Below are positions 1 to 55,745 of a stretch of 55,745 nt of DNA, piece after piece. Under the pieces are notes generated by a model, which was not told the origin of the DNA, did not search any database, and saw only the letters and a list, made by a program, of their open reading frames with translations. How positions within the stretch are numbered: the stretch's first letter is position 1; every line of letters starts with the position of its first letter. Where the stretch lies: NCBI GenBank assembly GCA_003561215.1, contig PWXG01000115.1, positions 1 to 55,745 on the forward strand, written 5' to 3'. Source of the DNA: Thermotogales bacterium. Its GTDB lineage: Bacteria; Thermotogota; Thermotogae; Petrotogales; Kosmotogaceae. The position numbers were made by a program, and so were the translations under genes.

Positions 1-822
1 GAGAATACTGCCGTTGGAAGTGGAAAGAGTTATCTTCAGATCTCCACCAGCATTCAGTCTCCCTTCCGCTCTTTCTCGAGTCAGTCTTTCTGCGGTGAAG
101 CTCAGGTCGGAGATCCTGACTTCTCCGTTTGATGTCTTCATAGCGATTCTCGCATCAGTTGTCGAGTGCAGATAGCATTCTATGTTTGCATTTGACGTCG
201 TCATATCGATCGTGCCGTGTTCAGGAACCAGGGTGTTTACATTGACACTTCCGTTGCTAGTCTTGATTTCACTGAAACCCGGGAGCAATTCAGTGCCCCA
301 TATAATGATCCCGGCATTTGATGTCCTCGCATCCAGTATCACGCGACCACCTTCGACGACTATCTTGCCGTTGCTCGATCTCAGGATCAGGGGACCGTCT
401 AGATCGGATACATCGATACGCCCGTTGGAAGTTTCAACTTGGAGCTCTTTGTTCAGCCCCTTGGGGATACTGATATTGAGGGATACTCCGAGACTGAAGA
501 CTGTTGGGGAAACGACAGAAGGTCTGGAAGCAACGATCTTCAAGATGTTGTCCGCTTTCTCCACTAACAAGGACGTGCCTTCAATGGCACGGACGAGCTC
601 ATTTCTGAAAAGTCCCCTTGCGATCTTCTCTCCCTCGACTCTTACGTAGTCACCTTCCCAGGAGGAGATCCTTACGGAACCATTGAAAGTGGAGACCTGG
701 ATGATCGAAGGGGTTTCCAGCCATTCACCTGAGATAACGGTCTCCTTGTAGTAGCTATCAGGACCACAGCCTAATGCCATAACCAAAGCAAGCGCGCCCA
801 GCATTCCTATACATGCGACCAT
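1..822 (-). CDS. DUF4097-type putative lipoprotein (3' end cut by window edge)
   Basis: The reverse strand reads as one open frame from 822 to the left edge. It starts with a hydrophobic stretch ending in ALGCG, which resembles a lipoprotein signal with the Cys as the lipidated residue. The rest is a run of short beta repeats built around T-S-N-G/A (KTSNGS, TTSNAN, KTSNGE, STSNGS), the hallmark of DUF4097 beta-helix proteins, which are usually secreted or membrane-anchored and of unknown function. The start is uncertain: ATG at 822 or ATG at 804. The second lies 2 nt after the stop of a 22-codon upstream reading frame. The C-terminus is missing from the window. Confidence 0.75.
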   Translation of the reverse strand, partial: MVACIGMLGALALVMALGCGPDSYYKETVISGEWLETPSIIQVSTFNGSVRISSWEGDYVRVEGEKIARGLFRNELVRAIEGTSLLVEKADNILKIVASRPSVVSPTVFSLGVSLNISIPKGLNKELQVETSNGRIDVSDLDGPLILRSSNGKIVVEGGRVILDARTSNAGIIIWGTELLPGFSEIKTSNGSVNVNTLVPEHGTIDMTTSNANIECYLHSTTDARIAMKTSNGEVRISDLSFTAERLTRERAEGRLNAGGDLKITLSTSNGSIL

Positions 823-875
823 TCCCTTTCTCGTCTGATCACCTCGACTTTGCTAAGACGATATGGAACAGGCAT
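807..875 (-). other. possible 22-codon leader ORF before the DUF4097 gene
   Basis: On the reverse strand a GGAGGG sequence stands 6 nt before an ATG that opens a 22-codon frame (MPVPYRLSKV...WSHV). The frame ends in TAG at 807-809, 2 nt before the ATG at 804. The spacing would suit translational coupling to the lipoprotein gene. The peptide resembles nothing I recognise and may be chance. Confidence 0.3.
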
Positions 876-983
876 TATCATCCCTCCAATACTATCATGA
901 CAGAATTGCACGAAGAGAGAAGCTGGGGAGAATGTCACCATGCTCATGGTGCAGAAGTTTTTTCGGAAAGAAAGGAATCTTGT

Positions 984-992
984 TGATATAAT
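984..992 (+). promoter_or_regulatory. extended -10 promoter (TGATATAAT)
   Basis: TGA-TATAAT is an extended -10 element about 33 nt upstream of the peptidase start, with no convincing -35 box. It would drive the long plus-strand run that begins with the M28-like peptidase gene and murA. Confidence 0.5.
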
Positions 993-1024
993 CGTCAGGA
1001 GAGTTACGAGGTACTCGTCGAGGG

Positions 1025-2764
1025 GTGAAGACACTGATTAGTGGTTCAAGGGTTGTCCAGCTTGTGAAGATGATTTCCGGATACAATAGGAATCCCGGGA
1101 GCTCGGACTACAGAGAAGTCCTCGGTAGAATAGAAGAGCATCTCGTTCAAGAAGGAGTAGAGAGCAAGTCTATCCGAAGGATTTCTTTCCCTGCTGACGG
1201 CAAACCCGTTACAAAGGCCATGATATCGACAGTGGGCTGGCAGCCTAACAAGGCATCGTTGTGGGTCACAAAGCCGGAGATGCGCTTTATAACATCTACC
1301 AGGACCGTGCCAATCTCGCTGCTCGTAGGAAGCTGCCCGAGCGGAGGTCCCCAGGAACTTGAGCTGGTGGAGTTTGTGGGTTCGGGAGACTATCGCGACA
1401 AGGCGGTGCTTGCAGAGGGCAACATGGACGAGGTATTTGAGACCGCCTGTGTTCAAGGCGGTGCCAGGTGCATTGTAATCTACAGCATGAGAAACCATTG
1501 TGAACAGATCGGCAGGACCCCCGAGATGCTGATGAGCGCGACGAATTTTCTTAGACTCAAGCATGACAGGGAATCTTCGACACTTGGTGTTTTCGGGTTT
1601 TCTGTTGATTACGGTGCTTTTCTTTTCCTTCGTGATCTTGTTAGGGACGGAGAAACCAAAGTTTGTGCCGAAGTCGACTCATTGATTGATGGTAATGCTT
1701 CTTCTGAAGTCATGGAAATTGACCTCACAGGAGGAGCGAGAAGCTGCTATTCGATGATAACCTCGCACCTTTGCCACGGATCACCGGGTGCCAACGATAA
1801 TGCAAGCGGAGCCGCGCTTGCTGTGGAGATTGCCATTGTGCTTTCCAGGGAATCTTTGCCTCCTCCCGTAAGAATCGTACTGGTGCCCGAGTATATGGGA
1901 AGTGTTCCGTACGCCATTGAGCTGAAAAGACAGCAAGCACTTCCGAAGGTTGCCATCAATCTGGACATGGTCGGAGAAGACCAGGACCAGACAGGTTCAA
2001 GTTTGTTCTTGAGCGAGTCTCCACCCGTGCTCAACCAGCGTTTCGACAATGTGCTTTTTTACAATCTGATGAAAAGAGTTCCGAAATTCGACTCGATACC
2101 GTTAAGAAGACTCTACAAGATCCCCTTTTCTGCCGGTTCAGATCACTGTGCATTTCTACTTCTAGGCGTGCCAACTCCATTTATCGGGCACCTTCCTGAC
2201 AGGTATTACCATACGGATCTGGACACGCCTGACAAGTGTGACCCCGATGAAATAGAGTGGATCGGAGAAGCAGTGATTCAGAGCTTGAAGGATTTTGATT
2301 GTGAATCGAGCGAGCTATCAAGATATTTAAAGTCCAGACAGCTTGGTGACTTTTCGTACCTGTGCGAGAAGATCAAAGGAGGAACGTTCAGCAATCAACT
2401 CCTGAACCTTCTCGCCAAAACACATGAGATTCCTGCGACGTTATTATCTGTTCTTTGTTCGGAGGATTATTCTGAATCAGTTTATGAGCGGATTAGTCCA
2501 GTATTTGAGAGTTCTATAGGGTTTGAGTGGATTTCTTCTTTACCCGGGGAAGAGTGGGATGATTTTGGGAACAAAGCGACACTTGGAGAGTTTGTTAACA
2601 TAGTAGCCGCTGTTACGAGAAATCGAAGTGCCATTGAACAGCTTGCAGCCGGGTATTATTCGCTGGAACGTGAACAAGTCAGTAAGTTCGTCTCGTTTTT
2701 GGTGAGATCGGGTCTTCTTGAGTCTGGGGGTGTACAGAATGAGTCAGATCGTAGTCACAGGTGA
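1025..2764 (+). CDS. M28-family metallopeptidase (aminopeptidase-like)
   Basis: This 579-residue protein has the zinc ligand pattern of peptidase clan MH. H251 precedes PGANDNASG (D258), a glutamate follows in VPEYMG (E289), D314 lies in NLDMVGE, and H396 in HTDLDTPDKCDPDE. These match the two-zinc aminopeptidase site. An N-terminal segment of about 230 residues precedes the catalytic part, as in DUF4910-like members, and about 160 residues follow it. No signal peptide is evident, so it probably acts in the cytoplasm; the substrate is unknown. The start is GTG after a weak GAGG. It overlaps murA by 26 nt, indicating co-transcription. Confidence 0.8.
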   Translation: MKTLISGSRVVQLVKMISGYNRNPGSSDYREVLGRIEEHLVQEGVESKSIRRISFPADGKPVTKAMISTVGWQPNKASLWVTKPEMRFITSTRTVPISLLVGSCPSGGPQELELVEFVGSGDYRDKAVLAEGNMDEVFETACVQGGARCIVIYSMRNHCEQIGRTPEMLMSATNFLRLKHDRESSTLGVFGFSVDYGAFLFLRDLVRDGETKVCAEVDSLIDGNASSEVMEIDLTGGARSCYSMITSHLCHGSPGANDNASGAALAVEIAIVLSRESLPPPVRIVLVPEYMGSVPYAIELKRQQALPKVAINLDMVGEDQDQTGSSLFLSESPPVLNQRFDNVLFYNLMKRVPKFDSIPLRRLYKIPFSAGSDHCAFLLLGVPTPFIGHLPDRYYHTDLDTPDKCDPDEIEWIGEAVIQSLKDFDCESSELSRYLKSRQLGDFSYLCEKIKGGTFSNQLLNLLAKTHEIPATLLSVLCSEDYSESVYERISPVFESSIGFEWISSLPGEEWDDFGNKATLGEFVNIVAAVTRNRSAIEQLAAGYYSLEREQVSKFVSFLVRSGLLESGGVQNESDRSHR

Positions 2765-4007
2765 AACTAGCCTGCGTGGAAAGATAACCGTAAGTGGGTC
2801 CAAGAACTCGGCCCTACCCATTCTAGCTGCATCAATAATGATTGATGAAACGGTAGTTCTGGAGAATGTGCCAGAACTGAGAGACGTTTTCACAATGCTT
2901 TCGATCCTTCAGAGAATTGGAAGAAAGGTGAGTTTTAACGGCAATACCGTTACTATCGAGCCCGGAGAAATTGTTGTGGGAAACATTCCGTATGAGCTGA
3001 TCGGGAAGATGCGGGCATCTTTCAACTTGCTCGGTCCACTGGCGATGAGATGCGGTTGGGCAAAGGTTGGAAAACCCGGTGGCTGCAACATCGGTCATCG
3101 TCCAGTCGATTATCATCTTCGAGGTCTGAGAAAACTGGGACTTAAGATAAGCGAAGAACACGGAGACGTTGTGGCTGCATCTCCACGTTCATTCGAGCCT
3201 CTCATACACTACAGGTTGCCGTTTCCAAGCGTAGGCGCAACCGAGCAGCTGATGACTGTGGCATCTCTCATGAAGGGAAGTCGGGTAGTTATTGATAATG
3301 CAGCCAGAGAGCCGGAGGTCCACGACCTTGCCGGTTTTCTTAACAGCTGCGGAGCAGAGGTGAAAGGAGCAGGAACCTCTGTTATTGAGATCAACGGAAA
3401 GTCAGACCTCTGCGGGACAAATTACAGGATAATTCCTGACAGGATTGAAGCAGGTACCTATCTCTTTGCGGGATTGGCTACTCGCGGAGATGTGACGGTC
3501 GAAGCAGTCATACCTGAAGACCTTTCAGCACCGTTGCAGATCATGAGTGAAATCGGAGCAGAGATCAAGGTGTCTGAAGATCAGATCAGGCTGATTGCCT
3601 GTGACTCACTCAAGTCGACAAATGTTTCTGCTGAACCCTTCCCTGGTTTTCCTACGGATCTGCAGCCTCTGCTTACTGTTACACTTTCCACGGCCAGGGG
3701 AGAGTCTATTGTTGAAGAAGGAGTTTTTGAGAACCGCTTCTCGTATGTCGATGAGCTGAACCGTATGGGAGCAGACGTGAAGGTCAAAAACCGGAAAGCA
3801 TTCATCAATGGTGTTGCAAGACTCAGTGGTGCAGAAATCAAGGCTCCGGACATACGCGCAACTGCTGCCCTCATAGTTGCTGGGCTTGTTTCAGAAGGAG
3901 AGACTATCATCCATGAAGCTGCACACATATTCAGGGGTTATGAGAGAATTCAGACGAAACTCAAGGATTTGGGAGCTGTGGTGAAGATTTTTCCCGATGA
4001 AGACTGA
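2739..4007 (+). CDS. murA: UDP-N-acetylglucosamine 1-carboxyvinyltransferase
   Basis: MurA transfers enolpyruvate from PEP to UDP-GlcNAc, the first committed step of peptidoglycan synthesis in the cytoplasm. The N-terminal GSKNSALP is the substrate-binding motif, and the loop PGGCNIGHRPVD carries the catalytic Cys116 (E. coli Cys115). FPGFPTDLQP and the C-terminal RGYERI also fit the EPT-synthase fold. Length 422 residues is normal. An upstream TTG at 2718 is in frame, but the ATG at 2739 sits 6-7 nt after GGGGGTG and is preferred. The Cys form predicts fosfomycin sensitivity at the target level, which is inference from the family. Confidence 0.96.
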   Translation: MSQIVVTGETSLRGKITVSGSKNSALPILAASIMIDETVVLENVPELRDVFTMLSILQRIGRKVSFNGNTVTIEPGEIVVGNIPYELIGKMRASFNLLGPLAMRCGWAKVGKPGGCNIGHRPVDYHLRGLRKLGLKISEEHGDVVAASPRSFEPLIHYRLPFPSVGATEQLMTVASLMKGSRVVIDNAAREPEVHDLAGFLNSCGAEVKGAGTSVIEINGKSDLCGTNYRIIPDRIEAGTYLFAGLATRGDVTVEAVIPEDLSAPLQIMSEIGAEIKVSEDQIRLIACDSLKSTNVSAEPFPGFPTDLQPLLTVTLSTARGESIVEEGVFENRFSYVDELNRMGADVKVKNRKAFINGVARLSGAEIKAPDIRATAALIVAGLVSEGETIIHEAAHIFRGYERIQTKLKDLGAVVKIFPDED

Positions 4008-4020
4008 AGGAGAATGACTC

Positions 4021-4956
4021 ATGCAGGGATGCGAGAAAATCGTTCATATTGACAGGGCACTGTCAGTGCTTGAGCCGATGCTACAAGCCTGTTGTCTCTG
4101 TCCCAGGATGTGCAAGGTCGATAGGAACAGCTCAGCCGGCTTTTGCCGGCAGAGTGTACTTCCAAGAGTTTCTTCAGCGCTGCTGCATTTTGGTGAAGAG
4201 CCGCCGCTTGTAAAGAGTGGAGGTTCGGGGACTGTCTTCTTCAGTGGCTGTTCAATGAGGTGTGTTTACTGTCAGAATTTCGCGATCAGCCAGAAGAACA
4301 ACGGTAGAGACATTTCAGCTGCTTCACTGTCAGATGTCTTTTTGGCATTGCAGGATGATGGAGCGGAGAATATAAACTTGGTAACTCCGACGGCGCATCT
4401 TCCGGGGATTCTCCGAGCATTGAGGGTGTCATTTAAGGAAGGTCTTGGTATTCCGATAGTGTACAACACGAGCAGCTATGAGAGGCCAGAGATAATCGAG
4501 CAACTTGAAGGCATCGTTGACATTTATCTTGCTGATATAAGGTACACCGATGATGACAAGGGAGAAAGCTATTCTGGAGTTCGTGGCTACTGGACCGTTG
4601 CCAGCAGCGCGATAAAGGAAATGCACAGACAGGTGGGAGCATTCAAGGAAGGGCGACACGACGGTTCCAGGGGACTGATTATCCGGCACCTTGTCTTGCC
4701 CAATGGCATATCGGGCACTGAGCAAATGGCGGAGTTTATTGCGTATGAGCTTTCTTCGTCTGTCCCTGTATCTCTTATGTCTCAGTACAGACCTGTTTTT
4801 AACGCGAGGCATTTCCCCGAGATATCAAAAAGGATAACGGATGAGGAGTACAAACAGGCGCTCGTGCAACTTGAGATATACAATATTATCGGCTGGTTCC
4901 AGCACTTCTCAGGATTTGAGGAAGACAGAGTCAGGCCGATCAGGAGGCGAGGATGA
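4021..4956 (+). CDS. PflX-like radical SAM iron-sulfur protein
   Basis: The 311-residue protein has the radical SAM CxxxCxxC site (C77, C81, C84 in FSGCSMRCVYCQN), which binds a 4Fe-4S cluster and S-adenosylmethionine. An N-terminal cysteine set (C24, C25, C27, C31, C42) may hold a second cluster. This layout is that of the COG1313/PflX group, annotated as relatives of pyruvate-formate-lyase activating enzyme but with no settled substrate. No glycyl radical enzyme lies nearby. It follows murA by 13 nt, and its stop codon overlaps the mnhE start (ATGA), so it is in the same operon. Confidence 0.85.
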   Translation: MQGCEKIVHIDRALSVLEPMLQACCLCPRMCKVDRNSSAGFCRQSVLPRVSSALLHFGEEPPLVKSGGSGTVFFSGCSMRCVYCQNFAISQKNNGRDISAASLSDVFLALQDDGAENINLVTPTAHLPGILRALRVSFKEGLGIPIVYNTSSYERPEIIEQLEGIVDIYLADIRYTDDDKGESYSGVRGYWTVASSAIKEMHRQVGAFKEGRHDGSRGLIIRHLVLPNGISGTEQMAEFIAYELSSSVPVSLMSQYRPVFNARHFPEISKRITDEEYKQALVQLEIYNIIGWFQHFSGFEEDRVRPIRRRG

Positions 4957-5312
4957 TTTTTCTGCTTTCGTTCTTGATGTGGTGTGCACTCAGTGATTTG
5001 TTGACACCGGAAGGCATTGTAGTTGCCCTGTTTGTATCACTGATCGCAGAGTTGATTTCAAGGAAAATTATGCCTGGAGGTATACGATTGAAAGCGATGA
5101 TTCGTATACTTTCTGCGTTCCCACGGGCTTTTTATGCAGGTTCAAAGCTTGCTTTCTCAAAACCTCTCTTTACTTCCAGAGAAAGAAGTGTGCCTTCAGA
5201 TCGCATAGGAGAGTTTGCTGAAGTTGTTTCTACAACAATGACGCCAGACGAGATAGTAGTTTTTGAAGAAGGCGAGAAGCTGATAATTCACGGAGTCGAG
5301 AAGTGGCGTTAG
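4953..5312 (+). CDS. mnhE: Na+/H+ antiporter subunit E (MnhE/MrpE/MbhA-like)
   Basis: The small membrane protein (119 residues) has two N-terminal hydrophobic segments and a cytoplasmic-like tail. The features SKPLF, a conserved region ending VVSTTMTPDEIVV, and the tail LIIHGVEKW match MrpE. MrpE is a structural subunit of Mrp antiporters, which exchange Na+ for H+ across the inner membrane. It is shorter than classical MrpE (about 160 residues), in keeping with the MbhA type. It overlaps the gene before by 4 nt and mnhF by 10 nt. Confidence 0.85.
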   Translation: MIFLLSFLMWCALSDLLTPEGIVVALFVSLIAELISRKIMPGGIRLKAMIRILSAFPRAFYAGSKLAFSKPLFTSRERSVPSDRIGEFAEVVSTTMTPDEIVVFEEGEKLIIHGVEKWR

Positions 5313-5554
5313 CAGTTACAGCTATACTGGCAGCAGGGATTTCCTCGATCATTCTGGCACTGTATGCCAGAAAGGATGACTCATGGCGCCTTGTAGTTGC
5401 TTATTCTTCAATTGTTACCAAGGTCTCCATCTCTCTGTTGTTTATGAAAGCCGCTTTTGACATCAGGTTCTTTGCAGAAATGATAATCATTTTCTTGTTA
5501 CTAAGCGGCGGGGGAGCAATTATTGCAGTCTACTTTCTCGGGGTGGAGAAATGA
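5303..5554 (+). CDS. mnhF: Na+/H+ antiporter subunit F (MnhF/MrpF/MbhB-like)
   Basis: The 83-residue protein consists of three hydrophobic helices and little else, the pattern and length of MrpF. It starts with GTG 7 nt after GGAG and overlaps mnhE by 10 nt and mnhG by 4 nt. Its place between the E and G subunits is the strongest support. Confidence 0.82.
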   Translation: MALAVTAILAAGISSIILALYARKDDSWRLVVAYSSIVTKVSISLLFMKAAFDIRFFAEMIIIFLLLSGGGAIIAVYFLGVEK

Positions 5555-5823
5555 GCATTATTGGAACGGTTCTTTTTGTCTTTGGTATTGGTTTAATGAT
5601 AATTGGAACGATCAGGGCTGTAAAGGCGAAAACCCTGATAATTGCGCTACACTTTCTTGGAGTTTCAGACACTGTGGGGTTGGGTCTCATGGTAATCTCA
5701 GCAACTCTGCTCGGACTTGTCAGTCTTCAGGCCGGATTCTTTCTTTTTCTAGCACTGATTGTAAGTGGTCCTCTGGTTACTCATGTAACAGCCAGAGCGT
5801 ACCTGAGATCAAGGAGGAGATGA
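5551..5823 (+). CDS. mnhG: Na+/H+ antiporter subunit G (MnhG/MrpG/MbhC-like)
   Basis: The 90-residue protein has three membrane helices. It carries the ALHFLGVSDTVG region and the GPLVTHVTARAYLRS motif (GPxxxHxxxRAA in relatives), both typical of MrpG. It overlaps mnhF by an ATGA junction. Confidence 0.87.
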   Translation: MSIIGTVLFVFGIGLMIIGTIRAVKAKTLIIALHFLGVSDTVGLGLMVISATLLGLVSLQAGFFLFLALIVSGPLVTHVTARAYLRSRRR

Positions 5824-5824
5824 C

Positions 5825-6520
5825 TTGGTCTTTGCTATCACTAGTCTGGGAATGCTCTTTGTTGTTTCCAGCGTACTTGCCCTGAAGTCATCGAGCTCCT
5901 TCAACGCCGTGATATGGTTTGGTATAGTAGGTTTCATGGCATCGGCTATCATGTTTCTCGCTGGAGCTCCAGAGGTTGCTCTAACGCAGATAACCGTAGG
6001 GGTGGTTCTGGTAGTGCTAGTTTACATGATGGCCATAAGAAAACAACGCCGTGTAAGACTGGGGTACATACGAAGACACCTGATGATAGAAGAAAGTGCA
6101 GAAGGACTCACCGGCGTCGAATGGGATCTACTGAGTAAGATCGATGAGAAGGAAGGTTATGATGTTGATGCCGCTGTTTTTGATGACCTCAAGTCTGCAG
6201 TAAAAGCTTTGAAGACCGGACATGTAGATGTTGTATGCGGTGGAATTACCGATGACAGCGTAACTCAAGAGGAAGGGATAATCGTAGTTCCTTACCTTAC
6301 TTCCAGCAAGTATGAGTTCTTGGGCGAAATCGTTGACTATCTGAAAATGAAAGAGCTCGCTCAAAAGAATCCTTCTATCAAGGCCGTGCCGGTTACGGAA
6401 ACGGACTTTGTCTTTCTTCTTTCCGAGTCTTCCAAAGATATCAGGGCTTTCTTTGCGGAGGATTTGAGAATCCTTGCTGAAACTGGCGAACTCGAGAAGG
6501 TTGTGAGCAAATACTTATGA
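5825..6520 (+). CDS. MbhD/MrpA C-terminal-like antiporter subunit fused to a half solute-binding (SBP_bac_3-like) domain
   Basis: Residues 1-72 hold three membrane helices with the GAPEVALTQITVG motif of DUF4040/MbhD (the C-terminal part of MrpA). A basic stretch (RKQRRVRLGYIRRH) follows, and then about 140 soluble residues. Residues 94-165 match lobe 1 of family 3 solute-binding proteins (GVEWDLLSKIDEKEGYDV, then LKTGHVDVVCGGIT, then PYL). Residues 192-231 match its returning end (ELEKVVSKYL). Lobe 2 is reduced to about 25-35 residues, and the ligand-binding Arg that normally follows the G-I-T motif is replaced (TDDSVTQEE). The basic stretch suggests the soluble part lies in the cytoplasm. 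TTG start, 5-6 nt after GGAGGAG. Confidence 0.8.
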   Translation: MVFAITSLGMLFVVSSVLALKSSSSFNAVIWFGIVGFMASAIMFLAGAPEVALTQITVGVVLVVLVYMMAIRKQRRVRLGYIRRHLMIEESAEGLTGVEWDLLSKIDEKEGYDVDAAVFDDLKSAVKALKTGHVDVVCGGITDDSVTQEEGIIVVPYLTSSKYEFLGEIVDYLKMKELAQKNPSIKAVPVTETDFVFLLSESSKDIRAFFAEDLRILAETGELEKVVSKYL

Positions 6521-7197
6521 GGTCGTTTCTTATAGCAGTTCTTATTGGTTACTGTTTTCTAATTATCTCAGTTGGTGCTTGGGAAAACATGAAGGCAAGG
6601 GACGAGAATCCGATTAGAGAGATTTCGATGCGTGTCAACGTACCAAATACAGTTACCGCTGTTTATCTGCAGGTAAGGGTCTACGATACTCTCTTCGAAA
6701 TCGTCTTATTTACCCTAGTCGGTATCTCAGTAACTCTCATGCTAAAGTCTGAACCGGTTCATGAACAGCACGAACAAACAATAATAACATCTGCAACTGT
6801 TTATGGAAGCCTTGTTGCAGTGCTTTCAGTGACTGCTTTTTCGTACGTTGTGCTTAACGGTCATCTCACGCCTGGAGGAGGTTTTGCCGGTGGTGTTATC
6901 CTGGCAAGCGGAATAGCTCTTTATGGAATAACTTCAGGTTTCATGAGAGTGTACAAACACTACCAATGGCTCAGATTTGGGTTTCTTGAGGGCCTCACCT
7001 TCTTCATTATCGTTTTCATCATGACTCTTGGTTCCGTTATTCCTGGTGCACTTGAAAAACTCAACCAGGGGCAGGTATACGGTGCCCTCTTCAGCGGCGG
7101 AGTTATTCCCTTGCTGAATATTCTTGTCGGAATAAAGGTTTATGCAGCGTCCTGGAAAATGGCTGCAGAATTTATCGCAAGGAGGGGCCCCCTCTGA
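6517..7197 (+). CDS. mnhB: MbhE-MrpB fusion subunit of Mrp-type antiporter
   Basis: The first about 85 residues, with an N-terminal helix, a VYLQVRVYDTLFEIVLF segment and a second helix, resemble MbhE (the last part of MrpA). From about residue 95 the protein is MrpB-like, with the signature LTPGGGFAGGVILASG and four helices. Subunits that are separate MbhE and MbhF in Pyrococcus Mbh are thus joined here. The ATG overlaps the stop of the gene before it (ATGA). Confidence 0.85.
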   Translation: MRSFLIAVLIGYCFLIISVGAWENMKARDENPIREISMRVNVPNTVTAVYLQVRVYDTLFEIVLFTLVGISVTLMLKSEPVHEQHEQTIITSATVYGSLVAVLSVTAFSYVVLNGHLTPGGGFAGGVILASGIALYGITSGFMRVYKHYQWLRFGFLEGLTFFIIVFIMTLGSVIPGALEKLNQGQVYGALFSGGVIPLLNILVGIKVYAASWKMAAEFIARRGPL

Positions 7198-7205
7198 TTT
7201 TTCGT

Positions 7206-7553
7206 ATGGTGATCTATATCTCGTTTCTTGCGGCGGCGATTGGCATTTACGGGATGATAGTCTGCAGAAATATGATAAGAAAGGTAATATCATTGGGAAT
7301 ACTGGAAACAGGGACAACCATGTTCTTTGTTGGAGTTTCAGCTGCGACTGGTCTCACAGCACCTGTTGTTCCAGGCTTGGACAATCTTGGTTCGAGCTTT
7401 GCAGATCCCGTTCCTCAGGCACTGATTATCACGGGCATTGTTATAAACTTCTCGATTCTTTGTTTGCTTTTGGTTTTCACCATTATGCTAATGAACAGGT
7501 ATCACACTATTGATGTGAACACGATAGAGAAGATACTGGAGAAGGAGGAATAA
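7206..7553 (+). CDS. mnhC: Na+/H+ antiporter subunit C (MnhC/MrpC, NuoK-like)
   Basis: Three membrane helices in 115 residues, with DPVPQALIITGIVINFS in helix 3, identify MrpC, the homologue of NuoK of complex I. The annotated ATG at 7206 lies 20 nt from the only good ribosome-binding site (AAGGAGG, 7179-7185). In-frame CTG 7194 (8 nt spacing) or ATT 7197 (11 nt) fit better, so the real start may be non-standard and add three or four residues. The stop overlaps the mnhD start. Confidence 0.87.
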   Translation: MVIYISFLAAAIGIYGMIVCRNMIRKVISLGILETGTTMFFVGVSAATGLTAPVVPGLDNLGSSFADPVPQALIITGIVINFSILCLLLVFTIMLMNRYHTIDVNTIEKILEKEE

Positions 7554-8992
7554 TGGAAGTCCTCCTTCTCCCGATAATTCCAGTGACATGCGGTACACTG
7601 GCAGTTCTTCTGAGAAGAAAACGAAAGCTCCCTTTGACTCTCTTCTTTATCTCCTGCGCTGCAACGATCGTCGTTATACTGACGTTAATAGGCCAGGACA
7701 AGACTTATCAAATAGGTCAGTGGGGCGCTGTAGGTGTGACGGTTGGATTCGATGAACTGAACCTGCCTTTCATGCTGTCATCGATGATTGTTGCAGCCGC
7801 AGTCTGCCTGAGTGCGTCTACAAGAGCCATCTACGATGGATACTTCTATGGTCTGGTGATGATGTTACTTGGTGGTCTGAATGCAGTATACATTTCACGA
7901 GATCTTTTCAATATTTACGTTACTTTTGAGCTGGCTTCCATAGTTGTATATATTCTGATTGCTTATGGTAAGAAAGGCAAGCAGATCTGGGCAGCCATGA
8001 AATATGCCCTGTTATCGACAGTGGGCTTTTCTATCTTCTTGATCGGTGCCGGTCTTGCTTATATGGAGGCAGGGAGCTTTTCATTTGCCGCTCTTGACGA
8101 TGTTGGAGACCTCGCTGGAGCACTCATCTTTGCTGGACTTGCTGTGAAGTCTGGTCTGTTCTTTCTGTCGATGTGGTTGCCTGATGTCTATAATAGCACT
8201 CCTGCGGAAATACCGCTGTTATCCGGAATGGTCATAAAGGCCGAAGACTATCTGATATTGAGATTTATCTCCTATGGATCGTTCACCTGGTTGGCGCCAA
8301 TGTATCTGGCTATTGGTACTATAAGCGCGGTAATCGGTGCTGTTTATGCCATGAGCACCCAGAAATCTCAAAGAATTCTTGCCTATCACACCTTTTCACA
8401 AATCGGTTTCATAGTGACAGCTTCAGACATCCACGGAGCGTGGCATGCGTTTAGTCACTCAATATTCAAGGGGCTCCTGCTGCTTTCCTGTGGGAAAGTG
8501 GGAGAACGCCTTAAGACTAACGATCTATCAAAGTGGAAGGGGAATATCAGGTTATCAGAGTACATTCCCATCCTTGTCGGTTCCCTTGCAATCATAGGAT
8601 TTCCTCTGACTTCAGGATATGTAACGAAAGGCAACATAATCGATAACGTTCCTTTCATCGCAGTTGTCATGCTTACGATTGCCTCTGTAGCGACTGTAAT
8701 TAGTTTTTGCAAGCTTGTCTTCATTCCTCTTTCAAGAAGGCCTCTAAAACTTCCTCTGCAGTTGATTATGGCTTACGCTATTCTTGCTTCGGGGATCCTC
8801 TTTCATGGGGTAATCAAATTCGACTACTACAAGGTGCCCGAATCAGCTGCTGTGATAGGTGCAGGCGTACTCATCTACTTCCTCATAAGGAAGCATTTCA
8901 GACCTCTTAGCAGGAGATTCGAACTACTGGATGAGTCGATAATCATGTTCATGGTTTTTGTTGCAGTAGTCCTCACGGTGCTGATTCTGTAG
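7553..8992 (+). CDS. mnhD: Na+/H+ antiporter subunit D (MnhD/MrpD/MbhH-like)
   Basis: The 479-residue polytopic protein belongs to the proton-translocating NuoL/M/N family. It has the ELASIVVYILIAYGKK region, a membrane lysine in GLAVKSGLFFLSMWLPDVY, and AYHTFSQIGFI with HAFSHSIFKGLLLLSCG. These are the conserved charged residues of the channel. It is the only antiporter-like large subunit here: no NuoL-like MrpA precedes the module, which is the arrangement of membrane-bound hydrogenase antiporter modules. It ends the operon; tRNA-Trp follows with its own promoter. Confidence 0.9.
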   Translation: MEVLLLPIIPVTCGTLAVLLRRKRKLPLTLFFISCAATIVVILTLIGQDKTYQIGQWGAVGVTVGFDELNLPFMLSSMIVAAAVCLSASTRAIYDGYFYGLVMMLLGGLNAVYISRDLFNIYVTFELASIVVYILIAYGKKGKQIWAAMKYALLSTVGFSIFLIGAGLAYMEAGSFSFAALDDVGDLAGALIFAGLAVKSGLFFLSMWLPDVYNSTPAEIPLLSGMVIKAEDYLILRFISYGSFTWLAPMYLAIGTISAVIGAVYAMSTQKSQRILAYHTFSQIGFIVTASDIHGAWHAFSHSIFKGLLLLSCGKVGERLKTNDLSKWKGNIRLSEYIPILVGSLAIIGFPLTSGYVTKGNIIDNVPFIAVVMLTIASVATVISFCKLVFIPLSRRPLKLPLQLIMAYAILASGILFHGVIKFDYYKVPESAAVIGAGVLIYFLIRKHFRPLSRRFELLDESIIMFMVFVAVVLTVLIL

Positions 8993-8994
8993 TA

Positions 8995-9023
8995 TTGAAA
9001 AGATTCACCCTCTGCTTTATAAT
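8995..9023 (+). promoter_or_regulatory. promoter of tRNA-Trp (TTGAAA-17-TATAAT)
   Basis: TTGAAA (8995-9000), a 17-nt spacer and TATAAT (9018-9023) end 9 nt before the tRNA. Confidence 0.75.
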
Positions 9024-9032
9024 TTGAACTGT

Positions 9033-9108
9033 ACGCCCGTGGCTCAACTGGCAGAGCGGCGGTCTCCAAAACCGTAGGTTGGGGGTTCGATTCCCTCCGG
9101 GCGTGCCA
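9033..9108 (+). tRNA. tRNA-Trp (CCA anticodon)
   Basis: The cloverleaf is complete: acceptor ACGCCCG pairs with CGGGCGT (9098-9104), the D stem is GCTC/GAGC, and the anticodon loop CTCCAAA gives anticodon CCA. The T arm is GGGGG-TTCGATT-CCCTC. CCA is encoded at 9106-9108. Confidence 0.95.
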
Positions 9109-9109
9109 G

Positions 9110-9133
9110 AGAGGGACCAAGTGTCCCTCTTTT
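9110..9133 (+). terminator. rho-independent terminator after tRNA-Trp
   Basis: An 8-bp stem, AGAGGGAC / GTCCCTCT, with a 5-nt loop is followed by TTT. It overlaps the stop codon of the convergent GNAT gene and could work weakly in that direction too. Confidence 0.75.
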
Positions 9134-10160
9134 ACATTGTGGGAGGCCAGAGTGGTATTCTGTTCAGGTTCAGGGGGGTGTTGTCCCTGTCTATTGTCAC
9201 TATTTGAAATGGTAGGCTAAAAGCAAGGGTTCCCAGAATCGCTCTTACAAGGTTGTCTTCACTGTCCTCCCCAAACATGAGCAGGTGGATTTTCTCTCGC
9301 CAGGCAGCGTTGTGTACTGCCCTAACTAGTTTGAGGCCGTCCTTTCTCGTCTTGTAGCTCAACTCCATCACCTGCCACGACTTTATCGGGTGACCGATCG
9401 ACGGGACTTTGATCACAGGAATACTCGCTGAAATACCCTTGAACAGGATTTGCAGCCATTTCAGCCCTCCGTTCAACCTGGCTATAGAAAAGTCTGTCTG
9501 TCCGGAGGTATCCCAGACGAGGGCTCTTGCGGAGCCATAGCGCATTATCCTGATTCTCCCCTGTTCCAGCACCGTCGGAAGAAAGGTCTCTGCAAGGTCA
9601 AGAGGGACAAGATCTCCACCTTCAGCAGCTTGCTGATAGATCGAGTCCACCTCTTTGATATTAGGGGCATAATCAATAATCGCACCTTTGACTCTTGGTT
9701 TGTGTATGACTGGGACAGCATATATGTTAAAGACTCTCTCAGGAAAGAGACCTATGTGCTGCGAAATCTTCGCCGACCTGTCGTTGTCCTTCTTCACAGA
9801 GCCATACGCAAAGACGCCATCGGAGCTTCTGAGCGTTTCTGTCATTTTTTCGATTAACGCCTTAAGCCAGCGGGCGACTTTCATCCTGCACTTTGGGTTT
9901 GTTCTCAGACCATAAAGATATACGCCCTTGACCCTTTCACCCTTCAAGGAATAATAAGCATACCCGGCACCGGCACACCCGATTAAATCACCGGTCTTCT
10001 CATCCTCGGCCACAAGAAAGAAACCCTCCCGAAAGAAACGTGACTTCTCGAAGAAATCAGCTCTATGTGAAGTAAACCAGATTTTGCCTTCCTGGGCTGA
10101 CTTCTTTTCAATATCAAGGAGTTTTTCGTTGTCTTCAGCTTTCACATCTCGTATTATCAT
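9132..10160 (-). CDS. GNAT-family N-acetyltransferase-like protein
   Basis: The N-terminal part (to about residue 160) follows the GNAT fold. It has IIRDVKAEDNEKLLDIEKKS, a central strand LVAEDEKTGDLIGCAGAGY, then VKGVYLYGLRTNPKCRMKVARWLKALIEKM, which corresponds to the acetyl-CoA pyrophosphate loop region. The C-terminal half (about 180 residues) looks like a second, degenerate acyltransferase-like domain and is not recognised. The substrate is unknown. ATG at 10160 is chosen because the upstream in-frame GTG lies inside the AAGGTGATCC ribosome-binding site. Confidence 0.7.
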   Translation of the reverse strand: MIIRDVKAEDNEKLLDIEKKSAQEGKIWFTSHRADFFEKSRFFREGFFLVAEDEKTGDLIGCAGAGYAYYSLKGERVKGVYLYGLRTNPKCRMKVARWLKALIEKMTETLRSSDGVFAYGSVKKDNDRSAKISQHIGLFPERVFNIYAVPVIHKPRVKGAIIDYAPNIKEVDSIYQQAAEGGDLVPLDLAETFLPTVLEQGRIRIMRYGSARALVWDTSGQTDFSIARLNGGLKWLQILFKGISASIPVIKVPSIGHPIKSWQVMELSYKTRKDGLKLVRAVHNAAWREKIHLLMFGEDSEDNLVRAILGTLAFSLPFQIVTIDRDNTPLNLNRIPLWPPTM

Positions 10161-10313
10161 CTGGATCACCTTGCTCCATGAGTTAGTGCAAGTTTATCAC
10201 TGTTTCTTTACGCCTGAGAAAACCGGAGTCATCAGCTGATAAGAAACGTGATGGTATTATCTTATCTCGACTCATTCTCAAAGACCCTTAAGTATATTTG
10301 AAGGAGGATTAAC

Positions 10314-10730
10314 ATGATTAGCTACAGGAAAGAACTCTGGTTTCAGACGAACAGAAGGCGAGAGCTGATAAACATTACCGGCGAGGTGGAAAGATGTGTT
10401 GCCGAGAGCGGAATCAAGGAAGGCTTCGTTCTTGTTAACGCAATGCATATAACTGCCAGCGTATTTATAAACGACGACGAATCCGGGCTTCACAGTGATT
10501 TCGAGAGCTGGCTGGAAAAACTCGCACCCGAAGAGCCACACTCACAGTATGAGCACAATGGCTTTGAAGACAATGCTGACGCACATCTCAAGAGGTCAAT
10601 TATGGGTAGAGAAGTGGTAATAGCCGTGACGGCCGGCAAACTCGATTTCGGACCGTGGGAACAGGTCTTCTATGGGGAGTTTGATGGTAAGCGCAGAAAG
10701 CGCGTGCTGGTGAAAATTATCGGTGAATGA
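10314..10730 (+). CDS. YjbQ/UPF0047 family protein
   Basis: The 138-residue protein shows the conserved blocks of UPF0047: [28 protein letters not shown] and [20 protein letters not shown]. His, Asp and Asn in these blocks form a metal-like site. E. coli YjbQ has reported thiamine phosphate synthase side activity, but the physiological role is not settled. Start ATG after GAAGGAGGATTAAC. A TGG-TATTAT element at 10252-10260 may be its promoter. Confidence 0.9.
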
Positions 10731-10783
10731 AACTCATAGTCTCTAATCGTTCACAAACAGCCTAGAACAACGCTCTTATTTTT

Positions 10784-10811
10784 TTCAAGACACGAACTAA
10801 TGTTGTATAAT
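10784..10811 (+). promoter_or_regulatory. promoter of treT (TTCAAG-16-TATAAT)
   Basis: A consensus TATAAT (10806-10811) and a partial -35 box TTCAAG (10784-10789) stand 28 nt before the start codon. Confidence 0.55.
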
Positions 10812-10839
10812 ATCGTACAAAGCGGCAGGAGGTGACGAG

Positions 10840-12069
10840 ATGAAGAGAGTAGAGATCGGGAGAAAAAACCTGGCAGACTACGAAGAACTGATCTCCAGCG
10901 AAAAGGTGAGGGAAATTGAATCGCTTGCCGGTGCTCTGAAAGGTGCGAAGGTTCTTCACATAAGTGCCACGGCATATGGAGGTGGCGTTGCAGAAATTTT
11001 GCACACACTCGTTCCCCTCATGAACGATGCAGGTCTGGTTGTTGATTGGGTGATTATTGAAGGACCTTCTGAGTTCTTTGAGTTGACGAAACGAATGCAT
11101 AATGCCCTTCAGGGAAAAGAGGACACAGTGACTGATGAAGACAGAGGCTTGTTTTCCACAGTAACTCGGGCAAATGCTGACGATTATTCGTTTGGGGAAT
11201 ACGACTATGTCGTTATCCACGACCCTCAGCCTGTTGCGCTTCCTGAATTCGTTGACTTCGGTAAGGCCAAGCTGATATGGCGATGTCACATTGACACGTC
11301 ATCGCCGAACGAAAGCTTCTGGACATTCTTGAACTCTTTTCTCGGTAAATACGCTGCAGGCGTCTTCACACTGAGTGACTATGCCCGGGCAGGTATTGCG
11401 GTAGATAGGATTGTCAACATACCTCCGTCAATCGATCCGCTCAGTAACAAGAACCGGGACCTGACAGAGAAGGAAATGCAAACGGCTCTCAAGAAACTGC
11501 AGGTAGATCGGAGTAAACCGGTCATATCACAGGTTTCAAGATTTGATCCCTGGAAGGATCCCATGGGCGTTGTAGACGTTTACAGGGCTCTGAAGGATGA
11601 ATTCTTCGGTCTTCAACTACTGATGGTCGGTTCGATGGCCTCTGATGATCCGGAAGGATGGAAGATATATGACGATCTTCTGAGATATGTCGGAATGGAC
11701 TACAACGTGAAAGTGCTATCGAATTTCCATGGAATCGGTGAAGTTGAGGTAAACGCAGCTCAGCGGATAAGTGATGTCGTTTTGCAGAAGTCAATTAGAG
11801 AGGGTTTCGCTTTGACAATGAGCGAAGCGATGTGGAAAAAGACTCCGGTGATTGGAGGAAACGTCGGAGGCATTCCTCTTCAGGTAAAGCACGGAGTAAA
11901 TGGTTACCTGGTAAACGATATCGATGAGACAATCGATTATACGGCAAAGCTTCTCAGAGATCGGGATTTGTCGAGACAGTTCGGTGAACAAGGCCGAGGG
12001 ATTGTGAAGGAGCACTTTCTCACTACCCGACATCTGCTGGACTACTTGAAGCTATTCAAAGTGCTCTGA
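10840..12069 (+). CDS. treT: trehalose synthase TreT-type glycosyltransferase (GT4)
   Basis: The 409-residue GT-B glycosyltransferase has the TreT signature. N-terminal HISATAYGGGVAEILHTLVPLM is the acceptor-side loop and FHGIGEVEVNAAQRISDVVLQKSIREGFALTMSEAMWKKTPVIGG is the donor nucleotide region, with GFALTMSEAMW the E-x7-E block. TreT makes trehalose reversibly from NDP-glucose and glucose in the cytoplasm. Family knowledge places it beside trehalose/maltose ABC transporters in Thermococcales and Thermotogales, as here. ATG follows CAGGAGGTGACGAG. Its 3' end overlaps the convergent ROK gene by 14 nt. Confidence 0.88.
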   Translation: MKRVEIGRKNLADYEELISSEKVREIESLAGALKGAKVLHISATAYGGGVAEILHTLVPLMNDAGLVVDWVIIEGPSEFFELTKRMHNALQGKEDTVTDEDRGLFSTVTRANADDYSFGEYDYVVIHDPQPVALPEFVDFGKAKLIWRCHIDTSSPNESFWTFLNSFLGKYAAGVFTLSDYARAGIAVDRIVNIPPSIDPLSNKNRDLTEKEMQTALKKLQVDRSKPVISQVSRFDPWKDPMGVVDVYRALKDEFFGLQLLMVGSMASDDPEGWKIYDDLLRYVGMDYNVKVLSNFHGIGEVEVNAAQRISDVVLQKSIREGFALTMSEAMWKKTPVIGGNVGGIPLQVKHGVNGYLVNDIDETIDYTAKLLRDRDLSRQFGEQGRGIVKEHFLTTRHLLDYLKLFKVL

Positions 12070-13240
12070 CGGCCCCTTCCCTGGGGGCTCGCCAGAGCTT
12101 TTTTCTCACATATCTTCTCAGTGCAAGAAATGCGCTCCCTGTCTCCCATGTTTCTGGATCGGTAACACGGCGAATAGAGGGTGAAAGAGCCCAGGTGTCG
12201 CTGAGGTATGATTCTATCTTCTCGACAATTCTGTCGAATATCCATTGGGCAACCCCGCCTTCTCCTCCGATCAAAACGCTCTTGGGTCTCAAGAGGAGAA
12301 TGAGCGATGAGACATGGTAAGACAGATAATCAAGAACAGAATCGTATTCCTCGACAATTCTCCCAGAAGCCGCATTATCACGGATCTGATTCAAGTAAGG
12401 GAAGAGTCTTTCGAAGTTTTCGACGAAATGTGGAATAGATCCTGCGGTTTTCTTCATGAGCCCGTACTCAGAGGCCACGGTCTCCAGGCATCCTTTTCTG
12501 CCGCAGTAACACTTCTCTCCGTTCTTGACCGCTCCGAAATGACCGAACTCGAAAGAAGTTCTTCCGTCGCTTCCTGTCATGATATCTACGCCATCGTAAA
12601 AGGAGGCTCCCACACCGACCCCGAAGCTGATGGCCAGCGAAGAATCCCGCAGAACACCTGCCTTGATTATCTCGCCGACGTGAAGAGCATCGACGTCGTT
12701 GCACAGAAATGTATCAGAGACGCCTTGTTTCTGAAGAAAAGGACGCAAATCATAGTTTGATAGCCCCAGGATCGGAGAGAAATTCACTGTAGACCTCTTT
12801 ATATCGACAGACCCCGAAATAGCTATACCCACTGCAACAGGTTTGTAGTGACGAAAAAAAACCTCTGTGGAATGTAAGGCTCGCTCGACGGGATTAGCAT
12901 ATTCGGGGAAGTGCCTGATCAGGTACTCTCTGGAGTCTATGTGTTCGAGGGAGAAGTTGTAGACCACTGCTTTCAAGGATTCTCTTCCGAGCTTAATACC
13001 AAAGACATGACCGTGATCGGGGTTGAGAGAAACCTCTTCGTTAGGTCTCCCGCGGCTCTGAGAAACTATCTTCTTAATCCGTATCATATTCAGACCATGG
13101 AGTTCATCAATGAGGTAACTCATGGTGGATTTTCGAACGCGAATATCTCTTGCCAGCTCGCTGCGAAGTCGTCTCTTATGAATGAAAAGCTGGTCAAGAA
13201 GCTTTGTTAAATTGTCCCAGCGGATTTCCTCAGTCCTCAC
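12056..13240 (-). CDS. ROK-family transcriptional regulator
   Basis: The 394-residue protein has an N-terminal winged helix-turn-helix (about residues 10-65, with LARDIRVRKSTMSYLIDELHGLNMI) and a ROK sugar-binding/kinase-like domain. The ROK zinc motif is intact: H234, C244, C246 and C251 in EFGHFGAVKNGEKCYCGRKGCLE. Such proteins are mostly repressors responding to a sugar. The neighbouring permease and binding-protein genes on the same strand, with treT beside it, point to control of alpha-glucoside or trehalose uptake; the ligand is inference. The gap to the permease gene is only 53 nt. Confidence 0.88.
   Translation of the reverse strand: MRTEEIRWDNLTKLLDQLFIHKRRLRSELARDIRVRKSTMSYLIDELHGLNMIRIKKIVSQSRGRPNEEVSLNPDHGHVFGIKLGRESLKAVVYNFSLEHIDSREYLIRHFPEYANPVERALHSTEVFFRHYKPVAVGIAISGSVDIKRSTVNFSPILGLSNYDLRPFLQKQGVSDTFLCNDVDALHVGEIIKAGVLRDSSLAISFGVGVGASFYDGVDIMTGSDGRTSFEFGHFGAVKNGEKCYCGRKGCLETVASEYGLMKKTAGSIPHFVENFERLFPYLNQIRDNAASGRIVEEYDSVLDYLSYHVSSLILLLRPKSVLIGGEGGVAQWIFDRIVEKIESYLSDTWALSPSIRRVTDPETWETGSAFLALRRYVRKKLWRAPREGAVRAL
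12063..12104 (+). terminator. terminator of treT, lying inside the 3' end of the ROK gene
   Basis: GCTCTG (12063-12068) pairs with CAGAGC (12093-12098), an inner GCCCC/GGGGC stem lies between, and TTTTTT follows. The hairpin includes the treT stop codon and is also coding sequence of the convergent regulator. Confidence 0.75.
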
Positions 13241-13293
13241 GTTTCAGCACCTCTTATCCATTTCATCAAGCGTCGTACCATAGAGCCAACTTG

Positions 13294-14127
13294 CTATTTC
13301 CCTGACCAGCCAACCATTCCCCTCACATAGTATCGTTGCAGGAAAATGTAGATCAAAATAGGCACAACCATTACCAGAATAGAAGCAGCAGAAAGGAGAC
13401 CCCAATCTACATGGTACACACCTCGCATGAGCGGGATTCTCTGCGTTGCCAGGATCTTGTCGGGCGAGTATACAAGTATCAGTGCAAGGAAGAAGTCGCT
13501 CCAGACCCACGTAAACTGGAGTGCTGAAGCTGATGCCATTGCAGGGAAGGCGTTGGGAAGCACAACCCGATAGAAAATCTGGAAGTCTGTTGCTCCATCA
13601 ATCCTGGCCGCTTCTTCCATATCGTTTGGCAGCGTCTTGAAGTAATTCCGCATGAAGAAGGTAATCCAGGGAATTCCCCATGCTGTATGCACCAGTATAA
13701 GAGCTGCGTAGGTATCTACGAGTCCAAAATCACTCATGAGTCGAAATATCGGCACTGCAATCATCTGTTGTGGGAGCGCAAGTGTAAAGACCACCGCAAT
13801 GACCAGAGTCTTTCTGAACGGGAACTTGTACCTTGATATTCCGTAACCTGCTATCGCGGCAATAAGAAGAGGAAGAACTGTCGCAGGAACCGCAATAATG
13901 AGTGAATTCACCATACCTTCTAGCATCGACGCAGTTGGATGAGTCAAAGCGTTGACAAAGTTTGAGATCGTTGGAGTGAAGCTGTCAAATTTCCACCATC
14001 CGTCAATAACCTCTCTATAAGGACGAATAGCGGTCATCAATATACCCATTAACGGCAGTATCCATATGAGTCCTATCAACCAGCCAATTGAAGTGAATGC
14101 AACCTTCTCAATCGTCTTCTTCTTCAT
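13294..14127 (-). CDS. ABC sugar transporter permease (MalG-like)
   Basis: This inner-membrane protein has six predicted helices in 277 residues. The EAA loop at about residues 171-191 (EEAARIDGATDFQIFYRVVLP) docks the ATPase. The family is CUT1, for di- and oligosaccharides. It overlaps the partner permease gene by 4 nt. No ATPase gene lies in this cluster, so a shared MsmK/UgpC-type ATPase elsewhere is expected. Confidence 0.9.
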   Translation of the reverse strand: MKKKTIEKVAFTSIGWLIGLIWILPLMGILMTAIRPYREVIDGWWKFDSFTPTISNFVNALTHPTASMLEGMVNSLIIAVPATVLPLLIAAIAGYGISRYKFPFRKTLVIAVVFTLALPQQMIAVPIFRLMSDFGLVDTYAALILVHTAWGIPWITFFMRNYFKTLPNDMEEAARIDGATDFQIFYRVVLPNAFPAMASASALQFTWVWSDFFLALILVYSPDKILATQRIPLMRGVYHVDWGLLSAASILVMVVPILIYIFLQRYYVRGMVGWSGK

Positions 14128-15005
14128 TCCGCCTCATCTCCTGCCGAGCGAATCAAGGGAATCGCCGCTAAAAGCGTAAATAACGTAATGAGAACAGCAA
14201 CCACGGCAGCTTTTCCGGGGTCCCATTCTCTGAATGCGTACAGGTACATTTGAAGAGCAAGAACATTTGAAGTTCCGCCCGGACCTCCCATCGTAGCCAC
14301 ATAGACGATGTCAAAAATCTTGAGTTCCCAGAGAAGAGTCATTGTAACGACCACAACTGTGATGGGTTTAAGAAGGGGTACGGTAATCTTCAAGAACATC
14401 TTGATCCTGCTTGCTCCATCGATTCTAGCTGCTTCGTAGTACATGTTAGGAATCGTCTCAAGTCCTGCAGAATAGAGGATCATACTAAATCCAGCCCATA
14501 ACCAGACAGACCCGAATATCAGCGAGAATAGCGCTGTCTCAGGATAGGCTGTCCAGGTCTGGGTAGGAAAACCGAAAAAGCCCAGCGCCATGTTGACTAC
14601 CCCAACACTTCCGTCAAACATGAACCTGATCATTATTCCACCAACTATCATTGGCATAACCATTCCCAAAAATATGAATGACTTTACTATTCCGCCACCT
14701 TTTACGTTTCTCAAGAACACAGCAAGGAAGAGACCCAGGAACGTTGTAATAGGTAGATGAATAGCTATCCACAGTGCATTATGAATGAGTGCGCCAAAGG
14801 GGAAGTCTCCTTCATATCCTCCAGGATTGAAGATATCACGACTTCTGAGAACTTCGGCATAGTTAGACAAGGTGAGCGATCCGTCCTCAGCCACAAAACT
14901 GAGAAAGACAGTTCTTAATGTTGGATACATTACAAATACGGCCATCAACGCCAGTGCAGGAAGTATGAATATACCGAAGTGATATGGCTTTGCCTTTCTG
15001 AGCAT
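14124..15005 (-). CDS. ABC sugar transporter permease (MalF-like)
   Basis: Six predicted helices and the EAA motif YEAARIDGASRIKMFLKITVPLL identify the first CUT1 permease. ATG at 15005 follows AGAGGGGGT by 6 nt and is preferred over the in-frame ATG at 15026. Length is then 293 residues. A stem-loop separates it from the binding-protein gene upstream. Confidence 0.9.
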   Translation of the reverse strand: MLRKAKPYHFGIFILPALALMAVFVMYPTLRTVFLSFVAEDGSLTLSNYAEVLRSRDIFNPGGYEGDFPFGALIHNALWIAIHLPITTFLGLFLAVFLRNVKGGGIVKSFIFLGMVMPMIVGGIMIRFMFDGSVGVVNMALGFFGFPTQTWTAYPETALFSLIFGSVWLWAGFSMILYSAGLETIPNMYYEAARIDGASRIKMFLKITVPLLKPITVVVVTMTLLWELKIFDIVYVATMGGPGGTSNVLALQMYLYAFREWDPGKAAVVAVLITLFTLLAAIPLIRSAGDEAE

Positions 15006-15024
15006 GCAAAGACCCCCTCTAAAC

Positions 15025-15052
15025 AAAGCGGGACCTGACGGTCCCGCTTTTC
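15025..15052 (-). terminator. stem-loop between binding-protein and permease genes (attenuator-like)
   Basis: AAGCGGGACC and GGTCCCGCTT form a 10-bp stem with a 4-nt loop. On the reverse strand it is followed by TTGTTTA, a weak U-run. It probably stabilises or partly terminates the binding-protein message so that this protein is made in excess of the permeases. Confidence 0.65.
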
Positions 15053-15065
15053 TTCAACTATAGAA

Positions 15066-16229
15066 TTATGGCATTCTAGCTTCCAGTTCTTCAAGAACGC
15101 TATCCAGCCTTCCCGGGCGCACCCAAAGGAGTTTCAGCTGATCCCAGAATGCTGGCTGCCATGCACCACCTATAGTGTCGTCCAGATCACGTACTGGTTC
15201 AAGACCTTCGATTGATCTGGCAACTTCCCGGTCTGCAAGGGGATAGGCATCCTCAGGAACACCAGCAACTGTGGCGAAGTGACCACCCTGAGCTACCTGA
15301 ACACTCTGTCCTTCCACGCTCGATATAAACTCAACAAACTTCTTCGCACCTTCAACGTTGTCTGCATATTTGGGTACAAAAGCATAATCGACAGATGACA
15401 CAACGCCTCTTGCTCCTGGCAATGTGAAAACACCCAGATCGTCCGGATCATCAACCATACCAATTATCCAGAAGCCCATGAAATATAGTGCGTAGTCTCC
15501 TTTCCACCACTGTTCAAGAATCGTTGTCCATTCGGTCGGTTCACTAAAATACCCGACCTCAAGAAGCCCAGCAAGTTTTTCCATAGGTCTTCTCACAATA
15601 TGGCTTTCCCAGCTTATGTTGCCTTCAATGAGATCGTTTTGAAGCTCTGGCCCACCAAACGTAATGAGGAAATGTTCAGTAATGTCAGAAAGGGGCCATC
15701 CTACTCCGTTGCCACTTGCGATGGGTCTTCTTATACCCGGAATTCCCTTGATCTCGTCAAGGAGTGCGACGAATTCATCCCACGTTTCAGGTTCGGATAG
15801 ACCATGTTCCTCGAAGAAGGACTTTCTGTACCAGAAGCCTGGTTTGGGCTTAGCAGTATATGCTGTTCCATAGAGTTCGTCACCGACCATAACACTGCGC
15901 AGAGTTGCAGGCTCATATAGTTCGGTATCGACCACACCGCTGAGCTCAACCGCATGCTCTGGGTTTGCGGGGATGAAATCCGCCCACATAAAAATCACAT
16001 CACCGGGCGCTCTTCTGGCTGCGAACTGTGCAGGAAGCACTGGAGCCAGATCTTCAGCTCTGTTGATTCGGTAATTGACTGAAATTCCGGTCTTCTCCTC
16101 AAAAGCTTGCAGAACAGGTTTGAAGCTTTCTTCTTCTTCACCTGACCACGGACCGATCACAGTAATAGACCCGGCCAAAATCAGTGTGGCAAAAACAAGT
16201 ACACTAATCAGAAAAAGTGCTCTCTTCAT
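15066..16229 (-). CDS. ABC transporter extracellular sugar-binding protein
   Basis: The 387-residue protein has an N-terminal signal sequence (about residues 1-19, MKRALFLISVLVFATLILAG). The mature part follows the family 1 solute-binding pattern: ITVIGPWSGEEEESFKPVLQAFEEKTGI at the start, then WYRKSFFEEHGLSEPETWDEFVALLDEIK in the hinge. It lacks the lipobox Cys, so it may be held by an uncleaved signal or be free. It captures a sugar for the two permeases; trehalose, maltose or another alpha-glucoside is likely from context. ATG follows CCAAGGAGGTGTCAAA. Confidence 0.9.
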   Translation of the reverse strand: MKRALFLISVLVFATLILAGSITVIGPWSGEEEESFKPVLQAFEEKTGISVNYRINRAEDLAPVLPAQFAARRAPGDVIFMWADFIPANPEHAVELSGVVDTELYEPATLRSVMVGDELYGTAYTAKPKPGFWYRKSFFEEHGLSEPETWDEFVALLDEIKGIPGIRRPIASGNGVGWPLSDITEHFLITFGGPELQNDLIEGNISWESHIVRRPMEKLAGLLEVGYFSEPTEWTTILEQWWKGDYALYFMGFWIIGMVDDPDDLGVFTLPGARGVVSSVDYAFVPKYADNVEGAKKFVEFISSVEGQSVQVAQGGHFATVAGVPEDAYPLADREVARSIEGLEPVRDLDDTIGGAWQPAFWDQLKLLWVRPGRLDSVLEELEARMP

Positions 16230-16283
16230 TTTGACACCTCCTTGGAGTGTTTTGAAGAATCAGTTAATGATGGTCCATCTAAT

Positions 16284-16313
16284 AGTGTATCGGAAGAGGA
16301 CAAATTAGTTCAA
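16284..16313 (-). promoter_or_regulatory. promoter of the sugar ABC operon with an overlapping palindrome
   Basis: On the reverse strand TTGAAC (16308-16313), an 18-nt spacer and TACACT (16284-16289) form a plausible promoter. The palindrome TTCAAGTCTTGAA (16309-16321) covers the -35 box and could be an operator, for instance of the ROK regulator. Confidence 0.45.
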
Positions 16314-16771
16314 GTCTTGAATAATGTCAATAACCACAATTCTGGCTGATCTTGGTTATTCACGAGCCTTGATTCCCAATATTCTCATCATAATTTCAGC
16401 TGATGATCGAAAGCTTTCCAGAAATCCCCCTTGATTCTGTCACCACTATGCTCATGGATCTGGGTGGTTTTTGTCATAACACGAAAGAAGTGTGCATCTT
16501 CGTGTTTTTTGTCGGAAGTCATGGTCTCTCGCGGTGAAACAGGATTCATGATTATGTAATGAGACCCGACCAGGGAAATCTCGATGAACTTACTTCTTGG
16601 GCAGTTGACATGTTAGCATAGGATGATCTGGGTTTTTCTGTGCGAAAAGCACGGATTATCACCTGAGGAATACTGCAGTCGCAACTATACGCAGATTCTT
16701 ATCTAGATAGGGACTTGAATGTACGGGTGTTGCGTGGCAAACTCTTACTGATTAGTGATTGGGGGAGGAAT
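16314..16771. other. about 460-nt gap without a convincing gene
   Basis: This gap holds an inverted repeat AATAACC/GGTTATT (16329-16335 and 16354-16360) and a plus-strand hairpin with a T-run (16478-16510). From 16403 there is a reading frame with three stops that is in phase with the downstream S66 gene (44 codons, then about 27, then about 14). Only a short TTG extension of the S66 frame (16715) reaches into it. I see no recognisable protein or RNA family. Confidence 0.5.
16478..16510 (+). terminator. orphan terminator-like hairpin
   Basis: AACACGAA (16478-16485) and TTCGTGTT (16499-16506) form an 8-bp stem followed by TTTT, on the plus strand with no gene upstream on that strand. A weaker element (ACCAC...GTGGT then TTTT, 16442-16472) lies just before it. 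They might end a small RNA or be remnants. Confidence 0.4.
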
Positions 16772-17755
16772 ATGAGGGCATTGCCATTGGTCTTTCTCCT
16801 GTTGTTTCTTTTTGGTTCCGGTATGAGGGATTGTTCTGAATGCGTGATAGCTGCAAACTATCAGTCACGCGAGAAAAGGTCGATAAAGACGGTGTTTCTG
16901 ACTTCCCCTGCCACGTTCCCGGACAGGGCCTTACTCGAAGCAGGGATTGGCAATCTGAGAGATTTTGGTCTCGAAGTGGTTGTGGGCAACAGCTGCAGGG
17001 TCTTCATGACGTCGGAGCAGAAAGCGGCAGAGCTCAACGAGGCTTTTGCAGACGACCGATATGATGCGATTATTGTTACCAGAGGCGGTCATGGTTCCTT
17101 CAACCTGCTCGATCATCTAGACTGGAACACGATATCAAACAATCCAAAGCCGATCGTAGGGTATAGCGACATCACTGCCCTTCTGCTTGCGATATATTTC
17201 CAAACCGGTGTAGTCACATATCATGGACCGATGGTCACTGTAGAACTCCCCAATGATTCGGAGTCGCTTGAGTATATGATTGAGACGATTAGCGGTTCCA
17301 AAAGTGTTTTCTTCGACTACACTCCCATACCTATCGTTCCAGGTGAGATGGTGGGAAAACTGATTCCAGGGAATCTGTCCTTGATTCAAGCAATGCAGGG
17401 AACGAAATACTTCGGATCGCTCAAGGACGCCATTCTCGTACTAGAGGATGTCGGAGAAACCAGAAGCTCTATTGAACGGATGGTATGGAATATTGCGCAC
17501 CTGGAAGAACTCGACCAACTCAGGGGCATCGTTTTTGCAGGTTTCACCAATATTGGCAATGCGACCGCTGATGACATTCTTGAGATAATCAGGAGTAACT
17601 TCAAGGATTCACCGATACCGGTCTGGGTTGGCCTTCCTGTCTATCATGGCGGGTTCACGAAGCTTACGTTACCTGTTGGAGCCTGGGTAAGGATGGATCT
17701 TGCTAACAGTGTTATTGAGCTCATAGATCCCTTCACTGGAAGAGCAATTGATTGA
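16772..17755 (+). CDS. S66-family peptidase (LD-carboxypeptidase/MccF-like) with signal sequence
   Basis: After a hydrophobic N-terminus (LPLVFLLLFLFGSG) comes an S66 domain. It has LTSPATFPDRALL, TRGGHGSFNLLDHLDW, the nucleophile elbow VGYSDITALLLA, a Glu region ILVLEDVGE and a C-terminal His in GLPVYHGGFTKLTLPVG. The Ser-Glu-His triad is therefore present. Relatives cut the LD peptide bond of peptidoglycan tetrapeptides or disarm peptide-nucleotides. The signal suggests export, unlike the usual cytoplasmic LdcA. ATG at 16772 follows GGGGGAGGAAT; an in-frame TTG at 16715 has no ribosome-binding site. Confidence 0.85.
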   Translation: MRALPLVFLLLFLFGSGMRDCSECVIAANYQSREKRSIKTVFLTSPATFPDRALLEAGIGNLRDFGLEVVVGNSCRVFMTSEQKAAELNEAFADDRYDAIIVTRGGHGSFNLLDHLDWNTISNNPKPIVGYSDITALLLAIYFQTGVVTYHGPMVTVELPNDSESLEYMIETISGSKSVFFDYTPIPIVPGEMVGKLIPGNLSLIQAMQGTKYFGSLKDAILVLEDVGETRSSIERMVWNIAHLEELDQLRGIVFAGFTNIGNATADDILEIIRSNFKDSPIPVWVGLPVYHGGFTKLTLPVGAWVRMDLANSVIELIDPFTGRAID

Positions 17756-17782
17756 CTCCCGCGTTGTTTCGATGTCTCGCTG

Positions 17783-18907
17783 CTATTGGTGAGTAAACAG
17801 CTTCGAAAGGTTTTTCGTGTCTTTGAGGCCGCTTCCGGTAAGAATTATCACGACCGATTCTTCTTGAAGAAGCCTCGACTGATTCTTTGCAAAACCTGCC
17901 ATGGCAACAGCTGCAGTAGGTTCAACAAGGTAACCTCGTCGAGCCAGATATGTTGCTGCTTCTTCAATATCAGTGTCGCTTGTTGTTGTAAACCATCCAC
18001 CGGTAATCTTCACAGCATCAAGAATCTGCTCTGCCCTTATCGGTTTTCTCACTGCTATTCCTTCTGCCACAGTCTCGGATGCCGGTCCCTCAGAGAGTGT
18101 CTGGTTATTGCGCTGCATGTGAAACAAAGGGGCGCAGTTTTCCGACTGCACTCCGATGATTTTCGGAATCTTGCTTGACAAACCTGCCAGATACAGATCC
18201 GTGAAGCCGATATACGCTCCCAGCAACAAGGTACCGTTTCCAACCGGGACGATGAGAACTTCTGGAGTCTTCCATTCCAGTTGCTCCGCGATTTCATACG
18301 CAACGGTCTTTGTTCCCTGCAAGAAAAACGGGTTCCAGCAGTGGCTTGCATAGTAAAGGGTTCTTGCGTCATCAGAAGCCCTTTCAGAAGCATCTTCCCT
18401 TGTGCCGGGCACAATGTGAAGCTCTGCACCAAATGCCTTGATTTGAGCAAGCTTGCTTTCTGAAGTGTTTTCCGCGACATAGATTCTGCACTCAACAGAA
18501 GCCATGGCACAATAGGCGGCAATAGAAGCGCCTGCATTTCCGGAAGAATCTTCGACGACACTTCGAACGCCGAGCTCCTTGATCCTACTAAGCAACACGG
18601 AAGATCCTCGATCCTTGAAAGAACCGGTAGGAAATAGGAAGTCAAGTTTCAGAAGAACGCTCCGCTTTTCTGTTCTCAATGAGCTGATTGGGGTGAAGCC
18701 CTCGTTAAAGCTTACTATGTTTGAATCATCAGCGATAGGTATTGCTTCTCTGTAACGCCACATTGTAGGTGTTCTTCTCTTGATCTTCTCTAATGGGAAC
18801 TCAGCAGGATGGAGTACATCCAGCACACCGCCGCAATTGCAGGCCCATGAAGCTTCCGATTGAGAAAAAGCCAGGCCGCACTTCGAACACCTTATCAACG
18901 TATCCAT
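17783..18907 (-). CDS. thrC: threonine synthase
   Basis: The 374-residue PLP fold-type II enzyme has the cofactor lysine in PTGSFKDRGSSVLLS, the SSGNAGASIAAY phosphate loop and a C-terminal ILTGSGLKD. An N-terminal zinc-ribbon-like segment (CSKCG...CNCGG, residues 8-27) is typical of archaeal/Thermotogales-type threonine synthases. It converts O-phosphohomoserine to threonine. Other threonine genes are not in the window. It is convergent with the S66 gene, with a 27-nt gap. Confidence 0.9.
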   Translation of the reverse strand: MDTLIRCSKCGLAFSQSEASWACNCGGVLDVLHPAEFPLEKIKRRTPTMWRYREAIPIADDSNIVSFNEGFTPISSLRTEKRSVLLKLDFLFPTGSFKDRGSSVLLSRIKELGVRSVVEDSSGNAGASIAAYCAMASVECRIYVAENTSESKLAQIKAFGAELHIVPGTREDASERASDDARTLYYASHCWNPFFLQGTKTVAYEIAEQLEWKTPEVLIVPVGNGTLLLGAYIGFTDLYLAGLSSKIPKIIGVQSENCAPLFHMQRNNQTLSEGPASETVAEGIAVRKPIRAEQILDAVKITGGWFTTTSDTDIEEAATYLARRGYLVEPTAAVAMAGFAKNQSRLLQEESVVIILTGSGLKDTKNLSKLFTHQ

Positions 18908-18955
18908 GAACTCATGGTATCACAACTCCTGTGGCAGAACTCACCAAGCCACCGT

Positions 18956-18984
18956 TTGAGTTCGTAAGGAGTGCTGTGTATAAT
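18956..18984 (+). promoter_or_regulatory. promoter (TTGAGT-17-TATAAT)
   Basis: TTGAGT at 18956-18961 and TATAAT at 18979-18984, spaced by 17 nt, lie 26 nt before the GTG start of the adenosyltransferase gene. Confidence 0.75.
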
Positions 18985-19010
18985 CTGAATTGGATGTCGA
19001 GGTGATCGTA

Positions 19011-19556
19011 GTGAGTGTCTCAACGGGCACAGGAGATTCCGGTAGGACGAGTCTATGGAGCGGCCAGAGGGTCTCCAAGGCGAGCAAGAGAGTAGAAGCA
19101 TATGGGACTATAGACGAGCTTAATTGCCACCTGGGGGAGACGAGACATGTTGTGTCATCTGAAATGGTTAGAGAGATGCTGCTGGGAATTCAGAAGGATC
19201 TGTTCAAGATGACAGGACAGCTGGCCACTGTGGGGAAGCCCTTTCCGGAAAATCTTTCCGTCTCAGATGTTGGCAGAATTACTGGATTTGTTCACGATCT
19301 GGAAGCAAGGGTAACGATCGAGGGTTTTGTTGTTCCCGGAAACACTCGTGAGTCAGCAAAGCTCGATATTGCCAGGACAGTTGCCAGGCGAGCGGAACGG
19401 CGAATTTGCAGTCTTGCAGATACCGAAGAGGTTCCTGAAGTGATTACAGTATATATCAACAGGCTTTCGGACCTCCTGTACATGATGGCCAGGTACGAAG
19501 AGCACATACAGGATAGACTGCTTAATGAGAAAGATGTGTCTGATTATCAGGACTAG
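19011..19556 (+). CDS. PduO-type cob(I)alamin adenosyltransferase
   Basis: PduO/MMAB-type enzymes transfer the adenosyl group of ATP to cob(I)alamin to make adenosylcobalamin. The N-terminal ATP loop TGTGDSGRTSLWSG, the VEAYGTIDELNCHLG block, the RTVARRAERRICSL helix and NRLSDLLYMMARYEE are all in place in 181 residues. The start is GTG at 19011, 3 nt after GAGGTGATC; the in-frame TTG at 18990 lies upstream of that site. Cobalamin-dependent enzymes are not seen nearby. Confidence 0.92.
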   Translation: MSVSTGTGDSGRTSLWSGQRVSKASKRVEAYGTIDELNCHLGETRHVVSSEMVREMLLGIQKDLFKMTGQLATVGKPFPENLSVSDVGRITGFVHDLEARVTIEGFVVPGNTRESAKLDIARTVARRAERRICSLADTEEVPEVITVYINRLSDLLYMMARYEEHIQDRLLNEKDVSDYQD

Positions 19557-19632
19557 CGTTTATTGATGCCGCTAACAGAAATGGGAATCACGTAAGAGAT
19601 ATCGTGCAGAGAACCAGGAGTGGAGGTGTACG

Positions 19633-20526
19633 ATGTACAGGACGCTTGATGACCTTGTGAAAAAGGCATCTGAAGGCAAGATGGGAAAAGTAGTGCTTGC
19701 TGGTTCTGAAGATAGGGAAGGCCTGCTTGCTCTCAAACATGCTTCCGAGAAAGGAATCGGCGATCCGCTTCTCGTTGGTGACAGCAATGTGACCAGCAGA
19801 CTACTGGAAGAGATCTCCTTCGATGCCGAGATCATTGATGCGAGGAATGAACAGACTGTTGCAGAAGAGGCAGTGAAAGCTGTAAGCTCGTCTTCACATG
19901 CTTGCCTGATGAAAGGCAGAATAAAGACTTCTGTGCTGCTGAAGGCCGTACTGAACAAGGAATGGGGTCTCAGAACCGGGAGGCTTCTAAGTCATGTAGC
20001 TTGTCTTGACGTGCCGGGTCTTGATCGACTGATATTTGTCAGTGATGGAGGAATGGTCGTGAGGCCTGATCTTTCCCAGAAGGTAGAGATACTCAAGAAC
20101 GGTGTAGACCTTCTTCAATCCTTGGGGTATGAAAGGCCGTTCGTGGCTCTCATAGCAGCTGTTGAGACGGTCAATCCCGACATGCCGGAAACTACGGAAG
20201 CCGCAATGATCGCGAAAATGCATGCACGTGGCCAAATTCGAGGTTGCACGGTTGACGGGCCGCTTGGACTCGATAACGCACTTTCAACAGTTGCAGCAAA
20301 GACAAAAGGAATAGAGAGTCCTGTTGCAGGTCATGCAGACTTGCTTGTGGTTCCGGAAATTCACTCGGGGAATTTTCTTGGCAAGTCGGCCGTCTATCTG
20401 GCAGAAGGAGTGATTGCCGGCTTGGTAATGGGTGCAGCGGCTCCGATAGTCATTGTTTCCCGGGCTGATAGCGAAAGATCGAAATTGGCGTCAATAGCTA
20501 TAGCCGCAGTAAGTGCTTCTCATTAA
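19633..20526 (+). CDS. phosphate butyryltransferase-like (phosphotransacylase)
   Basis: The 297-residue protein belongs to the phosphate acetyl/butyryltransferase family. It has HACLMKGRIKTSVLLKAVLNKE, LDVPGLDRLIFVSDGGMVVRPDL, and a C-terminal VDGPLGLDNALS with HADLLVVPEIHSGNFLGKS. It interconverts acyl-CoA and acyl phosphate. Members close to this type often act on butyryl- or branched acyl-CoA; substrate choice cannot be read here, and no butyrate kinase gene lies beside it. ATG follows AGGAGTGGAGGTGTACG. It is convergent with the PHP gene across 6 nt, and no terminator is seen between them. Confidence 0.87.
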   Translation: MYRTLDDLVKKASEGKMGKVVLAGSEDREGLLALKHASEKGIGDPLLVGDSNVTSRLLEEISFDAEIIDARNEQTVAEEAVKAVSSSSHACLMKGRIKTSVLLKAVLNKEWGLRTGRLLSHVACLDVPGLDRLIFVSDGGMVVRPDLSQKVEILKNGVDLLQSLGYERPFVALIAAVETVNPDMPETTEAAMIAKMHARGQIRGCTVDGPLGLDNALSTVAAKTKGIESPVAGHADLLVVPEIHSGNFLGKSAVYLAEGVIAGLVMGAAAPIVIVSRADSERSKLASIAIAAVSASH

Positions 20527-20532
20527 GGAGTA

Positions 20533-21360
20533 TCACAGGCCGGTAACCCGCTGCTGGAATTCCTCAACGAAGCGATTAGGCACTTCGACTCCAGGTTCCA
20601 GAGAGGGTTTGTTGCGACCATGATAATCACTACCCCCTGTGGGCAGCAAGTTGAGTCTTTCCGCGATTTCAAGCAGTTTTTTCCGGGTTTCTTCGTTGTA
20701 CTCCTTGTAGAACACTTCGATTCCTTCAAGTCCATTTCGCTTCATAAGCTTCAGTTTGCTCTCGAGGTCTTTCGGTGGAAGCTCAAGAGAGAGAGGATGA
20801 GCGAGAACCGGTAGCCCTCCAGCGGCTCTTATTGTTTGAAGGACTCTATCAGGGATGGGCCTGTCCTTCTCAATGTAAGCTTCTGCTCCCTTATTCAGGA
20901 ATCTCCTGAAGGCTTCCTCGATAGATGAAGCGTGTCCCTTTTCGACAAGCAATCGAGCGAAGTGTGGACGGCCAATGCTCTTCTCTCTTGATATCTTCAC
21001 GAGGTCTTCAAGAGTGACTCTAATTCCGAGTTCCTTCATCCTGTTCAGGATCTTCGAATTACGTGCCTTCCTGCTCTCGATTAACGACAGGAAGCTCTCT
21101 GATAAGTCTTCGTGTCTGACATCAAAGCCGTAGGCTAGAAGATCGAGCATCCCCGGCCCCTGACAGTTGATCTCGACTCCAGAGACATACAGAAGCCCCG
21201 TCGAAGCTGCGATCTTCATTGCCTTTTCCTGACCGTCTATGTTATCATGATCTGTAATGGAGGCGAGTTTGATTCCCTTTTCCAGAGTTTTTTCTAGGAG
21301 CATCTCCACAGAGTCCGTTCCGTCAGAGTAGATCGTGTGCATATGAAGATCAACGAACAA
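20533..21360 (-). CDS. PHP-domain phosphoesterase (RNase AM/YciV-like)
   Basis: The PHP metal site is clear: DLHMHTIYSDGTDS near the N-terminus, ITDHDNIDG, a Glu in VSGVEINC, PVLAHPL, and GGSDYHG at the C-terminus. With 275 residues it matches the COG0613 group, which includes 5'-3' exonucleases and 3',5'-nucleotide phosphatases such as YciV/TrpH. TTG start, placed 5 nt after GGAGGTG. It acts in the cytoplasm and probably binds three metal ions; its nucleic acid or nucleotide substrate is inferred from the family. Confidence 0.88.
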   Translation of the reverse strand: MFVDLHMHTIYSDGTDSVEMLLEKTLEKGIKLASITDHDNIDGQEKAMKIAASTGLLYVSGVEINCQGPGMLDLLAYGFDVRHEDLSESFLSLIESRKARNSKILNRMKELGIRVTLEDLVKISREKSIGRPHFARLLVEKGHASSIEEAFRRFLNKGAEAYIEKDRPIPDRVLQTIRAAGGLPVLAHPLSLELPPKDLESKLKLMKRNGLEGIEVFYKEYNEETRKKLLEIAERLNLLPTGGSDYHGRNKPSLEPGVEVPNRFVEEFQQRVTGL

Positions 21361-21441
21361 GCGCCCACCTCCAGACTTTCTCAGAAGCCTACAGGTCTAA
21401 TATAGCAGAGATCTGCCATGAGGTGATATCGGATAGCTGAG

Positions 21442-22284
21442 ATGGGGCTTCCACCAGGAACCGTCCTCAAGGGTAGATATACCGTTGAGCGTCCCCTTGG
21501 AAGCGGTGGATTCGGCATTACTTACCTGTGTATGGACAATTCCGCAGGAAGCTATGTTGCTGTCAAGGAGTATTTCCCCAAACATGCCGTTCGTGAGGAC
21601 CTCGCCCTTACATTTCCTGCACAGCACGATATGCAGGACCATTACGCTAGAGTAGAATCCTTCATTGACGAATCGATAATCGCTTCCAGATTTGGAGACG
21701 TTAGAATCGTGCGGCAGACGGATTCTTTCAAGGAAAACAATACAGCCTATTATGTGATGGAGTATGTTGAGGGACCTACACTTGCGCAGTATGTGAGAAA
21801 AGCCGGTCCTCTGAAAAGCCCGGATGCAATCAACATAGCAGAAGAAATCGCACTGGGTATTCGATCAGTTCATAACGCCGGTTTTGTCCACGGCGATCTG
21901 AAACCGACAAATGTGCTTCTTAAGAATGAACGTGCAGTTAAGATAACCGATTTTGGCGGTGCAGCAGTTCGAGACAGCTTCTTTGTTCCACTTCATTCGG
22001 GAGTAGTGTCGCTGCACTACTCTGCCCCAGAACGCTTTGTGAGTTGCATAATGCCTACAGCCCAATCCGACATATACTCGCTCGGAGGAGTGCTTTTCTT
22101 CCTTGTTTCCGGTCTTGATCCCGTACCGGCTCCGGACCGGATGAAAGGTGTTGCAATGGCATATCCATCGACGAGTTACAAGCTCCGAAAGGTAGTTCGA
22201 AGAGCAATGGCCATGGCAATGAGCAACAGGTATCAGGATGCACTACAGTTCATAAGGGCACTTCGGAGACGTTGGTTCTTCTAA
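21442..22284 (+). CDS. minimal Hanks-type serine/threonine protein kinase (non-RD)
   Basis: The whole 280-residue protein is a kinase domain with no membrane segment or sensor. It has the glycine loop LGSGGFG (19-25), Lys42 in VAVKEYFP, catalytic loop HGDLKPTN (D152, K154, N157), DFG at 170-172 and APE at 195-197. Arg before the catalytic Asp is replaced by Gly, so it is a non-RD kinase, and the activation segment is short. It is therefore likely active without activation-loop phosphorylation. Targets are unknown. It converges with the prenyl synthase gene with only 3 nt between them. Confidence 0.88.
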   Translation: MGLPPGTVLKGRYTVERPLGSGGFGITYLCMDNSAGSYVAVKEYFPKHAVREDLALTFPAQHDMQDHYARVESFIDESIIASRFGDVRIVRQTDSFKENNTAYYVMEYVEGPTLAQYVRKAGPLKSPDAINIAEEIALGIRSVHNAGFVHGDLKPTNVLLKNERAVKITDFGGAAVRDSFFVPLHSGVVSLHYSAPERFVSCIMPTAQSDIYSLGGVLFFLVSGLDPVPAPDRMKGVAMAYPSTSYKLRKVVRRAMAMAMSNRYQDALQFIRALRRRWFF

Positions 22285-22287
22285 ACC

Positions 22288-23139
22288 CTATTTTGAGACT
22301 ATCTGCTTACACAGATGCTCGATGACATCTCTGAAACCCTCATAAGGCAATGCTTCAAGGAGTCTTCTCACTTTCTTGTCGATTACCTTCCTCGCCTGAG
22401 TAAGATCCATGACATTCAGAGCGGAAGGTCTGTCAAGCAAGGCATCTTTTCCCGGCGTTTTGCCAAGAGTGGCTCTGGTTGCAGTCATATCCTTTATGTC
22501 GTCGGCAATCTGAAAAACTATGCCGAAATCTCTTCCCAGGGCAAGCATCTGACTGGCTGTCTCCTTTTCGCCAGCACAAAGAACCGGGGCGGCAAAACAG
22601 AACCCAAAGAGCTCTCCCGTCTTCTTCTTGTGGACCTCTTCCAATGTCTTCTCGTTCTTCGTATCCTGGAAGGTGACATCAAGAAACTCCCCCTCTATAA
22701 CGGTTAGAGAAGTTTCTGTCCAGAGTTCGATCACCGAAAGAAGTCGTTCTCGATCGATAGACGACCTGAGCAGAATTCTGACGGGGTGCACGAGGAGGAA
22801 ATCTCCAGCGAGAATGGCCACTTCTTCCCCAAAGACCTTGTGAAGAGTTGGCTGCCCTCTACGGAGATCGTCGTTATCCAGTGCAGGGAGATCGTCATGT
22901 ATAAGACTGCCGGTGTGAAAGACCTCGACAGCTTTTCCAAGGCTATCTGCAACGTTGCGTCCAAGAGACAGCTCATCGCATAGACACCGTATCAAATAAG
23001 GTCTCAGACGTTTTCCGCCAGCCTCGAACGTATAGACTACGGCGTTCACAAGGTCCTTGTCCGAGGTGCTATTTCTTATCTCCGACAGAAGAAGCTGGTC
23101 AAATTGTGTTCGGAAATGGTCAAGAGGAAGAGTCTTCAT
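22288..23139 (-). CDS. polyprenyl diphosphate synthase (farnesyl/geranylgeranyl type)
   Basis: The enzyme condenses isopentenyl diphosphate with allylic diphosphates. GGKRLRP, the first aspartate motif DDLPALDNDDLRRG (D82, D83, D88), QIADDIKD as the second, and KKTGELF are all present in 283 residues. The four-residue insertion in the first motif is typical of bacterial short-chain synthases (IspA-like). ATG at 23139 is chosen; an in-frame ATG at 23187 would overlap the upstream gene by 68 nt. The overlap at the chosen start is 20 nt, showing an operon with the DUF151 and plsC genes. Confidence 0.88.
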   Translation of the reverse strand: MKTLPLDHFRTQFDQLLLSEIRNSTSDKDLVNAVVYTFEAGGKRLRPYLIRCLCDELSLGRNVADSLGKAVEVFHTGSLIHDDLPALDNDDLRRGQPTLHKVFGEEVAILAGDFLLVHPVRILLRSSIDRERLLSVIELWTETSLTVIEGEFLDVTFQDTKNEKTLEEVHKKKTGELFGFCFAAPVLCAGEKETASQMLALGRDFGIVFQIADDIKDMTATRATLGKTPGKDALLDRPSALNVMDLTQARKVIDKKVRRLLEALPYEGFRDVIEHLCKQIVSK

Positions 23140-23653
23140 CCTTGTCTCGTTTCTTCTTGAGGTATCTCTTGAAGTCTTCAATGTCAAATTGGCTTACAAA
23201 TTCTTTAAATGCTTCAGGATCTTCGTTCCTTTCGCCCTCTTCCTGCTGCAGATTCTCCAGACTTATTGCACTCTCTTCGTAGACCTTCTCCTCTACAAAA
23301 ACCGGTATGCTGTTCTTGACTGCAAGGACGAGACAATCAGACGGTCTCGCATCCAGAGCGATCGATTCGCCGCCGCTGTCAATAATATGCAGGTTTGCAA
23401 AGTAGACGTTATCTTGCACGCTGTGTATTATGACTCGATCGAACTTGCCACCTGCGGCAAGAACGGCACTTGAAAAGAGGTCGTATGTCAGTGGCCTGGG
23501 AAAATCCTTGCCGCTCACGGCGATCGCAAGAGACTCCGCTTCGAACGGTCCGATCCATATACCAAAACCCTTGTTAGACTTATCAACTTCAAGGATAACC
23601 ACGGGTGAACCGGATTGATCCAGTGCCAGACCTCTCAGTCTCACTTGTAGCAT
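23120..23653 (-). CDS. bifunctional nuclease family protein (DUF151, TM0160-like)
   Basis: The first about 125 residues match DUF151: VVILEV...GIWIGPFEAESLA, RPLTYDLFSSAVLAAGG and ALDARPSDCLVLAVKNSIPVFVEEKV. The acidic and basic tail (EEGERNEDPEAF...KKKRDKDEDSSS) is variable. Plant and bacterial members have been reported as nucleases; the Thermotoga homologue TM0160 has a known structure but no firm role. It overlaps plsC by 13 nt and the prenyl synthase gene by 20 nt. Confidence 0.88.
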   Translation of the reverse strand: MLQVRLRGLALDQSGSPVVILEVDKSNKGFGIWIGPFEAESLAIAVSGKDFPRPLTYDLFSSAVLAAGGKFDRVIIHSVQDNVYFANLHIIDSGGESIALDARPSDCLVLAVKNSIPVFVEEKVYEESAISLENLQQEEGERNEDPEAFKEFVSQFDIEDFKRYLKKKRDKDEDSSS

Positions 23654-24423
23654 TGAAGGACCTCCATTCTCGTCTCATTAAGACCTTCCTTTACGGATTC
23701 CTCGGCGGTCTTTCTCAGAGCTTCTTCGGATTCAAATGTGCTTGAATCCAGGGGTTTCCTGATATTGACAAACACCTTTCCAGGGCGAACGAAAAGCCTT
23801 TTCTTCTTCATCAGTTTTCCTGTTCCGTCGATTGCTACAGGCAATACAGTTGCCCCTGTACGGTAAGGTAACATAAAACTCCCGTCTTTGAAAGGAAGTA
23901 GCTTTCCATCTTCGCTTCTTGTTCCTTCGGGGAACAGCATTATTGTACCACCTTCACGCAAGATCGTGATGAGTTTTCTCATCGTGGAAGCAGTCTGCGC
24001 CCTGTTGCCTCTTGCGATGAACACTCCGTCGAGTGCCTTGACAAAACCTCTTACGACGGGGATCCTCGAAATCTCCTTCTTGGCAATAAAGGCAATTTCG
24101 TGATGAATGTAACCCGGAACAAGCGGAATATCAAGAACGCTCTGATGATTACACACAATAACCATCGAACCGGAAGCAGGAACATGTTCCTTTCCATTGA
24201 CACTCACTTTGCAGAAAAGAGTCCTGAAAACGTTTCTTCCAAACCTTCCCACTTCTCTGCTGACAAACCTCTTGCGGGCAGCTTCTCCCCTGACTTTGTT
24301 GATTATTGCTCCTACGATAAGGACCAGGCTACCGTATACGATAACGTAGACCAAAAAGAAGACTGCACCCATAACAGTGATGAGAAAATCTCTCAGTCCA
24401 AGTAACAGGCGTACTACCTTCAT
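23641..24423 (-). CDS. plsC: 1-acyl-sn-glycerol-3-phosphate acyltransferase
   Basis: PlsC adds the second acyl chain of phosphatidic acid at the inner membrane. After a membrane helix at about residues 13-42 come the HX4D motif NHQSVLD (H93, D98), the substrate motif LFPEGTRS and a C-terminal VLPVAIDGTGKLM. The length, 260 residues, is normal. The start abuts the thiI stop. Confidence 0.92.
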   Translation of the reverse strand: MKVVRLLLGLRDFLITVMGAVFFLVYVIVYGSLVLIVGAIINKVRGEAARKRFVSREVGRFGRNVFRTLFCKVSVNGKEHVPASGSMVIVCNHQSVLDIPLVPGYIHHEIAFIAKKEISRIPVVRGFVKALDGVFIARGNRAQTASTMRKLITILREGGTIMLFPEGTRSEDGKLLPFKDGSFMLPYRTGATVLPVAIDGTGKLMKKKRLFVRPGKVFVNIRKPLDSSTFESEEALRKTAEESVKEGLNETRMEVLQCYK

Positions 24424-25620
24424 TCACGACACCCCATCTTCAGTTATCGTCTCTCTCTCGAGATTTCCCAGGGCGATACTCACCAGTTCATCGACATTGA
24501 GAGAGTTTTCGGCATCTTTGACCCCGGCTCTTGATGCCCCTGTTGCCGGTTCTGCTGGTATGAACACCGTGCAGCTGTCTTCATATGGCAAGGCGGATGT
24601 GTCATAGGTACCGATTTTTCTCGCCAGCTCGATAGTCTCCAGTTTGTCGAAACAGATGAGAGGCCTTATTACCAGTAGAGGAGAAACCTCATCGATAACT
24701 GCCATGTTCTTGAGTGTCTGGCTTGCTACCTGGCCGACATTTTCACCTGTAACAAGGACCTCCGCTTTTTCGGACTCTGCGACTCTTGATGCCACTCTCA
24801 TCATAATCCTACGCTGAATCACAAGGCTGAGCTTATCTGGAACAGCTTTCTTAACAGCAATCTGACAGTCAGTAAAGGCAATATTCAGGAGCTCCACAGT
24901 TCCGTTTTCGGAGTAAGATGCCATTATCCTTGCAAGGTCTCGCACCTTATTCAGAGAACGTACTCCGGTATATGGCGGGCTGGAGAAATGAACCGCTAGA
25001 AGGCTTATTCCCCTTTTCATTGCAAGATAACCGGCAACAGGACTGTCAATGCCTCCCGAAAGGAGAAGTACACCTTTCCCGCTTACTCCGGTGGGAAGAC
25101 CCCCAGGCCCCTGAAGCTTTTCAGGGAAAACAAACACTCCATCACTTCTTACCTCGATACCGATTATGAAGTCGGGGTTTTTCACGTCTACTCGCAATTG
25201 AGGAAGCGCCTTCAACACTCTCTCACCAATCATGGCGCTGAGCTCCATGCTCTTGAGAGGGAATTTCTTGAATTCCCTCTTCGTAGATACCTTGAATGAG
25301 GATCTGCCGCTTTGCAGGTGCTCTTTTGCTGTCTTAATGCTTAATCTGGCGATGTTCTCGATATCGTAATCGGTTGCCTCTGCAACACTGAAATTCTGTA
25401 TTCCAAAGATTTTCGCCAGGCGGCTTCGTACGGTCTCCCCGACTTCTTCATCGCCCCTAACAATGATCCTTCCAGGGCGTCTCGTAACCCGAGACTCGGG
25501 CAAGACCGACCTGATGTTTTTAACGAGCTGTTGTTCGAAAGTGCTCCTGTTTCTGCCTTTCAAGGCTATCTCGCTATACCTTACGATGGCTACTGTTCCC
25601 AATTTCGTCGCTCCTCGCAT
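24424..25620 (-). CDS. thiI: tRNA 4-thiouridine synthetase ThiI (without rhodanese domain)
   Basis: ThiI activates U8 of tRNA with ATP and inserts sulfur, and can also serve thiazole synthesis. An N-terminal ferredoxin-like/THUMP part (about 10-165) is followed by the PP-loop SGGIDSP (188-194), VTGENVGQVASQT and PYEDSC (C350). The rhodanese domain of the E. coli enzyme is absent, as in most other bacteria and archaea, so sulfur must come from another carrier. The ATG start lies 42 nt from the divergent TPR gene. Confidence 0.93.
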   Translation of the reverse strand: MRGATKLGTVAIVRYSEIALKGRNRSTFEQQLVKNIRSVLPESRVTRRPGRIIVRGDEEVGETVRSRLAKIFGIQNFSVAEATDYDIENIARLSIKTAKEHLQSGRSSFKVSTKREFKKFPLKSMELSAMIGERVLKALPQLRVDVKNPDFIIGIEVRSDGVFVFPEKLQGPGGLPTGVSGKGVLLLSGGIDSPVAGYLAMKRGISLLAVHFSSPPYTGVRSLNKVRDLARIMASYSENGTVELLNIAFTDCQIAVKKAVPDKLSLVIQRRIMMRVASRVAESEKAEVLVTGENVGQVASQTLKNMAVIDEVSPLLVIRPLICFDKLETIELARKIGTYDTSALPYEDSCTVFIPAEPATGASRAGVKDAENSLNVDELVSIALGNLERETITEDGVS

Positions 25621-25627
25621 GATCCGG

Positions 25628-25636
25628 TGGTATAAT
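25628..25636 (+). promoter_or_regulatory. extended -10 promoter (TGGTATAAT)
   Basis: TGG-TATAAT stands 26 nt before the GTG start of the TPR protein gene in the short divergent gap with thiI. No good -35 box is seen. Confidence 0.6.
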
Positions 25637-25662
25637 GACTGGGAGATTGTGAGGTGATGATT

Positions 25663-26388
25663 GTGAGAGCTTTATTGGTTGGTGCAATGGTTGTTCTTGC
25701 CGGTATCCTGGTCGTTGCTCTAGACTATGATAACATCTACGAAGAGTTCGTGGAGATCCGTTCCGAGGAGAGCCTTGGCCGAATGGAGACGTTTATCGAT
25801 CTGCTCTCTGAAATGGAAGAAGTCTATTCCGATCCGAAGCTCTTGACACTTCTTGCAGACGCTCACAGGGAGTACGCCAACTGGGCACCTGACGATAAGA
25901 AACGTGACCACTACGAAAGAGCAAGGTCGCTTGCAGAAGAGGCAATAGAGCTTGATGCTGATTATGGCTATGCCCACTACGTAGCAGGAGCTTCTATTGG
26001 TCAATTAGCGCAGTTTGCAGGTATCATTAGATCGATATTCATGCTGGGTGATTTCGACAGGTACATCGAAAAGGCAATGGAACTCATTCCCGACAACCAC
26101 TTTCCTTTCCTTGCCATGGGCATGAGGTACCGTGATACTCCATGGCCTTACAGGGATTACAAGAAGTCTGAAGAACTCATTCTCAAGGCAATCGAGATGA
26201 ACCCGGAATACCTGAACAGCTACATCGAGCTTGCGGAACTCTACATCAAGACCAAGGATGACGACAAGGCGGCAGACGCTTATTTCAAGGTCTTGGAGCT
26301 GAAGATCCAGTCAGAGTGGAGAGCACAGGGGGAGGAAGCGAAGCGGGAAGCAGAAGAATGGCTTCGCGACAACGGTTATCTGAACTAG
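25663..26388 (+). CDS. TPR-repeat protein with N-terminal signal or anchor
   Basis: A hydrophobic N-terminus (about residues 1-22) is followed by helical pairs with tetratricopeptide spacing. Examples are YERARSLAEEAIELDADYGYAHYVAGASIG, KSEELILKAIEMNPEYLNSYIELAELYIK and KAADAYFKVLELK. It probably sits outside the membrane as a protein-binding scaffold; the partner is unknown. GTG at 25663 is preferred because it lies 6 nt after GAGGTG; ATG at 25657 abuts that site. The next gene starts 2 nt after its stop. Confidence 0.7.
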   Translation: MRALLVGAMVVLAGILVVALDYDNIYEEFVEIRSEESLGRMETFIDLLSEMEEVYSDPKLLTLLADAHREYANWAPDDKKRDHYERARSLAEEAIELDADYGYAHYVAGASIGQLAQFAGIIRSIFMLGDFDRYIEKAMELIPDNHFPFLAMGMRYRDTPWPYRDYKKSEELILKAIEMNPEYLNSYIELAELYIKTKDDDKAADAYFKVLELKIQSEWRAQGEEAKREAEEWLRDNGYLN

Positions 26389-26389
26389 A

Positions 26390-26878
26390 GTGATATACCT
26401 TTTACTCTTCTCGGCAGCCTTCAGCTGGCTAACCTATCTCGTTGGATACCGTCTGGAGGTTTGTATTGCACTCGGCTGCATGCTTGTTGCAGGTTCGTTG
26501 TTTGGCAGGAAATCTACCAGATCCTTGCAGCTTCATGGTCTGACGCTTGTTCTGATGACAGCTCTTGCTTTGCTGGGAGGTCTAAGAGGACGCGAAATCT
26601 TTGCCATACAGCTTGAGAGCACTGTTTTTGCAGGGGCCTACGTGGCTCTTGCATTTCACAACCTTTTACAGAATCTCAGAATTCTTTCCTTTATTCTTGT
26701 AATTATCTTCTGGATAGGCATAGCATTGGGACTTGCTCATGCTGCAGGTGAAAAACTCGGTGCAAGCGGTATCATCTTGGCGGCCGCTCTCATTGCGGGT
26801 GTTGCCTTTCAGGATGTTCGGAAACTTCGACACAGGAATTCTGAAGATGGGCTTAATCATCCCGGGGATCCTGATTAG
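26390..26878 (+). CDS. small integral membrane protein, unknown function
   Basis: The 162-residue protein has about five hydrophobic helices and a short charged tail (VRKLRHRNSEDGLNHPGDPD). I do not recognise a family. The GTG start 2 nt after the TPR gene stop suggests translational coupling and a shared role in the envelope. Confidence 0.6.
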   Translation: MIYLLLFSAAFSWLTYLVGYRLEVCIALGCMLVAGSLFGRKSTRSLQLHGLTLVLMTALALLGGLRGREIFAIQLESTVFAGAYVALAFHNLLQNLRILSFILVIIFWIGIALGLAHAAGEKLGASGIILAAALIAGVAFQDVRKLRHRNSEDGLNHPGDPD

Positions 26879-26891
26879 AGGAGGTGACAGG

Positions 26892-27692
26892 ATGGGTAGA
26901 ACGCTAAGCATAGGTGCCGTTCAGTTGTTCAGTAGACCCCGTGAAGTCGGCGAAAACCTGGAGAGAGCCACAACGTATTTTGAGTTGCTTGCCGAGAAAG
27001 GTGTAGATGCAGTAGTCTTTCCCGAGATGTTTAACTCAGGTTATGGAGTTGATCCAGAGATTCTACGCATTGCTGACGAGACGTTTGACGAGACCGTCGA
27101 GACGCTCGGTGCTCTGGCAGATGAGCGAGAGATTCTCATTGTTGCAGGGATAGCAAGAAGAGAACAGGAAACCTGGTTCAACTCGACGATCGTTGTTCGT
27201 CCTTATGTAGGCCCGGTTTTTTACGATAAGACACACCTCTTCAGAGATGAGAAGAAAGCATTCACTCCCGGGAAAAGCTTTTTGTCCTTTGAGTACCGTG
27301 AGGTAAACTTCGGCGTCCTTATGTGCTTTGAAATAGGTTTTCCGGAGATTTCGAGGAGGTTGTGTCATGAGGGTGCAGAAGTGCTCCTGGTCCCCTTTGC
27401 CTTCGGAAAAGAAAGAACCGGAATCTATACTGCAGCCATTTCCGCGCGGTCCATAGAAAACGGTGTTTTTCTTGTTGCTTCCAGCCAGCCCGGAAAACCC
27501 GGCCCGATAGAGTTTGTTGGGTGCAGTAGGGTAGTGCACCCCTCTGGGAGGGTGCTTGCTGATGCCGGCAGTGCTGAAGGATTCATTATTGCTGAACTGG
27601 ACGTTGATCAGGTCAAACGCTACCGATATCACGAGGGTGGGGATTCTAACGGCTACTTCTCAAACCTCAGGCCGGAGCTGTACCTGAAGTAG
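26892..27692 (+). CDS. carbon-nitrogen hydrolase (nitrilase superfamily)
   Basis: The catalytic triad is present: E45 in VVFPEMFNSGY, K113 in FYDKTHLFRDE and C145 in VLMCFEIGFPE. The length of 266 residues is that of single-domain omega-amidases and N-carbamoyl hydrolases. It cleaves a non-peptide C-N amide in the cytoplasm; the substrate is not predictable. ATG at 26892 follows GAGGAGGTGACAGG; the longer open frame back to 26733 lies within the preceding gene. Confidence 0.88.
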   Translation: MGRTLSIGAVQLFSRPREVGENLERATTYFELLAEKGVDAVVFPEMFNSGYGVDPEILRIADETFDETVETLGALADEREILIVAGIARREQETWFNSTIVVRPYVGPVFYDKTHLFRDEKKAFTPGKSFLSFEYREVNFGVLMCFEIGFPEISRRLCHEGAEVLLVPFAFGKERTGIYTAAISARSIENGVFLVASSQPGKPGPIEFVGCSRVVHPSGRVLADAGSAEGFIIAELDVDQVKRYRYHEGGDSNGYFSNLRPELYLK

Positions 27693-27697
27693 CTTCA

Positions 27698-27726
27698 TTG
27701 ACAGGAATTTCAACATAAGATACAAT
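27698..27726 (+). promoter_or_regulatory. strong promoter of tRNA-Lys and the infC operon (TTGACA-17-TACAAT)
   Basis: A perfect -35 TTGACA (27698-27703), a 17-nt spacer and TACAAT (27721-27726) lie 10 nt before the tRNA. No second promoter or terminator is evident between the tRNA and infC. Confidence 0.8.
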
Positions 27727-27736
27727 ATGACAGGCT

Positions 27737-27812
27737 GGGCCGTTAGCTCAGTAGGCAGAGCGGCTGATTCTTAATCAGTAGGTTGCAGGTTCGACTCCTG
27801 CACGGCCCACCA
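27737..27812 (+). tRNA. tRNA-Lys (CTT anticodon)
   Basis: Acceptor GGGCCGT pairs with ACGGCCC (27802-27808). The anticodon arm is GCTGA-TTCTTAA-TCAGT with anticodon CTT, and the T arm is GCAGG-TTCGACT-CCTGC. CCA is encoded (27810-27812). Confidence 0.95.
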
Positions 27813-27918
27813 GAATAAGCGGAGCATGGCTCCCACCCCAGCCGAAGCTAAGGGGTCAATGCGTAATACGTGTATTGGCAGGCGGCTGGTCTGCCATTTC
27901 TAATGAGAGGTGATGAGT
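27813..27918 (+). promoter_or_regulatory. structured infC leader with possible pseudoknot (L20-leader-like)
   Basis: Three hairpins can form: GGAGC/GCTCC (27821-27833), CCCCAGC-CGAA-GCT-AA-GGGG (27836-27855) and GGCAG/CTGCC (27877-27895). CCAGCCG (27838-27844) is fully complementary to CGGCTGG (27883-27889) in the loop of the third hairpin, so a pseudoknot or an alternative fold is possible. IF3-L35-L20 operons are known to be controlled by L20 binding to such RNA; assignment to that class is inference. Confidence 0.55.
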
Positions 27919-28437
27919 ATTTCCAGAAAGACAGCTTCAGTACCCAGAAACGAGGAGATCAACGCGAAGAGTGTCAGAGTTATTGACGAAGATGGTTCGC
28001 AACTGGGAGTCATGCCTACGAAAGAGGCTGTGAAACTTGCACAGGGCAAAGAGCTCGATCTTGTCCTGGTTGCTCCACGCTCGAACCCTCCTGTTGCAAG
28101 AATCATGGACTACGGCAAGTTCAAGTACCAGAAGGATCGAAAAGACCGAGAAGCAAAGAAGAAGGCCAAGCAGACACAGTTGAAGCAGATGAAATTCAGG
28201 ATAAAGATTGACGAACATGACTTCCAAACAAAGGTTGGGCGTATCAGGGACTTCCTCGAGAAAGGAAGCAAAGTCAGGGTCGTGATAATGTTCAGAGGAA
28301 GAGAGATCGTGTTTGCCGAGAAAGGCGAGGAGATCCTGAACAGAGTAGCGGCAGAACTTGAGGAGATATCCGAGGTAGATCGAAGCCCGAAGCTTGAAGG
28401 AAGAGATATGTGGATGCTTCTTAAGCCAAAAACGTAA
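27919..28437 (+). CDS. infC: translation initiation factor IF-3 (probable AUU start)
   Basis: IF3 prevents premature subunit joining and checks the start codon on the 30S subunit. The N-terminal domain starts at PRNEEINAKSVRVIDEDG; the linker KKKAKQTQLKQMKFRIKI and C-terminal RVVIMFRGREI are typical. The ribosome-binding site GAGGTG (27907-27912) touches the ATG at 27913 directly, with zero spacing. It lies 6 nt before ATT at 27919, the spacing of neighbouring genes. An AUU start is the known autoregulatory device of infC in other bacteria, so 27919 is chosen (172 residues). If ATG is used the start is 27913. Confidence 0.92.
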   Translation: MSRKTASVPRNEEINAKSVRVIDEDGSQLGVMPTKEAVKLAQGKELDLVLVAPRSNPPVARIMDYGKFKYQKDRKDREAKKKAKQTQLKQMKFRIKIDEHDFQTKVGRIRDFLEKGSKVRVVIMFRGREIVFAEKGEEILNRVAAELEEISEVDRSPKLEGRDMWMLLKPKT

Positions 28438-28451
28438 CGGGAGGTTTTATC

Positions 28452-28652
28452 ATGAGCAAGACGAAATTCAAGACTCACAAGGCCAGCGCTAAGCGATTCA
28501 AGGTTACCGGTAGCGGAAAGATTGTCAGGCAGCATTCAGGAACTGGCCATAATACCGGGAAGAAGAGAGAGAACAACAGACGCGAGGCTCGCAAGTGGGA
28601 AACGATCAAGGGCGGACACGCCAAGAAGGCCAAGAGAAGCCTTGGACTTTAG
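28452..28652 (+). CDS. rpmI: ribosomal protein bL35
   Basis: A basic 66-residue protein of the 50S subunit. KTHKASAKRFKVTGSGKIVRQ and the RRE-rich region match bL35. It lies between infC and rplT as usual, with GGGAGGTTTTATC before the ATG. Confidence 0.97.
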   Translation: MSKTKFKTHKASAKRFKVTGSGKIVRQHSGTGHNTGKKRENNRREARKWETIKGGHAKKAKRSLGL

Positions 28653-28679
28653 CGCTGAAAGCGATAAGAGGTGATTGTG

Positions 28680-29039
28680 ATGAGAGTGAAGAGTTCGCAG
28701 ATTGCAAAGAATAAGAGAAGGAAATATCTACGTGCAGCCAAGGGTTACAGAGGTGCATTGAGCCGCAGATACCGACTTGCCAAGCAGTATTATCTGAGGT
28801 CCGGTGTCTACGCATATGTTGGTAGAAAACTGAGAAAAAGAGACTTCAGAAAGCTCTGGATAACAAGAATAAACGCGGGTGCAAGAATGGCGGGTTCAAA
28901 GTACAATGAACTGATCCACGGTTTGAAGCTGGCAGGTGTCAATATCAACAGGAAAATGCTGGCAGAGCTTGCTGTGAAAGATTTCGAAGCTTTTAAGAGC
29001 TACGTGGAAGTAGCCAAGTCTGCGCTGAACGGAAACTGA
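28680..29039 (+). CDS. rplT: ribosomal protein bL20
   Basis: An early-assembly 23S-binding protein, 119 residues, with the typical start MRVKSS, then KRRKYLRAAKGYRGALSRRYR and RKRDFRKLWITRINA. It is the likely repressor of its own operon through the infC leader. ATG at 28680 lies 6 nt after GAGGTG; the GTG at 28671 overlaps that site. Confidence 0.97.
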   Translation: MRVKSSQIAKNKRRKYLRAAKGYRGALSRRYRLAKQYYLRSGVYAYVGRKLRKRDFRKLWITRINAGARMAGSKYNELIHGLKLAGVNINRKMLAELAVKDFEAFKSYVEVAKSALNGN

Positions 29040-29059
29040 GGGGTAACCCCCCTTTTTTT
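29040..29059 (+). terminator. terminator after rplT
   Basis: A short GC stem GGGG-TAA-CCCC is followed by CC and seven T residues. The stem is only 4 bp, so read-through into the OsmC gene 26 nt further on is possible. Confidence 0.6.
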
Positions 29060-29084
29060 GTACAGGACAAAGAGGAGGTGCCTA

Positions 29085-29507
29085 ATGGAGTTCAAGCTTA
29101 GCAGGATAGGGAAAATGACGTTTCACTCCCGCACACCGAGTGGTCACGATGTGATTGTCGATACAAACAGGGATTTTGGAGGCAATGAAAGCGCGGCAAC
29201 TCCCATGGAACTTGTGATTGTTGCATTGATGGGTTGCACCGCGATGGATGTGGCTTCGATTCTGGAGAAGATGAAGGTTGAAGGATATGAAATGGAGATC
29301 AGCGCAAAAAGCGAAAAATCCAGTGAACACCCGAAACAGTACACATGGATTGAACTGACCTTCTCGTTTGAGGGGGACAGTCTTCCTGAAGAGAAAATCA
29401 GAAAGGCAGTTGACCTTTCGCAGGAGAAATACTGTTCAGTATCTGCGATGCTGAAGAAGTCGACCGACCTGTCCTACAGAATACTCGTGGGAAATGAAGA
29501 GATTTGA
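29085..29507 (+). CDS. OsmC/Ohr-family peroxiredoxin-like protein
   Basis: The 140-residue protein has the two reactive cysteines of the family: C51 in ALMGCTAMDVASIL and C117 in SQEKYCSVSAML. They reduce organic hydroperoxides through a disulfide cycle. It is closest to the YhfA-type branch. ATG follows GAGGAGGTGCCTA. The stop overlaps the TTG start of the Mrp gene. Confidence 0.9.
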   Translation: MEFKLSRIGKMTFHSRTPSGHDVIVDTNRDFGGNESAATPMELVIVALMGCTAMDVASILEKMKVEGYEMEISAKSEKSSEHPKQYTWIELTFSFEGDSLPEEKIRKAVDLSQEKYCSVSAMLKKSTDLSYRILVGNEEI

Positions 29508-30313
29508 AGGATAGAGAAGAAAGGACAGCATTTGGCGAGGCGTCCGGGAATTTGTCAAGTGTGAGAAACAAGCTAATGGTTATGTCAGGAAAAGGGGGAG
29601 TAGGAAAATCCACAGTGGCAGTTAATATCGCCTGTACAATGGCTGATGAGGGCTTCAAAACGGGAATTCTCGACATCGACATACATGGACCGAACGTTTC
29701 AAAGATGCTCGGACAAAACAAGAGACCTGTTTTGGTGGAAGAACAGATCTTCCCGGCAGAGATCATGCAGAATCTTAAGTCCATCTCGATTGCCGACTTC
29801 ACCGATGTGGACAGCCCCATAATCTGGAGAGGGCCCCTGAAGGCGAATGCCATCAAACAGCTTGTCAACGAGACGGTTTGGGGCACGCTCGATTTTCTGA
29901 TTATTGATGCTCCTCCAGGAACCGGGGATGAACCTCTCACCGTAGCTCAGAGCATAACGGGACTCCGCTCCATAATGGTTACCACTCCGCAGGAAATATC
30001 AAAAGCTGACGTGTCAAGGGCACTCAACTTCTTGAAGAAACTCGGTGTTGGACCGGTCGGGATTATCGAGAACATGTCTTATATGAAGTGTCCGGAGTGC
30101 GGAAAAACGATCGAGCTCTTCCACGGTGCCGCAGGTGAAGACCTATCTGCCCGTTTTGAGTTGCCTCTTCTTGCGCGACTTCCCTTTGACCCGAAGATAT
30201 CGACTCTGGCAGATAAAGGAAAGACGATTTCCTCGCACATGCGAGGATCCGAGCACGAACGGTTGTACAGAGAGCTGGTTTCCGCGATTCAGAAGGAGCT
30301 GGTATTGCAGTGA
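29504..30313 (+). CDS. Mrp/NBP35 family Fe-S cluster carrier ATPase
   Basis: The deviant Walker A motif MSGKGGVGKST (27-37), DIDIHGPNVSKMLG, and IIDAPPGTGDEPL are diagnostic of the ParA-like Mrp/ApbC ATPases that hold and deliver iron-sulfur clusters. The C-terminal CPECGK supplies the bridging CxxC. It has 269 residues without the N-terminal DUF59 domain found in some homologues. The TTG start overlaps the OsmC stop by 4 nt, and the next gene starts within its stop. Confidence 0.93.
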   Translation: MKDREERTAFGEASGNLSSVRNKLMVMSGKGGVGKSTVAVNIACTMADEGFKTGILDIDIHGPNVSKMLGQNKRPVLVEEQIFPAEIMQNLKSISIADFTDVDSPIIWRGPLKANAIKQLVNETVWGTLDFLIIDAPPGTGDEPLTVAQSITGLRSIMVTTPQEISKADVSRALNFLKKLGVGPVGIIENMSYMKCPECGKTIELFHGAAGEDLSARFELPLLARLPFDPKISTLADKGKTISSHMRGSEHERLYRELVSAIQKELVLQ

Positions 30314-31356
30314 GAAGCATTCTCGATACGTTGACGATGAAGTGGGATGGTCATGCTCTTCACCTTCTTGATCAACGCAAACTCCCCACGGAAGTTACGT
30401 ATATTCGGTGCCAAAGCCATGAAGATGTCAGCAGAGCAATCGGGGATATGGTAGTACGAGGTGCCCCTGCGATTGGGGCAGCAGCAGCTTTTGGCTATGT
30501 CCTGGGTGCCATGAGGTTTGCTGAATCAAGATCTGGCGATGTAACGAAGGCCATGGCGACAGTGAGAAGCACCCTGTCCGCAAGCCGACCCACCGCGGTC
30601 AATCTCTTCTGGGCCCTGAAGCGCATGCATTTGTTTTTCGAAAGTCGTAATACGAAACCGCAGTGGTTAAGTGAGCTGGAGAGAGAGGCCATTACAATAG
30701 CTGAAGAAGATATCAGTACGAACAGGCGCATCGGGGAACTCGGAGCCTCTCTGTTGAGCGATCAATCGAATGTCATCACACACTGTAACGCCGGGGCGCT
30801 TGCAACAGTTGGTTATGGAACGGCGCTTGGTGTGATACGCGATGCAAAGGATCAGGGTAAGGCAGTTCACGTATTCGTTGACGAGACAAGACCCTATCTC
30901 CAGGGAGCAAGACTTACTGCCTGGGAGTTGATAAACGACGGCATCGACTGCACTCTGATCAGTGACAATATGGCGGGTTGGGTCATGAAGAAGAAAGGAA
31001 TAAACGCTGTTGTAGTGGGGGCGGATAGGATAACTACTAACGGTGATGCGGCGAACAAAATAGGTAGTTATTCCCTGGCTGTGTTGGCAGCATTTCACAA
31101 GATTCCCTTCTATGTCGTGGCTCCTTCATCAACCATTGACCTCGAACTTCTTTCGGGAGAAGAGATACCTATTGAAGAGCGTTCTTCTGAAGAGATTACC
31201 CACATCTCCGGAATCAGGATTGCTCCCGAGAACGTTTCCTGTTTCAATCCTGCATTTGATGTGATTCCCGCAAGCTTGATCACGGCGATAGTAACGGAAG
31301 ATGCCGTAAACTACCCACCGTATCATTTCCGATCCACTTCCGGAAAACACCATTAG
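30310..31356 (+). CDS. mtnA: S-methyl-5-thioribose-1-phosphate isomerase
   Basis: MtnA converts methylthioribose 1-phosphate to methylthioribulose 1-phosphate in methionine salvage. Motifs: RGAPAIGAAAAFGY, THCNAGALATVGYGTALG (catalytic Cys), VDETRPYLQGARLTAWEL, and GADRITTNGDAANKIGSY (catalytic Asp). The length, 348, is typical. No other salvage gene is adjacent. GTG start overlapping the previous stop. Confidence 0.93.
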   Translation: MRSILDTLTMKWDGHALHLLDQRKLPTEVTYIRCQSHEDVSRAIGDMVVRGAPAIGAAAAFGYVLGAMRFAESRSGDVTKAMATVRSTLSASRPTAVNLFWALKRMHLFFESRNTKPQWLSELEREAITIAEEDISTNRRIGELGASLLSDQSNVITHCNAGALATVGYGTALGVIRDAKDQGKAVHVFVDETRPYLQGARLTAWELINDGIDCTLISDNMAGWVMKKKGINAVVVGADRITTNGDAANKIGSYSLAVLAAFHKIPFYVVAPSSTIDLELLSGEEIPIEERSSEEITHISGIRIAPENVSCFNPAFDVIPASLITAIVTEDAVNYPPYHFRSTSGKHH

Positions 31357-31371
31357 AAAAGGAGCAAACTG

Positions 31372-33432
31372 ATGCGTTTTGGCCTAGTGGATACGGAGAA
31401 CAAGCTGAGGCTTTTTTCTGGCACAGCTCCCGAAAGGGTTCTGGTTGATAATCACCCGGTGCATTTCACAATGGCCGAAAAGAGAAAAGGACATTTTGTG
31501 GTAGTTCTCGACCATGAACTCTCTCCTTTTGATCTTGTAGACTTCGAAGTAGAAGGGAAGAAGCACCGTGCTTATCCTGCTGGCATTCTTGAGGAAGAAC
31601 GATTCTACTATGAAGGTCCCTTAGGTTATCAGATGATGCAGGATTATGTTGAGTTCAATGTATGGGCTCCAGGGCATCAAGAGCTTTTCGTTGAGTTGTA
31701 TGATCCTCGAAACTTGGGAGCCCCCGAAGTCATTGAGGAAATGTCGCGAGCTGAAAACGGTGTCTGGACATGTAGGATTGTCGGCGATCTTGTCGGTAGG
31801 GCATACCGTTACAGGATTGAGCGCGCTGGACGAGTATATGCTGCAGCAGATCCATACGCACCTGCTGCAATCGGAAACAGCGAGTTCTCATATATAGTTG
31901 ATCTGTCCAGGCTTGAACCCGATGGCTGGAGGGATGACCGGGGGCCGCATCTGGGATCGATAGTTGACGCGGTGATCTATGAGTTGCATATTGGAGATTT
32001 CTCATCTTCCTGGACGACGAATCACATGAACAGGGGCAAATACCTTGCGTTCTGCGAGTGCGGCACGAGCAATCTTCTTTCTGGACCCTCGGGAATCGAC
32101 TACATCGAGAAGCTTGGGGTAACGCATCTACATCTGCTTCCATTTCAGGATTTTTCGAGTGTTGACGAGTTCGACCCTGAATATAACTGGGGGTACGACC
32201 CGGAGCTCCACAATGTACCTGAAGGTTGCTACTCCCTGGATCCTTCTTCAGGCGAGAGCAGGATAGTCGAGGTCAGGAGGATGATCAAGTCAATCCATGA
32301 TCGTGGACTGGGTGTTATTATGGATGTAGTCTACAATCATACGTACAGGAACAACATGTCTTTTCACAAGCTGGTTCCCTTCTTCTATCACAGACTGACT
32401 GACAGTGGCAGCTTTTCTAATGGTGCGGGCACAGGAAACGAACTCTGCACAGAAAGGTTCATGGTAAGGAGGTTCATCACTGACTCCGTGCTTCACTGGA
32501 TGAGAAACTACCACGTGGACGGATTTCGGTTTGATCTGATGGCACTCTTGGGAGAACAAACAGTGAAAGAAATTGAATGTGCGATCAAAGCCGAAAGACC
32601 TGATGTGCTGGTTTACGGAGAACCCTGGATGGCAGCGAGATCATCTATGAGAGACAACCCCTTTGTCAAGGGGTCTCAAAAATCCAGCAGAATAGCCGTC
32701 TTCAATGATGAATTCAGGGACTCGATTAAGGGTAGACTCGATGACGAATCAAGGGGTTTCGTTTCAGGATCAGGCGGAAGGGAAGGGGATATCTGCATTG
32801 GTATTGCAGGATCAACCGCGCATTCCCCAGGTATCTCCGGATTTGCGGAGAAACCGGGGGAGATAATTAACTACTGTTCAAGCCATGACAACATGACGCT
32901 TTGGGACAAGCTGTTGAAGAGCTGCAGCGAAGAGCCTTTTGAGACACGCAGAAGAATGGCTCTGCTGGCTCTATCGGTTGTGATCACCTCCCAGGGCGTT
33001 CCCTTCATTCACGCGGGTTCCGAGACCTTCAGGACAAAGCTTTTTGAGAGAGACAGTTACCGATCTTCGTTACTCATAAACGAGTTGAACTATAACAGAA
33101 TCTCATTCTACAGTGAATCGTTTGATTACATCAGCGCGCTGATAGGTTTGAGGAAGAAAGAGCCTCTTTTCAGGCTGAGGACGTTATCGGAAGTGCAGAA
33201 TAAACTGAGATTCATTCATGCTGCTGATCATCTTGTAATCTTCCGCCTGGCAGAGCAATGCAGGGAATACCTGGTGATGCATAACGCTTCCGGCAGTAGT
33301 CGATCCTGCAGCGTCGAGGGATCCTGGAATATCCTCGCATTTGGTCTGAGGGCTGATCCTGGCGGACTATCTGAGGCTGACAACAGTCTTGTCGCAGAAC
33401 CTTTTTCGACGACAATCGCATTAAGGCAATGA
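31372..33432 (+). CDS. pulA: type I pullulanase
   Basis: The enzyme cleaves alpha-1,6 branches of pullulan, glycogen and limit dextrins. The diagnostic YNWGYDP lies at 271-277. The GH13 triad is D388 (GFRFDLM), E417 (YGEPW) and D506 (SSHDNM), and VVYNHTY is region I. An N-terminal CBM48-like domain precedes the barrel (about 105-200). No signal peptide is present, so it acts inside the cell, probably on glycogen or imported maltodextrins. It has 686 residues. It follows mtnA by 15 nt. Confidence 0.93.
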
Positions 33433-33448
33433 AAGAGAGGGATTGGCA

Positions 33449-36138
<2,690 letters not shown>

Positions 36139-36163
36139 GTTCTGAAATTCAGGAGGTGCTCCA

Positions 36164-36757
36164 GTGGCGGGAAAACTAACCCTGATTGTCGGTCCCATGT
36201 ATTCAGGGAAGACATCGGCTCTGCTTTCACTTGTAGAGATCTATGCTTTGGGTAAAAAAAACTATGTTGTCTTCAAGCCGGAAATAGACAGGAGATACTC
36301 CTCGGAATACGTAGTTTCACACTCGGGAATGAAGACGAGTGCGCTTGTTGTAGGAAGTTCCGAATCCCTGCATGCAAGAATGAGAGAACTCGACGGTGAG
36401 AAAGTGCAGGCTGTTTTTGTCGATGAGGTCCATTTCCTTGATGAAGGCATAGTCGATGTCGCCAAGGGGATAATCGATCAGGGGATTGACGTGTTCTGTG
36501 TGGGACTTGACATGAGCTACAGACAGAAGCCCTTTGTTGTTACTGCGAAACTCATGGCAGTAGCGGATGAGATAGTGAAAAAGAGAGCAGTATGCCACAA
36601 CTGTGGAGAGTATAACGCCGTCCTATCTTATCGAACGACTAACGATATCGAAGGCGACATAGACGTAGGAGGAATGGAGAAGTATGTCGCGGTCTGCAGG
36701 GATTGCTACAAGATCTTGAGCTCTAAAAAAACGGTTCACCCCCAACAGGCAGATTAG
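36164..36757 (+). CDS. tdk: thymidine kinase
   Basis: Type II thymidine kinase phosphorylates thymidine with ATP. The P-loop GPMYSGKTS, FKPEIDRRYS, VDEVHF (catalytic Glu), GLDMSYRQKPF lasso region and the zinc cysteines CHNCGEYNAVLS and CRDCY are all present in 197 residues. GTG start after AGGAGGTGCTCCA. It ends the salvage operon. Confidence 0.95.
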   Translation: MAGKLTLIVGPMYSGKTSALLSLVEIYALGKKNYVVFKPEIDRRYSSEYVVSHSGMKTSALVVGSSESLHARMRELDGEKVQAVFVDEVHFLDEGIVDVAKGIIDQGIDVFCVGLDMSYRQKPFVVTAKLMAVADEIVKKRAVCHNCGEYNAVLSYRTTNDIEGDIDVGGMEKYVAVCRDCYKILSSKKTVHPQQAD

Positions 36758-36774
36758 AGTCCATCACTCCTACA

Positions 36775-36803
36775 TGAACACAAGGTGGTCAATTAAGTAT
36801 AAT
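36775..36803 (+). promoter_or_regulatory. possible promoter of the ffh-lepB operon
   Basis: TGAACA-17-TATAAT (36775-36780, 36798-36803) would give a leader of about 110 nt. A second -10-like TATACT at 36894-36899 lies nearer the gene but lacks a -35 box at the right distance. Confidence 0.45.
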
Positions 36804-36923
36804 CACCTATAAAACTGAACAATAATGTAAACTATTGTGGTCCTGGCACTATGATTTTCTCCAAATCTTCACTAACAAGCAGGACATGCATTGTATACTG
36901 TTCTGGCGTGTGGAGGTGCCGGA

Positions 36924-38240
36924 ATGTTTGAGACACTTCAGGAAAAGCTGGGAAGAGCATTTAAGCTTCTGTCGGGGAAAGGCAGGATAAGCGAGAAAAA
37001 CATCGAAGAAGCAGTCCGACAGGTCAGGCTTTCATTACTTGAAGCTGATGTAAATTACAAAGTGGTTAAGGAGTTCACAAGCGAGGTCGTGGACAAGGCG
37101 CTTGGCGAGGAAGTATTGAGGAGCTTTTCTCCTGATCAGCAGTTCATCAAGATTGTTCGGGATGAGTTGATTCGAGTACTCGGAGGCAAAAGTGCCAGGC
37201 TCGAGCTAAGCAGCAGTCCTGCAGGGATAGTTCTTGTGGGTTTGCAGGGGACAGGAAAGACTACTACCTGCGCCAAACTTGCCTACAAGCTGAAATCTCA
37301 AGGCAAGAAACCGTTGCTCGTGGCAGCCGATGTTTACAGACCAGCGGCCATTGATCAGCTTGAGCAGTTGGGAAGGCAGATGGGAATAGCAGTGTGCTCA
37401 GGAGACAGGAAGAACCCGCTGAAAATTGTCAGGCAGGGAATGGAAGATGCGTCCAGAAATGTGAACGATGTTATCGTGTTCGATACGGCGGGGCGATTGC
37501 ATATAGACGAGCAAATGATGACTGAAGTGAGGGAGATCGTCAGCGTCGTCAAACCGGACGAGATCCTTATGATTGTCGATTCGATGATGGGACAGGATGC
37601 GGTCAACTCTGCAAGGAAGTTCAACGATGCTCTTGAGCTTTCTGGCTTTGTTGTGACAAAGCTCGATGGAGATGCACGCGGAGGAGTAATCCTCTCGATC
37701 AGACATGTGACTGGCAAACCGGTGAAATTCGTTGGAACATCTGAGAAGGTAGATGGTCTGGAAGTTTTTCATCCTGACAGACTGGTTGGCAGAATCCTGG
37801 GGATGGGAGATGTTCTGAGTCTTGTCGACAAACTCCAGGAGAAGGTTGATACAGACAAGGCCAGAGAACTCGAAGAGAAGTTCATGAAGAACAAGTTCGA
37901 TCTTGAGGATTTCCTTGTGCAGTTACGAGAACTGAAGAAGATGGGTTCACTTGCAGATATTCTGGAAATGGTTCCAGGCATGCCGAAAGATGTCGATGTA
38001 GTAGGCGGCGAGAAGAACATCGCTCGCACTGAGGCCATCATAAACTCGATGACCTCCGGCGAAAGAAAGAATCCCAGGATTATTGATTACAGCCGCAAGC
38101 AGAGGATTGCAAGGGGCAGTGGAACCACTGTGGTAGAAGTGAATAAGGTGCTGAAGTCCTTTGATCAGATGAAGGGTATGTTCAAGAAGATGGGGAAGAA
38201 GGGAAAACTCCTTAAGGGTCTAAAAGGAATGCCGTTTTGA
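36924..38240 (+). CDS. ffh: signal recognition particle protein Ffh
   Basis: Ffh binds SRP RNA and signal sequences and delivers nascent membrane proteins to FtsY. N domain (about 1-90), GTPase motifs GLQGTGKTTTCAKLAYKL, ADVYRPAAIDQL, DTAGRLHIDEQMM and TKLDGDARGG, and an M domain ending with GKLLKGLKGMPF are present in 438 residues. ATG at 36924 follows GTGGAGGTGCCGGA; the longer frame back to 36891 has no site. Confidence 0.97.
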   Translation: MFETLQEKLGRAFKLLSGKGRISEKNIEEAVRQVRLSLLEADVNYKVVKEFTSEVVDKALGEEVLRSFSPDQQFIKIVRDELIRVLGGKSARLELSSSPAGIVLVGLQGTGKTTTCAKLAYKLKSQGKKPLLVAADVYRPAAIDQLEQLGRQMGIAVCSGDRKNPLKIVRQGMEDASRNVNDVIVFDTAGRLHIDEQMMTEVREIVSVVKPDEILMIVDSMMGQDAVNSARKFNDALELSGFVVTKLDGDARGGVILSIRHVTGKPVKFVGTSEKVDGLEVFHPDRLVGRILGMGDVLSLVDKLQEKVDTDKARELEEKFMKNKFDLEDFLVQLRELKKMGSLADILEMVPGMPKDVDVVGGEKNIARTEAIINSMTSGERKNPRIIDYSRKQRIARGSGTTVVEVNKVLKSFDQMKGMFKKMGKKGKLLKGLKGMPF

Positions 38241-38286
38241 CACGAACAACGTTTGCTGTAAATAAACTTGGAGGTGCACTAAGAAT

Positions 38287-38589
38287 ATGGTAAGAATAAG
38301 GCTTACGAGAATGGGAAGAAGAAACCGGCCTTTTTACAGGGTGGTGGTAATGGACTCAAAGAAGCGCAGAGACGGCGCTTACGTTGATTCGTTGGGCTTC
38401 TATGATCCAATCAAGGAACCTGCAATCATGAATATCAACGTGGAGAAGGCTGTTGAATGGATACTTAAAGGAGCACAGCCAACAGACACAGTGCGGTCCA
38501 TATTCACGAAGTTCGGCGTCATGAAGATGGTTCATGAGGCCAAACTCGAAGCCAGGAAGAAGGCCAAAGAAGAACAGGATCAGTCTTGA
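38287..38589 (+). CDS. rpsP: ribosomal protein bS16
   Basis: A 100-residue 30S protein: [29 protein letters not shown] is diagnostic. The operon order ffh-rpsP-khpA-rimM-trmD is widely conserved. The stop overlaps the khpA start. Confidence 0.98.
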
Positions 38590-38825
38590 AGATGAAGGCG
38601 ATTCTGGAACACATACTGAAAGGGATAGTCAGAAAACCGGACGAGGTTTTGGTCAACGAGAGTATCGACGAGGACGGAAATACGGTTTTCGAGATTCACG
38701 TTGATGAGGAAGACGTTGGTCAGATAATCGGTAAGGATGGCCGCACAATAAAGTCCATAAACGTGCTGCTGAATGCTCTGGCCGGATCGTCGCGAGGGAG
38801 TTTCATTCTGAAGGTTTTAAGGTGA
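38586..38825 (+). CDS. khpA: KH-domain RNA-binding protein KhpA
   Basis: A 79-residue single KH type II domain with the loop [22 protein letters not shown] (GxxG as GKDG). KhpA works with KhpB in RNA binding linked to cell wall growth in Firmicutes; the role here is inferred. The start is TTG overlapping the rpsP stop, or ATG at 38592. Confidence 0.92.
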
Positions 38826-38829
38826 TTTT

Positions 38830-39405
38830 GTGAATGCAGTTCCTTCGCCGGACTACGTCTCTATAGGGAAGATAATCAAGCCTCACGGACTGAAGGGAGC
38901 ACTGAAGATGAAGCTCTTTGTGAATGACGTAGAGGTTGTTCGGATTCCGGGGAGGTTCTATCTTTATCATCCTGACAGTGGGGAGACGCGAAAAGTCACT
39001 ATAGATGAGCTAACCGAATCAGGTAGGGGATTGATCGTAAGGTTTTCCGGCTTTGATTTCACAACTGCTGAAATGGTCAGGGGATATCACCTGGTCGTTC
39101 ACAAGAAGGAGCTCCCGAGACTCGGCGATGGTGAGTATTACTACTTTCAACTGCTTGAGTGCAGAGTGTTTACACAGAATGGCGAGATTGTCGGGGAAGT
39201 GGTGGACATAATCGAGACCGGTTCAAACGATGTTCTCGTTGTGCAGAAGGGAAGGCCTGGATTCGACCTCACAGAGGAGCTTGTGCCGGTAACGAAAGAG
39301 TATGTTCTTGCTATGGATCTGGTAAATTCTTCGATCGTAGTGAAGACGCTCGATTACGGAGAAGAAAAGACTGATGAGAATCAGCGTTCTGACGATCTTT
39401 CCTGA
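38830..39405 (+). CDS. rimM: ribosome maturation factor RimM
   Basis: RimM assists 30S head assembly by binding uS19. The N-terminal domain (SIGKIIKPHGLKGALKM) and the PRC-barrel part (YYYFQLLECRVFT...GEVVDIIETGSNDVLVV) are present in 191 residues. GTG start 5 nt after AAGGTGAT... GGTG. It overlaps trmD by 32 nt. Confidence 0.94.
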   Translation: MNAVPSPDYVSIGKIIKPHGLKGALKMKLFVNDVEVVRIPGRFYLYHPDSGETRKVTIDELTESGRGLIVRFSGFDFTTAEMVRGYHLVVHKKELPRLGDGEYYYFQLLECRVFTQNGEIVGEVVDIIETGSNDVLVVQKGRPGFDLTEELVPVTKEYVLAMDLVNSSIVVKTLDYGEEKTDENQRSDDLS

Positions 39406-40117
39406 GATGTTGAGGTCCCTTGCACAGTGGGGGGTCTTCTCCAGATCGGTGAGCGAGGGAATAATCGACTTCAGAGTGGTCGATATAAGAGACTATGCTC
39501 GCGACAAGCATAGGATGACTGATGACTACCCGTTCGGTGGGGGAACGGGACTCGTCATGAAAGCCGGACCGATACTGGAGGCACTTGATTCTATGAGAGA
39601 TCCTGAACATGAGGCTCATATCGTCCTGACAAGCCCGTCCGGAAGGCTGTTTGACAATCAGAAGGCCCGCGAACTGTCCGAAAAGCCTCATTTGATATTC
39701 CTTTGCGGTAGATACAAGGGTATCGACGAAAGAATCATGGACGAACTTGACGAGGAGCTTTCGATAGGTGACTATGTGCTGAGTGGAGGCGAGCTCGCGG
39801 CAATGGTTATGATCGATGCTTTATCGAGGTTCGTTCCGGACGTTATTGGAAATATGGACTCAGTTACCACTGACTCGTTTACAAAGAGTTTACTGGACCA
39901 CCCTCACTACACTCGACCGAGAGTAGTCAGAGGAAGGAGAGTGCCTGAAGTAGTAGTTAGTGGAAATCACGAGAAAATAGAGCTTTTTAGAAGAAAGGAA
40001 AGTATCAGGAAGACCGTGATGAACAGGCCGGACCTTTTTCTTAAAGCCGAGATCACCCAGATGGACAAGAGAGCGATCCTGGAACTGCTGCGCGAGAGAT
40101 CTGAAGATGCTGAGTAA
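39374..40117 (+). CDS. trmD: tRNA (guanine-N1)-methyltransferase
   Basis: TrmD methylates G37 of tRNAs that read CNN codons, using SAM in a trefoil-knot site. DDYPFGGGTGLVMKAGPI, FLCGRYKGIDERIMDE, SIGDYVLSGGELA and LLDHPHYTRP identify it. 247 residues. It overlaps the next gene by 11 nt. Confidence 0.97.
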   Translation: MRISVLTIFPEMLRSLAQWGVFSRSVSEGIIDFRVVDIRDYARDKHRMTDDYPFGGGTGLVMKAGPILEALDSMRDPEHEAHIVLTSPSGRLFDNQKARELSEKPHLIFLCGRYKGIDERIMDELDEELSIGDYVLSGGELAAMVMIDALSRFVPDVIGNMDSVTTDSFTKSLLDHPHYTRPRVVRGRRVPEVVVSGNHEKIELFRRKESIRKTVMNRPDLFLKAEITQMDKRAILELLRERSEDAE

Positions 40118-40673
40118 TATCTATGTTGCACTTGTTCATTACCCTGTTCTGGGGCGCGGTGGAAGCATAGTTTCCAGTTCAGTCACCAATCTTGATGTTC
40201 ATGATATTGCCCGGACGTGTCGAACATACAATGTAAGAGGCTATTTTGTGGTCACAAACCTTCCCGCGCAGAGAGAGATAGTAGACAATGTTCTCAAGTA
40301 CTGGCTTCACGAGTTCGGTAAGGAATACAACCCCAGTCGTTCGGAAGCACTAGGAACTGTGGAGTCTGTGCCGTATCTTGAAGATATGATAGAGAGGGTC
40401 AAGGAAATAGAAGGTTACGGGCCGAAGCTCGTTTTCACTTCTGCCAGAAGAACGGGTGAGAGTGTTTCTTTTGAAGAAATGTCTGAGATAATCGTTAACG
40501 AAAGCTCTCCCCACGTGCTTCTTTTCGGAACCAGCTGGGGGCTTCCGTCAGAGGTCAGAAGTTTGTGTGATTATTTCCTCGAGCCTGTAAGAGGTTCGTC
40601 CGATTTCAATCACCTGTCGGTTCGTTCGGCAGTTGCGATTGTTCTTGATAGGATTATTTGTGAGATGATTTAG
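40107..40673 (+). CDS. SPOUT-type RNA methyltransferase, TM1570-like
   Basis: The 188-residue protein resembles Thermotoga TM1570 (RNA_Me_trans family). It has YVALVHYPVLGRGG, TNLDVHDIARTCRTYNVRGYFVV, and the knot region LLFGTSWGLPSEV with FNHLSVRSAVAIVLDR. It is predicted to methylate RNA with SAM; the target is not known. In Thermotogota and some relatives it is coupled to trmD as here. Confidence 0.88.
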   Translation: MLSNIYVALVHYPVLGRGGSIVSSSVTNLDVHDIARTCRTYNVRGYFVVTNLPAQREIVDNVLKYWLHEFGKEYNPSRSEALGTVESVPYLEDMIERVKEIEGYGPKLVFTSARRTGESVSFEEMSEIIVNESSPHVLLFGTSWGLPSEVRSLCDYFLEPVRGSSDFNHLSVRSAVAIVLDRIICEMI

Positions 40674-40685
40674 GAGGTAAGTTGT

Positions 40686-41033
40686 ATGGATCAGTACATC
40701 AGAGCACTGGAAAAGGAGCACATGCGTGACGATATTCCGGACCTGAGACCAGGTGATACAGTTCGGGTCTATGTCAAGGTCAGGGAAGGTAACAAGGAAC
40801 GCACCCAGGCCTTTGAGGGATTCGTCATAAGGATCAAGGGAAGCGGTACAGGCAGGTCATTTACTGTTAGAAGAATCGGTGCTGCGGGAGTGGGTATCGA
40901 AAGAGTCTTTCCTTTCAGCTGCCCGTCGCTCGAAAAAGTCCAGATTCTCAGAAGGGGTAAGGTCAGAAGGGCTAAGCTCTACTATCTGAGAGACGTTAAG
41001 GGGAAGGTAAAGATAAAGGAACGAAGGAGCTGA
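40686..41033 (+). CDS. rplS: ribosomal protein bL19
   Basis: A 115-residue 50S protein at the subunit interface: [29 protein letters not shown] and GVGIERVFP, then [15 protein letters not shown] lies 7 nt after AGGAGGT. Confidence 0.98.
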
Positions 41034-41038
41034 GAGAA

Positions 41039-41893
41039 TTGAAGGCCCCCGATGAGGAAAAAAAGAAGCAGTCGAGGCTTACCAGGGAGCTCTCCGAATG
41101 GGGTAAGGCGCTATTATATGCACTGATCTTCGGAACGATAATCCGGCTTTTTGTTTTTGAGACCATGATGGTGCCCACAGGTTCTATGATTCCTTCGATA
41201 GAACCGGGGGATCGTCTCTTCGTCGAGAAGGTCACCTATCAATTCGATAACCCCGATTATGGCGATATCGTGGTGTTCTGGGTTCCTTTCAAGGATCTGT
41301 CGGCCATGGAAATGCTCGGACCTTTTGACAGATTCATGGATCTTCTCTCACCCAGCGAGTTTCGTGGACACGTGAAGTACGTAAAGAGGCTGGTGGGTAT
41401 GCCTGGCGATGTGATTGAGCTAGAAGTGGCCCCCGAATATGAGGATATCGCTTCAGACATACTGCTTCTGCCCGTCGACGAGCAACCCCGCTATAGGCTT
41501 CTCGTCAACGGAACAGTCCCCGATGGCTTTGAAGAACTCAGGTACTCGCGTGTGGGTATTTTCGCCGACCCCGAGTTCTTCTTTGGTCTGGCTTACCCTG
41601 ACAGGGCGGTCTCGGTGTATCGGAATTTCTTCATAGAGTACAGCAGGTACATTGAGTACCGGGAGTTCTATGACAAAGAACTCGCACCTTTAGGGCTTAA
41701 CGAGCTCATCAATGTGGACACCGCTACGAAATCGGTTAAATTGATAATTCCCGAGGGGTTCTATTTCTTCATGGGGGATAACACGCGGAACAGCTTTGAC
41801 AGCAGGTTTTTCGGGTTTGTTCCTGAGAGAAACATCATAGGTTCCCCGATGCTGAGAATCTGGCCTTTCTCAAGATTTGGGCCGAGTCTATAA
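41039..41893 (+). CDS. lepB: signal peptidase I
   Basis: LepB removes signal peptides at the outer face of the inner membrane. After a single anchor helix (about 24-42) come Ser49 in VPTGSMIPSIEPGD and Lys116 in YVKRLVGMPGD, the Ser-Lys dyad. The last box is FFMGDNTRNSFDSRFFG. At 284 residues it is larger than B. subtilis SipS, with an insertion between about residues 130 and 215. TTG start, 9 nt after AAGGAG. The operon ends here, facing tRNA-Ser. Confidence 0.93.
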   Translation: MKAPDEEKKKQSRLTRELSEWGKALLYALIFGTIIRLFVFETMMVPTGSMIPSIEPGDRLFVEKVTYQFDNPDYGDIVVFWVPFKDLSAMEMLGPFDRFMDLLSPSEFRGHVKYVKRLVGMPGDVIELEVAPEYEDIASDILLLPVDEQPRYRLLVNGTVPDGFEELRYSRVGIFADPEFFFGLAYPDRAVSVYRNFFIEYSRYIEYREFYDKELAPLGLNELINVDTATKSVKLIIPEGFYFFMGDNTRNSFDSRFFGFVPERNIIGSPMLRIWPFSRFGPSL

Positions 41894-41903
41894 TGGGTTC
41901 TTC

Positions 41904-41992
41904 TGGCGGAGGCGGTGGGACTCGAACCCACACGGGGCTTCCGCCCCACCGATTTTCAAGACCGGCTCCTTAGCCAATTAGGATACGCCTCC
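41904..41992 (-). tRNA. tRNA-Ser (TGA anticodon)
   Basis: On the reverse strand acceptor GGAGGCG pairs with CGCCTCC. The anticodon loop CTTGAAA gives TGA, and a long variable arm (GGGGC-GGAA-GCCCC) marks a class II tRNA. The T arm is GTGGG-TTCGAGT-CCCAC. CCA is encoded (41904-41906). Confidence 0.95.
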
Positions 41993-42000
41993 GGGAAAGA

Positions 42001-42029
42001 ATTATAGCCCTTTTTCTGTGCGTATTCAA
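42001..42029 (-). promoter_or_regulatory. promoter of tRNA-Ser (TTGAAT-17-TATAAT)
   Basis: On the reverse strand TTGAAT (42024-42029), a 17-nt spacer and TATAAT (42001-42006) lie 8 nt before the tRNA. Its -35 box touches the ribosome-binding site of the divergent folE2. Confidence 0.8.
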
Positions 42030-42038
42030 GAGGTGATC

Positions 42039-42815
42039 ATGAGAGACGTGCAAAATGAACTCGATACAAGGAATATCCCGGTTGACATGGTGGGTGTGAG
42101 ATCTGTAACGTATCCGATAGTTGTGTTGGACAGGGAGAACGAACACCAGAGTACAGTCGGCACTTTCAACATATACGTGGATTTGCCGAAAGATTTCAGA
42201 GGGACGCACATGTCCCGCTTCGTTGAGGTGCTCGACAGCCATAACAAGAAAATAACTCCCAGGAACATGAGTCATATACTCGATGATGTTCGAAATCTCC
42301 TGAAAGCTGCTGTTGCGCACCTCGAAGTCGAATTCCCCTACTTCTTGCGCAAGCGCGCCCCTGTTTCGTTTATAGGAAGCTACAGCAGCTATCGATGCAA
42401 GTTCATCGCTACAAAGAACGAGCACTTCGATTTCATCCTTGGCGTAAGGGTGCCGGTAATGACGGTTTGTCCATGTTCCAGGGAAATAAGCCAACGCGGA
42501 GCCCATAACCAGCGCGCGGAAGCATATGTTCAGCTAAGGATGAAGGGTCTTGTCTGGATAGAGGAAATTGTGGAAATCGTTGAAGGATCTGCCAGTTCTC
42601 CGGTTTACAGTATCCTTAAGCGCGAGGATGAAAAGCACGTTACTGAAAGCTCTTATGATAGACCCAGATTCGTGGAAGACCTTTCCAGAGAAATCGTGTT
42701 GAAACTCGAAATAGATGACAGGGTTAGCTGGTACAAAGTAGAAGTAACAAGCATGGAATCGATTCACAACCATGAGGCCTACGCCTGCATCGAAAAGAGA
42801 AATGTCTCGTCCTGA
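42039..42815 (+). CDS. folE2: GTP cyclohydrolase FolE2
   Basis: FolE2 (type IB) opens GTP to dihydroneopterin triphosphate for folate and/or queuosine synthesis. It has the MTVCPCSREIS block with the metal Cys, GAHNQRA and the C-terminal ESIHNHEAYACI. 258 residues fit. ATG at 42039 lies 3 nt after GAGGTG. It overlaps rsmG by 14 nt. Confidence 0.93.
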   Translation: MRDVQNELDTRNIPVDMVGVRSVTYPIVVLDRENEHQSTVGTFNIYVDLPKDFRGTHMSRFVEVLDSHNKKITPRNMSHILDDVRNLLKAAVAHLEVEFPYFLRKRAPVSFIGSYSSYRCKFIATKNEHFDFILGVRVPVMTVCPCSREISQRGAHNQRAEAYVQLRMKGLVWIEEIVEIVEGSASSPVYSILKREDEKHVTESSYDRPRFVEDLSREIVLKLEIDDRVSWYKVEVTSMESIHNHEAYACIEKRNVSS

Positions 42816-43482
42816 GTGCCTGAAGGAATTGGATGAGCACGCTTGTTCTCTCCTGAGCAGCTACATAGAGATGCTTCTCGAATCTCCTGTAAATCTCACC
42901 TCAGTCAAAGACTTCAAATCTGCCTTCGTCAAGCATATCGAAGATGTGGTGATTGCTCTATGTGGGCGGGATCCAGAAGGGGAATGTGTCGATATCGGTA
43001 CTGGCGGAGGGATTCCTGGTTTAGTGCTTGCCATCGTTTTTCCGAAAAGCAGATGGACTCTTGTTGAGACAATCGGCAAAAAAATACGCCAGCTCAGCCG
43101 ATTCGTTGAAGAACTCTCACTCCGGAATGTCCAGGTTTTTCATGGAAGAGCCGAAGACCTCGGGAGCGAAATGCCGTCGTATTTCGATATTGTTGCCGTC
43201 CGTGCTGTTGCCCGTGCGGATGTCTGTCTCGAATATGCTTCGCCCCTTCTCAAATTGGGGGGGAAAGCGTACCTGTTCAAGGGTCAGTCATGGAAATCGG
43301 AGTCTCAATATGCCGTTAAGGCTGGCGCCCTTCTTGGCATGAATTTCGAAGACGCTGTTTCTTACAAACTCAGCGATGGCACCGAACGTGTTCTAGCTGT
43401 TTTCACAAAAGAGGAAGAAACCCCTGGGAGGTTTCCCAGGAGGCCAGGACTGGCAAAGAAGAACCCTCTTGGGGACACCTGA
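42802..43482 (+). CDS. rsmG: 16S rRNA (guanine-N7)-methyltransferase RsmG
   Basis: RsmG methylates G527 of 16S rRNA. The SAM site VDIGTGGGIPGLVLAIVFP, LVETIGKKIRQLSRFVEEL, and the VRAVARADVCLEY block are characteristic. 226 residues from ATG 42802; an in-frame ATG at 42772 would overlap folE2 by 44 nt. Stop and next start overlap by 1 nt. Confidence 0.94.
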   Translation: MSRPECLKELDEHACSLLSSYIEMLLESPVNLTSVKDFKSAFVKHIEDVVIALCGRDPEGECVDIGTGGGIPGLVLAIVFPKSRWTLVETIGKKIRQLSRFVEELSLRNVQVFHGRAEDLGSEMPSYFDIVAVRAVARADVCLEYASPLLKLGGKAYLFKGQSWKSESQYAVKAGALLGMNFEDAVSYKLSDGTERVLAVFTKEEETPGRFPRRPGLAKKNPLGDT

Positions 43483-44309
43483 TGATAAAGGTATTCATAG
43501 ACAAAGAGAGGGATGGTCCTGAGAACATGGCAATTGACGTTGCTCTTGCGGAACACTGCGAGAAAAAATGCAATTTGCTGCTTCGTCTTTACGGTTGGTC
43601 ACCCCCGTGTTTTTCTTTGGGCAGATTTCAATCTTCAGATATAATCGATCATGACTACCTGAAATCACGGAACTATGGATTCGTAAGGAGGCCTACAGGA
43701 GGCGGTGCCGTCTTGCATCTTTCCGAGATTACATATTCGGTAGTCTCGAGAAAAGAATCGTCTCAGATAAGTGTAGCTGGTGCAGAGCTCTACATAAAGG
43801 TTGGGAGGGCCCTGGACAAAGCGATCAGGACAATGGGAGTGCCAACACAGATCAGCAAAATGAAACCGCCTCGCAGAGAAGAAGTATGTTTTGGTAGTTC
43901 ATCAGTCGGCGAGATCACTGTTGATGGGCGAAAGATCGTTGGAAGCGCTCAGATGCGATCTGGCAATTCGATACTTCAGCACGGTTCGATTATTGTTCGA
44001 GCTGCTCCGAGTATCTATTCGCGGTGCTTCAGGGATTCTCGCACAACAGCACTTATCAGGACCATTGCTGCTGAAATGTGCGGTATAGAAGATTGCTTGG
44101 AGCACGATATAGATGTTGAAGCGTTTAAGGAAGCAATAATAAAGTCTTTCGAAAATGTATTTCAAGAGCACGCGACCCTTGCTTCGATCGAAGACGAGGG
44201 AGACGAGTTCTGGATCCGCGTGGATGATCTCGGGAGGTTGTTTTCATCTGATGACTGGAGTGTCGGAAGGCTGTCTCTGGATCGTAGGAACTCCTATAGG
44301 CAATCTTGA
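43482..44309 (+). CDS. lipoate-protein ligase/octanoyltransferase family (LplA/LipM-like)
   Basis: The 275-residue protein has the BPL/LplA/LipB fold: ENMAIDVALAEH, FVRRPTGGGAVLH and a lysine in GRKIVGSAQMRSGNSILQHGSI. A Cys in EEVCFGSSS is at the place of the acyl-Cys of LipM-type octanoyltransferases, so transfer of octanoate from ACP is more likely than ATP-dependent ligation. No lipA is in the window. The 3' end overlaps rsmI by 59 nt at the chosen rsmI start. Confidence 0.85.
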   Translation: MIKVFIDKERDGPENMAIDVALAEHCEKKCNLLLRLYGWSPPCFSLGRFQSSDIIDHDYLKSRNYGFVRRPTGGGAVLHLSEITYSVVSRKESSQISVAGAELYIKVGRALDKAIRTMGVPTQISKMKPPRREEVCFGSSSVGEITVDGRKIVGSAQMRSGNSILQHGSIIVRAAPSIYSRCFRDSRTTALIRTIAAEMCGIEDCLEHDIDVEAFKEAIIKSFENVFQEHATLASIEDEGDEFWIRVDDLGRLFSSDDWSVGRLSLDRRNSYRQS

Positions 44310-44964
44310 GGACATAACACGAAGAGCACTCTCGTTGCTGAACGATGCAACGCTGATTCTTGCGGAAGACACTAGAAGGACAAGGGCTTTGATTTCCCAT
44401 TTCGATATTAGGGGCAAGACCGTTGAGTCTCTAAACCAGCACAACCAGCAAAGGAAGATTCCCATTATTATTGGTCGTCTACGGCAGGGTGCTACAGTTG
44501 TTCTGGTAAGCGATTCAGGCATGCCCTGCATTTCTGACCCGGGGCAGAAGCTTGTTAACGCCTGCTACGAAAACAGGATCAAAGTCGATATTGCACCGGG
44601 TCCCAGTGCTGTCACGACAGCAGTTGCTGCCAGCGGATTTCACTCCCCAAGAATTCTCTTTCTGGGTTTTCTTCCCAGAGGGAAGAGAAGGCGCAGATTG
44701 TTCAGAGAGCACGGTTTAGAGCTGAAACGATACTCTTTCGTCTTTTTCGAGTCACCTTACCGGATCATTGAGACACTCGAGGATTGCGAAGCAATTCTTG
44801 GCAATATCGACTGCTTTGTAGCAAGGGAAATGACAAAGGTTCATCAGGAATTTCTGAGAGGCAAACTGGATGGAGTTATTCACTCCCTGAAGGGTCGGGA
44901 GATCAAGGGAGAGGTTACTGTGGTTCTGTCGTCAGGAGGAGAAGACTCTTGCAGGGGCTCTTAG
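44251..44964 (+). CDS. rsmI: 16S rRNA 2'-O-ribose C1402 methyltransferase RsmI
   Basis: A tetrapyrrole-methylase-fold enzyme with GTPIGNLEDITRRAL at the N-terminus, AEDTRRTRALISHF, VSDSGMPCISDPG, and GPSAVTTAVAASGF. 237 residues from ATG 44251; the GGGAGG site lies 13 nt away, so the start (ATG 44251, or GTG 44260) is not certain. It overlaps the genes on both sides. Confidence 0.93.
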   Translation: MTGVSEGCLWIVGTPIGNLEDITRRALSLLNDATLILAEDTRRTRALISHFDIRGKTVESLNQHNQQRKIPIIIGRLRQGATVVLVSDSGMPCISDPGQKLVNACYENRIKVDIAPGPSAVTTAVAASGFHSPRILFLGFLPRGKRRRRLFREHGLELKRYSFVFFESPYRIIETLEDCEAILGNIDCFVAREMTKVHQEFLRGKLDGVIHSLKGREIKGEVTVVLSSGGEDSCRGS

Positions 44965-45605
44965 AAGTCCTGAAGAGAGTCCTTGCGCTCACACCGGCGA
45001 TAGTCCTCGCCGTTGTGGGGCATGAGTATCCGCGCTATTTCCTGTACAGGTTTTATAATCCTGATCGAAACAAGGAAGCAAGACTGCCTCGTCCCGGAGT
45101 ATTCAAGCGTATGGATCCTATCGGCCTCCTCATGTTCTACCTGTTCAGGTTCGGGTGGACGAGAAGATATCCGGTAAATTACTGGAAGCTGAAAAGGCAC
45201 GGAATGCACAGAGCGATTCTGACTGCTCTTTCCGGTTCTTTGGGAAACCTGTCTCTCGGGGTACTTGTCGGTCTCGTATTCTACTTGAGTGGTATGTCAC
45301 AATTCTGTACCGAGCTTTCGGGAAGCATTACCGGGCATTCCTTTTTGGCATATTCAGCAGACGTGATGTACTGGTCCATGATAGTCAACCTGAATACCGC
45401 ACTCTTCAACATACTGCCTATTCCCCCTCTGGACGGATCAACCGTTGTAACAATCATCGCTCCTCCGCAGTATGTGAACTGGCTTGTGAAGTACGAACTC
45501 TATGGGATAATAGCGCTTCTAGCACTATCTGGGCTGGGAATCATCCAGATGATAATGTACCCTGTAACTGAATTCGTCACCTTTTTGGCGAGGGTCATCT
45601 CATGA
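44949..45605 (+). CDS. site-2 protease family (M50) homologue with altered zinc site
   Basis: The 218-residue membrane protein follows the short M50B group. It has a first helix with the metal motif, MDPIGLLMFYLFRFGW, a G-S-L-G-N segment in place of GPLSN, and NTALFNILPIPPLDGS with the third ligand Asp162. In the first motif HExxH is HEYPR (H25, E26, R29), so the second zinc His is missing; the usual NPxxHxDP stretch reads VFKRMDP. It is therefore probably inactive as a protease. TTG at 44949 lies 8 nt after AGGAGGA. It shares TCATGA at its end with nrnA. Confidence 0.82.
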   Translation: MQGLLEVLKRVLALTPAIVLAVVGHEYPRYFLYRFYNPDRNKEARLPRPGVFKRMDPIGLLMFYLFRFGWTRRYPVNYWKLKRHGMHRAILTALSGSLGNLSLGVLVGLVFYLSGMSQFCTELSGSITGHSFLAYSADVMYWSMIVNLNTALFNILPIPPLDGSTVVTIIAPPQYVNWLVKYELYGIIALLALSGLGIIQMIMYPVTEFVTFLARVIS

Positions 45606-46592
45606 CGGATTGTCTGGTTGCGCTTCTCTCAAGACGTTCCCGATGAAGGAGAGGATCTCTTCAAGCGCCTCCCTGAGATTTCCACCGTAACTCATCGTAA
45701 ATCCGGCAGCATTCTTGTGTCCACCGCCCCCAAATGCCTTGGCTACAAAGGACACGTCGAAGAAGGTTTTCGATCTCATGCTTACATGTGCGATTCCTTC
45801 TTTGCTTTCAGAGGCGAAAACAGCAATTTCCACAGAATCAATTGCCCGGAGCTCGTTCACGAACCCGCTGAATTCATCTTCCTTTACCCCGTACTTCTTG
45901 AAAGCGCCTTCATTGAGGTAAGAAAACGCGACAAGACCGGAATGGCAGAGTTCGAGGTTAGAAATTGCATCACGCTTAAGGTAGAGGTCTTCGATCCGGT
46001 TTCTTTCAAGAATCTGCATCGCAACAAAAGCGGGATCCGCCCCCATTTTTACCAGCTCTGCAGCGTCTCTGAAAACGGTTTCGTCAACTCCCGAGTATCT
46101 GAAAAACCCCGTGTCTGTAGCAATACCAAGGTAGTTCAGAAGTGCAAGATCCTGGTCGTATTCGATTTCCATGAATCGAAGCAGGCGCAAGACCATCTGA
46201 GCTGTCGATGAGAAAGACGTATCTACCAAGTTTGTGTCGCCAAACAACGAATTCGTTGCATGATGGTCTATGACAACACTTGGCACGCCTTCTCCGAGAA
46301 ATGAGGAGAAGCGCCCCAAACGATCAGCAGAAGAGCTGTCCACAGCAACAATAAGGTCAGGCGAGACCATGTCCTCACAGAAGGAATCAATCGTCTCGAC
46401 GAAAGGAAAACCGTCAAATTCGTGAGGAATAGGCCAATCTATTGCGGGGCGAGCGTCTTTCCCCCATCTCTGCAGCCCGATAGACAGGGAGAGAACAGAA
46501 GAAACACAATCACCGTCCGGCATGATATGACCACATATTATCAGCTTCTTTGCATCAGAGATTCTGGAAATTACTTGGCCAAAAATCTTCAA
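45600..46592 (-). CDS. nrnA: NrnA-type DHH oligoribonuclease/pAp phosphatase
   Basis: NrnA degrades nano-RNA and 3'-phosphoadenosine 5'-phosphate. Motifs: GHIMPDGDCVSS, VDSSSADR, VIDHHATNS, the later Asp in GIATDTGFFRY and the DHHA1 motif GGGGHKNAAG. About 330 residues from TTG at 46592, 8 nt after AAGGA. ATG at 46634 (344 residues) is possible but would overlap punA by 29 nt and has no clear ribosome-binding site. Confidence 0.9.
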   Translation of the reverse strand: MKIFGQVISRISDAKKLIICGHIMPDGDCVSSVLSLSIGLQRWGKDARPAIDWPIPHEFDGFPFVETIDSFCEDMVSPDLIVAVDSSSADRLGRFSSFLGEGVPSVVIDHHATNSLFGDTNLVDTSFSSTAQMVLRLLRFMEIEYDQDLALLNYLGIATDTGFFRYSGVDETVFRDAAELVKMGADPAFVAMQILERNRIEDLYLKRDAISNLELCHSGLVAFSYLNEGAFKKYGVKEDEFSGFVNELRAIDSVEIAVFASESKEGIAHVSMRSKTFFDVSFVAKAFGGGGHKNAAGFTMSYGGNLREALEEILSFIGNVLREAQPDNPS

Positions 46593-46605
46593 GTCAATCT
46601 TCCTT

Positions 46606-47412
46606 TCAGATAGACTCCAGTGCAGTCCTGACAATGTAAGAGAACCTTTGTCTTGCTTTGTTTGCTGCAGAGACGACCTCCTGATGGCTCAGCTTCTCCG
46701 GCGTGATTCCCGATGCGTAGTTTGTAATGCAAGAGAATACCAGGACTCTCATTCCCAGTTGAACTGCAGCAGAGATCTCAGGAACAGTTGACATTCCTAC
46801 CATATCCCCGCCTGCCTTTTGGAAAGCACGGATTTCAGCAGGAGTTTCATATGTGGGTCCGAGGACCCACACATACGTACCTTTCTTCAGCTCAATACCT
46901 TCCCTATGAAGTCTCTTTGTCGTCCTTTCCAGCCAGTCGAGGTCAACAGGATTCCCTCTGATTGTGGCTGCAGACTCTTTGCCATGTCCGGCGAGCGGCA
47001 AGGTCGACCTAAAACCGAAATTCATATAGTCAGTAACAGCAACAATTTCTCCTGGCGAAAAGGCGCAGTTTATAGCACCTGAAGCATTTGTGATGATCAG
47101 GTTGGGAATCTTCATATGTGCAAGAAGCCTCACCGGAGCAGTTACATCGTCGACAGAATGCCCCTCGTAATAGTGAAATCGGCCCCGAAGGCCGACGACT
47201 TTTCTACCTGCGAGAGTACCCGTAACTAACTGTCCGGAATGCCCTTCCACTGTGCTCTCAGGAAAACCGGGAATATCTCTGTAGTCAAAAGTGGTGCTTT
47301 GACTAAAACTGTCTGTCAGATAACCCAAACCAGATCCAAGCACTATAGCCGCTTCTCCGTAAAAAGAGTTCAAAGGGGCAGGTAGCGTGTGCTCGTAAAG
47401 ACTGCGCTTCAT
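46606..47412 (-). CDS. punA: purine nucleoside phosphorylase
   Basis: Trimeric class I PNP, which splits inosine and guanosine with phosphate. AAIVLGSGLGYLTDSF, VEGHSGQLVTG, GRFHYYEGH, ITNASGAIN, GPTYETPAEIRAFQ and GMSTVPE are the family blocks. 268 residues from ATG 47412, placed 5-6 nt after GGAGGTG. A longer frame to 47454 lacks such a site. Confidence 0.94.
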   Translation of the reverse strand: MKRSLYEHTLPAPLNSFYGEAAIVLGSGLGYLTDSFSQSTTFDYRDIPGFPESTVEGHSGQLVTGTLAGRKVVGLRGRFHYYEGHSVDDVTAPVRLLAHMKIPNLIITNASGAINCAFSPGEIVAVTDYMNFGFRSTLPLAGHGKESAATIRGNPVDLDWLERTTKRLHREGIELKKGTYVWVLGPTYETPAEIRAFQKAGGDMVGMSTVPEISAAVQLGMRVLVFSCITNYASGITPEKLSHQEVVSAANKARQRFSYIVRTALESI

Positions 47413-47479
47413 AGGACACCTCCAGAACCTTATTGCAGGTTGATTATATAACAATCCGTGTTAGAATACTCTGAACCTA

Positions 47480-47508
47480 TTGACTTTGATAGCCGCCTTG
47501 AATATAAT
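47480..47508 (+). promoter_or_regulatory. promoter of acpP (TTGACT-17-TATAAT)
   Basis: TTGACT (47480-47485), 17 nt and TATAAT (47503-47508), 32 nt before the start codon, in the divergent gap with punA. Confidence 0.78.
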
Positions 47509-47540
47509 CTTCGAGATGCATTAGAGTGGGAGGAGATAAG

Positions 47541-47807
47541 ATGACTTCAGATGAGGTTTTCGAAAGGATCAAAATCATTGTGGCTGACAAGCTCGGGATT
47601 GAGGAAGATGAAATCTCCTTGAATTCCGAACTGGTCGAAGATCTCGGAGCGGATTCTCTGGATCTCGTGGATCTGGTAATGGCTTTCGAGGACGAATTTG
47701 GAACAAAAGTCGAAGATGACGAGATCGAGAGCATTACCACTGTTGAAGACATAGTCAAATATATCAAGAAGAAGATGGGTGAAGCTGAAGAGGAAGAAGA
47801 AGGCTAG
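47541..47807 (+). CDS. acpP: acyl carrier protein
   Basis: An 88-residue acidic protein with the phosphopantetheine serine S39 in DLGADSLDLVDLVMAFEDEF. It carries acyl chains in fatty acid synthesis. The tail has a run of Glu (EAEEEEEG), longer than in E. coli ACP. No fab gene is adjacent. ATG lies 5-6 nt after GGAGGA. Confidence 0.97.
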   Translation: MTSDEVFERIKIIVADKLGIEEDEISLNSELVEDLGADSLDLVDLVMAFEDEFGTKVEDDEIESITTVEDIVKYIKKKMGEAEEEEEG

Positions 47808-47821
47808 CACAATTCTGTGTC

Positions 47822-48730
47822 TTGGCTGGGGGAGATCTTATCAGCAAGACTTTCAGAGTATCTGAAGATATTCACTACCGGAGACTTGACAGGTTCTTGA
47901 GGAAGTGTCTCCCGGAATATAAGCTGTCATCCATTTACAAGCTGATAAGAAAAAGCTTCGTTAAAGTGAACGGAATAACAGAAAGGGATCCTGCGACCGA
48001 GCTTTTCGTCGGAGATGTTGTTGTGATTGCTATTGAGGCGGATGCGGATCATATGAAGAGACTCGAGGAGACAAGGGAACTCTTGCCTTCTTCAATACCT
48101 CTTTCCATTCTCTATGAAGATGACCATATGCTCGCTATTGACAAACCCCCGGGGCTTTCAGTGCATCCCGGCAAAGGCATTCAGATAGTGACTCTCATAG
48201 AAGGACTCATGAGCTATGGCGAGAGGAAAGGATTCAGACCCAGGTTGGTTCACAGGTTGGACAAACACACTTCTGGCGTTCTAATCGTTGCCAAGACCCC
48301 GGCATCTGCGAGGCATCTAACTGAAATGTTTAGAAAGAGGAGTGTGAAGAAGAAGTATCTCTGTCTCGTGAAAGGCATTGCAATTGCTGACAAGGGAAGA
48401 TTGCAGGGCAAAACTGCCGGTGTTCAAGAAGAAATGGAATACTCAGTCATGAAGCGTTTTGCGGATTGTTCGCTGATCGAAGTCGCTCTCCTAACAGGCA
48501 GGAAACACCAGATAAGGAGGCAGCTGGCGCAGCTGGGATTCCCGGTAGTCTGCGATAATGTTTATGGCGATAGGGATTACAACCAGCACTTTCGCAAATC
48601 CAGGGGGCTTAGGAGGTATTTCCTTCACTGTGCCGAAGTAGTCGTAGAGCATCCGGTTAACGCCGAGGAGACGAAGATTTCAGCACCGATTCCACGCGAT
48701 CTTTCCTCTGTCCTGGAGAGACTGAAATGA
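47822..48730 (+). CDS. RluC/RluD-family pseudouridine synthase
   Basis: An N-terminal S4 domain (about 10-75) precedes the catalytic domain with RLVHRLDKHTSGVLI (D147), AIDKPPGLSVHPG and LTGRKHQIRRQLAQLG. It isomerises uridine in 23S rRNA; which positions cannot be read. 302 residues from TTG 47822. That codon has no ribosome-binding site, while GGGGGAGAT follows just inside the gene, so the true start may lie a few codons later at a non-standard codon. Confidence 0.92.
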   Translation: MAGGDLISKTFRVSEDIHYRRLDRFLRKCLPEYKLSSIYKLIRKSFVKVNGITERDPATELFVGDVVVIAIEADADHMKRLEETRELLPSSIPLSILYEDDHMLAIDKPPGLSVHPGKGIQIVTLIEGLMSYGERKGFRPRLVHRLDKHTSGVLIVAKTPASARHLTEMFRKRSVKKKYLCLVKGIAIADKGRLQGKTAGVQEEMEYSVMKRFADCSLIEVALLTGRKHQIRRQLAQLGFPVVCDNVYGDRDYNQHFRKSRGLRRYFLHCAEVVVEHPVNAEETKISAPIPRDLSSVLERLK

Positions 48731-49479
48731 AAGTCTTTGTACTGCTACTCTCAGTTTTTCTGCTTTTGTCGTCAGCGTTTCCGAGCACCGTCGAAATGCA
48801 TCAAGACCTACTTCGCTCATATCAAGAGTTTGAAGAACTTTTTGGATTTTCACCTGAATACGAGTTGACGATACTCCATGGAACCGGTCAGGAACACGCA
48901 AGAGTGAGAGATTTCAACGGCTCGTACGAAATCACGCTATATACGAGAGACTACAGCGAATACATCGCTCGGCATGAAATGGCCCACGTCTTTCATCTCG
49001 AGTATATCTACAAACTTGGATACAGTCCTGATCAAATCCCCATATGGTATCATGAACTCGTAGCAGTGAAGGCAGAGCAACCGGACAGGAGCCCGATCAT
49101 CATGCCTTCTTTCAGATTGGGAGTGTTCAACTTCACTGGTTATACGAGTACATACCCGTCTTCCGAGAGATTGAGCACGTTCTATAGGGCTATACGCAGT
49201 TTTGCGACTTTTCTAGGAGCAAGAGTCACTCTTGAGGATCTGGCAATGCATATCACCAGTGAATATCTCGAGACCGGTGACATGGAAAGTGCCTTTAAGT
49301 CAGTAACAGGAAGGAATCTTGGGGGTTGGATTGCAAGATGGCGTTTTGTCAACTTTCTTCCTGTGATCGGGTATCTTCTGCTCGTTTTGTTGCTTGTGTA
49401 TTTTCTCACAGTTAGGAGGGAACGCAGGTGGCAGGAATTCGCACTAGACCAGGATCTGATCGACCAAATGAAGAAGTGA
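48727..49479 (+). CDS. membrane-anchored gluzincin metallopeptidase (peptidase MA-like)
   Basis: A signal sequence (1-19) is followed by a domain with HEMAH (83-87) and a glutamate in IPIWYHELVAV (E110). This is the HExxH...E pattern of gluzincins of the MA type (zinc ligands H83, H87, E110; catalytic E84). One membrane helix near the C-terminus (about 217-236) anchors it, leaving a short cytoplasmic tail. It should therefore act outside the membrane. It overlaps the RluD-like gene by 4 nt and the DUF5693 gene by 52 nt. Confidence 0.78.
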   Translation: MKVFVLLLSVFLLLSSAFPSTVEMHQDLLRSYQEFEELFGFSPEYELTILHGTGQEHARVRDFNGSYEITLYTRDYSEYIARHEMAHVFHLEYIYKLGYSPDQIPIWYHELVAVKAEQPDRSPIIMPSFRLGVFNFTGYTSTYPSSERLSTFYRAIRSFATFLGARVTLEDLAMHITSEYLETGDMESAFKSVTGRNLGGWIARWRFVNFLPVIGYLLLVLLLVYFLTVRRERRWQEFALDQDLIDQMKK

Positions 49480-50957
49480 GTCCTCGACGACGCTCTCCCG
49501 GAAGGAGGGCTTCACTGCTCATACTACTAGCGATATTGACCGCTTTGCTTCTTGTCACCTATTTGCCGGATCGTTTTCGTTTTGACCAGAACTACTCCCG
49601 TACAGCAATAATACTCGAAAGAGACGTTGAAGGTATTGATGGATACTCGCTTGTGAAGGACAGCCCGAGTCTGCCGGAAGGAGAGATCTTACTGCTCGAC
49701 CTGAGCACGGACTGGCAGAATCTTGATGCGATCCTTGAGTTCAACAAAACAGTTATACTTACAGGGGTGGCGCCGTATTCGGCTAGAGAATTGGCAGAAA
49801 AACTGGACTTCTATCATGTCTATGCGGGCTATCTGGAATTTGATGAAAGAGGAGACTATGCTCGCGAAGTGCTCGGTGCTCGTGAGTACTCCGCTCTGGT
49901 ATTCAGAGTCCACAGGCTTGAGGGCAAGGAGTACGTGAATTATCAGGACCTGTCGGCGGCAGTGGTGAGGTATGTCAGGGCGGTAAGGGAAAGACGTGTC
50001 GATGCGATTCTTTTCGAAGAACCCACTGATGAAGAGGTTGCTTTTGGTTATGAGGCTCTCGTGCTTGAAACCCATAAGGCACTTCATGATGCTTCACTCC
50101 TGACTGACGAACTGAGATCACCTTCTGTGAATGTTTCAAGCTGGGCCATGGTTGGTTACCTTACTTCATTCATGCTCGTTGCGGTATGGAACATGGTGTT
50201 TGCTCTGGGATACGTTGTTATTGCGCTAATCTCTCCATGGCTTTCACTTCCGTACCTTGCAGTGCTCGGACAGGTATCTCTATTTCTCGTCGTACGCAGG
50301 CTGGTGAAGGATACAAGTGTAAAGGCAGCATTCAAGGGAATAATGTTGCTCTTTGGATTATCACTGCTTCTCGGGCTTTCGATCAATGCTCAGATGTCAT
50401 CACCGGATTACCAAAATGGTGTTCAGATATTCAGGGGAGTCAAGCTCTCCCTTGTTGCATTACCCCTTTTCGTTTTCTTAAGGGGTTTTTTTAGAGCGCC
50501 AAGAAAGAAGTTTGCTCGGTTTGATTACGTTCTGCTAGTCGGTTTTGCTGTAGTCATAGCCGCATATCTCATCAGGAGCGGAAATTTCGCTCCTGTAGCG
50601 GCGTTTGAGAGAAATCTTCGTGACAGCCTTGATCGATTACTGCTTGTAAGGCCCAGGTTCAAGGAGATTTTCGCTTACCCCTTCCTGTTCTATTCCTTCT
50701 ATAAGGGCTTCAGACACGGCGGAAGACTCGGAAGTGCTATTCCTGCAATCGGCACAATAGCCGTCGCTTCGACGGTCAACACATTCTGTCATGCTGTAAG
50801 TCCTATCTGGACAGGTTTGCTGAGGAGCTTCTATGGGTTGGTTCTAGGCACAGTTGTTGCCCTGATCGTAATCCTTTTCGTCAGAAGCAGAGAAACTACT
50901 CCTGAGACGGAAGCAGCCAAAGAACCCGAAGCACCCGCTGAACAGGGAGAAGTATAA
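49428..50957 (+). CDS. DUF5693 family integral membrane protein
   Basis: The 509-residue protein has an N-terminal helix (about 28-46), an outside domain of about 170 residues with AVVRYVRAVRERRVDAILF (the conserved RAVRER block of DUF5693), and about eight further helices. The family's role is unknown; it often occurs with cell-surface polysaccharide genes. GTG at 49428 lies 8 nt after AGGAGG. The C-terminus is rich in Glu, Pro and Ala. Confidence 0.78.
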   Translation: MAGIRTRPGSDRPNEEVSPRRRSPGRRASLLILLAILTALLLVTYLPDRFRFDQNYSRTAIILERDVEGIDGYSLVKDSPSLPEGEILLLDLSTDWQNLDAILEFNKTVILTGVAPYSARELAEKLDFYHVYAGYLEFDERGDYAREVLGAREYSALVFRVHRLEGKEYVNYQDLSAAVVRYVRAVRERRVDAILFEEPTDEEVAFGYEALVLETHKALHDASLLTDELRSPSVNVSSWAMVGYLTSFMLVAVWNMVFALGYVVIALISPWLSLPYLAVLGQVSLFLVVRRLVKDTSVKAAFKGIMLLFGLSLLLGLSINAQMSSPDYQNGVQIFRGVKLSLVALPLFVFLRGFFRAPRKKFARFDYVLLVGFAVVIAAYLIRSGNFAPVAAFERNLRDSLDRLLLVRPRFKEIFAYPFLFYSFYKGFRHGGRLGSAIPAIGTIAVASTVNTFCHAVSPIWTGLLRSFYGLVLGTVVALIVILFVRSRETTPETEAAKEPEAPAEQGEV

Positions 50958-50994
50958 CCGAGTCCAACTGTTACTTACTGATGGAGGGGATTCT

Positions 50995-52809
50995 ATGAAG
51001 AAGGGTTTGCTTGTTCTAATTGCTGTTCTGGTTGGTTTTGCTGCGTTGGTCAGCGCTTCTTACGATCTGCAGAGAGTGATCATCACTCCGGATCCTACGA
51101 AGGATTTGGATGTCAAGATCTGGATCGACAGGGGCACAGGGGCACTCTATCGGACTGGAGAGAATATCGAAGTATTTTTCAGGACAAACAAGGACGCATA
51201 TGTTGCGATCTACAACATCACAGCCGACGGACAGGTGCAGCTGCTTTTTCCGAATGCTTACGACAGAGATAACTTTGTAAGAGGTGGAAGAGACATCTCC
51301 CTTCCTACAGCTTCGGCAAGTCAGAGGTACAGGCTTCAAGTCAGAGGCGCTCCCGGGAAAGAGATTCTTCAGATAGTAGCATCTACGGAACCTCTAAAGT
51401 TTCTTGACAGGCTGCAACCACTGATAGACCAGCAAGGTTTCGCCGTTGCCGAGGAAAAGGCAGAGAACTTTGTCACCCAGAGGGTCATACCGATTATCGA
51501 AGACACGGAATATGCAGTATCTGCGACCTATTTTTTCCTTGATACGATTGTGCAAAAAGGGAAGGTCTCAGTAAGGACCGTACCAACGGACGCTCTTGTG
51601 TATATAGATGGAGCGTATGCCGGGAGGTCGCCGCTCACGATGGATATCGCGGCGGGAAAGCACGTCCTTTCCGTATACAAGGAAGGATACCGTACCGAGA
51701 CTCTCGGTTTTACTGTGAGAGAAGGAAGAACCGAGACTATTACCATCACCCTGATGCCGGTTGTCCGAACACATCAGTTGTCGGTTACATCTTCACCCAC
51801 AGGTTCTTCTGTTTTCATTGACGGAACGTACAGGGGTCGGACTCCTCTAAGTATCTCGCTACAGCAGGGAACATACTCCCTGAGAGTTGAGAGGGATGGT
51901 TACAGGACTCATGAAGAACGCTTTACAATAGACAGAGACATCAGCAGGAGAGTAAACCTGACACCAGTGATTCCGACTCACCAGCTGTCGTTGACATCGA
52001 CTCCTTCGGGCGCCTCGGTCTATATAGACGGCAGTTATAAGGGAAGAACCCCTCTCAACATTTCGCTACAGCAGGGAACCTATTCCCTGAGAGTTGAGAG
52101 GGATGATTACAGGACGCATGAAGAACGCTTCACGTTAGACAGAAATATTAGCAAGAGCGTTAATCTGGTTCCCGTGACGAGGAGATACTCTTTGACTGTT
52201 CGGAGTAGTCCATCCAGGGCGGAGGTCTATATTGACGGATCGTATTCGGGAAGGACCCCGTTGGAAATCACTCTGAATGAAGGCACATACGATGTGATGC
52301 TGTCACTCTCAGGGTATGAGGATTACCAGGAAAGAGTGAGGCTGACTACTGACAGGATCGTAGATGCAAGTCTTGCGGCCAAGAGAGCCACGCTCATTGT
52401 CAGCAGTGCTCCAACGAATGCGAGAGTCTATGTGGACGGAAGATATGTCGGAAATACGCCGCTGGAGGCGGGGATTAGCGATCTTGGAAGGACCAGTATC
52501 AGCGTGGAAAAGGACGGTTACGTTTCCCAGATACGTGATATCGTCGTTACGCCCGGTGGAATCTATTCTCTCGAATTCAAACTGGTAGAAGACAGGCCTG
52601 TGGCAAGGATCGCTATTAGAAGCACGCCTTCTGGTGCTCGGATATTCATAAACGGTTACGACTACGGTCTGACCAATACCGTCCTTACACTCGATCCCGG
52701 ATACTACGAAATAGTCCTGATTAAGGAAGGTTACAGATTCTCATCCACAATCAGATTCTTCAGCAGGGGCGACCATTCGCTGGAATTCACCCTGGTACCT
52801 ATAGAATAG
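50995..52809 (+). CDS. secreted DUF4384-PEGA repeat protein
   Basis: A signal sequence (1-22) leads to a DUF4384 domain (about 40-130: LYRTGENIEVFFRTNKDAYVAIYNITADGQVQLLFPN). After a linker come six PEGA domains of about 66-70 residues, each with a ...YIDGxYxGRTPL... core. The first begins KVSVRTVPTD and the last ends at the C-terminus. Repeats 2 and 3 are nearly the same in DNA. PEGA domains are thought to bind or span surface layers; the role is not known. ATG after GGAGGGGATTCT. Confidence 0.87.
   Translation: MKKGLLVLIAVLVGFAALVSASYDLQRVIITPDPTKDLDVKIWIDRGTGALYRTGENIEVFFRTNKDAYVAIYNITADGQVQLLFPNAYDRDNFVRGGRDISLPTASASQRYRLQVRGAPGKEILQIVASTEPLKFLDRLQPLIDQQGFAVAEEKAENFVTQRVIPIIEDTEYAVSATYFFLDTIVQKGKVSVRTVPTDALVYIDGAYAGRSPLTMDIAAGKHVLSVYKEGYRTETLGFTVREGRTETITITLMPVVRTHQLSVTSSPTGSSVFIDGTYRGRTPLSISLQQGTYSLRVERDGYRTHEERFTIDRDISRRVNLTPVIPTHQLSLTSTPSGASVYIDGSYKGRTPLNISLQQGTYSLRVERDDYRTHEERFTLDRNISKSVNLVPVTRRYSLTVRSSPSRAEVYIDGSYSGRTPLEITLNEGTYDVMLSLSGYEDYQERVRLTTDRIVDASLAAKRATLIVSSAPTNARVYVDGRYVGNTPLEAGISDLGRTSISVEKDGYVSQIRDIVVTPGGIYSLEFKLVEDRPVARIAIRSTPSGARIFINGYDYGLTNTVLTLDPGYYEIVLIKEGYRFSSTIRFFSRGDHSLEFTLVPIE
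51856..52145 (+). repeat. near-identical tandem 207-bp coding repeats (PEGA units 2 and 3)
   Basis: The segment from 51856 matches that from 52063 with an offset of 207 bp (69 codons). The core of about 80 nt, including CAGGGAAC and CTGAGAGTTGAGAGGGATG, differs at only about eight or nine positions. Units 1, 4, 5 and 6 are far more diverged. This indicates a recent duplication or gene conversion. Confidence 0.8.
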
Positions 52810-52825
52810 ATAGACTCGTAATCGG

Positions 52826-52860
52826 AAAAACTGCGCAGCGCAAGATCTGCGCAGTTTTTC
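52826..52860 (+). terminator. rho-independent terminator after the PEGA gene
   Basis: A perfect 13-bp stem, AAAAACTGCGCAG / CTGCGCAGTTTTT, with an 8-nt loop and a T-run. It can work in both directions and ends the acpP-PEGA run. Confidence 0.9.
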
Positions 52861-52901
52861 TGTACGTTTGCGAAAATTCCGTCAGGGGTCATGATAGCGG
52901 G

Positions 52902-52910
52902 TGATATAAT
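52902..52910 (+). promoter_or_regulatory. extended -10 promoter of recJ (TGATATAAT)
   Basis: TGA-TATAAT, 31 nt before the recJ ATG, without an evident -35 box. Confidence 0.6.
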
Positions 52911-52941
52911 TGTTTCAAAGAACAGAGAGTGGGTGAGAACA

Positions 52942-55745
52942 ATGAGAAAGGAGTGGGTGCTTCTAAGCCCGAAACTTAAAGCTGTAAAGCGTCTGGTTGA
53001 TTTTCTGGGGCTTGATCCTTTCATTGCTCGGCTTCTGGTAAACAGAGGAATAACTGATGAAGACGAGGCCCTGAAATTCCTCAACCCCGACAGAAACTCT
53101 ATGCACGACCCCTTCTTGATGAAAGACATGGAAAAAGCAGTGAGGAGAATACTCGATGCTCGCGAGAAGGATGAGTCGATAATGATCTTCGGGGATTATG
53201 ACGTAGACGGTGTCACGAGCACTGCTCTTCTATACATGGCCATGAGAAGAATGGGTTTTCGAGTTTCTTGCTACATACCGCTCAGGCTTGAGGAAGGCTA
53301 CGGACTGAGCAAGGATGCCCTCAGGGAATTCCGGGATCAGGGACAGGACTTGTTGATCACGGTCGATTGTGGGGTCACCTCATTTGACGAGATCGGCTAT
53401 GCCAGGGAGATAGGTCTCGGCGTTGTCGTCACCGATCATCATGAAGTGAAAGACCAGCTTCCCGATGCCGATGCCGTAGTCAACCCCAAGAGACTTGATG
53501 ATCCATATCCTTTTAGAGGACTGGCAGGTGTCGGTGTAGCCTATAAGCTCCTCCTGGCATTGAACGAAGCGCTGGGTTGTCCGATAGACCCCGAGGAATA
53601 CCTTGATATTGTTGCCCTTGGTACAATTGCTGATATCGTTCCTCTTGTGGATGAAAACAGGTTCATTGTGAAGGAAGGGACCTCCAAGATAAAGAAGAAT
53701 CCTTCACTTGGATTGAAAGCTCTCTTGAACTACCTCAGGATAAGTACTGAAACGCTGACTGCGCAGGACATTGCTTTCAAAATCGCCCCTAAGCTAAACG
53801 CTGCAGGCCGCATGGACTCTGCTCTGGTAGCCCTGGAACTACTGATCAGTGAAGATGTGTCTGATGCGATGAAGACCGCCAGCAGGCTGCTTCAACACAA
53901 TCAGAACAGGCAGACGATAGAAGCCAAAATCTTCGACCAGGTTGTCAGGGAGATAGAAGCCAGTAAATCACTGAAAGACGATCAGGTCTTTGTCCTTTCG
54001 GGAGACAGCTGGCACCTCGGAGTGCTCGGAATAGTCGCCAGCAGGCTGAGTTCGATGTACAACAAACCTGCCTTCCTGGTTTCAACCAGTGGAGATGAAG
54101 GGAAAGGCTCTGCGCGAAGCCCCGCAGGCCTGAGTGTAATAGCTCTTCTGAATGAAGTCTCTGATCTTCTGATGGAATTCGGGGGTCATGAGCTTGCTGC
54201 CGGATTCAGCATGGAAAGGGCGAAGATGCCGGAATTCAGGGAACGGATAAATGAAGCATATGTCAGACAGTATGGTCGCGAATCACCTGTGCAGCAGATT
54301 CTCATTGATAGCGAGGTTTCGCTGGAATCTCTCAACAAGGATACCCTGGACATGTTGAACATCTTGAGTCCCTTTGGTCACTCAAACCCGGAGCCCACTT
54401 TTCTCATAAAGGGCCTTAACATCGAAAAGGCGAAACCATTTGGGAACAACGGTGATCATATAAAACTCGTGCTTCGTTCGGGCGATCGAAAGACCCTTGC
54501 AATTGGGTTTAATATGAACGGAATCTTTGACGAATACAAGTACGTCAAGCCTAGTTTGCTGAAGATCGATGCGGTGGTGAGTATCAAGAATGATACAGGC
54601 TATGGTCTTGAGGGCACCAGACTATCCATGACTGATGCTCGACTGTCGATAGATCCTGTGTTTGAGGAGGAAGTCAGGGAGAAGAACTTCGTTCACGAGT
54701 TCATAAGAAACTGGAAGAACCAGCAACCCAGCGAAGACCTTAGACCTGACGTAACCACAATGGTATCTGAACTGGAAAAGAAGCTCTTCCACAGGGGCTC
54801 CGAAATGGCCTTAGAGTTTGAGAAGAATCCGCTGGCCGTGTTCGGAAATATGAGAGTCAAGAACACCTTTTTAGCATGGAAGATTCTCAAAAACTTCCAG
54901 GCAGGCAAGACTACAGTTGTGGTTTCCGCTGTCAATGGAACGCTCGCTCATACATTCCATTCTCTTAGACACTACATAGACGATGTGAAACCAGTCTACG
55001 CAAACTCTCTTTACAGAGGGGATCTGGATGAAAGCGTGATCTTCACTACTCTCCCCTTCTTCAACGATAATCTCGGTGAGCTTTATGATAAAGCTGCCGA
55101 TGTGGTTTTCGATGAGCCCGGTTACATACTCTCCGGAATATACAAGGGTCTTCCCGATTTTGACAGTTTCGCAGATATCGCGCCAAAGATCCTGAACAAG
55201 ACAGTCTTCGTGGGGAGTAACTTCACGCCTGAACTTAAGGAGTTCATGTCGAGATTCGATATTCAATATATGTACAGACCACTGCAAATAAGAAAGGTTG
55301 GGATCATCGATAATAGAGGGACTCGGAAAAAGGTTGATCAGGTCCTGTCCCTGATAAGGCATGACGAGAACGTCGCCGTAGTCGTCGATTCACCGCAAAA
55401 GACGGTCAGTCTTGCGAAGTACCTGGGGAGCAGGTTATCTAATGCCCTTCAAAATGGCGAGTTGATCTTCTACAATCATATGCTCAAAGAATTCCAGAGA
55501 TCTGCAATATACTCCCTTATTGAGAAACAACGCATTAGAGTGCTGGTAACCACTCCATCGAATGATGGTCTCGGAGTGATGTTAGGGAATTCCAATATTG
55601 TTTTCTATAGCGCTCCTCGCAACTTCTTGGAAATACAGGATGCGGTAACTACGAGGCCCGGAGAGGAAACTGAGCTGTTTCTCAACCTGGCATTCAACAA
55701 AGCAGATCTGCAATCAAATACCAATGAAATTGACAGATTGTTTCC
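52942..55745 (+). CDS. recJ: RecJ-type single-strand exonuclease with helicase-like C-terminal extension (partial, runs off window)
   Basis: The frame is open from ATG 52942 to the right edge, 934 codons. Residues 1-570 are RecJ: FGDYDVDGVTS (85-90 core), TDHH (164-167), a DHHA1 domain with GGHELAAG (414-421) and an OB-like part. RecJ degrades single-stranded DNA 5' to 3' in recombination and repair. From about residue 600 a further domain resembles a worn SF2 helicase: LKNFQAGKTTVVVSA in place of Walker A, VFDEP (723-726) as DExx box, and VLVTTPSNDGLGV with VFYSAP like motifs V and VI. Usual RecJ is 570-790 residues. Confidence 0.88.
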   Translation, partial: MRKEWVLLSPKLKAVKRLVDFLGLDPFIARLLVNRGITDEDEALKFLNPDRNSMHDPFLMKDMEKAVRRILDAREKDESIMIFGDYDVDGVTSTALLYMAMRRMGFRVSCYIPLRLEEGYGLSKDALREFRDQGQDLLITVDCGVTSFDEIGYAREIGLGVVVTDHHEVKDQLPDADAVVNPKRLDDPYPFRGLAGVGVAYKLLLALNEALGCPIDPEEYLDIVALGTIADIVPLVDENRFIVKEGTSKIKKNPSLGLKALLNYLRISTETLTAQDIAFKIAPKLNAAGRMDSALVALELLISEDVSDAMKTASRLLQHNQNRQTIEAKIFDQVVREIEASKSLKDDQVFVLSGDSWHLGVLGIVASRLSSMYNKPAFLVSTSGDEGKGSARSPAGLSVIALLNEVSDLLMEFGGHELAAGFSMERAKMPEFRERINEAYVRQYGRESPVQQILIDSEVSLESLNKDTLDMLNILSPFGHSNPEPTFLIKGLNIEKAKPFGNNGDHIKLVLRSGDRKTLAIGFNMNGIFDEYKYVKPSLLKIDAVVSIKNDTGYGLEGTRLSMTDARLSIDPVFEEEVREKNFVHEFIRNWKNQQPSEDLRPDVTTMVSELEKKLFHRGSEMALEFEKNPLAVFGNMRVKNTFLAWKILKNFQAGKTTVVVSAVNGTLAHTFHSLRHYIDDVKPVYANSLYRGDLDESVIFTTLPFFNDNLGELYDKAADVVFDEPGYILSGIYKGLPDFDSFADIAPKILNKTVFVGSNFTPELKEFMSRFDIQYMYRPLQIRKVGIIDNRGTRKKVDQVLSLIRHDENVAVVVDSPQKTVSLAKYLGSRLSNALQNGELIFYNHMLKEFQRSAIYSLIEKQRIRVLVTTPSNDGLGVMLGNSNIVFYSAPRNFLEIQDAVTTRPGEETELFLNLAFNKADLQSNTNEIDRLF

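Follow-up and report, generated by a model that had tools for sequence, protein, structure and literature searches.

Why should a subunit of a predicted cation/proton antiporter end in what appears to be part of a solute-binding protein (SBP), a fold that as a rule captures amino acids outside the cell? The question is raised by a gene cluster in a Thermotogales bacterium, within the 55,745-nucleotide stretch of DNA that was analysed as a whole, here called the window. A first-pass annotation, made from the letters alone, had described one open reading frame of this cluster as an antiporter subunit fused to a one-lobed solute-binding domain. The cluster has the order E-F-G-X-B-C-D, where X is the fusion protein, and comprises the following features.

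4953..5312, forward strand: mrpE/mnhE-like subunit, 119 aa (PF01899 at E = 7e-4, below Pfam's cut-off; cluster position kept in relatives)
5303..5554, forward strand: mrpF-like subunit, 83 aa (cluster position; BLAST to the F position of other Thermotogota; weak NCBIfam subunit F match)
5551..5823, forward strand: mrpG subunit, 90 aa (PF03334, E = 4.9e-7)
5825..6520, forward strand: fusion protein X, MbhD/DUF4040 plus an SBP_bac_3-derived lobe 1, 231 aa, TTG start
5855..6052, forward strand: MbhD domain of X, residues 11-76 (PF13244, E = 7.8e-16; three transmembrane helices in the AF2 model)
6044..6517, forward strand: one-lobed SBP_bac_3-derived domain of X, predicted to be cytoplasmic, residues 74-231 (PF00497; AF2 and Foldseek; PDB profile search; first strand 76-82)
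6320..6385, forward strand: lobe 2 remnant in X, residues 166-187, including D171, the aligned counterpart of the Asp that holds the ligand ammonium group in GlnBP-like proteins
6517..7197, forward strand: mrpB subunit, 226 aa, with a weak MbhE-like N-terminal part (PF20501, E = 0.026) and MnhB (PF04039, E = 4e-16)
7206..7553, forward strand: mrpC subunit, 115 aa (PF00420, E = 2.4e-18)
7553..8992, forward strand: mrpD, the sole antiporter-like subunit of the cluster, 479 aa (PF00361, E = 5.9e-34)

The TTG start of X lies one base past the mrpG stop, and X overlaps the start of mrpB by four bases. Mrp antiporters are related in structure to the membrane arm of complex I, and the gene set of an Mrp without MrpA (E, F, G, MbhD, B, C and D) is complete in the window, with E and F, whose matches are weak, placed partly by position. 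No MrpA-like gene was found in the cluster; other PF00361 genes of this genome, which is 93% complete, are found on another contig, C5. From its gene content the cluster is predicted to encode a stand-alone Mrp-type cation/proton antiporter without MrpA, of which X would be the MbhD subunit. The contig C5 genes belong to an operon for an MBH/complex I-like oxidoreductase (L169:752-9178) with NuoB/C/D/H-like subunits and, judged by eye, FAD/iron-sulphur subunits like sulfhydrogenase beta/gamma. The MbhD of that redox-type complex is an ordinary MbhD-MbhE fusion without an SBP domain.

The nearest described system to the window cluster is the stand-alone Mrp of Pyrococcus furiosus, mrpEFGBB'CD, which lacks MrpA and is needed for the response to pH (PMC8415708). 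Both have the order E-F-G-[MbhD]-B-C-D, without MrpA or a redox module and with a single antiporter-like MrpD. They differ in the MbhD-MbhE pair: the published description of P. furiosus has the two fused in MrpB, whereas in the window the half-SBP is attached to MbhD and B contains the MbhE-like part, so that the pair has been split in another way. The PF20501 match of this N-terminal part of MrpB strengthens from E = 0.026 in the window protein to 3.3e-5 in the B subunit of a relative. An Mrp-type cluster of this gene content was thus already known; the novelty lies in the half-SBP attached to MbhD.

The domain content of X was assessed with profiles and with structure prediction. X matches the Pfam MbhD entry over residues 11-76 with 58.4 bits (cut-off 27.2) and SBP_bac_3 over residues 92-231 with 31.6 bits and E = 1.5e-7 (curated cut-off 26.4). 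Among diverse homologues, all 29 match MbhD and 27 of the 29 match SBP_bac_3, the latter with E-values as low as 1.9e-18, which greatly exceeds what chance would give; some relatives score slightly under the SBP_bac_3 cut-off. An AF2 model of X built from 29 sequences (pLDDT 89, pTM 0.71) begins with helices 2-21, 25-45 and 49-73, the three MbhD helices that the first-pass annotation had noted. There follow strand 76-82, helix 98-110, strand 113-119, helix 122-131 and strand 136-142, then a long strand 152-165, helix 172-181, strand 188-200 and helices 201-220 and 222-230. A Foldseek comparison of the model with the PDB gave 474 matches at E <= 0.001, the best being to the glutamine-binding protein GlnBP (4g4p, E = 8.6e-10), along with the arginine-binding protein (ArgBP) of Thermotoga maritima (6svf, E = 5.3e-9). 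A profile of the domain alone matched the substrate-binding domain of GlnP (6h30, E = 1.9e-21), ArgBP (6svf, E = 5e-12) and also an engineered single lobe (7a99, E = 7.3e-7). Model, Foldseek and PDB profile search thus agree on the one-lobed type II binding-protein fold that had been proposed, and the identity of X as MbhD plus an SBP-derived half seems to us close to certain.

What remains of an SBP in this half is essentially lobe 1. Every long profile alignment to SBPs leaves some 57-61 residues of the SBP chain without counterpart at a single point, which corresponds to lobe 2. The remnant of that lobe comprises 22 residues in the window protein, near the 'about 30' first estimated, and 19-51 across the family, none of whose examined members has a full lobe 2. 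Intermediate remnants of 38-51 residues are seen in Thermotogota of families f2 (L021, L033, L038, L041, L047) and f5/f7 (L055, L058, L061), against about 22 elsewhere. The C-terminal half of X is best explained as a family 3 SBP from which most of lobe 2 has been lost. With SBP_bac_3 proteins such as GlnBP and T. maritima ArgBP (TmArgBP), and with the engineered one-lobe TmArgBP D1 (7a99), it shares the lobe 1 fold and the C-terminal return. Unlike them, X has no signal peptide, is predicted to hold the domain in the cytoplasm rather than outside, and lacks the ligand Arg; and in place of two lobes with a hinge it has, by alignment and in the AF2 model, one lobe with some 20-50 residues of the other. 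The domain is therefore SBP-derived, yet without the two lobes, the Arg and the outside location of a working SBP. Searches elsewhere added little: tblastn against a plasmid collection gave no matches, and a search of a viral structure library only weak SBP-like ones.

Whether such a domain could still bind a ligand was considered from its site residues. The absence of the carboxylate-binding Arg, claimed from the window protein, extends to the family, since in the loop concerned no column is Arg in more than four of 53 non-redundant members and the loop is largely deleted in about half of them. The ligand site as a whole has not simply been lost, however. D171, which HMM alignments place on the Asp of the lobe 2 motif '(T/D)D..V..Y', is Asp in 83% of non-redundant members. 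In GlnBP and the lysine/arginine/ornithine-binding protein LAOBP this Asp binds the ligand ammonium group, and its equivalent is mostly kept in the family. Further conserved positions of the domain are G97, E99, D135, G139, L158 and T/S160.

The statement that family 3 binding proteins need two lobes was also too strong. Domain 1 of T. maritima ArgBP, taken by itself, still has a Kd of 3.4 uM for Arg, and a crystal structure of the single lobe with Arg has been obtained (PMC7589609); the separated halves of ribose-binding protein, on the other hand, do not bind (PMC10601554). It is thus conceivable that X is a small-molecule sensor, in which lobe 1 alone, with D171, binds an amine, a guanidino compound or a cation and gates the antiporter. 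The micromolar affinity of the TmArgBP lobe and the frequent retention of the ammonium-Asp equivalent speak for this possibility, which we nevertheless view as tentative and somewhat doubtful: the Arg is lost, the Asp is conserved in ordinary SBPs too and may be structural, and the pocket residues, which vary across the family, have decayed in family f9 and in the cyanobacterial relatives described below. Members of f9 have lost the CG of the CGG loop and often have another residue in place of D171. The loss of the Arg together with this variable and decayed pocket argues against one universal ligand.

A fusion in a single contig might also be an accident of sequencing. The first-pass annotation had named a frameshift or assembly error as the alternative, and had proposed looking for the same fusion in other Thermotogota. 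It is there, and is far from peculiar to one genome: of the 103 Thermotogota genomes searched with the domain-only profile, 69 contain the domain at E <= 6.8e-17. They represent every one of the 11 sampled families, each match lies at the MbhD locus, and the next-best matches (E >= 2.6e-10) are ordinary SBPs. In 68 of these genomes MbhD and the domain occupy a single open frame. Stand-alone MbhD copies in the relatives are of about 80 aa. Ratios of dN/dS for the domain are 0.05-0.23 in close, unsaturated pairs, distant pairs having been left out because dS was saturated, and the half-SBP domain is under purifying selection. The one-frame fusion in 68 genomes and dN/dS values well below 1 rule out an artefact that joined an antiporter gene to an SBP gene, to which we attach negligible probability.

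The same data bear on the idea that an old gene fusion has left behind a domain without function, now in decay. Loss of lobe 2 and the Arg would fit with decay, as would the smaller or more degenerate versions in cyanobacteria and f9 and the single genome (G040, L071:5024-5770) in which MbhD and the SBP-like domain, of 94 and 198 aa, lie in two frames through a frameshift or sequencing error. Against decay stand the open frames in which the domain has been retained across every sampled family (69 genomes out of 103), the low dN/dS and a well-packed AF2 model with pLDDT around 90, and this explanation is quite improbable. Cluster order varies among the families, being C-D-E-F-G-X-B in f8, f10 and f11 and E-F-G-X-B-C-D in f1, f2 and f7. 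In family f9 (G085, G083, G084, G080, G082) the cluster is dispersed, with E-F-G-X together and B and a single D elsewhere; X of f9 retains the domain despite this, in a more degenerate form.

The side of the membrane on which the domain lies follows from the distribution of positive charge. Averaged over 67 sequences, there are 1.5 Lys/Arg in the TM1-TM2 loop, 0.04 in the TM2-TM3 loop and 3.5 in the stretch after TM3, a pattern which, with three helices, places the N-terminus outside and the C-terminus inside. MbhD is accepted as homologous to TM17-19 of MrpA and to NuoJ. The published equivalence of MbhD plus MbhE with the C-terminal part of MrpA and with NuoJ (PMC7419157) agrees with an internal C-terminus. 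The half-SBP domain is therefore very probably cytoplasmic, as first proposed, although the assignment comes from sequence.

In the AF2 model only a two-residue junction separates TM3 (49-73) from the first strand of the domain (76-82), and over the 35 positions that begin at P49 and end at residue 83 the sequences compared, 67 from Thermotogota and 24 from cyanobacteria (91 in all from two phyla), align without insertions or deletions. That a helix and a short linker are free of indels is weak evidence for mechanical coupling. In the Mrp of Bacillus the counterpart of TM3, TMH19, carries E687, which is central to sodium loading, and for the equivalent helix of ND6 a rotation that interconverts alpha and pi forms has been proposed (PMC9568556). 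A domain fixed to TM3 would thus be well placed to hold or twist that helix. The acidic cation-site residues of this helix differ between the systems. The C-terminal part of Bacillus-type MrpA (7qru, 6z16) shares with X an MbhD-like three-helix unit, but there the unit is inside MrpA and is followed by MbhE-like helices with no SBP domain, and the position of E687 is G59 in X. The MbhD of MBH and MBS (6cfw, 6u8y) is a stand-alone protein of about 95 aa without an SBP domain, whose E69 corresponds to Q55. X of the window (residues 55 and 59 lie within 5987-6001) therefore has no TM3 acid at either position. In the family, position 55 is Glu in 38 of 53 members and Gln in 14, while G59 is present in all 53. 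Carriers of Q55 include Kosmotogaceae-type (f1) and Marinitoga-like members.

The most likely role of the domain seems to us that of a cytoplasmic regulatory or coupling element on MbhD TM3, although the chances that this is correct are about equal to those that it is not. Functional coupling to TM3 of either kind, regulatory or structural, is an evenly balanced proposition in the same way. The half-SBP domain would act on the ion path through TM3: when a cytoplasmic partner docks, or when a small ligand, cationic or an amine, docks close to D171 and the CGG loop, TM3 would be twisted or held in place, and the level of antiport would be set in this way. Without a ligand, the domain may stiffen the junction between TM3 and the first strand. 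That SBP_bac_3 domains serve as regulatory modules elsewhere is indicated by the chains of BvgS, EvgS and MltF among the PDB matches of the domain-only profile, and we infer a possible gating or sensing role here. Were the coupling true, a conserved soluble domain fixed to a putative cation-loading helix would offer a handle on the control of the Mrp ion path. The domain would also represent a natural, long-lived single SBP lobe inside the cell, single lobes having so far been studied only as engineered proteins.

Alternatively, the half-SBP might be purely structural, a cap that aids assembly or stability from the cytoplasmic side, fills the space of the missing MrpA or redox module and binds no small molecule. 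MrpA is absent from all X-bearing clusters seen, the pocket residues drift, and the cyanobacterial version retains the order of fold elements but not the site residues. Against this, Thermotogota other than f9 have mostly kept the CGG loop, L158 and D171, and the MrpA-less Mrp of P. furiosus, with the same gene order, is described without any such domain (PMC8415708). We consider a pure cap a lesser but substantial possibility.

Related proteins are also found in cyanobacteria. We analysed 80 cyanobacterial-type loci, one of them labelled as a Chloroflexaceae MAG, which were retrieved with an approximate bait sequence, to which the matches are 54-66% identical. As in most Thermotogota, these group 3 Mrp clusters have the order C-D-E-F-G-X-B (67 of the 80 loci, with near variants in the rest), X being MbhD with a cytoplasmic tail. 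The tail is shorter than in Thermotogota and lacks the final helices. Profile-profile comparison with hhalign connects the whole Thermotogota and cyanobacterial proteins with E = 2.2e-25 over 146 columns, and the tails alone with E = 1.2e-5 and a probability of 81% over 43 columns. When the cyanobacterial tail was modelled (pLDDT 68), its elements followed one another as in Thermotogota up to strand 180-184, where the tail ends, with a half-SBP-like topology b-a-b-a-b...b-a-b. Foldseek matches of this model are weak (best E = 2.3e-3), yet nearly all are to type II periplasmic binding protein (PBP)-like folds: LysR effector domains, NlpA-type lipoproteins and porphobilinogen deaminase. The cyanobacterial tails gave no SBP_bac_3 match in Pfam and nothing significant in a profile search of the PDB. 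The link therefore relies on the hhalign results, the gene order and a moderate model with type II PBP-like matches; taken together these suggest that the tail is probably a further reduced form of the half-SBP domain.

On its widest reading, the one-lobed cytoplasmic SBP domain would be of ancient origin and would serve group 3 Mrp of Thermotogota and Cyanobacteria as an in-built sensor or as a coupling element on MbhD TM3, through which a cytoplasmic metabolite or partner gates the antiporter. We offer this as a speculation that is, on present evidence, rather unlikely to hold in full. Even so, a phylum-wide domain with a smaller cyanobacterial version hints that a widely distributed ion pump, present in T. 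maritima and many cyanobacteria among others, has a control domain that has escaped notice.

The domain is not evident from current annotation, in which X-type proteins are filed as 'hypothetical' or 'DUF4040' and it has been overlooked. The view that no Mrp subunit of this kind had been described stands as regards the literature, where a search of mainly openly accessible papers found none recognising an SBP domain on an Mrp subunit. It requires amendment as regards databases, since NCBIfam PRK07377 (NF005627-NF005630, 'hypothetical protein') groups similar proteins. X matches PRK07377 over residues 11-193 with E = 6.4e-13 and 48.9 bits, below the equivalog cut-off of 149. In a control search a PRK07377 match was also obtained in T. 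maritima, and Synechococcus elongatus scored above the cut-off of one of the PRK07377 models.
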